33,185 nt of DNA. It comes from Deltaproteobacteria bacterium. Lineage in GTDB: Bacteria > Myxococcota > Myxococcia > Myxococcales > JAHFDP01. The DNA lies in assembly GCA_023248955.1 (NCBI GenBank), contig JAHFDP010000049.1:1-33185 (forward strand), written 5' to 3'. Under the pieces are notes generated by a model. It had not been told where the DNA came from, searched no databases, and worked only from the letters and a program-made list of their open reading frames with translations. Of this stretch, positions 1 to 33,185 are shown one piece after another. How positions within the stretch are numbered: the stretch's first letter is position 1; the number at the start of each line of letters is the position of its first letter. A program made the translations under genes and the position numbers.

Positions 1-2790
1 GGCCCAGCGCTGCTCGAGCGCGGCCACTTCCCCCTCAATGATGAACCCATGCACTTCGCTTGGCGCTTGCCCGGCTTTCTTCGCCAACAGACGCGCGCGC
101 GACGCAGCGGCAGCGGCCTCGCGCAAATTTCCGACGTATCGAAGGAGCGCCGCTTCGTTCGACGCGGCGCGCGCGGCCAACATGCGATCTCCCGCACGGC
201 GCGCGGCGATCACCGCGTCGCGGTAGTGCGCCAGGGCCCCGGACGTTGCACCTGCTTCTTGGCGAAGTGTTCCGAGATTGAGATGTTCGGTGCCGACACG
301 TGCGCGATCGCCGCTCGCTTCGGCGAGTGCCAACGACTCCTCGTAGCGCGCCGCGGCCGCAACCGTTTCGCCGCGACGCTGATGAACGAGCCCGAGTCCG
401 TTCACGGCTGCCGCGCGCGCCGATCCATCGCCACCATCGGCCGCCGCGCGATCGGCGTGAGCGTAGTCAGCCGCCGCGCCTTCGAGATCCCCTTTGGAGA
501 GTCGCGCGTAGGCGCGCGCCGCGAAGAGCTCAGATCGCGCCGCACCCGTGGCCACCGCAAGTCCAGCTTCGGCGCGGGCCAGCGCTTCATCGGCGCGGCC
601 ACCAAAAGAGAGCGCGCGGGCCAACGCGGCTAGCAACGGTCCGGGATCGGACGCCGTCGCTAGCGCGGCTTCCAGTGCTGGAACAGCTTGGGCCGGCGAT
701 CCGCGGCGAGCGTGAATCTGCGCGGTGCGCAACGCCGCTCCCGCCACGTCGCCGAGCGCGGCAGCAGAAGCCGCCGACGTCAACGCGCCCGCGTAATCAC
801 CGAGTGCTTCACGCAACTGCGCAAGGAGGAGATGTGTGGCAGCGTCATCCACTTCGGCGCGTTCAAGGAGAACAATCGCTTCCGCTGCGCCACCTTCGGC
901 CGCCAAAGCTTGCGCTGCCTCCCGGGCAAGCACGCGCGCCTCTGACAGTTGCGCCTCCAGCGCATGGTGCGCCGCGTCCGCACGCAGGTCGGCGATTTCA
1001 CGGTGTGATGCATTTCCGATCGTTTGCAATACACGTATTGCATCGTCATACAATGCGCGGTGAAGCGGTTTGGCATCGCCAAGTTCGGAGATCGCCGCGC
1101 GCGCCACGAGCGTTCCGGTGATTTGTGGAACGTCCATCACGCGCACCAGTCCTGCATTGACGAGCGCCTTCAGCGCGCGCTGCGCCGACTCGGCAGAGAG
1201 ACCGGCCGCACGCGCCGCAACCTCCAACGGCCGCGAGCGACGCAAGATCGCCAACGCGCCAAGAAGAAGACGCGCATCGGCGGAGAGCGCGGAAAGCTGC
1301 GTCGCCAAAAGCGCGCCTTCGCCACCGGCGGTCAACTCGGGCGAGAGCGATTCCGGAAGCGCCGCGGTTTCACAAGCTCCAGGCCGCACCACACCGCGCG
1401 CCGCGAGCAGCGCCAAGGCCGCTTCGAGAAGCGCGGGACTTCCGCCGCACCAACGGTGCAAATCGGTCACGAACGCAGATGGAATCGCGCGCCCAGGAAA
1501 CGCCGACGAGGCCATTTCGCCAATCGCCGTTTTGGAAAGCGGCAACAGGGTGATGTGCGGCCGCGCGGCAAGCATCGACGTGATCGAACCACCATCACCG
1601 TCGGTGGCGAAAAAGAGACTCGGGCCATTCACACTTTGCGCGAATTCCGCCAGCGCGTGTGCACTGCTCTCGTCGAGCAGTTGCGCGTCGTCGATGAAAG
1701 CCACAAACGGCCGCGCGCGCTGGACCGCAACGAGTCGTCGCTCCGCGGCATCGAGGTCTTCGGGCCCTGCGCCAACGTCTCCGGCGAGTCGGAGGAGTTG
1801 CGCCACCGTGCCCAGCGGCTCGTCTGCGCGCCGAACAACGACTTGATAAAATGTCAATCCAACCAATCTTGACTGCCGCTGCAATTCGACGCCCAATCGC
1901 GTGGCCCCGAGACCCGACGCCGCACGAATCCACGTCGCACCCGGCGCTTTAAGCCGAGACGAAAGCTGCGCCAACTCTTCATCGCGCCCAACCACGCACG
2001 GCGATCGCAGATAAGCGCGCGCGGTGTCCGGCGTCTCCGACGCCTCGACATCACTGACGGCAGCGAGCTCTTGAAGCGCGGCAAATGCATTCGCCGGACG
2101 GCCGTCTGGATCGTGCGCACACCACCTTTGCGCGAGCGAAAGCAGCGGCCCCGATTCGGCCGGCACCAGTGGTGTTGCCGTTCGTCCACGCGCGGCGAGC
2201 GCGACGGCGTCGGCGTCGTCAAACGGCGGACGCCCCGTGACAAGCGCGAAGAGCAACGCACCAGCGCCAAAAACATCGGTGCGCTGATCGATTACATCGC
2301 CACGCAGCAACTCCGGCGCCGCAAATCCCGGCGAACCAAGCCCCGCCGCACGGGTTCCCGGCGCCGCCCACAGACCGAGATCAAGCAACACCAGCACACC
2401 GTCGTGAACAAGCACGTTGGCCGGTTTCAGGTCGAGATGCAGCGCGCCGCGGCTGTGCAAAAACGCCAACGCACGCAGCGCCTGCGCGGTCAGCGCCGCG
2501 GCTTGCGACGGCAGCGCCGCAATCGGCGCCACGCCCTCGACCCACGCGGTCACCAAAAACGCGCCTTGCGCGTCGACGCCAAAATCGAGCGCGGTGGCGA
2601 GATTGGGATGGTGCATGCCCGCGAGCAATTCGTACTCGGCGGCAAGCCGATCCGCGAGCGCGAGTGCGGCGCGTTTCAACACGCACCGCGCGTTTTGCGC
2701 AGCCTCGTCCGCCACGAGCCAAACGTCGCCACCGCCGCCTGAACCAAGCGCCTGAAGAAGCCGATAGCGACCGCCCACAAGCGCCGACAT
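1..2790 (-). CDS. Ser/Thr protein kinase fused to AAA-type ATPase and TPR region (3' end outside window)
   Basis: 930 codons are open from an ATG at 2790 to the left edge, so the C-terminus is missing. Residues 1-265 are a Hanks-type kinase: glycine loop GSGGGGDV (17-23), Lys39, Glu54, catalytic loop HLDLKPAN with Asp120, DLG with Asp137, and an APE-like AAPELL. The catalytic loop is HLD, not HRD. After about residue 270 comes a STAND/AAA-like ATPase module beginning VVGRDEELAQL, with a clear Walker B (FVAFIDDAQ, 362-370). Its P-loop position reads ASGLGATRL (291-299), so the Walker A lysine is Ala296. The C-terminal third is alanine-rich helical TPR-like repeats. This kinase-ATPase-TPR layout is common in Myxococcota signalling. 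No transmembrane segment is seen, so it is probably cytoplasmic. Substrate unknown. It is transcribed divergently from the calpain-like pair. Confidence 0.9.
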   Translation of the reverse strand, partial: MSALVGGRYRLLQALGSGGGGDVWLVADEAAQNARCVLKRAALALADRLAAEYELLAGMHHPNLATALDFGVDAQGAFLVTAWVEGVAPIAALPSQAAALTAQALRALAFLHSRGALHLDLKPANVLVHDGVLVLLDLGLWAAPGTRAAGLGSPGFAAPELLRGDVIDQRTDVFGAGALLFALVTGRPPFDDADAVALAARGRTATPLVPAESGPLLSLAQRWCAHDPDGRPANAFAALQELAAVSDVEASETPDTARAYLRSPCVVGRDEELAQLSSRLKAPGATWIRAASGLGATRLGVELQRQSRLVGLTFYQVVVRRADEPLGTVAQLLRLAGDVGAGPEDLDAAERRLVAVQRARPFVAFIDDAQLLDESSAHALAEFAQSVNGPSLFFATDGDGGSITSMLAARPHITLLPLSKTAIGEMASSAFPGRAIPSAFVTDLHRWCGGSPALLEAALALLAARGVVRPGACETAALPESLSPELTAGGEGALLATQLSALSADARLLLGALAILRRSRPLEVAARAAGLSAESAQRALKALVNAGLVRVMDVPQITGTLVARAAISELGDAKPLHRALYDDAIRVLQTIGNASHREIADLRADAAHHALEAQLSEARVLAREAAQALAAEGGAAEAIVLLERAEVDDAATHLLLAQLREALGDYAGALTSAASAAALGDVAGAALRTAQIHARRGSPAQAVPALEAALATASDPGPLLAALARALSFGGRADEALARAEAGLAVATGAARSELFAARAYARLSKGDLEGAAADYAHADRAAADGGDGSARAAAVNGLGLVHQRRGETVAAAARYEESLALAEASGDRARVGTEHLNLGTLRQEAGATSGALAHYRDAVIAARRAGDRMLAARAASNEAALLRYVGNLREAAAAASRARLLAKKAGQAPSEVHGFIIEGEVAALEQRWA

Positions 2791-2903
2791 CCGAGAAGTG
2801 TAACGCGCACCGGCGGCGGCGTCGCCTCGTGCACACCGCGAGGGTTGACGGACGAACGGTTGCGCGCAACGTGGATTGAAGGACACGCGCGGCCGATTTA
2901 CGA
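2791..2903. promoter_or_regulatory. divergent intergenic region with a 12-bp palindrome
   Basis: These 113 bp separate the kinase gene from the divergent calpain-like gene and must hold both promoters unless either is read from further away. The perfect palindrome GTTGCGCGCAAC lies at 2859-2870 and could be an operator. A TTGACG hexamer at 2845-2850 could be a -35 for rightward transcription, but no convincing -10 follows at normal spacing. No good Shine-Dalgarno precedes the GTG at 2904. Function inferred from position only. Confidence 0.3.
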
Positions 2904-3935
2904 GTGCGCGTGGCCACAAAGATCGCTTGGCGTTTGCTCGCGTTTGGTCTCTGCGTCCCGTTGTTCCTGCTCGTTGCCACGCGCTCATCGTCCGCAACGG
3001 TCCGTCAAAAAACGCTGCACCACGCCGGAGAGCCAAGCCTTCTCTTGGACGAAAAGTTTCTGGCGAGCGAGCCACGCTACAAGCGACTAGCTTCGCTCGA
3101 ACACTTCACCGAGCGAACACTCTTCGGAAAAAAAGGGCCGAGCGCCAACGATACGCTCCAAGGCGATGCGCCCGATTGTTTTCTCATCGCCGCCTTCGGT
3201 GCCTTCGCGCACGCGGATCCGCAACGGCTCAAAAAACAGTTCGCACGTTATGACGACGGAACACTGGCGCTCGATAAATCTGGCCGCGTACGGGTCATCT
3301 TTTACCGCCGGGACGCCACTGGCGCGGTCCACCGAGATCTCGTTCCCATCACCACGAAGTTGCCACTCGATAAAAACGGCGATCCCCTTTTCGCCAAAAT
3401 CGTCGATCAAAAACTCTGGGTTGCCGCACTCGAGAAAGCGTTCGTTCGCTGGCACGACAAGATCAACGGCGATGCCGCCAGCCTCTTCCCCAACGGGAAG
3501 CGGGGATGGAGTCGCTTGAGTGGCGGTGGCGCAAGCCGCGTCTTCGAAGCGCTCTCGGGTATTCCCGCCGACGGCCACTTTCTCGAAGCCCGTCCAGATG
3601 CCGCCGCGCAAGTTGTGGCGATCATCGGCGACGCGCTCGCGCACAAACGCGCGGTGGCCGCGGGATCGGTGTCCGATGTCCCTAGTGCGAACGCGCGGGC
3701 GACGACGCTCTCGACGCCCGAGGAAACCGTCAGAAGCCCCGCGGATGTTCGCGCCAACCACGCCTTCATCGTGCTGGGAACGAGCGAACGCGACGGAACG
3801 CCGTTTGTGCAATTGCGCGATCCCAACGGCAACCGACACGACTCCGCCGAGCGAACCGGCGGAACCTTCGAACTGTCGCTCTCGGAATTCGTCGCGTTCT
3901 TTCCGTGGCTCTATGTCGAAGGAAACGCGTCGTGA
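2904..3935 (+). CDS. secreted calpain-like (C2 family) cysteine peptidase, paralog 1
   Basis: 343 aa from a GTG; an in-frame TGA at 2877 excludes a longer start. The N-terminus is a signal sequence (MRVATK, hydrophobic stretch at about 8-25, then SSSA), so export is expected. The calpain core shows oxyanion Gln86 and Cys92 in QGDAPDCFLIAA (calpains: QGxxGDCWLLAA, here with Pro90 for the Gly) and His286 in NHAFIVLG. The calpain RNPWG motif that carries the catalytic Asn reads LRDPNG, so Asp306 takes that place. No calcium-binding or C2-like domain is present. The next gene overlaps by four bases and encodes a paralog sharing the FGKxGP, LALDxSGR and LRDP blocks. Target unknown; it may be active, or a calpain fold with altered chemistry. 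Confidence 0.8.
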   Translation: MRVATKIAWRLLAFGLCVPLFLLVATRSSSATVRQKTLHHAGEPSLLLDEKFLASEPRYKRLASLEHFTERTLFGKKGPSANDTLQGDAPDCFLIAAFGAFAHADPQRLKKQFARYDDGTLALDKSGRVRVIFYRRDATGAVHRDLVPITTKLPLDKNGDPLFAKIVDQKLWVAALEKAFVRWHDKINGDAASLFPNGKRGWSRLSGGGASRVFEALSGIPADGHFLEARPDAAAQVVAIIGDALAHKRAVAAGSVSDVPSANARATTLSTPEETVRSPADVRANHAFIVLGTSERDGTPFVQLRDPNGNRHDSAERTGGTFELSLSEFVAFFPWLYVEGNAS

Positions 3936-4879
3936 GAGTCGCGATTTTACTAGCCTGCGCGGTCTGCATCACGGAGCGCGCATCCGCTTCTCAGCGAATC
4001 CTCTCGCTACGACAACGCGGCGAGCCCGCGCTTTTGCTCACGCCAGCTATCAAAAAGTTCCACCCTCGCTACGCGACAATTCGATCGTTCAAACATTTCA
4101 GCGACGAAGTCCTCTTTGGAAAAGAGGGACCGCTCCCGAACGATGCACGCCAAGGCTTCATTGGTGACTGCTATCTGATCGCCGTGTTGAGCGGCTTGGC
4201 GGACGTCGATCCGCAGCGCGTGCAAAATCTCTTTGCGCGGAATGCTGACGGAAGCCTGGCGCTCGACGAATCGGGACGCGCGCAAGTCGTCTTCCATCGT
4301 CTCGTGAAACTCGGCCACTACGAAGCGGACCGCGTTCCGATCACGGCCAAATTTCTGCTCGACAAAAAGGGGCGACCCGTTTTTGCGAAAGTTGTCGATG
4401 CGAAGCTTTGGGTCGCAGCGGTCGAAAAAGCGTTCGCGGTTTGGAATGATCGGCTCGACAAAGATGACGCTTACGATTCTCAATATTACGTCGTCCCTCG
4501 AGACAAACGGGGCTGGGACCGAATCGAAAGTGGCTACGCCTTGCATGTTCTCGAAGCGCTCAGCGGCGCGCCGTCGACACTGCGCACGCTCAACGCTAAC
4601 GAGCAACAAACGAACCAAACCTTCGCAGCCATCCGTCAGGCCCTTACCTCGCACCGCGTTGTCGCTGCGGTCTCGGTCAACCGCGCATCACTCGAACGCG
4701 TGAATCTCGCCGCAGCGCACGTCTACAGCGTTCATCGCGTCTTCGAAGTTGACGGGACAAAATACATTCAGCTGCGCGACCCGAGCAATCGTCGCCAGCG
4801 ACGTTTCAGACTTTCGCTAGAAGACTTCGCCGCGCGCTTTGATCAAGTCGCCATCGAAGGGACTGTCGCTACCAACTGA
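3932..4879 (+). CDS. secreted calpain-like (C2 family) cysteine peptidase, paralog 2
   Basis: 315 aa. I chose the GTG at 3932 over an upstream GTG at 3905: it overlaps the previous stop as GTGA, has AAGGAA at 3919-3924 seven bases ahead, and gives a clean signal peptide (MRVAILLACAVC...ASAS) matching the MRVA start of the paralog. The active-site block QGFIGDCYLIAVL has Gln74 and Cys80 and fits calpains better than paralog 1. The histidine is His263 in HVYSVHRV. As in paralog 1, the Asn of the calpain RNPWG motif is replaced: LRDPSN, Asp283. Coupled translation suggests the two proteins act together or in fixed ratio. The stop overlaps the convergent hemF stop by 11 bp. Confidence 0.8.
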   Translation: MRVAILLACAVCITERASASQRILSLRQRGEPALLLTPAIKKFHPRYATIRSFKHFSDEVLFGKEGPLPNDARQGFIGDCYLIAVLSGLADVDPQRVQNLFARNADGSLALDESGRAQVVFHRLVKLGHYEADRVPITAKFLLDKKGRPVFAKVVDAKLWVAAVEKAFAVWNDRLDKDDAYDSQYYVVPRDKRGWDRIESGYALHVLEALSGAPSTLRTLNANEQQTNQTFAAIRQALTSHRVVAAVSVNRASLERVNLAAAHVYSVHRVFEVDGTKYIQLRDPSNRRQRRFRLSLEDFAARFDQVAIEGTVATN

Positions 4880-5732
4880 CCAGCGGCGGTAGTGACATCA
4901 GAATCGCTTCGATGTTCCCGCCGGTCTTCAATCCGAAAAGCGTTCCCCGGTCGTAGACGAGGTTGAACTCCACGTAGCGTCCGCGAAATTTGAACAACGC
5001 CGCGCGCTCCGCTTCGCCGTAAGGCATCGCGCGGCGCCGCTCGATGATCGGTGTGTACGCTTCGAGAAACGCGTCGCCAATTCCCTGCACAAAGGAAAAT
5101 GCATCTTCGCTGGCCGGAAGATAATCGAAAAAAATGCCGCCGACGCCGCGCGGCGATTGCCGGTGCGGAATAAAAAAATAGGAATCGCACCAGGACGAAA
5201 AACGGGGATAGACGCCCGCGCCATGGCGATCGCACACGGTCTTGAGCGCGCCGTGAAAATGCGCGGTGTCTTCTGGAAACGGATTGCACGGTGTGAGGTC
5301 CGTGCCGCCGCCAAACCAGCGCCGCTCGCCCACTTCGAGGTAGCGCACGTTCATGTGCACCGTCGGGCAAAAGGGACTGGTCGGATGGACCACCAGCGAA
5401 ACGCCTGTCGCAAAAAACGGCTTGCCCGCGAGATCTTCCGCGCGTGGCGGCATCGGTTCCAGTGAGCCGAGCAAACCCGTGCTCGCCGGAATCGACGGTG
5501 CGCCTTCGGCCATCGACGGATACCGCTCGCCTTGCACTGCGGAAAAATTCACGCCCGCTTTTTCGAACAGCGCGCCGCGCAAGAGTCGCATTTCGCCGCC
5601 ACCTAGCCCCGATCGCTCCCAGGGCTGCCGCACAAACTTCGCCTCCGCCTTTACCTCCAGCTCGGTCAATTCGAAGCGATCAGTGATCCGCGTTTGCAAC
5701 TCGTGAAAATATTTTTGGGCGCGATTTCGCAT
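4869..5732 (-). CDS. hemF: oxygen-dependent coproporphyrinogen III oxidase
   Basis: 287 aa, about the usual HemF length (E. coli about 300). It catalyses oxidative decarboxylation of coproporphyrinogen III to protoporphyrinogen IX in heme synthesis, using O2, in the cytoplasm. Family blocks are intact and in order: HMNVRYLEV, RWFGGGTDLTP, KTVCDRHGAGVYPRFSSWCD, FFIPHR, RGVGGIFFDYL, MPYGEAER, RGRYVEFNLVYDRGT, FGLKTGGNIEAILMSLPP. The C-terminus stops just after LPPLVSW, slightly short of many homologs. Presence of the O2-dependent enzyme implies aerobic or microaerobic life. It stands alone here, convergent with the calpain pair and divergent from a small ORF at 5880; no heme neighbours are seen. 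Confidence 0.97.
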   Translation of the reverse strand: MRNRAQKYFHELQTRITDRFELTELEVKAEAKFVRQPWERSGLGGGEMRLLRGALFEKAGVNFSAVQGERYPSMAEGAPSIPASTGLLGSLEPMPPRAEDLAGKPFFATGVSLVVHPTSPFCPTVHMNVRYLEVGERRWFGGGTDLTPCNPFPEDTAHFHGALKTVCDRHGAGVYPRFSSWCDSYFFIPHRQSPRGVGGIFFDYLPASEDAFSFVQGIGDAFLEAYTPIIERRRAMPYGEAERAALFKFRGRYVEFNLVYDRGTLFGLKTGGNIEAILMSLPPLVSW

Positions 5733-5879
5733 CGGTGATGCCTACCGCTTTTTTCCTACTGGCAACAACCGATCGGTCTTTTTTTCAGTCCAGCGATACC
5801 TCTCTAGCCAACGCACGGGCGCGCACCACATGGCCTAGCCGCTGCATTGAATCCATTCGACACCTCTGAAGGAGGACGA

Positions 5880-6098
5880 ATGGCTGCTTGCCCCAAGCTC
5901 GACTCCGAAAATGTTTCCCGCATCGATCGGCTGAAGCTCGTGGTGCTTGTTCGCTTGGCCTACGAACAGTTCGTGGAAGCGACGACGCGCCGCTGGGAGA
6001 GCGATTCGCTCGCCGCGCGGCGGCAGCTTGCAGCAGCCAAGGATCGGCTGCATCAGCTCAACCGTCAACTTGCGCTGGTGGCGGCTGCTACTTCGTAA
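5880..6098 (+). CDS. hypothetical small helical protein (72 aa)
   Basis: I chose the ATG at 5880 because a strong Shine-Dalgarno, AAGGAGG at 5869-5875, sits four bases before it; a TTG 33 bases upstream in the same frame lacks one. The product is small, charged and probably all helix, with a stretch RLAYEQFVEATTRRW followed by AARRQLAAAKDRLHQLNRQL that looks like a short coiled coil. No signal peptide or membrane segment. Family not recognised. Its stop overlaps that of the convergent HARE-HTH gene by 11 bp. The ribosome site makes it likely to be real despite its size. Confidence 0.6.
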   Translation: MAACPKLDSENVSRIDRLKLVVLVRLAYEQFVEATTRRWESDSLAARRQLAAAKDRLHQLNRQLALVAAATS

Positions 6099-7461
6099 AT
6101 CCTTTGAAGAGACGACCGACCCACGAACCGGCCGGCGATCCGTTTTCAGCGACCGCGGGTGCCGCAGCGTCGGGCGTTGTCGTCTTCTCTGCGGCCGTCT
6201 CAACAGGCGACTCTTCAGCGCGCGCGGATTCCGAACGCGACGAAAAGAAAACCGATTCGTCGACCACAAACGACGGCACCACACCAACGCCCCGGGTGGC
6301 CATCTCTTCGGCCAGCGCGTCGCCGGCGAAAACGAGAACCGTCGACAGACCTGCCGTGGTCGCTTCCGCGCGCGCTTCGCGCGAAGGCTCGCTGGGCGTC
6401 AACAGCACGCCTACCTGCGCCGCATAGTGCGAAAGATCCTTGCGTACTTCGGCAACGTCTTGCCGCGACAATTCGCGCGCGCCGCGCAACAGCCGCACCG
6501 CAAAGCGCACCTCCACGCTGCCGATGCGCCGGCGCGCAGTGTAGAGCGGGCCCTCCTTGCTGCGCTTGGCCACGCGTACTTCGTGAAAGCCCTGCTTCTC
6601 AAGCAGCGACACAGCCAATTTTTCCAACACGTTCAGATCGGCATCCGCCAACCGTCGACGTAAATCACGCAGCGCCGATCGCCGCGGATCGCTGGAACGC
6701 GCGTGATCCACGTTGCGCTGCTGCTGCACGGGAGGACGGCGGTCGCGCCGCTGCTCCTCGCGCTCGCGAACAGCTGCCACCACCGCGTTGGGATCCGCCA
6801 ATGCCACCGACTTCTGTCCGTCCACCTCGGTCAGCACAAAGAGCGGGCGCCGCCCGTCTGCTTCGCGCCGCCGATTGTCCTCGGCCATGGAAATTCCGAG
6901 CTGCGAAGGATCTTGCGAAAACCGCGCGCCGATCTGCTCGCGCTCGGCAAGCCGCTTGGCCAACTCGGCCAGCATCAGCGCGGACTTTGCTTCGGTGAGC
7001 TGCTCGAACGCCACTTCCGCCACCGGTGGATAGCGACGCCGTCCACCACGTCCACTGTTCCCACCGCGCTGCTCTTCGCGCGTCGCTTGTACCGCCGCGC
7101 GCGCTTCGGCGTCATTCTCCGCAACGTCGCGACGCGTTTGCGACATCGGCTTCGGATGGCGTTCGCGCGGGCGCGCCGGCGGACCCTCTTCGGGCGGCGC
7201 TTCCACGGGCTCTTCGCTGGCCGTGGCATCGGGCTTCAGGTCCCATTCGGAGAGCGCAAACGTTCCCGCGGATACCGCCACGATGCGACGGTCTTCCTCG
7301 CGGCGCGCCATCGCGGCGAGTCGCGCACCCATGGTCGCTTCGGGAGATTGCCCGACGTGCGAGAGCATGTTGTCGCGCAGCGCGATTTCGCAGATGGCTT
7401 TGTAATGGAGCGGTTGGGCTTCTTTGCGCAGAATTTCGACAGCGGCTTCGGTGTAGGTCAT
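6088..7461 (-). CDS. HARE-HTH domain protein with a degenerate Mrr-like nuclease fold domain
   Basis: 457 aa from ATG at 7461, with GAGGAA 12 bases upstream. Residues 1-75 (MTYTEAAVEILRKEAQPLHY, LRDNMLSHVGQSPEATMGARL, GTFALSEW) match the HARE-HTH/HB1-ASXL winged helix found in RNA polymerase delta subunits and chromatin proteins. The middle is low-complexity and Arg/Glu/Pro-rich. The C-terminal part from about 285 (LEKLAVSLLEKQGFHEVRV, VGVLLTPSEPSREARAEA, LVFAGDALAEEMATRGVGVV) follows the restriction-endonuclease-like Mrr order. The expected catalytic D...QxK is not visible (FAVRLLRG where QxK should be), so I infer binding rather than cutting. Possibly a nucleoid or transcription-associated protein. 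A strong promoter and five-hairpin region lie upstream. Confidence 0.75.
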   Translation of the reverse strand: MTYTEAAVEILRKEAQPLHYKAICEIALRDNMLSHVGQSPEATMGARLAAMARREEDRRIVAVSAGTFALSEWDLKPDATASEEPVEAPPEEGPPARPRERHPKPMSQTRRDVAENDAEARAAVQATREEQRGGNSGRGGRRRYPPVAEVAFEQLTEAKSALMLAELAKRLAEREQIGARFSQDPSQLGISMAEDNRRREADGRRPLFVLTEVDGQKSVALADPNAVVAAVREREEQRRDRRPPVQQQRNVDHARSSDPRRSALRDLRRRLADADLNVLEKLAVSLLEKQGFHEVRVAKRSKEGPLYTARRRIGSVEVRFAVRLLRGARELSRQDVAEVRKDLSHYAAQVGVLLTPSEPSREARAEATTAGLSTVLVFAGDALAEEMATRGVGVVPSFVVDESVFFSSRSESARAEESPVETAAEKTTTPDAAAPAVAENGSPAGSWVGRLFKGFTK

Positions 7462-7522
7462 TGAAAAACGATTCCTCGGGAGCGCTCAACGGCGGCTAAA
7501 GTGGCCACGGTGACGCTCGGAA

Positions 7523-7686
7523 CTGAAGAGCTGTCGATTTATCGGCAGCTCTTCAGGCCGCCGCGCAAGCTGTGGCGCGGCGGCGGGTGGGGTGAATGCG
7601 CCGATTCACTCGGCGCAGAGGGGCGGGCAACGGCCCGACCCTCCAACATCCAGCTGTTGTCGATGAATTTATCGGCAACTGCTGGA
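7523..7686. promoter_or_regulatory. five tandem stem-loops between divergent genes (structured leader RNA or operator array)
   Basis: Five inverted repeats nearly tile the region. (1) 7523-7556, arm CTGAAGAGCTGTCGAT, 16 bp with a 2-nt centre. (2) 7557-7584, perfect GCCGCCGCGC arms. (3) 7597-7617, perfect TGCGCCGA arms; a competing GTGAAT/ATTCAC hairpin spans 7592-7609. (4) 7618-7643, arm GAGGGGCGGGC, one mismatch. (5) 7649-7686, arm CCAGCTGTTGTCGAT, one mismatch and one wobble. Hairpins 1 and 5 share the core TGTCGAT...ATCGGCA while their outer stems differ, as in copies of one motif. A minus-strand promoter starts right at hairpin 5, favouring a leader of the HARE-HTH gene. The shared T/G pair would be a wobble only in plus-strand RNA, favouring the other reading. 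No known RNA family recognised. Confidence 0.6.
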
Positions 7687-7691
7687 CATTG

Positions 7692-7721
7692 ATTTTAAAT
7701 TTTTCGCTGGGGAACAGTCAA
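7692..7721 (-). promoter_or_regulatory. sigma-70-type promoter reading leftward
   Basis: On the minus strand TTGACT (7721-7716) and TAAAAT (7697-7692) are separated by 18 bp; each matches the consensus at five of six bases. Transcription would begin at about 7683-7687, the outer base of hairpin 5, and run through all five stem-loops into the HARE-HTH gene, a leader of about 225 nt. The -35 lies only 3 bp from the GTG of the divergent beta-propeller gene. Confidence 0.5.
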
Positions 7722-7723
7722 AC

Positions 7724-9838
7724 GTGATTCGATTTCGCGCTGGAAAAAGTTGGTTGGCGGACGAGGCGCTGGTTGCTCGGTTGTCAGCGCGGGCCACTTC
7801 CTTCGATCCCGCCGAAGTCCGCGACGTCCTCGCCGTCGAGCTCGAGGGCGTCAATATCACAGGCGGCCTGGATGAAGGGGAACTGCTTCACACGGTGCGC
7901 GATCTGGCGGCTGCCGCACGTGCGCTAGAAGCCGGGTGCAAAGCCGCCATTGCCCTGGGGACTGCCTCACTGCTCGTTGTGCCCAACGAGGACGACGCGC
8001 TTCTGACGCTCGTGGATCTCACGCCACCCGCACGAATTATTTCGCGCGACGCGGCCGTGAACGCAGATTCGTTTTGTGCCGCCGCGCGTGCTTGCGCGGA
8101 AGAAATGATCGCGGACCTTTCCGCAATTGATCCGGCGCTCGCCCAGAGTACGTATGCCCGCGCACTAACGGCGCTTCTTCAGGGAGCGCCGAAGCAATCG
8201 CCAAAGCCTTCTCGGCAAACGATCGATTCGCCGAGCGCGATTGGTGAATGGGAATCGGCGCAATTCGGATCCGTTCGCTGCGGCTTTCGTCTCGACGGCG
8301 ACGCGTGTCTGCGCTCCTGCGAATCGGACGAGGATCTCCACGCGCTGCTCGACGAGGGCGAAACCTGGACCGTGGTGGGCTCCCGACGCATTTCACGTTG
8401 TGGCCCGCCTTACCTTGCATTGCGTGAATGGCTTTTTTCCCTGGAATCCGCGCTGCGCCGAGAAACGCGTGGCTTTGCCGCCGCGCTCAGACCGGCTGAC
8501 TTACCCGGAGCCGCGCGCGCCGTGATTGCCGCGACCTCGGATTTTCTTCTGCGCGCCACGCGCGCTTGTCCGGCTCAGAAAAAAAACCTGCCGCTCGCCG
8601 AGCTCGGAAAATTTGCGCTCGATTTTTCCGCGCGACTTTCAGAGATCGAATCGGGCGAAGTCGGCGGATCGATTGCACGCGCAGTCGCGATCACGCGCTC
8701 GACCAAACAGCGCCCACTCGCCAACGCGGGACCCATTCGACGACTCACGTTTCGAAAAACCGGGTCCGTTTCCACCGGCCCGATCCTCGAAGATGGCCTG
8801 GCGATTTTTTCCGACCATGTTTTGGTTGCGACGTCACGCGGCTGCACTGGGCTCAAAGCACGCGCGGTAGCTTGGCGCGACGATCATCGAATTGCCACGC
8901 TGGCGCTAGGCGAAACAGGCTTTGCCATTGCACTCGACGATACGGGCGCTACGTGCGGATTCGATTTCGCCCATGGCCTGCGCTGGCGCCACTCGGGTCA
9001 CGAAGATCAACTCGAGTCGCGGTTGCTCGCACTGCCGTCCGGCCAGATCGGCGTCACGATCGCGCGGCGCAACGTCGTCGCACTCGACGCGGCGAACGGA
9101 AACGTGCTCTGGCGCTTTACCGCCCCGGGCGCGCGCGCCGTGCAAGCAATCTCGGCTGGAGACCTCGTCGCGGTCATCGCCGATACCGGTACACTGTACG
9201 GATTGCACGCGCTGACCGGCGAGCTTGCGTACCGCTGCGCGCTTCCTGGCGTCCCCTCCGGGCGTCCGCAAATTGTTGGAACCGCGCTGGCCGTCCTCGT
9301 GGAAACGCAGCAGGGCCCGCGTCTCTTTTGGCGGCGCACGATCGACGGCGCACCGATTTCGGATCATCGTTGCGACGCGGATCGCGGGCACTTGTTTGCC
9401 TTCCACGACACGGTCGTCGTTACGGGATCTTCAACGACGCTCTTCGCGCGACCGGGAATCGAGCCGCGGTTCGTCGAATCCGCGGCAACATTGGGCGCCA
9501 AATTTCTGGCGACAGAACAGGGAATTTGCGCGATCGGTCCGAGTGGACATGTTGCGGCATTCACCTCGACTGGCGATCTTTTATGGAGTCACGCCGCCCG
9601 CGATTTGCCGCGCTCGCCAACGGTGACGCCCATTTTGAAACGCGGCATTCTCTTCGTGGCGGGCGAGCATGTCGTGGCGCTGGACGCAAAAACCGGACAG
9701 GTGTTGGGACGCCTACCCAAGCACGCGGACGAGGCAACGCAGATCGCGGTGGACGAAGCGCTGCGCGTGTTTGCGGCGAACGACGAAATGGTCACCGTAT
9801 TCGAGTTGGCCACGCATCTGAGTGTGGTGAGCGACTGA
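7724..9838 (+). CDS. PQQ-like beta-propeller repeat protein
   Basis: 704 aa from GTG at 7724, with a GGGGAA site about nine bases upstream. No signal peptide, so probably cytoplasmic. The N-terminal 340 residues are not recognised; they contain VRDVLAVELEGVNITGG, a helical stretch, and a segment FGSVRCGFRLDGDACLRSCESDE with three cysteines. From about 350 to the end, strand-turn repeats typical of PQQ-like/WD-type propellers recur: NVVALDAANGNVLWRFTAPG, DTGTLYGLHALTGELAYRC, AFTSTGDLLWSHAARDLP, HVVALDAKTGQVLGRLPK, the last two being near-canonical blades. Such domains are usually scaffolds (as in BamB-like proteins) rather than PQQ enzymes. Partner unknown. It is divergent from the HARE-HTH gene across the five-hairpin region. 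Confidence 0.75.
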   Translation: MIRFRAGKSWLADEALVARLSARATSFDPAEVRDVLAVELEGVNITGGLDEGELLHTVRDLAAAARALEAGCKAAIALGTASLLVVPNEDDALLTLVDLTPPARIISRDAAVNADSFCAAARACAEEMIADLSAIDPALAQSTYARALTALLQGAPKQSPKPSRQTIDSPSAIGEWESAQFGSVRCGFRLDGDACLRSCESDEDLHALLDEGETWTVVGSRRISRCGPPYLALREWLFSLESALRRETRGFAAALRPADLPGAARAVIAATSDFLLRATRACPAQKKNLPLAELGKFALDFSARLSEIESGEVGGSIARAVAITRSTKQRPLANAGPIRRLTFRKTGSVSTGPILEDGLAIFSDHVLVATSRGCTGLKARAVAWRDDHRIATLALGETGFAIALDDTGATCGFDFAHGLRWRHSGHEDQLESRLLALPSGQIGVTIARRNVVALDAANGNVLWRFTAPGARAVQAISAGDLVAVIADTGTLYGLHALTGELAYRCALPGVPSGRPQIVGTALAVLVETQQGPRLFWRRTIDGAPISDHRCDADRGHLFAFHDTVVVTGSSTTLFARPGIEPRFVESAATLGAKFLATEQGICAIGPSGHVAAFTSTGDLLWSHAARDLPRSPTVTPILKRGILFVAGEHVVALDAKTGQVLGRLPKHADEATQIAVDEALRVFAANDEMVTVFELATHLSVVSD

Positions 9839-9839
9839 G

Positions 9840-10000
9840 TTTATCCTGAAAACCTCAATTGAGAGCTGATCACCTCGCGGGCTCGCGACAAAATCCAACT
9901 GTGGCGCAGTTCGCTTGACGCAACGTAACCATCAAATGTCACTTGGAAATCCGCGATCACTTTTCCGGGAATCCCCTCGAACTGAGGTTTTCAGGTTTAT
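9840..10000. mobile_element. MITE-like insertion: 13-bp inverted repeats with 5-bp target duplication
   Basis: CCTGAAAACCTCA at 9845-9857 is repeated exactly inverted as TGAGGTTTTCAGG at 9983-9995, giving a 151-bp element. Both ends are flanked directly by the same pentamer TTTAT (9840-9844 and 9996-10000), as expected for a target-site duplication. The inside has no credible ORF, so the element must be non-autonomous. It begins two bases after the stop of the beta-propeller gene. No transposase is in the window, so the mobilising family is unknown. Confidence 0.65.
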
Positions 10001-10029
10001 TTCCCGCTGAAGTGAATGCGGACGGCCCG

Positions 10030-10164
10030 CTACTGGCAGAAGCCCGAGGAGGGAAAGCATCCCGAAATCGTTTTCGCCGTGTCGAAGTAGAAACAGGCGT
10101 TGCCACTGCTGCAGATGGTTGTTCCATTGCACGGGGGAGCGCAAAAGCCTGTCGACGCGCTAGA
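10030..10164 (-). pseudogene. C-terminal remnant of a cysteine-rich exported protein
   Basis: Between in-frame stops at 10165-10167 and 10030-10032 the minus strand reads 44 codons containing TGFCAPPCNGTTICSSG, NACFYF and SGCFPSSGFCQ, ending in a stop. The spacing of seven cysteines resembles the cysteine-rich lipoproteins at 23356-27239. There is no start codon and no continuation in the other frames upstream, so it is best read as the decayed 3' end of a lost gene. It lies next to the MITE-like element. Confidence 0.5.
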
Positions 10165-10245
10165 CTAACGAATGAAGCACAGCGAAAGTCATCCCGCGTC
10201 GCGTCAAACGCTCAACGACGAACAGCCGACGGGCTCACGTCGTCT

Positions 10246-11208
10246 CTAGGCCGATGCCTTCTGTGCGCTGTCGGTCAACAGCTCACTCGGCAAATCCTCG
10301 AACACCGTCAGCCGCTGCAGTTCGCCATAGCGATGCGCTAGCTCCTGCCGCGTCAACGTCCGCAAACGATCGAACGAAAACGCTTCGCACGTAAACGACG
10401 CCATCACACCGCCCAGCGCCACCGCTTGCCGCAAGGTCCGCGCATCAAGCCGCGACTTCGCATCCGCGCGCGCCAGCCGCCCCAAAAACCCTCCGGCGAA
10501 GCTGTCGCCCGCACCGGTCGGATCGAACAGCGCCGGCAGTGGAAATGCCGGCGCCGCAAAGACGTGATCACCCTGAAAAAGCATGGCCCCATATTCGCCG
10601 CGCTTGATCACAACTGTATGGGGTCCCATGGATTGGATGGCCCGCGCAGCCTTCACGATGTGGTGCTCACCGGAGAGCTGCCGCGCTTCGCCGTCGTTCA
10701 CGAACAAAAGATGCACGCCCTTGAGCGTGTTCAAAAGCGCCGCGCGCTCGGTGGAAATCCACAAATTCATGGTATCCGCCGCGATGAGCCGCGCATGCGT
10801 GGCTTGCTTCAAGACCCGCGATTGCAACTGCGGATGGATGTTGCCAAGAAAGAGTATCTCGCTGTCGAGATAGCTCTTGGGCAACACCGGCTCGAAGTTG
10901 GCGAAGACGTTGAGCTGCGTCTCCAGCGTCTTGGCATCGTTCAAATCGAAACCGTAGCGGCCGCGCCAACGAAACGTCGGGCCCGCCGCGCGCGTCACAC
11001 CTTCGACCTTCACGCCGCGGTCACGTAAAAAGTTGAGTGCTTCCTCGGGATAGTCCGCGCCCACCACCGCCACCAGGCGCGTTTCGGTGAGGAACGAAGC
11101 CGCCGTGGCAAAGTAGGCCGCCGATCCGCCCAGCACATCGTCGCGCTTGCCGAACGGCGTCTCCACCGAGTCGAGCGCCATGCTACCCACCGCCAAAACG
11201 CTGGTCAT
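10246..11208 (-). CDS. PfkB/ribokinase-family sugar or nucleoside kinase
   Basis: 320 aa from ATG at 11208. This start overlaps the rlmN stop as ATGA and has AAGGA upstream; an in-frame start at 11259 would run 51 bases into rlmN. The N-terminal family motif appears as GGSAAYFATAASFL, and the C-terminal signature as DPTGAGDSFAGGFLGRLA, with catalytic base Asp235 and the GAGD anion hole. VVIKRGEYGAMLF is the typical strand before the nucleotide site. It phosphorylates a hydroxyl of a sugar or nucleoside with ATP; the substrate cannot be read from sequence. Last gene of the ndk-CNNM-rlmN-pfkB run. Confidence 0.9.
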   Translation of the reverse strand: MTSVLAVGSMALDSVETPFGKRDDVLGGSAAYFATAASFLTETRLVAVVGADYPEEALNFLRDRGVKVEGVTRAAGPTFRWRGRYGFDLNDAKTLETQLNVFANFEPVLPKSYLDSEILFLGNIHPQLQSRVLKQATHARLIAADTMNLWISTERAALLNTLKGVHLLFVNDGEARQLSGEHHIVKAARAIQSMGPHTVVIKRGEYGAMLFQGDHVFAAPAFPLPALFDPTGAGDSFAGGFLGRLARADAKSRLDARTLRQAVALGGVMASFTCEAFSFDRLRTLTRQELAHRYGELQRLTVFEDLPSELLTDSAQKASA

Positions 11209-12497
11209 CGTGAAATCCTTCCGTCTCGAATTTGGCCTTGCACCGCGAGTTGCCCGCACGCGCTAGCAATGTCGCGGCCGCGGTTTCTGCGCACCACGGC
11301 TGTGATGTGACGATCTACCAAAAGTTGCCGAAACGCGGAGACTCGTTCGGCGGATGGCTCCGTAAACGAAAGCTCCGCACACGCGTTGTAGGGAATGAGA
11401 TTCACTTTCGCGGGAATGCCGGAGACCAGCTTCGCCAAGCGTCGCGCGTCGTCGTCGGTGTCGTTCACGCCGGCCAACAGCACGTATTCGAAAGTAATAC
11501 GCCGACCTTGCCGCATCGGAAAAGTCCGACACGCCGCCATCAGCGCGGCCAAATCCCATTTGCGGTTGATCGGCATGATGGCGCTGCGCGTTTCGTCGGT
11601 GGTGGCGTTGAGCGAAATGGCGAGCTTCACCGCGGTCTCTTCGCCGAGGCGGCGAATGTGCGGCACGTGTCCGCTCGTCGAAACGGTGACGTGTCGATGC
11701 GAAAAATTTGGACCGTCCTCGGCCAAGAGCAGCTCGAGCGAAGCTTTCACGCCGTCGAAATTGTGCAACGGCTCGCCCATGCCCATAAAGACGAGATTCG
11801 TCAGCGGTCTTTCGCTGAAGGGAGCAGGCCGCTGCCCGCTCCTCGGCGCCAAGTGAATTGGCGCCTTCACCTCACCTGCAGTCAGCCCCAGGGTGCGCAA
11901 ATCCGCATTCACGCGGTGCACCTGATCGACGATTTCTCCGGGCGAAAGGTGCCGCACAAGCCCCATGGTCGCGGTCAGGCAGAATTTGCAATCCATCGCA
12001 CAGCCCACTTGCGATGAGACACAGAGCGTGCGCCGAATGCGGCGTCTGGAGAGGGGGACCCGTCCCCCTCCGCCACCCAGCGAAGCTGGGCTGGCTCCTC
12101 TCCCTGGCTCGCTCCTTCCGTCGCTCGCGTCCTTCTCATCGTCTTCGTCATCGCAACCCGCGCTCGCTACCGGACCTTCATCGGGCATGTAGACCGACTC
12201 GATCAACTTTCCATCGACGGTTCGAAAACGATACTTGCGCGTGCCGTCACTCGACTGCTCCACCGCATCGAGCGTGAGCCGTGTCAGCACCGTTTCGCTC
12301 GCCAGCCGTTCGCGAAACGACTTCGACAAGTCGGTCATCTCGTCCAGCGTCGCGGCGCCACGCTTGTGCATCCAGCGAAAAAGCTGACGAGCGCGGAACG
12401 GCCGCTCGCCCATCCGCTCCACGAGCGCGTTCAACGCCTCTTGCGAGAGCGATCGCAGATCGGGCTGAGGCGGAGGCTGTGCGGCGATGGGAAGCAT
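11205..12497 (-). CDS. rlmN: dual-specificity 23S rRNA A2503 / tRNA A37 C2-methyltransferase, with two insertions
   Basis: 430 aa; E. coli RlmN has 384. A radical-SAM enzyme that methylates C2 of A2503 in 23S rRNA and A37 in some tRNAs. The cluster motif is CAMDCKFC (Cys166, Cys170, Cys173). The two mechanistic cysteines are Cys159 (TLCVSSQVGC) and Cys414 (ACGQL), and GMGEP is intact. The extra length is two insertions: about 107-155, acidic then Gly/Arg-rich (DEDDEKDASDGR, SLGGGGGRVPLSRRR), just before TLCVSS; and about 207-229 (EVKAPIHLAPRSGQRPAPF), just before LTNLVFMGMGEP. Both are encoded by DNA full of perfect hairpins (separate entries). The start at 12497 lies 18 bp after the CNNM stop in AT-rich DNA with no clear Shine-Dalgarno. 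Confidence 0.96.
   Translation of the reverse strand: MLPIAAQPPPQPDLRSLSQEALNALVERMGERPFRARQLFRWMHKRGAATLDEMTDLSKSFRERLASETVLTRLTLDAVEQSSDGTRKYRFRTVDGKLIESVYMPDEGPVASAGCDDEDDEKDASDGRSEPGRGASPASLGGGGGRVPLSRRRIRRTLCVSSQVGCAMDCKFCLTATMGLVRHLSPGEIVDQVHRVNADLRTLGLTAGEVKAPIHLAPRSGQRPAPFSERPLTNLVFMGMGEPLHNFDGVKASLELLLAEDGPNFSHRHVTVSTSGHVPHIRRLGEETAVKLAISLNATTDETRSAIMPINRKWDLAALMAACRTFPMRQGRRITFEYVLLAGVNDTDDDARRLAKLVSGIPAKVNLIPYNACAELSFTEPSAERVSAFRQLLVDRHITAVVRRNRGRDIASACGQLAVQGQIRDGRISR
11821..11865. repeat. double-hairpin palindromic insertion inside rlmN (second insertion)
   Basis: GGAGC (11821-11825) pairs with GCTCC (11838-11842), with two more pairs beyond a mismatch. Directly after it, GGCGCCAA (11845-11852) and TTGGCGCC (11858-11865) form a perfect 8-bp stem with a 5-nt loop. 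The DNA encodes the second extra segment of RlmN in frame. Confidence 0.5.
12048..12103. repeat. double-hairpin palindromic insertion inside rlmN (first insertion)
   Basis: GAGGGGGAC (12051-12059) pairs perfectly with GTCCCCCTC (12062-12070) around two bases. CCCAGC (12076-12081) pairs with GCTGGG (12085-12090) around gaa. An enclosing GGAGAGG (12048-12054) / CCTCTCC (12097-12103) arm can form as an alternative. The DNA is translated in frame as the Gly/Arg-rich part of the first RlmN insertion, comparable in principle to Rickettsia palindromic elements inside genes. Confidence 0.5.
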
Positions 12498-12515
12498 TAA
12501 GTTTTAGTGTATTAT

Positions 12516-13796
12516 TTATAATTTATTATCTTGAATACCGATTATCTTCTTGGCGATTTCCACGCGCGTCACCCGACGCTCATCGGCGGCCCGCACCGTG
12601 AACGTCCACCCGCCCCATGCGATCACCGCACCAACCGGCGGAACTTTCCCTGCCGTCGCGGTCAAAAAACCGCCCAATGTCTCATAACCGCCCTCGTCCG
12701 GAAACGTGACCTTGAGGTGGTCGCCCAGCTCGCGTAGCCCGATGGTGGCCTCCACCAACACCGCACCTGAATCAAGCGCTTTGATGGCCGTCTCGTCGAC
12801 GTCGCTCTCGTCCTGAATCTCGCCGACGATCTCCTCAACAACGTCCTCGAGCGTAACGATTCCGCTGGTGCCACCGAATTCGTCGACCACCACCGCGAGG
12901 TGCATCCGCCGCCGCTGAAATTCGCGGAGCAGCCGGCTGACCTTCATCTGCTCAGGAACGAAAAACGCCGGCTTCACGTAGCGCTTCACCTGAAACTCGC
13001 TGGGCCGCTCGGACACCCGCAGATCGGCCAGCAGCGCCTTGGCGTAAAAAATACCAACGATGGTGTCGATGCTTTCCCGATAAGCGGGAATGCGCGAGTG
13101 GCCGCTGTCGGTCACGACGCGCGCGGCGTCCGCATACGACGCTTCCACGTCGACAGCCACCACGCGCGTGCGCGGCACCATCACCTCTTTGGTGATGCGA
13201 TCCGAGAATTTCAGCACCGAATTGAGGAGCTGCTGCTTGACGCTGTCGAGCACACCTTCGCGACCGGAGAGGCCGATGAGATATTCAATCTCTTCACCGG
13301 TCACGCTCGGCATCGGCCGCTGCCCCACCACACGGGCCCGTAGAAACGCACGCGGCATCTGCAGCAGAAGCCACGAGGCCGGAAACATCAGGTAGGCGAC
13401 CAGCGTGGCGAACGGTGCGAAGAGCAGCGCAAACCGCTCCGGATTCGCCTTCGCCAACATCTTCGGCGTGATTTCTCCGAACGCCAAGAGCAGCAGCGTC
13501 ACAGCGCCCGCGGCCGCGGCCATCCAGGTCGGACGCCCGAGACCAACCATGATGTTGGCCGCCAACGTGCCGCAGCCAACGTTGATGAGCGTGTTGCCAA
13601 CGAGTAGCCCCGAGAGCACCCGCTCCGGCGCATGCACCCAGAGCGCCAACATGCGGCCGCGCGTGCCTCCCGTCTCGTAGAGGCGACGCGAGTGCGCCAC
13701 ACCCAGCGCGGTCAGCGCCGTTTCCGCGCCCGAGAAAACGCCCGAGAGAACGATGCCAAACGCGAGCAGCCACAGCTGCCAAGCAATGTCGGACAC
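12516..13796 (-). CDS. CNNM/CorC-HlyC family membrane protein (DUF21 + CBS pair)
   Basis: 426 aa from GTG at 13796, two bases after the ndk stop. Residues 1-190 are a DUF21 transmembrane domain: first helix LWLLAFGIVLSGVFSGAETAL with the conserved FSGxETA motif, then helices around GLLVGNTLINVGCGTLAANI, MAAAAGAVTLLLLAFGEITPKMLAK and FATLVAYLMFPASWLLLQ. Two CBS domains follow: MVPRTRVVAVDVEASYADAA..HSRIPAY.. and PEQMKVSRLLREFQRRRMHLAVVVDEFGGTSGIVTLEDVVEEIVG. A CorC/HlyC (TerC-associated) domain ends the protein (GLRELGDHLKV..DEGGYETLGGFL). The family is linked to Mg2+/Co2+ transport or efflux; the older name hemolysin is misleading. Inner membrane. Confidence 0.93.
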   Translation of the reverse strand: MSDIAWQLWLLAFGIVLSGVFSGAETALTALGVAHSRRLYETGGTRGRMLALWVHAPERVLSGLLVGNTLINVGCGTLAANIMVGLGRPTWMAAAAGAVTLLLLAFGEITPKMLAKANPERFALLFAPFATLVAYLMFPASWLLLQMPRAFLRARVVGQRPMPSVTGEEIEYLIGLSGREGVLDSVKQQLLNSVLKFSDRITKEVMVPRTRVVAVDVEASYADAARVVTDSGHSRIPAYRESIDTIVGIFYAKALLADLRVSERPSEFQVKRYVKPAFFVPEQMKVSRLLREFQRRRMHLAVVVDEFGGTSGIVTLEDVVEEIVGEIQDESDVDETAIKALDSGAVLVEATIGLRELGDHLKVTFPDEGGYETLGGFLTATAGKVPPVGAVIAWGGWTFTVRAADERRVTRVEIAKKIIGIQDNKL

Positions 13797-13798
13797 CG

Positions 13799-14236
13799 CT
13801 ACCGCTTCACGTCGTACTTCACGAGCTCCGTGGCGCGGAAGAAGTAGGCGATTTCGATCTTGGCGTTGTCCGTGGAGTCGGATCCGTGCACGGTATTGGC
13901 TTCGATGCTCTTCGCGAAATCGCGCCGGATGGTACCTGGCGCGGCTTTCGCGGGATCGGTGGCACCCATCACTTCGCGATTTTTGGCGACCGCGTTGTCG
14001 CCCTCGAGCGCCATCAACACCACTGGGCCGCTGGTCATGTAGCTGACGAGCGAACGGAAGAAAGGGCGCTCACGATGAACCGCATAGAAGCCTTCGGCCT
14101 CGCTGGTGGTGAGCTGATGCATGCGCATGGCGACCGGCTTCAAGCCAGCGGCCTCGAGACGAGCCACGACTTGACCGATGGCGCCGGACTGGAGGCAGTC
14201 GGGTTTTAGGATGGAAAGCGTGCGCTCGAGGGCCAT
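13799..14236 (-). CDS. ndk: nucleoside diphosphate kinase
   Basis: 145 aa from ATG at 14236 ([13 protein letters not shown]), the normal NDK length; a start at 14308 would add 24 unrelated residues. It transfers the gamma-phosphate between nucleoside triphosphates and diphosphates through a phosphohistidine. His117 lies in NTVHGSDS. Other landmarks are [35 protein letters not shown] and [18 protein letters not shown]. First gene of a tight minus-strand run with the CNNM protein (2-bp gap), rlmN (18-bp gap) and the PfkB kinase (overlap). In Myxococcota ndk and rlmN are often close. Confidence 0.98.
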
Positions 14237-14365
14237 GTGGGTTCCGTTTTTAAGAGAGGAAAGCGGGAGTTGTTTAACAGGGAACGGGCACCGATCAAAC
14301 GCCGGCAACCCACAATCGCCTTTTTTTCGACACAGCGGTACGGTTTCCCGCTCCCGCCGTCACAA

Positions 14366-14484
14366 CTACTCGCAGTTTACAATTTCGCCGTCCGAGCCGG
14401 GGCCTTGCCTTTGAATTCTGCTGATGTTGCCGTCACTATCGTAAGTAAACGCCAATCGACGCGTTTCCGTCAGGGCCGCTGTAG
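14366..14484 (-). pseudogene. RHS/YD-repeat remnant
   Basis: Directly downstream of the lipoprotein gene, one minus-strand frame reads RRLAFTYDSDGNISRIQRQ and continues to NCE and a stop at 14366-14368. FTYDSDGNI is a standard YD (RHS) repeat. Another frame just upstream gives SYSGPDGN, which also looks YD-like, suggesting a frameshift between the pieces. No start codon and no RHS core. A relic of an RHS gene; the ndk promoter region (14237-14365) follows. Confidence 0.5.
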
Positions 14485-15759
14485 CTACCCCGACTCCTCG
14501 CCATTGTCTTCAACCGCCACCGGATCGCTGGCCTCATCGAGCTCAGCAACATGCCCCAACTCGACAAGCCGGCGCACGAGACTGGGTTTGACGAACGGGT
14601 TGTGGCTAGACGAGCTTGCCATTTCGACTTCAAGATCCTCGGCTCCCGGGCCTTCGGGTAGCCACACAAAAGGTGGAACGGTAAGCCGATCCCCCCGGTC
14701 CGAATTGAGATACTCACCCCCGATGATCGTGGCGTTCGGGTCATCCGCGCGGGCATCCAATTCGAGCACCGCATCGATGAACATCTCTCGAGTCGACGAT
14801 GCGCCCGAGACGACCGACGCGTTGGGGCCCTGCTCGACAACAAACTTGATTCCGATTTGAACGCGAACGAATCCCTTCGCGTTGTTGTTCCAGAAGTAGC
14901 GATTGTCAACTCCACCACTGACAAGGTGCGCCGCCTCTTCCTGCGACGAAATCGGCTGGTAGCCGTAAACCTGGTAACGGTAGGCCGGCTGATTCCAAAT
15001 CTGCTCGGTAGACCACGCGGTCTGTGCATCAATCGCGATCGCGCGCTGTTGGCGTTTCAAAAGGTCAGCTAGCACGATCAGCAGCGACCCAGCATTGAGC
15101 CCTTTGCACCCCGACGTACGAACGCGTCCGCTGGGGTAACGAACGATATCTGCGGGCTTCACGTCACAGCGCGAGCCGAGGAATCGACTTGGAGCATCGA
15201 CATAGACCTCGGCCATCAGGGCATTGATGTCGCCGATTTCGAACTTCACGCATCCCGGCGAACCCGGCTGGCAGCTGCCCGCTTCTCCCGCTCCGTCAAA
15301 CTTCACGTGAACGGCGTGCAGCACGGGAGCATTTGAGATGGCCGCTGCCGTCCAACCTGGGCAGTGGCCCCACCAAGACTCAACATCGGCTAACTGACGA
15401 CCATGGTTTAGCTTTTCCCATTTCTGTGCGGCTTCGACGTGACCAGGGTCGGTAACGACCATGTACTTCTCCAATGGCGAAGCTTCGTCATGCCAGCGGT
15501 CGTCAATCCCGTCCTTGACGAATGGCCAATAGGTATCGGGATAGGGAATGTGATTGTCGTCCACGCCAAAGGTTCGACCCACCTCTGCGGCGGTGATGAC
15601 GTCAGAGAGTCGCGCGCTGGCGCCTTGGTCGAGGAGTGTTGGCTGCTCATCCGCGCCAATTCCGATGGGCGCGGATGAGGAATCTACCGTCGCGCCGGGC
15701 GGGTTAGTGCAACCGAGGAGGGCGATGGCCCAAGCGGTGCGAGTGAGGGATGAATGCAT
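14485..15759 (-). CDS. lipoprotein resembling transglutaminase elicitor (M81D-like) proteins
   Basis: 424 aa from ATG at 15759; a TTG six codons upstream is less likely because the signal peptide starts well at MHSSLTRTAW. The lipobox LLGC puts the lipidated cysteine at 17, so it should be a lipoprotein. The centre has ESWWGHCPGWTAAAISN with Cys133 as the likely nucleophile, followed by FEIGDINALMAEVYVD and GSRCDVKP. This WWGHCxGW layout matches the transglutaminase-elicitor family (Phytophthora M81 and bacterial relatives), which link or cleave at Gln side chains. Assignment is from motif only. The far C-terminus is acidic and disordered. It is flanked by an RHS remnant and a sucD fragment, which suggests an acquired or decaying region. 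Confidence 0.65.
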   Translation of the reverse strand: MHSSLTRTAWAIALLGCTNPPGATVDSSSAPIGIGADEQPTLLDQGASARLSDVITAAEVGRTFGVDDNHIPYPDTYWPFVKDGIDDRWHDEASPLEKYMVVTDPGHVEAAQKWEKLNHGRQLADVESWWGHCPGWTAAAISNAPVLHAVHVKFDGAGEAGSCQPGSPGCVKFEIGDINALMAEVYVDAPSRFLGSRCDVKPADIVRYPSGRVRTSGCKGLNAGSLLIVLADLLKRQQRAIAIDAQTAWSTEQIWNQPAYRYQVYGYQPISSQEEAAHLVSGGVDNRYFWNNNAKGFVRVQIGIKFVVEQGPNASVVSGASSTREMFIDAVLELDARADDPNATIIGGEYLNSDRGDRLTVPPFVWLPEGPGAEDLEVEMASSSSHNPFVKPSLVRRLVELGHVAELDEASDPVAVEDNGEESG

Positions 15760-15804
15760 GCCAGAGAACAAAAGCAAGCCGCGTGCCCGCTTTGACGCGT
15801 CCGC

Positions 15805-15930
15805 TCAGCGAGTGATTTCGACGGTCTGCCTAAAGCGCGGAACCTGGGTGGATGATCCGCACTCCATCTCGGGCCTCCGAAACGGAACGTTGTTGCACCA
15901 TTCAGCGTCGAAGTGGGGTCGCCTGCTCAT
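15805..15930 (-). CDS. hypothetical 41-aa ORF coupled to the sucD fragment
   Basis: ATG at 15930 overlaps the stop of the upstream sucD-like frame as TGATG. The peptide begins MSRRPHFDAEWCNNVPFR, contains a second cysteine (PEMECGSS) and ends QTVEITR. No signal peptide, no convincing Shine-Dalgarno, no family recognised. It may be a real small protein read by re-initiation, or part of the relic zone. Confidence 0.3.
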   Translation of the reverse strand: MSRRPHFDAEWCNNVPFRRPEMECGSSTQVPRFRQTVEITR

Positions 15931-16088
15931 CAGGCAAGGCTTCCAGGCGCATTTAGCAAGTGCGCGTTCAGCGTGCTTTCCAACTCCGCAGGGCTCGCAG
16001 CGATCGCCACACCCGCCGCTTCCAGCGCGGCAAATTTCCCCGCGGCCGTTCCTTTACCGCCCGAAATAATCGCCCCCGCAACGATGCC
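15930..16088 (-). pseudogene. sucD: 3' fragment of succinate-CoA ligase alpha subunit gene
   Basis: The frame reads VAGAIISGGKGTAAGKFAAL then EAAGVAIAASPAELESTL to a stop at 15930-15932, very close to the C-terminal end of SucD (GHAGAIIxGGKGTAxxKxAALEAAGV...SPAEL). The ORF extends upstream to an ATG at 16283, but those 65 residues do not match SucD: neither the CoA-binding domain nor the active-site histidine region is present. The catalytic His of GHAGA is itself replaced (IVAGA). A disrupted gene copy. Confidence 0.6.
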
Positions 16089-16091
16089 CAA

Positions 16092-16324
16092 CGCGGCACA
16101 CCTCCGTCGCCTTGTGATCAGCGGCACCGCAAACAAAGCCGCGTCGAGGTCGGTCACCACGAAGGGGTCGCTCTTGTCGGTGCGCGATCCGTCCACCAGC
16201 ACCGGACGAAGCTGGGATCGACGATGCTCGCATCGCGGCCGACTGTTCCGGAATCTGCAGATCAAGCGGCGCCCGATGAACACTCTGAAATAGCAGTGCG
16301 TGTGGGCCGTAGTACGAGTCGACT
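16092..16324. other. unassigned stretch upstream of the export operon
   Basis: An open minus-strand frame (VLVDGSRTDKSDPFVVTDL and AALFAVPL) runs into the sucD fragment, but I recognise no family and coding is doubtful. The promoter of the rightward export operon should lie in the last 100 bp; no clear -35/-10 pair is visible. Confidence 0.3.
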
Positions 16325-17041
16325 ATGGTCGATCGCTCCATGCGCCAAGCACTGCTCACGGCACTCGATGCTATCGCGCGACCCGAAGGCGTGATGGCGC
16401 GCGCGGTGACCAATCGCAAGTGGGGAATCGCACTGGCCCTCGTCGCCGCGGCCACGATGTTTGGCGCGGCGGCCATGTCGGCTCGACTCGATGCGCGGCC
16501 GGCCGCACTAACCGCGCTCGAGCAAGAAGGAAAACTTCACGACGCCACCGATCGCGACATTGCCGAGGCCACACAAAAAGAGCAGCGCCTGACCACAGCC
16601 AAGCTCCTTGGCGTCGCGCTCGTTCAGCCCTGGATCAGCGCTGCGCTTTTGACGCTCGGCATCGCGCTGGGCGCGTGGCTCGTCGCGGCGCGACTTTCGT
16701 GGGGCGCAGCCTGGGTGATCGCTTGTCATGCATTGTTGCCACAAGCGATCAAGAATGTAATCGCAGGCGCCGCGGCGCTTTCACGGTCGTCCTTGTCGCT
16801 TTCTGCTGCGCGCGATCTCGTCGCAGCCAGTGCCGCCCCACTCTTTCACGGACCCTTCGCGCACCTCGCGGCCCAACTTGATCTTTTCGCAATCTGGTCG
16901 GCGCTGCTGGTGGCCTTCGGTGTGGCCGCGGTGGCCAGAACACCGCGACCGCGTTGCATCGCAATCGCGCTGGCCGGTCTCGGTTGTTGGGCGGCATTGC
17001 TGTTTTCCATCTCGAACGGCGGGAGTCACCACGGTGCATAA
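16325..17041 (+). CDS. Yip1-like multi-pass inner membrane protein
   Basis: 238 aa from ATG at 16325. The N-terminus (RQALLTALDAIARPEGVMARAV) is cytoplasmic-looking. Five hydrophobic segments follow: about 33-52 (WGIALALVAAATMFGAAAMS), 93-115, 118-140, 185-206 and 212-230. Between the first two lies an exposed helical loop (LDARPAALTALEQEGK). Topology and the HALLPQAIKNVIAG block resemble Yip1-family proteins. It overlaps the TolC gene by eight bases and heads the six-gene export operon, so I infer a role in that system, for example assembly or substrate access. Exact function unknown. Confidence 0.65.
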   Translation: MVDRSMRQALLTALDAIARPEGVMARAVTNRKWGIALALVAAATMFGAAAMSARLDARPAALTALEQEGKLHDATDRDIAEATQKEQRLTTAKLLGVALVQPWISAALLTLGIALGAWLVAARLSWGAAWVIACHALLPQAIKNVIAGAAALSRSSLSLSAARDLVAASAAPLFHGPFAHLAAQLDLFAIWSALLVAFGVAAVARTPRPRCIAIALAGLGCWAALLFSISNGGSHHGA

Positions 17042-18419
17042 CGTGTATTGCATACGAATACTTTCGATCGCGTTTGTCATCACCGCTTCCGCGCGTGCGG
17101 AGCCGTTGACGCCCGAAGCCGCCGTCGTCCAAGCGCTGCGGGCACCCCAAGCTACCGTCTCGCGACTCGCGGCGCGCATTCCGGAATCCGACGTGGTGCT
17201 GGCGCGATCGGCCATTCTGCCGCGACTCGATCTCAACGCGTCCGCCGCGCGCAACTTTATCGGCGACCGCACCGTCAATTTGGCCTCGCCCGTCCTCACC
17301 AAGGACGCTAGCGGCAACGACACGTTGTCGTTCTCGCAGCAGCAACGCGAAGTGACCGGCCAATCCACACCGGAGTGGGCCCTCGGCGCGACGGCGACTC
17401 AACTCGTCTACGACGGCGGAAAATGGAACGCCAATCTCGAAGCCGTGCGCGCCGCGCTGCAATCGGCGGGCGCTCTGCGCGATGAGGCGCTGCTGGATGT
17501 GGCGCTCACCACTTGGACGCGGTTCTTCGAGACGGTGCGCGCCGAACAGTCGCTGGCCACGCTCGACGCCGCCATCACCCGGGACACCGCGCAGGTCGAC
17601 GCCGCCGACAAATTGTTCGAGGCCGGTCGCGTGTCCAAGAGCGACGCACTGATCGCGCGCGCCAACCTCTCGCAAGATCGCCTGGTGCGAATCGCGGAGG
17701 CACGCGCGCTGGCGCAATCGAGAACCGATCTCGTCGCCGCACTTGGTGGCACGGTGGACGCCACTTGGCTCGCGCCTGGCGATCTGCTGGTCGACGTTGC
17801 CGCCGCGCCAACGCTTCCGGAAAATCTCGCACAGGCCAAATTGACACGACCACTGCTGCGTCAGCTCGCGCACAACGTCGCCGCCGCGGAAGCCAATGCA
17901 CGCGCGGCGCAGGGTGCCTGGTCTCCGACCGTTTCACTCTTCGCGAACTATAGCCGCCAAGGTCCGGTCCTCGGCGACGTGCTTGGAAATCCCGCTCGCC
18001 AATATTCCGCGAGCGCGGGCGTGCAGGGAACGTTCAATGCATTCAGTGGATTCGCGACGCAGGCCTCGGTCGAAAAGGCGCGCCTCCAAATGGAGCAGGC
18101 GCACATGCAAGTCGCCGTCGCCGAGACCACCATCGCCAACGAAGTTTCGCGTGCGCACGAATCGTTGGCGAGCGCCCGCGCCGCGCTGACCGCCGCCGCG
18201 GAGGGTGAACGCACCGCCACCGACGCCGCGGATTTCGCGCAGCAGCGTTACGCCGTAGGCCAAGGAAGCCTGCTCGAAGTTCGCGATGCCGCGCTTAAAG
18301 TCACGCAGGCCAGGTTGGCGCGCCTCTCCGCCGGTGTCGATGCGCGTGAAGCGCTCGGCGCGTTGCGCCGCGCCGTTGGAATCTCGCCGACCGGAACAGC
18401 ACTCGAGGAGACCAAGTGA
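17034..18419 (+). CDS. TolC-family outer membrane efflux protein
   Basis: 461 aa from GTG at 17034, chosen because GGGAG at 17021-17025 lies eight bases upstream and the start gives a signal peptide (MHNVYCIRILSIAFVITASARA); the longer open frame is a shadow of the upstream gene. Two TolC repeats are visible: LDLNASAARNF..WALGATATQLVYDGGKWNANL and TVSLFANYSRQG..YSASAGVQGTFNAFSGFATQASVEKARLQ, each followed by a long helical hairpin (FEAGRVSKSDALIARANLSQ; YAVGQGSLLEVRDAALKVTQ). It forms the outer-membrane and periplasmic duct of a tripartite pump. Stop overlaps the MacA start (GTGA). Confidence 0.93.
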   Translation: MHNVYCIRILSIAFVITASARAEPLTPEAAVVQALRAPQATVSRLAARIPESDVVLARSAILPRLDLNASAARNFIGDRTVNLASPVLTKDASGNDTLSFSQQQREVTGQSTPEWALGATATQLVYDGGKWNANLEAVRAALQSAGALRDEALLDVALTTWTRFFETVRAEQSLATLDAAITRDTAQVDAADKLFEAGRVSKSDALIARANLSQDRLVRIAEARALAQSRTDLVAALGGTVDATWLAPGDLLVDVAAAPTLPENLAQAKLTRPLLRQLAHNVAAAEANARAAQGAWSPTVSLFANYSRQGPVLGDVLGNPARQYSASAGVQGTFNAFSGFATQASVEKARLQMEQAHMQVAVAETTIANEVSRAHESLASARAALTAAAEGERTATDAADFAQQRYAVGQGSLLEVRDAALKVTQARLARLSAGVDAREALGALRRAVGISPTGTALEETK

Positions 18420-19635
18420 TTCGCCGAATCGTCGTCGCCGTGATCATTCTCGGCGGGATTAGCGCTGTTACATTGAAAAGCTTACATCCAAAACCCAAGG
18501 AGCCGGTGGAGATTTCGCTCGCCGAAGCCAAGAAAGAGCGTGTGGTGCGAACCGTTTCCGGCGCCGGACATCTGCAAACGGCGACGCTGGTGAAGGTCTC
18601 CTCCAACATCACCGGCGAGCTGCTTTCGCTCACCGTCAAAGAGGGCGATTTCGTCCACCGCGGACAGGTCCTCGGACAAATCGATCGCCGCCGCTACGAC
18701 GCGCTCTATCGATCGCATCTGGCGTCGATTCGAGCTGCGGAAGGCGACGTGCGCGTGCAACAGTCGCAAGAAGCGCGCATGCAGGCCGAGCTTGGTCGGC
18801 TGCGCAAACTGCGCGCGCAGAATCTCGCCGCCGACGCCGACGTGCAGACCGCGGAGACGAACCTGGCCACGAATGCCGCGCAGATCGCCACTGCGCGCGA
18901 ACGGGCGCAGCAGGCCAGCGCCATCGCGGAAAGTGCTCGCACCGATCTCGCGCAAACCACGCTGGTCTCGCCCATCGACGGCACGGTGCTGGAGCTGAGC
19001 CATCGCGTCGGCGAACGCGTGCGCGGCAGCGATTTTCAAGAGGACGTGGTGATGTTGCTTGGCAGCCTCACCGCCATGGAAGTCAAAGCGGAGGTCGGCG
19101 AGCACGAGGTGGTGCACATCAAAGAGGGCCAGCGCTCGACGGTGGAGATCGACGCCATTCCCGATCGCGAAATGCACGGTGTGGTGGTGGAGGTTGGCAA
19201 AAACGCCATCGTGAAAAATCCTGGCACCGATGCCGAGGTGACCACGTTTCCAGTACGCGTTTCGCTGACCGATGCGCCGCCCGAAGCGCTGCCAGGCATG
19301 AGCGCGCAGGTCTCCGTGGAGACCGAATCGCACGACGGCGCCATCACCGTTCCGGTGCAGTCGGTGACGGTGCGCGAAGCGACGCCCAAAAAACAGGAGA
19401 CGGGAACGTTGCCCGCTTCGACGTCCAAGGGAAAACTCATCAAGGTTGTGTTCGTGGCCAAGGACGGTAAGGCGGTACAGCGCGCGGTGCGGCTGGGCAT
19501 CGCGGGCCGCAGCGCGGTCGAAATTCTCGAGGGACTCTCCGCGGGCGAGCAGGTGGTCGAAGGCCCTTACCGCGTGCTGGCGCGCGAGCTCAAAGACGGC
19601 GACGCGGTGACGCAGAAAAAGGAAGTAGGCGGCTG

Positions 19636-19636
<1 letters not shown>
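18416..19636 (+). CDS. MacA-like periplasmic adaptor (HlyD/RND-type membrane fusion protein)
   Basis: 406 aa from GTG at 18416 with GAGGAG five bases upstream. One N-terminal membrane anchor ([16 protein letters not shown]) is followed by a split lipoyl domain ([19 protein letters not shown] and [14 protein letters not shown]), a long helical hairpin between ([40 protein letters not shown]), then beta-barrel and membrane-proximal domains ([56 protein letters not shown]). It bridges the ATPase/permease in the inner membrane to TolC. Overlaps the ATPase start by one base (TGATG). Confidence 0.94.
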
Positions 19637-20449
<813 letters not shown>

Positions 20450-20460
<11 letters not shown>

Positions 20461-21688
20461 ACTCCGCCGCGCATTCGTCGAGCTCTCCGAATCGTCGCGT
20501 CAAGCATTCGGCGCTTTGCGCACGCATCGACTGCGCACCGTGCTCACCGCGCTCGGCATCGCCGTCGGCGTGGCCACGGTCATCGCCATCGCCGCTGTGA
20601 TTAGCGGCCTCAACAGTTCGTTCACGCAACAAGTGGAAGCACTCGGTCCACATTCGCTCTTCATCTCACCACGTCCGATGATCTCCCGCGGCGACTGGTG
20701 GAACTACCGCAACCGTCCGGCCGTCGGCTGGGGGGAACTGCGCGCGCTGCGAGAAAATGCCACGCACCTCGCACTGGTCGTCCCGAGTGCGCGCACACAC
20801 GGTTCCGTTCGTCGCGGCGACGAACATGTCGACGACGTAGAAATCATCGGCACCGAGTCCGAGTACGCCACCGCCAGCAATCTGCGCATCCAGCAAGGCC
20901 GCTTCCTCACCGACGTGGACACCGCCGCCAGCCGTAACGTGGTTGTGCTGGGCGCGGATCTCGGTGAGATGCTTTTCCCGAGCGGCGACGCCCTCGGCAA
21001 CCGCGTGAAGATCGGCGCGCAGCACTACGAAATCATCGGACTGCTCGAGCGGCGCGGCGCCATCATGGGCAAATCGCTCGACGCCATCGCGCTGATGCCG
21101 GCACTCACTTTTGCGCGCGGCTTCGGACTGCACCGCGGACTCACCATCGCCGCGGTCGCCAAACAAGACGAGGTCAACGAAGCCGAAGACGAGATCATCG
21201 GCATTCTGCGCCGCTACCGAAAATTGCCGCCCGAGGTGGCGGACAACTTCGCGGTGAACCGCCAAGAAGCGCTGCTCTCGTTTTACAAAGAGATGACTGG
21301 CGGACTTTACGCCGTGGCATTTGGCGTAGGCCTCATTTCGCTCGTCGTCGGAGGCATCGGCATCATGAACATCCTGCTGGTCTCGGTGAAGGAACGCACG
21401 CGCGAGATCGGCGTACGGCGCGCACTCGGCGCAAGGCGGCGAACGATCCTCGGGCAATTTCTCCTCGAAGCGCTAGCGCTCTCGTCGCTCGGCGGATTCT
21501 TTGGCACCGCGCTCGGGCTCTTCGCCGCGCAAGTCGCCTCCTGGCTCACCCCGCTCGCCGCGCGCGCGGCGCCGAGTGTGGTGCTGCTCGGGGTACTCTT
21601 CTCCGCCAGCGTGGGCGTGATCTTCGGCGCCTGGCCCGCTTGGAATGCGGCGCGGCTTCTTCCCGTCGAAGCATTGCGTTACGAATGA
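20450..21688 (+). CDS. MacB-type ABC transporter permease 1 (FtsX-like)
   Basis: 412 aa from ATG at 20450, overlapping the ATPase stop. MacB topology: first helix at about 25-48 ([27 protein letters not shown]), a large periplasmic MacB_PCD domain (residues 50-280, with [14 protein letters not shown] and [19 protein letters not shown]), then three C-terminal helices with the FtsX core: [40 protein letters not shown] and [17 protein letters not shown]. It ends with the usual [12 protein letters not shown]. It is one half of the transporter, presumably paired with permease 2. Mechanotransmission, not membrane transport, is the known mode of this family. Confidence 0.95.
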
Positions 21689-22938
21689 TCTCGAAAGTAA
21701 TACGTATGACGAACGCACGACAATCGATCGACGATGTCATACTCGCATTGAAAAGCCTCGCGGCGCACAAACTGCGTAGCGTGCTGGCACTACTCGGCAT
21801 CGTAATCGGCGTGGCCTCGGTCTCTAGCATGATGGCGCTGACCAGCGGTCTCACGCACAGCATCGAAAAAGGAATGGCCGGTCTCGGCGCCAACGTTTTT
21901 CAGATGCAAAAGCAACCGGTCGGATTTCACTTCGGCCGCAACGCCAAATACGAATCGCGCAAAAAAATCACTATGGCCGACGTCAACGCGGTTCGCGCGG
22001 GCACGCCCCACGCGCGCCAGGTGGGCGGTGAAACGTGGGACGGCGGGCAGAAAGTCGTCGGTCCCGATCGCACCATTCCCAACGCCTTTATCGCCGGCGG
22101 CACCGCCGAATTCTTCGATAACAACAACCTGCCGATCGCCACTGGCCGCCCCTGGAATACCGGCGAAGCCGCGGATGGATCGCCAGTCACCATCCTTGGT
22201 TCGGACATCGCCGAATCGCTCTTTCCCGATGGCGACGTGCTCGGAAAACACGTTCGCGTGGCTGGCGCGGTCGTCGAAGTGATCGGGGTCCTCGCCAAAC
22301 AACACAGTGCGGTGGGCGACGACTCCGGAGAGCTGGTGTCGATCCCTTTCCCGCTCTTCGCGCGGCAACTCGGCGTCCACCGCAGCATCAACATCACCGT
22401 CATGGCCGAATCACCAGCGCTGATGGCGCGCGCCCAAGACGAGGCCACCGTGGCCTTGCGCAAAAGTCGCGGCGTCGCAGCCGGCGACGACAACGATTTT
22501 GATATCTATTCAAACGAATCGCTTCAAAAGACTTTCGACGACTTCGCCGGTATGGTCGCGGCCGCGGCGATCGCGCTCTGCGCCATGGCGCTGGTGGTGG
22601 GCGGCATCGGTGTGATGAACGTGATGCTGGTCGCCGTCACCGAGCGCACGCGCGAAATCGGGTTGCGCAAAGCGCTAGGCGCGCGCCGGCGCCGCATCCT
22701 CACGCAGTTCGTTCTCGAGGCCACGGCGCTCTCAGCCACCGGCGGATTGGCAGGCCTCGCGCTCGGATGGATCGTGGCGTTGGTGGTGCGCACACTCACC
22801 GAACTTCCTGCCGCCGTTCCTGCTTGGGCTGCCGCGGCGTCGCTTGGCAGCGCCTGCGCCATCGGACTGATCTTCGGCATCTACCCCGCCGCACGCGCCG
22901 CCGCCCTCGATCCGGCGGTGGCGCTGCGGCAAGAATAG
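21685..22938 (+). CDS. MacB-type ABC transporter permease 2 (FtsX-like)
   Basis: 417 aa from ATG at 21685, which overlaps the previous stop as ATGA; an ATG at 21706 is the alternative. Same architecture as permease 1: helix 1 [24 protein letters not shown], a periplasmic domain with [15 protein letters not shown] and [21 protein letters not shown], then [35 protein letters not shown] and [18 protein letters not shown], ending [15 protein letters not shown]. Two different permeases with one ATPase suggest a heterodimer. The substrate is unknown; family members export peptides, lipoproteins, antibiotics or siderophores. A REP-like palindrome follows the stop. Confidence 0.95.
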
Positions 22939-22944
22939 CTCCCA

Positions 22945-22980
22945 CCCCCACCCTGACCCTCCCCCTTCAAGCGGGAGGGA
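22945..22980 (+). repeat. REP-like palindrome, copy C, after the export operon
   Basis: CCCCCACCCTGA leads into CCCTCCCCC (22957-22965) and, after a short loop, GGGAGGG (22973-22979). Same family and orientation as copy B. It fills the 46-bp gap between the convergent export operon and the DUF4242 gene and may protect or end both mRNAs; there is no T-run. Confidence 0.75.
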
Positions 22981-22984
22981 ACAT

Positions 22985-23236
22985 CTACGCCAGTGTCGAC
23001 GCGATCTCGTGCACGTCGCCTTTGCCGAGACGCATGCCCTTTGCCTCGTGCGATCGACACACCGCATCGGCGTTTGGCGCGTCCGTAATGCAGTAACCCT
23101 GTCCGTCCTTGGTAAAGATCGCGTCGATGTTCTTGACACCGTTGTTGTCGGGACGTCCGACCGCCGACTTCAATTGCTGCAACTGATCCTGGGGGATCTT
23201 CGGCATCTGAGCATGGAAATCGATGTAACGCGGCAT
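22985..23236 (-). CDS. DUF4242 family small protein
   Basis: 83 aa from ATG at 23236 with GAGGAG closely upstream. It starts MPRYIDFHAQMP and has GQGYCITDAPNADAVCRSHEAKGM, matching the C-x-x-x-A-P-x-A-x-A-V-x-x-x-H pattern of DUF4242, a ferredoxin-like fold that includes a nickel-binding Streptomyces protein. The Cys and His residues (YC, CRSH) could bind metal. Cytoplasmic, no signal peptide. Its role is unknown; convergent with the export operon. Confidence 0.75.
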   Translation of the reverse strand: MPRYIDFHAQMPKIPQDQLQQLKSAVGRPDNNGVKNIDAIFTKDGQGYCITDAPNADAVCRSHEAKGMRLGKGDVHEIASTLA

Positions 23237-23311
23237 GTTCGCTCCTCGAGGTTATTTCGACCAATTGGCCGATGAACCGAGAAGCTAAGAAGGCACGCCC
23301 GCAGAAGGAAG

Positions 23312-23345
23312 CCTCACGGATGGCGGTTTCCAGCCACCCGTGAGG
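23312..23345 (-). terminator. stem-loop after the cysteine-rich lipoprotein operon
   Basis: CCTCACGGATGGC (23312-23324) pairs with GCCACCCGTGAGG (23333-23345), 13 positions with one mismatch and an 8-nt loop. It lies 11 bases beyond the stop at 23356 in the direction of transcription. The sequence after it on that strand is only moderately T-rich (CTTCCTTCT), so it may be a weak intrinsic terminator or an mRNA-stabilising hairpin. Confidence 0.45.
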
Positions 23346-23355
23346 TCCGTTTTCC

Positions 23356-25263
23356 CTAGTTGCAGGTGCCCGACGCCAGGATGCAGTGCGCTTGGTGCGC
23401 GCCGCTGGTGCAGCACTGCTCACCCGTCGCGCAACCGGCCGTGTCGGAGCAGCTCAAGTAGCAGTGCCCGTTGTTCGCGCCAACGTTGGTGTCGCAATAG
23501 TGCGTGCCCACCGTACCGCTCGGATTGCACACGGTCGCTTCGTTGGCGAGATTGCAAGCTGCCACGCACGTTCCGCTCGCGGTATCGCAAACGTTGCCGG
23601 TGCCACAGGAAGCGTCCGTCGTGCACTTGGGAATGCAGTGCGCGCTGGCATCGCAGATTTCCGTGGAGCTACACGGGTTGGAGTTGGAGCAAGCGGGCTT
23701 GCAGTGTCCCGTGCTGAAATTGCAGACGTTGCTGCCGCAAACCGTGGCCTCGTTGCTCACGATCGTCGTCTTGCCTCCGGCCGCCGCGACCGTTGCTTTC
23801 CAGCAACGCGAGACGCAAACGCCGCCCTCGCAAACCGCCGAAGCGCCGCAAGCGTCGTCGCTCACGCACTTGACCTGGCACGCACCGGCCGAGCTGCAAG
23901 ACCGCGGGAACTTCGTCGCGTCCGCCGAACCGCAGTCCGTCGCCAAAGTCGTTCCGGTCTTCCCCGTGCACGACGGGAAGCAGAGTCCGTTGGCCTGCTC
24001 GCAGGAAGGCTTGCAGAAGCCCTTCTGAGTGTCACAAACACCGCCGCCACAATCGGCGTCCTTGCTACACGCATCCCAACGCGAACAGGTACCCGCGGCC
24101 GAGCAGGTTTGCCCCTTGCCGCAATTGGTCGTGGTCGTCGCGGTGCAGCGGACGGTCTGCGGAGCACAATCCGCATCCGCGTCGCATTCGCGTCCCAAGC
24201 AGACCCCCTGCGTCGCGGTGAAACTCTGACACGAGTAGCCGGCCACCTTGCATGCGGTCTGGTCGCCAACCGCGCAGGTGGGCAGGCAGTTGCTGAGCGT
24301 GGGATCGTCGCCCGCCCCATCACATGCCGCGGACGAACAAGCCGCGGGCCAACAAACGTCGTTTGCAAAAGCTGGATTATTCGTGTCGTCGGGCGTCACG
24401 AACCGCATGCAAACGCCGCTCGCCTTAGCGCCGTTCTTGTCCGAGGCCAGGAAGGTCTCGCAGAAGAGATCCGCCTTGCAGGGGTGCGTGGGATCGCAGG
24501 CTTGCGCCTCGTCCGCGCAGTCGGCTTCCTTCTTGCCAGCGAAGAGACACTCGTCCTGCCAGATACATCCGGGGCCTTTTGCGCCCTGGCCGAGGAAGAG
24601 CGCGGGCTCGCAGGACCAGCCGTTTTCCTGACGGCACTCCGCAGAGGTCTTGCAGGCCTCGACGCAGATGCAGTTGGCGCCGGTGCCCAGCGGGATGAAG
24701 CCTGGCGAACACGACGCGTTTCCGCACGACTTCAGACAGGCACCACCGGGGACCGAGTTCTTGGCTTCCGTCCGGCACAGCGCCTTGGAGTCTTTGCACT
24801 TCGTTGCCGCACCGTCGCATGCGCCACCCTCTTCACCCGGCTTGGGCGTAACGTTGGCAACGCAAGAAGCAGTGGCGGAATCGCAGCGTTCATCGATGGC
24901 ACACTTGCTCGAGGAAGCCATCTTGACGGCGCAAGCGTCCGCGCAAGTTCCCGTGTTTGGATCGCAAACTTGGCCGGTCGTGCACGGCGAGTTCCCGGTC
25001 GCGGCCGTCGGTTGCCCGTTTACGCATTTGGAGACGCACGTGCCGTTATCGCAGATTTTCGTCACGTCATTGGTGCAGGCCGCGTCGCAAGTCTTGGTTT
25101 CACATTTTCCGTTCGTCTTGTTGCAGGTCTCACCGGACTGGCACGTAACGGCCGCACAGAGGTTGGTGACCCCACCGTCCGTCGGCGTGCCGCCGTCTCT
25201 CGTGCTCGAGGGACAGCCAAAGAGAAGTACCGACAAAGCCAAGCTACAAAGTGCGCGATTCAT
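23356..25263 (-). CDS. cysteine-rich lipoprotein (86 Cys in 635 aa)
   Basis: 635 aa from ATG at 25263; the Shine-Dalgarno AAAGGA overlaps the stop of the preceding gene. The signal peptide ends in a lipobox (LSVLLFGC), so a lipid-anchored surface or periplasmic protein is expected. After a Gly/Thr/Asp linker the whole chain is built of short modules with Cys spaced every 3-7 residues: CNKTNGKC, CDPNTGTC, CDADADC, CSKDADCGGGVCDTQKGFC, CTTDASCGTGNVCDTASGTC. All 86 cysteines I counted probably form disulfides. No enzyme domain is recognised. Last gene of a four-gene operon with a sister protein, a metalloprotease and a barrel. Such proteins are frequent in Myxococcota but functionally uncharacterised; adhesion or matrix roles are guesses. 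Confidence 0.85.
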   Translation of the reverse strand: MNRALCSLALSVLLFGCPSSTRDGGTPTDGGVTNLCAAVTCQSGETCNKTNGKCETKTCDAACTNDVTKICDNGTCVSKCVNGQPTAATGNSPCTTGQVCDPNTGTCADACAVKMASSSKCAIDERCDSATASCVANVTPKPGEEGGACDGAATKCKDSKALCRTEAKNSVPGGACLKSCGNASCSPGFIPLGTGANCICVEACKTSAECRQENGWSCEPALFLGQGAKGPGCIWQDECLFAGKKEADCADEAQACDPTHPCKADLFCETFLASDKNGAKASGVCMRFVTPDDTNNPAFANDVCWPAACSSAACDGAGDDPTLSNCLPTCAVGDQTACKVAGYSCQSFTATQGVCLGRECDADADCAPQTVRCTATTTTNCGKGQTCSAAGTCSRWDACSKDADCGGGVCDTQKGFCKPSCEQANGLCFPSCTGKTGTTLATDCGSADATKFPRSCSSAGACQVKCVSDDACGASAVCEGGVCVSRCWKATVAAAGGKTTIVSNEATVCGSNVCNFSTGHCKPACSNSNPCSSTEICDASAHCIPKCTTDASCGTGNVCDTASGTCVAACNLANEATVCNPSGTVGTHYCDTNVGANNGHCYLSCSDTAGCATGEQCCTSGAHQAHCILASGTCN

Positions 25264-25274
25264 AAGTTTGTCCT

Positions 25275-27239
25275 TTAGTTCGAGCAGATGGTGTCGCCGT
25301 TGGTGGATTTACAGAGATACCCCGCGCGGCAATCCGTGCCGTTCGGGTCGCAGCGCTTCATACACTGCGCGGAGCCAGACATGTTTTCACAAACGCTTCC
25401 CACGGGGCACTGTGCGGTCGCGCCGCAGGGAGAGGCCGTGCAGTAGCCACCCGGGTTTCCCGCGCCGATCGCGCAAATTCCGCCAGGGCCGCAGTCGCTG
25501 TCGTGAGCGCAGGCCGCGCCTATGTTCACCGCGCTGAAATCGCGCCGGCAAGTTCCGGTGTTGATGTCGCAGGTGAAGCCCGCACCGCAGTCGTCGAGGC
25601 GCGTGCACTTGAGCACACAGTGCGAAGTCGCCAGGTCGCAGCGCTCGTTGGATCCGCAATCGCTGGCCGTCGCGCAGTTGGGATGACAGTGGCCTGCCAG
25701 GCCGCAGTATTTTCCGCTCCCGCAATCGCCATCGTTCACGCATCGGGGCTCGCAAAGGCCGCTCGGTCCGCAGAAGGAGGTGGCCGGGCACTCCTCGTCA
25801 GCGACGCACGGTGGCAGACAACGGCGCTTGGTCGTGTCGCAAACGCCATGGCCATTGCAGGCGTCGTTCGACAAACACGCCGTGTAACAACGTCCGGTGC
25901 CCTTGTCGCAAACGCGGCTGCCTCCGCAGTCTTTGTCCTGCGCGCAGGGCTGCTCACACCGGTTGGCCACCGGATCGCAGTAGGTCGGAATCGTGCAACT
26001 GGCGCGCGTACACTCAGTATCTTTTCGGCAACCGGGATAGCAGACGCCGCTGGTCGTTCCGTAGCAGGCATAGCCTGGGCGACAGGAGACGGAAATGGTG
26101 GCGTCGCAGGTGCTCAAGCAGCCAAACGAGAGGCCGCAGTAGTCGAGTTGCACGCAGGGTGCGCCGCCCGGGCAGCCCGCACCAAAGCCGCTGCAATCAA
26201 AAGCCATGCAGTAACCGCCCGGAAATTGCGTGAGACAACTGGCCCCGGCGACACAATCCGCATCGTGGCTGCACGTCCCGCCGATCGGCGAACAGCCGGC
26301 GCCCGTGCACGAGGAGGGCGACCGTTTCGGGAAGCAGAACCGGCGAGCGTCACCGGTGCTGACGGAGGTGCAGGAGTAGCCGTCGCGGCAATCGTCGTCC
26401 AGCAGGCACAAATCCAGGCAAAGCTTGATGCCGAAATCGACGCAAGCCGCACCCGACGCGCAGCCACCTTCGTCACAGCTGGCCGAGCAGTAACCACCGT
26501 TCGTAGCGAGAGCGGTGAAGAAGGTGTCGCCGATGCAGAATGGCGAGCTTCCCACCTTCGAACAGTCCGACGATTTCGCGCAGGGCGATCCGATTTCGCC
26601 CGGACTGGCCTGCCCCGCCGGAAGCGCGATGCAACGGCGTGTGTCGACGTCGCACACTTTCCCCTCGCCGCAAGGCGCCCCGCAAACGCCACCGCTGGGC
26701 AGGCACTTCCCGGTCGCCTGTTCGCACGCTGTATCGGGACCGCACTGACAGAATTGCGGGACGTTGCCGGGACCGTTGGCGGCGCACTGATCGAGCTCAC
26801 ATTTCCCGCTGGCGAGATTGCAGTACCTGCCGGCATCGCAGCAGGCGTTGCAATTGCCAACGCTCTCGCAAAGGCCATTTTGCGGATTGCAGGACTTGCC
26901 CGCGTCGCATTTCCTTTCCGCACAGAGATTGGTGGGATCAATCGCCTTGCACGCACCCGTGGTCGCATCGCACTTCTGGCCAATCCCGCAAACGATCCCG
27001 TCGCATGGCCCCGCGCATCGACCAACTTTTGCGCCAGCGTCAACGACGCAGTGCTCGTCCGCTTTGCACGTCACCGTCGCGCAGGGACTCACCGCGCTGC
27101 ATTGCCCGGTCGTCGCCTCGCACGTAAAACCGTCGCCGCATTGCACGCCATCGCAAAAGCCGTGCAAAGACGACGCAGACGGGCAGGCCGCGAAAAACGC
27201 AGCCATACCGACCGCGGCGAGAATGGAAGACGCGCGCAT
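25275..27239 (-). CDS. cysteine-rich lipoprotein (99 Cys in 654 aa)
   Basis: 654 aa from ATG at 27239. The signal peptide MRASSILAAVGMAAFFAAC has a lipobox-like FAAC. The mature part is an almost continuous array of EGF-like or Dickkopf-like cysteine modules: CGDGFTCEATTGQC, CDAGKSCNPQNGLC, CAQDKDCGGSRVCDKGTGRC, CVNDGDCGSGKYCGLAGHC, CTRLDDCGAGFTCDINTGTC. I counted 99 cysteines, about 15 percent of residues. Many modules carry an acidic D-x-D-C triplet that could bind calcium. Sister of the next gene downstream (11-bp gap) and 11 bp after the metalloprotease. Heavy disulfide formation implies an oxidising periplasm or an extracellular site. Confidence 0.85.
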   Translation of the reverse strand: MRASSILAAVGMAAFFAACPSASSLHGFCDGVQCGDGFTCEATTGQCSAVSPCATVTCKADEHCVVDAGAKVGRCAGPCDGIVCGIGQKCDATTGACKAIDPTNLCAERKCDAGKSCNPQNGLCESVGNCNACCDAGRYCNLASGKCELDQCAANGPGNVPQFCQCGPDTACEQATGKCLPSGGVCGAPCGEGKVCDVDTRRCIALPAGQASPGEIGSPCAKSSDCSKVGSSPFCIGDTFFTALATNGGYCSASCDEGGCASGAACVDFGIKLCLDLCLLDDDCRDGYSCTSVSTGDARRFCFPKRSPSSCTGAGCSPIGGTCSHDADCVAGASCLTQFPGGYCMAFDCSGFGAGCPGGAPCVQLDYCGLSFGCLSTCDATISVSCRPGYACYGTTSGVCYPGCRKDTECTRASCTIPTYCDPVANRCEQPCAQDKDCGGSRVCDKGTGRCYTACLSNDACNGHGVCDTTKRRCLPPCVADEECPATSFCGPSGLCEPRCVNDGDCGSGKYCGLAGHCHPNCATASDCGSNERCDLATSHCVLKCTRLDDCGAGFTCDINTGTCRRDFSAVNIGAACAHDSDCGPGGICAIGAGNPGGYCTASPCGATAQCPVGSVCENMSGSAQCMKRCDPNGTDCRAGYLCKSTNGDTICSN

Positions 27240-27250
27240 GGATGGAGTGC

Positions 27251-30200
27251 CTAGTTGTTCAGCCCAAAAGAGACGCGCACTTGATTGACGGTATCGAGAA
27301 ACGATTCGCGATTGAGGAGCCGATTCTTCAAATCATCGACGAGGCGCGTCTGGCAGTCCAAATCGAGCGTGGCGGACGTTGCGCTGACAAAGCGACAAAC
27401 GTCGTTTTTATGCGCCGTATAGAGCCCGTTGAGCTGCGACCCAGTAAGCCCGGCGTATTGATTAAGCTGCGCAGTAATTGTGGAGGCTTCTTTAACAAGC
27501 GGGAAAATAATCGACCGCGTATCCGGCGTCTGCACGGCGATATAGGTCCGCGAACGCAACGGCGATACGTACTGAACGGTGTCCTGGCCATTGGCGTTGA
27601 AATGAACCTGCGGCTGCCCGAAGACGTAGAGCTGCAGATAGTCCGGATAGGTGCGATCCCAGAACGACTGGTAACCCTGAAGTGACAAAACCAACGAAAC
27701 GAACTGCAAGTAAACGCTACCCTGCGCCGGGGAGATGAGATCGGCCGTTGCGTACCGGGTCGCCGGCGGACTTCCGGCAGGCGAAAAGACCGGGGTAGCC
27801 AATCCGAAATCGGCCGTTGTCGCGCCGAAGATTTTACCCTGCCAAATATCGCGGTAAGCGAGCTGCGGACTACCGGTAGCCGTGGAAACCGTCGGTGCGA
27901 AACGGGTCAAGTCGCCGCTGATAAGGCCCGTAAAGAGATCGAGCATTTCGTTTCCAAATCCGTCGTAGAAGTTGAGCGGGAAGGTTTCATTGTTGACGAA
28001 AGGCTGACCCCATTCGCGGTTGGTGAGGGCGAGCATGGCGAGGATCTTGTCCTCGAAAACACCGGTTCGTGCGAGCCGCTCAATGGCTCCGTAGTAGCCT
28101 TTTTCGTACGTCGAATAGAGGAATTTGCCGACACCTAGACAAGCGTGGAAGTAGTTCGGATCGTTTAGATGCGCGTTGCAGTCGCGGCTCGTGATGTCAT
28201 AGAGCTGCCGGTGCGATCCGTCCGGGTTGGTCGACAAAATCGTCGGCGTGTATTCGCCCACGTCGGGCGTTCCGAGCACGCGCACGAAGAAGTCCATCGC
28301 AGTGACCGAAGCCTCGAGCATGTCGCTGAACGATCCATGGCCGTTATTAAGCAGCGACTTTTGGTTGTAATAGACCTGAAATAAGAGCGAGGCAAACTGC
28401 TTGCCCATGGGACGGTAATAGCGCGTCCAAATACGGTTCATATAACCGCCCCCGTAATATTCACGGTAACGGCGAAAGTTATTAAAGACGTAGTTGCGCT
28501 CGTAAGAATCAATTAGGTTCTGCACGATCGCGGTTGAGCTGGGGCCTTCATCGAAGCGGTTGCAGAAGGGCTTGTCGTCGACGCGCTCGTCCGAACAGAA
28601 ACGAAATTGAATCGGCGGGTGCTTCACCGCATCCTTGGCCGAGTCCGCGTCCCACGAGGTACACACCTTGGAGACGCCGTTCAGGATACTTTCGCAAGAT
28701 TGGCCAACCTTATTATAGGGGCAATCCGTGTCCGCTGTGCACTTATCGCCACCCATATAATAGGGCACCGTGGTGCGGTTGCTGTGGCTCGCATTGGCTG
28801 GGCCGTCATAAACGGTGGCAAGTTGTCCGTATCCAAACCGAATGGCCGCCTTATCATATTCGCCGAGCCCGGCCAGGTCGGTATAGAATTGCCCGCCGTA
28901 ATCCATAATTGACGAATATTGGTAAAGCTTCACGCCATCTTTTTCGCGGGCATACCGGGCCGTATCGCGCGCCGTGTTGTAAGCGCTAAATTCGCTCGCC
29001 GAGAGAGGCAGCGGATGGCCGCCCACAGCGAACGTCGTTGGATCCGGCTCCGGATTCTTGCTGAGCTTGTCCCAATAGCTCGGAATGTAGTTCTCTTCGT
29101 CGAAGGATCCCTCGAAATTGTGCCGCAAACCCATCGTATGACCGACTTCGTGTTCAATTACCGCGCGGTAGATAATGCCCATAATCCAATTCATCGCTTG
29201 ATCGCGCGACATGGGAGGCGTCTGCGCTTTTGCACGATCAACGAGGTGCTGCACGGCATTATCGATAAACGTGTTCGCGTGCATGACGCAATACTTGCTC
29301 AGCACGTTTTCGAGCTGGTCAGCCTGGTCTCGTTGCTTCGTAAACCCAGCGCGAAAAGGCGAAATGGAGTCGAGGAGATTCTCATCGAGCGGCGCATCGC
29401 TGCTCACGCCCATCATGTTTCGCCATTCGATGTTGTCGACGAGGATTTTCTCGACGTCGCTCCCGGCAAGCTTGGTCCCCTCGGCGTTGCGCGCCTCGCG
29501 ACCCATGCGCTTTAACTCATCCCACTTGAGCTTCTTGTCCGCCAGCGCATCCTGGAACTTGGAAATAGACTCCGCGTCGGGGCTCCCCACAAAGCGTTGC
29601 GGTACGGACGGCGGGAAGGAGTTGCCGGCGAATTTCTCGTAGTACTCTCGAACATTTTCGCCTGTCTCGACCTGCTGCTCGGTCAGGTTACCGGAGACCA
29701 GGTCGTAGACGTCGCCAACGTAGCCCGCATAATTGTCGAGCGCGCCACCGAAGATGTTGGCCACGGCGCTTCGGATCTGACCGGTCTCCGCGTCCGCGAG
29801 CCAGCTTGCAACGCCAAGCGGCGTTCCGCTGCCCGCCTGATCGACATAAGAAATAAAACTGTAACGAACGTCGCCGAGGCGATAGCACCAGCGAGGGTTC
29901 TTTTCGGTCGAATCGTGATCGAGATTAGCATTGCAATCCTTGACGTTGTCCTTGAGCACGAAAATGTCGTGCTTGGCCGGGTCGAAAGCCTCATTCGGAG
30001 CGGGCGCGCCGTTGAAGGTGCACGCGATTTTGTCATCGCTGATGTAGCCGGGTTTGGTTGGATCGACGAAATTCTTGGGTGTGAACGATATACCAAGCAA
30101 GTGCGAAACCGTGTCCTTATACGTCTCGTTCCATTGCTGAACGGTGCGGCAGGAATAGCCTCGGTATTTGTCCATGACGCCTGGGATTTCGTAGAATTGC

Positions 30201-31282
30201 GGCGTGAAATAATAGACGATTTGCTGAATCCCGCGTTGCGCATAAGGCATCGTGCAAATACCACCGCGCAAATCGGGAGCGCTCAATGCCTCGGGGAGCG
30301 CAGGGGCCCGCTTGTCGCAGACCGCTCCGTCGCCGGCGGTGCCGCCACACTCGGCGTCTTTCGTGCAGGACTTCGTGGTATGTGTCTTGGCCCAAATATC
30401 CCAGCGATCCATTAAATAATCTTTAAAGTCAGTAATGCCACGGTTGCTGTCATAAAAGGTGCGGGCTTCACGGAAATAACCGAACTTCGCCACCGCATCG
30501 TCATTCCAAGCGTGGTCCGGATAATAGAGAGGCGCATAGTCTGATTCCGGGGCACGCCAGAAACTGTTGCGCAGGTTGATGTGCGCCGGCGAGAGCTGGG
30601 TGTTGGCGGTAAAGACTTGCGGGGTGACGACTTCCTTGGTCATGACCTCGACGTAATCGCTGCGAACCACCTCGTGATTGGGATCGTTTGGAAGGTTATT
30701 GTACTGAACGAGCTCTGATTTAACCTCTCCAAAAATCTTCGCAATGTTGGCGCCAATCAATTCGCCGAATCCGCTAATCCTATTATCTGCCCAATTCACG
30801 CGCATGTATTGCCGGTCGTACCAGGGTCGTTCTTCGGCTTCATAAATAACGGGCATCTCTTCGCCCGTAGCCGGATTGTACTGGTGCCAAATATCAAAGT
30901 GTTTAACGATAGCGAAAGCAGCGACCGGTTCACCCAGGTATCCAGGGTGTGTCGCCCGCGAACCATCGCCGCCCTTGACCGTTTCATAGGCTCGATAAGC
31001 CCAAAGTGTACTCTCTGTTATTTTCCACGTTATTTTTTCGCCGGGATAAGAGGTATCACCGACGAAGGTCCAAAACGCCTCATACGGATGGCCGATTACC
31101 GTCGACTTCCAAAACCATTTTGATGGCGTCGCGGTCTCGCAATCGGGCCATGTGTCGCTGGCGGAATTGCAGGCGATCATTGCCTTGGCCACTTTGTCCG
31201 GCTGCGTGGTATCGCGCGTCGGTTGGTAAGACGCGCAAGCGAAAGTGGCGGCAACAGTGGCGAAAACGAAAATGCGACGCAT
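27251..31282 (-). CDS. large exported zinc metalloprotease (metzincin-like, DUF4953-type)
   Basis: 1343 aa from ATG at 31282. N-terminus MRRIFVFATVAATFACASYQ is a signal peptide with a possible, imperfect lipobox (TFAC). The zinc site HEVGHTMGLRH (His711, Glu712, His715, His721) has the extended HExxHxxGxxH form, and a Met-turn SSIMDYGG follows with Met793, as in metzincins. The wide flanks resemble the long bacterial zinc-dependent metalloproteases annotated with DUF4953. Two cysteine-module inserts stand out: SCTKDAECGGTAGDGAVC (around 30370) and KCTADTDCPYNKVGQSC (around 28740), the same type as in the two lipoproteins downstream. Probably acts at the cell surface on proteins. Second gene of the operon, 21 bp after the barrel gene. 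Confidence 0.88.
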   Translation of the reverse strand: MRRIFVFATVAATFACASYQPTRDTTQPDKVAKAMIACNSASDTWPDCETATPSKWFWKSTVIGHPYEAFWTFVGDTSYPGEKITWKITESTLWAYRAYETVKGGDGSRATHPGYLGEPVAAFAIVKHFDIWHQYNPATGEEMPVIYEAEERPWYDRQYMRVNWADNRISGFGELIGANIAKIFGEVKSELVQYNNLPNDPNHEVVRSDYVEVMTKEVVTPQVFTANTQLSPAHINLRNSFWRAPESDYAPLYYPDHAWNDDAVAKFGYFREARTFYDSNRGITDFKDYLMDRWDIWAKTHTTKSCTKDAECGGTAGDGAVCDKRAPALPEALSAPDLRGGICTMPYAQRGIQQIVYYFTPQFYEIPGVMDKYRGYSCRTVQQWNETYKDTVSHLLGISFTPKNFVDPTKPGYISDDKIACTFNGAPAPNEAFDPAKHDIFVLKDNVKDCNANLDHDSTEKNPRWCYRLGDVRYSFISYVDQAGSGTPLGVASWLADAETGQIRSAVANIFGGALDNYAGYVGDVYDLVSGNLTEQQVETGENVREYYEKFAGNSFPPSVPQRFVGSPDAESISKFQDALADKKLKWDELKRMGREARNAEGTKLAGSDVEKILVDNIEWRNMMGVSSDAPLDENLLDSISPFRAGFTKQRDQADQLENVLSKYCVMHANTFIDNAVQHLVDRAKAQTPPMSRDQAMNWIMGIIYRAVIEHEVGHTMGLRHNFEGSFDEENYIPSYWDKLSKNPEPDPTTFAVGGHPLPLSASEFSAYNTARDTARYAREKDGVKLYQYSSIMDYGGQFYTDLAGLGEYDKAAIRFGYGQLATVYDGPANASHSNRTTVPYYMGGDKCTADTDCPYNKVGQSCESILNGVSKVCTSWDADSAKDAVKHPPIQFRFCSDERVDDKPFCNRFDEGPSSTAIVQNLIDSYERNYVFNNFRRYREYYGGGYMNRIWTRYYRPMGKQFASLLFQVYYNQKSLLNNGHGSFSDMLEASVTAMDFFVRVLGTPDVGEYTPTILSTNPDGSHRQLYDITSRDCNAHLNDPNYFHACLGVGKFLYSTYEKGYYGAIERLARTGVFEDKILAMLALTNREWGQPFVNNETFPLNFYDGFGNEMLDLFTGLISGDLTRFAPTVSTATGSPQLAYRDIWQGKIFGATTADFGLATPVFSPAGSPPATRYATADLISPAQGSVYLQFVSLVLSLQGYQSFWDRTYPDYLQLYVFGQPQVHFNANGQDTVQYVSPLRSRTYIAVQTPDTRSIIFPLVKEASTITAQLNQYAGLTGSQLNGLYTAHKNDVCRFVSATSATLDLDCQTRLVDDLKNRLLNRESFLDTVNQVRVSFGLNN

Positions 31283-31303
31283 TGAGGACCTCGGTTAGTC
31301 GGA

Positions 31304-32278
31304 CTAGAGCAGCGTGTAATCGACGCTAAAAAACATTCCAGCGGTGCGGGTATCGAAAACGCCGGGAATGCCAAAATGCAGCGCACCCTGCCCCGGTGCG
31401 GTTGCCCAAATGTGCTGACCGTCGCTCATCTGCGGCCCGGAATTGCCGAGCGAGCCCGCGAAGCTAAAACTATCGTTGAGCTTGTAGCTGGCGGAGAGAC
31501 CGGTGGAATAGGCATAGGCGAGGTTGGCAGATGCAGTCTGGTTGTTGCTGTTGCTGGGATCGCTGGATTGGCTTGGCCCATGGTTTTGAGCACGGCTGAG
31601 TCCGAAACGCGCGCCGATGGTCAGCTTGTCGGTGGCGGTCCAAGAGACGCCCAAGCCGTGCGAGATGGACAAAAATCCGTTGTAGCCGCCGCTGCTGTTC
31701 GCGGCGGGACGTGGCGAAGCGCCGTCCCCATAATCGCGGAAAGTGATGGTTTTGACTGGCGAGAGGTATCCGGCCCAGGAGAGTCCGAAGCTGTAACCGA
31801 CGCTAAAGGCCTCGTGAAATTTACGCGAAGCCGACAGCGATCCGCCGAGGTTTCCCCATTTCGAGTCGAACATGACATCGCGGCTAATCGGCGGGCTGTA
31901 GGTTGCCGATCCCTTGAACAAGATGCCGGTGTAGTCCTTCTCCTCCCAGATATCGGCGCCAACGCGAACAAACGTAGAGCCGCCATCGAAATCGAAGCGC
32001 TTGTTGTCCTTGGGCTGTCGGGTGAGATCGACGTAGGGCGAAATGGACGCCGAGACCGTGACCTTGTCGGTGATTTTGTAGCTCGCCGAGAGCGAAATTT
32101 CGTTGTCGTATACGGTCGAGTCCGCATCCGTCTGCAAGCCGAAGCTGTTGATGTAGGCGACGTCCGCGGAAAATTTCTGATCGGGCTTGTTGTCTTCGGC
32201 CTTGGGCGGCACCAGCGCCTGCGCCAACGCGGCTGCCGGCAAGAGCAAGGCGGTGATTAAGACGGAGCGAGAAAACAA
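31304..32278 (-). CDS. predicted outer-membrane beta-barrel protein
   Basis: 324 aa if started at the TTG at 32278, which has GAGGAT just upstream and gives MFSRSVLITALLLPAAALAQ, a good Sec signal. The ORF reaches an ATG at 32371, but that would put 31 non-signal residues in front and lies inside the predicted promoter. The mature part alternates polar and hydrophobic residues in repeated strand pairs (EISLSASYKITDKVTVSAS, GYSFGLSWAGYLSPVK, HGLGVSWTATDKLTIGARFG, LAYAYSTGLSASYKLNDSF) and ends in FFSVDYTLL. No family recognised beyond a barrel; a transporter or anchor for the downstream protease is possible. First gene of the exported operon. Confidence 0.72.
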   Translation of the reverse strand: MFSRSVLITALLLPAAALAQALVPPKAEDNKPDQKFSADVAYINSFGLQTDADSTVYDNEISLSASYKITDKVTVSASISPYVDLTRQPKDNKRFDFDGGSTFVRVGADIWEEKDYTGILFKGSATYSPPISRDVMFDSKWGNLGGSLSASRKFHEAFSVGYSFGLSWAGYLSPVKTITFRDYGDGASPRPAANSSGGYNGFLSISHGLGVSWTATDKLTIGARFGLSRAQNHGPSQSSDPSNSNNQTASANLAYAYSTGLSASYKLNDSFSFAGSLGNSGPQMSDGQHIWATAPGQGALHFGIPGVFDTRTAGMFFSVDYTLL

Positions 32279-32347
32279 GCGATCCTCAGCGATTGCCGGT
32301 CGTTGGCCTTCATACGAACGAAAAATCCGAAATCGGGCAAGTGGCGC

Positions 32348-32376
32348 TTGGTAGTCCAGGCAACAAAGCAAGTCAA
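32348..32376 (-). promoter_or_regulatory. candidate sigma-70 promoter of the barrel/protease/cysteine-rich operon
   Basis: On the minus strand TTGACT (32376-32371) is followed after 17 bp by TACCAA (32353-32348). The -35 is good and the -10 weak. A start near 32341 leaves a leader of about 60 nt before the TTG at 32278. The region lies between the small lipoprotein stop (32402) and the operon. Confidence 0.4.
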
Positions 32377-32401
32377 CGAAAACCCGCCCGCCAGCGGAGT
32401 G

Positions 32402-32803
32402 CTAACGCTCGTCCTCGTTGCTAACGCCGTCGTTTGGTGGGGTGACGCTCCAGCACATCAGGCCCTGGACGCAGTTGAAACGCTGCACGGGATCGTCGAG
32501 GCCAAAGCATCGGGCCACGCGGGCGGGCATGGGATCGGGCGCGGTGTCGCAGCGGACGCAAGATGGAATCGAGGCCGAAGAATTCGACGCGGCGACGGAT
32601 GTTTGCGCGCGTTCTTGGCCAGTGGAAACAGGGGCGATGTCACTGGTGTCGGGACCTGCCGGAGCCGTGTTGACGCTGGACGCGAGCGCCGACGACTCGC
32701 CGACCGAAAGCGCCGCGGGACCGCCGCAAGCAGCGAGGCCGAACAGGTATGCGAGGAGCACGCTGCGCATCACGCGGGGTTTGAATTGCACAACCGGTGC
32801 CAT
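32402..32803 (-). CDS. small predicted lipoprotein (133 aa)
   Basis: 133 aa from ATG at 32803, one base after the stop of the sigma-54 activator, with AAAGGAG six bases upstream; that ribosome site overlaps the end of the activator gene, so the two are translationally linked. Signal peptide with lipobox GLAAC (VLLAYLFGLAACGG). The mature part is a Ser/Thr/Ala-rich linker followed by a short domain with four cysteines (SCVRCDTAP, ARCFGLDD, RFNCVQGLMCW gives more). No family recognised. An anchored accessory protein of unknown role; possibly a signal-input partner of the regulator, by context only. Confidence 0.65.
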   Translation of the reverse strand: MAPVVQFKPRVMRSVLLAYLFGLAACGGPAALSVGESSALASSVNTAPAGPDTSDIAPVSTGQERAQTSVAASNSSASIPSCVRCDTAPDPMPARVARCFGLDDPVQRFNCVQGLMCWSVTPPNDGVSNEDER

Positions 32804-32804
32804 G

Positions 32805-33185
32805 TCATGCTCCTTTGGCGATGGCGCGCAGCACGGGCTCGGCGTTGACGATCTGCGAGAGCCTTGAACGCTTCATTTTGAGCAGCCGCGCGGCCTCCGA
32901 AATGTTGCCGCGCGCGGTGGAGAGCGCGCCGCGAATGGCGCCGATTTCGACTTCTTGGCGCAATTCCTTCAGCGAAAGTCCGCGATCCGCGACGACCTCG
33001 AAAGGCGCGGGTGGAGCGGGCATTTCGAGAGGCGCGCGCGTGGATTCCGCCAGGAGCTCTGGATGCACTTCAAACGCCTCGACGTCGATCTGCGCGCCCG
33101 ACGCAAGGAGCACGGCGCTGTCGAGGACGTTCTCGAGCTCGCGGACATTGCCGGGCCACGCGTAACGCCGCAGCAGCTCGGCGGC
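32805..33185 (-). CDS. sigma-54-dependent transcriptional activator, C-terminal part (5' end outside window)
   Basis: 126 aa are visible, open to the right edge. The first residues, AAELLRRYAWPGNVRELENV, are the end of the AAA+ sigma-54 interaction domain (WPGNVREL is the family signature). After a Pro-rich linker a Fis-type helix-turn-helix closes the protein (GALSTARGNISEAARLLKM and KRSRLSQIV). NtrC-type activators use ATP to open sigma-54 promoters from an upstream enhancer. The input domain is off the window, so the signal is unknown. Myxococcota carry many such regulators. I saw no convincing -24/-12 site in the adjacent operon promoter. Confidence 0.92.
   Translation of the reverse strand, partial: AAELLRRYAWPGNVRELENVLDSAVLLASGAQIDVEAFEVHPELLAESTRAPLEMPAPPAPFEVVADRGLSLKELRQEVEIGAIRGALSTARGNISEAARLLKMKRSRLSQIVNAEPVLRAIAKGA

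Follow-up and report, generated by a model that had tools for sequence, protein, structure and literature searches.

A conserved gene pair for a predicted outer-membrane barrel and a giant lipoprotein metzincin in Myxococcota, with cysteine-rich lipoproteins as an occasional addition

The Slam (type XI) exporters, of which NilB-NilC is an example, are characterized by DUF560, TPR domains and a barrel of 14 strands, and the cargo proteins known for them have an eight-stranded barrel at the C-terminus in common (PMC8406197). In Myxococcus, the outer-membrane protein Oar is tied to the export of the protease PopC (PMC8406197), and the Cys repeats of TraA, which are related to those considered here, have been proposed to form a rigid stalk (PMC3325183). 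On the side of the enzymes, the closest described proteins are the DUF5117-DUF4953 (PF17148, PF16313) Met-zincins of Bacteroidota, Planctomycetota and others, and no relevant paper naming either domain or its accession was found in the literature searched.

The window analysed here, a stretch of 33,185 nucleotides, is one entire contig of a 3.83 Mb genome in 116 contigs that we take to be from the Myxococcota, and it contains adjoining genes for a predicted outer-membrane barrel, a giant zinc metalloprotease and two Cys-rich lipoproteins, LPB and LPA. As in the Slam systems, an outer-membrane barrel gene adjoins a lipoprotein gene; unlike in them, DUF560 and TPR domains were detected in none of the 20 barrels scanned, the barrel has 12 strands in a medium-confidence model, and the lipoprotein is a giant enzyme. 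The likeness to TraA-TraB (PMC3325183) lies in a myxobacterial operon that joins a surface protein with TIGR04201-type Cys repeats to an outer-membrane partner, whereas no PA14, MYXO-CTERM (NCBIfam; C-termini inspected) or OmpA-like domain was found here, the repeats belong to lipoproteins and fall short of the TIGR04201 cut-off, and a protease stands at the centre. Oar is a TonB-dependent transporter and SusC/SusD-like uptake has a TonB-dependent barrel with a plug, but scans of the small barrel of this locus gave neither a plug nor a TonB-receptor match. The protease has the zinc site, the Met-turn and, by profile comparison, an N-terminal DUF5117-like region in common with the DUF5117-DUF4953 proteases, which elsewhere are about 800-1060 aa in length; the family here is about 1200-1900 aa and, unlike those, consists of predicted lipoproteins that have an extended C-terminal half and a barrel dedicated to them. 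As a first-pass annotation of this DNA had supposed, no system of such make-up was found in the literature searched; the two-gene outer-membrane unit of barrel and protease appears to be undescribed, and its function appears to have been studied by nobody.

Gene layout and exported products

The four genes lie in a row on the minus strand with intergenic gaps of 21, 11 and 11 bp (Table 1), and the open reading frames agree with the first-pass annotation in this layout and in the Cys counts of the two lipoproteins. High GC3 and gene-like codon-position GC coincide with the minus-strand frames of all four genes, and the long opposite-strand ORFs over LPA and LPB lose the comparison of codon-position GC to these frames. 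RBS-like sequences (GAGG or AAGGA) were found 5' of the barrel, protease and LPA starts, and a poor one precedes LPB. The claim that every product is exported also agrees with our reading of the sequences: the barrel has a predicted type I-like signal peptide (LLLPAAALAQA) and the other three products carry lipobox-like signals (LLFGC, FFAAC and TFAC). Terminator-like hairpins flank the cluster on both sides, such sites being overall no commoner than in shuffled sequence. The spacing and the hairpins suggest that the four genes form one operon.

Table 1. Features of the locus, with positions in the window
Feature	Position	Strand	Basis
Predicted outer-membrane beta-barrel, 324 aa, TTG start	31304..32278	-	ORF; AlphaFold model; family adjoins protease
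Giant predicted lipoprotein zinc metalloprotease, 1343 aa, 22 Cys	27251..31282	-	ORF; PF16313 match; conserved lipobox Cys
Cys-rich predicted lipoprotein LPB, 654 aa, 99 Cys	25275..27239	-	ORF; Cys repeats
Cys-rich predicted lipoprotein LPA, 635 aa, 86 Cys	23356..25263	-	ORF; local similarity to LPB
Protease N-terminal part, residues 53-522	29717..31126	-	Counterpart in Bacteroidota/Planctomycetota Met-zincins: DUF5117 and the region ahead of the zinc site
Four-Cys insert 1 of protease (CTKDAEC...C...C), residues 306-343	30254..30367	-	Comparable insert at same place in L046, L049 and L050
Zinc-binding motif HEVGHTMGLRH, residues 711-721	29120..29152	-	98 of 101 distinct family proteins keep it intact
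Met-turn SIMDY, residues 791-795	28898..28912	-	M and Y invariant in first alignment
Four-Cys insert 2 of protease (CTADTDC...C...C), residues 848-874	28661..28741	-	Comparable inserts at same place in L037-L040
Tandem repeats of about 22 residues in LPB, residues about 428-563	25551..25958	-	Cys spacing 4-6-6-6/7; about six repeats
Terminator-like hairpin of 13 bp after last gene	23312..23345	-	Consensus match only; T tract weak
Weaker terminator-like hairpin preceding barrel	32398-32383		Consensus match
C-terminal part of putative sigma-54-type AAA+ regulator, Fis-like HTH, cut by contig end	32805..33185	-	Domains named by reading sequence

The truncated regulator gene at the contig end is 51% identical (E 5e-34) to L037_7, its positional counterpart 5' of the barrel in G163, the genome of the closest relative (class level; protease identity 37-41%). 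The order in G163 is regulator, small lipoprotein-like gene, barrel, protease and Cys-rich gene (793 aa, 87 Cys); its regulator is 1272 aa in length and keeps its position upstream of the operon. The sigma-54-type protein is possibly the regulator of the operon; a search 5' of the operon for a sigma-54 promoter gave no -24/-12 site that exceeded chance. Between the small upstream gene of the window (32402-32803) and its G163 counterpart no homology was found (E 0.33). On the plus strand, positions 16830-22938 hold a run of genes whose translations read like an outer-membrane efflux protein, an HlyD/MacA-type adaptor, an ABC ATPase and two tandem MacB/FtsX-like permeases.

The barrel and the protease as a conserved unit

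The first-pass annotation had called the protease metzincin-like, and this was borne out by an intact HEVGHTMGLRH motif and by a SIMDY Met-turn that is aligned in all rows of the family alignment. The sole Pfam match of the protease was PF16313 (DUF4953 Met-zincin), over the zinc site, with a score of 40.6 bits against a curated cut-off of 24.2 and a best stretch covering 33 of 316 positions; DUF4953 was matched by all 23 aligned relatives at E<=1e-3. In single-sequence scans PF17148 (DUF5117) had no match in the window protease and matched 1 of the 23 relatives. A profile of 12 shorter relatives, which come from Bacteroidota, Planctomycetota and Burkholderiales and each carry PF17148 and DUF4953, aligned by hhalign with residues 53-522 at a probability of 99.9% and an E-value of 1.1e-31. 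Because of the DUF4953 match and this N-terminal profile alignment, we place the protease, on its sequence, among the uncharacterised DUF5117-DUF4953 Met-zincins, as a divergent member of giant size. Solved structures gave only weak zinc-site matches, to astacins and matrix metalloproteases. A single-sequence protease query found no match in the genome contigs, and an alignment query was required; plasmids and phages gave no match. At L038:7132-11247, a family member with no barrel nearby carries a natural HExxH to HAxxH change (HAFGHALGLRH, Glu to Ala) and is probably a pseudo-protease.

The lipobox Cys of the protease (C16) reaches at least 90% conservation across the family, and the window protease's own lipobox is weak, with atypical residues at -3 and -2 (T and F). 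The residue at +2 after the Cys is Ala in 55 of 73 relatives and Asp in one. By the E. coli +2 rule such residues favour outer-membrane sorting, and myxobacterial sorting may differ. The +2 Ala would thus favour sorting of the protease lipoprotein to the outer membrane.

The barrel was modelled by AlphaFold2 from 20 sequences, which gave 12 strands with a mean pLDDT of 70.6 and a pTM of 0.73. In a Foldseek search against the PDB, OmpC-like porins, FapF (PDB 5o65) and NanC (2wjr) came out on top; FapF and NanC are barrels of similar size (E about 3e-7 to 5e-7), and their 8-10% identity and moderate TM-scores permit no claim of homology. These matches support a barrel fold in the model and fit polypeptide transport and small-molecule diffusion alike. 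EpsL and OMP_b-brl (PF13505) were rejected as names for the barrel, their scores being below cut-off, and Pfam gave no OmpA match in it. Five of the most conserved positions (130, 132, 135, 197 and 305) map to modelled extracellular loops; extracellular clustering of conservation as such was rejected, the extracellular mean on the model not exceeding the periplasmic mean. Many relatives have long N-terminal extensions ahead of the barrel.

Of 195 genomes surveyed in the phylum, 78 contain the protease family and 75 the barrel family; each of the 75 is among the 78, so that there are no barrel-only genomes; the three genomes with protease and without barrel (G066, G142 and G179) are fragmented assemblies. 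Fisher's test for this co-occurrence gave 5e-51, a value not corrected for phylogeny, which reads only as a near-identical distribution. Of 134 barrel matches, at least 91 have a listed protease no more than 600 bp away; in 85 of these the barrel is upstream of the protease and on its strand, in 5 it is downstream and in 1 it is on the opposite strand. Among the proteases listed, the other 43 barrel matches have none shown alongside. In a six-frame search the barrel was found in a same-strand cluster at 51 of 80 protease loci, usually directly upstream. About a third of the protease loci have no barrel nearby and, because some of these (such as G163:C10) sit well inside long contigs, the protease can stand apart from the barrel. 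A profile grown from the window barrel identified, next to the giant proteases, a single family of homologous barrels. The genes of the fetched loci were called by our own GC-based script, with some starts too long, and the relatives that carry names are mostly MAGs.

The tree distances of barrels and proteases are correlated (r=0.74), and none of 2000 permutations reached this r. The window's own genome harbours two barrels and two proteases, all paired; the second pair (L063, G000:C22:6592-12715) consists of a 350 aa barrel and a 1684 aa protease, both of which group with L065 and L098, away from the window pair. Since both partners of the second pair group elsewhere together, the pairs move as units, and co-inheritance can thereby be told apart from mere species relatedness. 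The two genes form a bicistron alone in Aeromonas australiensis, Ferrimonas kyonanensis and an Aeromonadaceae MAG, where the neighbouring genes look unrelated. We concluded that the barrel and the protease are a conserved, co-inherited two-gene unit.

Often the barrel is followed not by one giant protease but by two in tandem, both from this family, an arrangement that recurs at L041, L043, L056, L058-L060, L062, L069, L070, L076, L091, L095, L100 and others. A Myxococcales-type locus with barrel and tandem proteases, much like L097 and L111, is also present in L102 (CAMDBH010000034.1), a MAG titled Klebsiella pneumoniae; this title or the binning is probably wrong.

Cysteine-rich lipoproteins and cysteine modules

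Counted by regular expression, LPB contains 17 Cys repeats against a shuffled mean of 3.3 (maximum 8) and LPA contains 8 against a mean of 2.1 (maximum 6). The tandem repeats of LPB resemble TIGR04201 (Myxo_Cys_RPT); in the scan against this model (cut-off 25) LPA scored 14.9 bits, below the cut-off, and LPB had no match, and Pfam gave no match in either protein. LPA and LPB are locally similar to each other (E 2e-13), LPB is locally similar to the Cys-rich gene of G163 (L037_3; E 3e-14, composition-corrected), and LPA also shows local similarity to that gene. The Cys-rich proteins were rejected as a conserved family, for at E<=1e-12 the 195 genomes contained no relative of LPA and one partial match to LPB.

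A same-strand Cys-rich gene directly downstream was observed at 7 of about 76 loci (the window, L037, L043, L056, L081, L093 and L094), and most barrel-protease loci are without one. With tandem proteases counted separately, a Cys-rich neighbour was found in 10 of 96 protease slots, compared with 8 of 421 genes farther off. Since the downstream gene is present at so few loci, though above background, the link is facultative: the Cys-rich lipoproteins are a recurrent but facultative addition, somewhat above background. The first-pass annotation had taken all four products to form one machine and had proposed to look for conserved co-occurrence of the four families; what stands of this is the barrel and protease, with their nested distributions and matching trees, and membership of the Cys-rich lipoproteins is only partly supported.

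The same annotation had noticed two inserts of Cys-module type in the protease (around 30370 and 28740), and both are indeed four-Cys inserts at these places (Table 1). Such modules occur in about a third of the family proteases, whether or not a Cys-rich neighbour is present: 3 of 32 proteases with a module have such a neighbour, versus 8 of 69 without (Fisher p=1), and L040 and L046 have protease modules, yet no adjoining Cys-rich gene. A degenerate DNA pattern for the module gave no match in the genome, the pattern being uninformative. Because the modules are unassociated with Cys-rich neighbours, the idea that shared modules serve as docking sites is not supported.

Possible functions of the unit

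The reading that we prefer, and to which we give about an even chance, is that of a surface protein-digesting pair, in which a lipid-anchored metzincin has the barrel as its dedicated partner, be it for anchoring or export of the protease or for uptake of what it releases. The 12-stranded barrel would be made together with the giant protease, which as a lipoprotein would go to the outer membrane and meet its dedicated partner there. The barrel would then hold or deliver the protease at the cell surface, or import its peptide products, and the pair would digest an outside protein, for which prey, matrix or nutrient are possible. Here and in a small number of other genomes, Cys-rich repeat lipoproteins may have joined the operon, most likely as rigid disulphide-braced stalks or adhesins that would present substrate or hold it near the protease; a stalk role, by likeness to TraA, is the simplest guess. 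We infer the physical complex, the surface location, the external proteolysis and the roles of the barrel and the Cys-rich proteins. The variable Cys inserts, the tandem duplication of the protease and the patchy distribution suggest an action on a varied outside protein.

Two alternatives, which we regard as improbable to the same degree, concern the role of the barrel. One makes it a dedicated exporter of the lipoprotein protease across the outer membrane, Slam- or NilB-like and of an unrelated family. The close pairing of the barrel with a lipoprotein, the matching trees, the long N-terminal extensions of many relatives and the similarity to FapF, a 12-stranded polypeptide transporter, are what such an exporter would lead one to expect; NanC and ordinary porins, however, match the barrel about equally well, a pore of 12 strands is narrow for a protein of 1300 residues, and the DUF560 and TPR domains of Slam were not detected in the 20 barrels scanned. 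The other makes it a narrow porin for the uptake of peptides that the protease sets free, so that the two genes would be a nutrient-scavenging locus. The matches to NanC and general porins favour this, the pair does without any other conserved gene in Aeromonas and Ferrimonas, and free-living aquatic bacteria are among the members of the family, but the neighbourhoods inspected showed no recurring permease or peptidase, and ordinary porins rarely track one enzyme so strictly.

Strict linkage would also be given by an enzyme and its substrate, and the protease may act within the envelope on the barrel or other outer-membrane proteins, in maturation or quality control, instead of on an outside protein. 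Disulphide-rich inserts would be as much at home in the periplasm as at the surface; a variable outside target is nevertheless the better match for the giant size, the tandem duplication and the variability of the Cys inserts, and a housekeeping role leaves the presence in only 78 of 195 genomes unexplained, so that we rate this reading slightly below the exporter and the porin. Least probable of all, in our judgement, is the four-protein complex of the first-pass annotation, with protease modules docking to the Cys-rich lipoproteins: the tight four-gene cluster and the order of regulator, barrel, protease and Cys-rich gene kept in G163 speak for it, but the modules do not track Cys-rich neighbours, which are missing from most loci. 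A wider form of the preferred surface pair, which we offer as a long shot, is that giant surface metzincins placed by barrels are an unrecognised class of outer-membrane system, reaching from Myxococcota via Bdellovibrionota to Gammaproteobacteria and furnished with Cys-repeat stalks in some lineages.

The barrel-protease unit is inherited together across predatory and related bacteria. It joins two families without an assigned function, a barrel without a curated family and the DUF5117-DUF4953 Met-zincins, in one conserved unit, and therefore each can be tested through the other, with the bicistrons of Ferrimonas and Aeromonas offering tractable hosts. Should the barrel export or display the protease, surface lipoproteins of Gram-negative bacteria would have one more route; should it import peptides, the two proteins would be a simple surface digestion-uptake pair.
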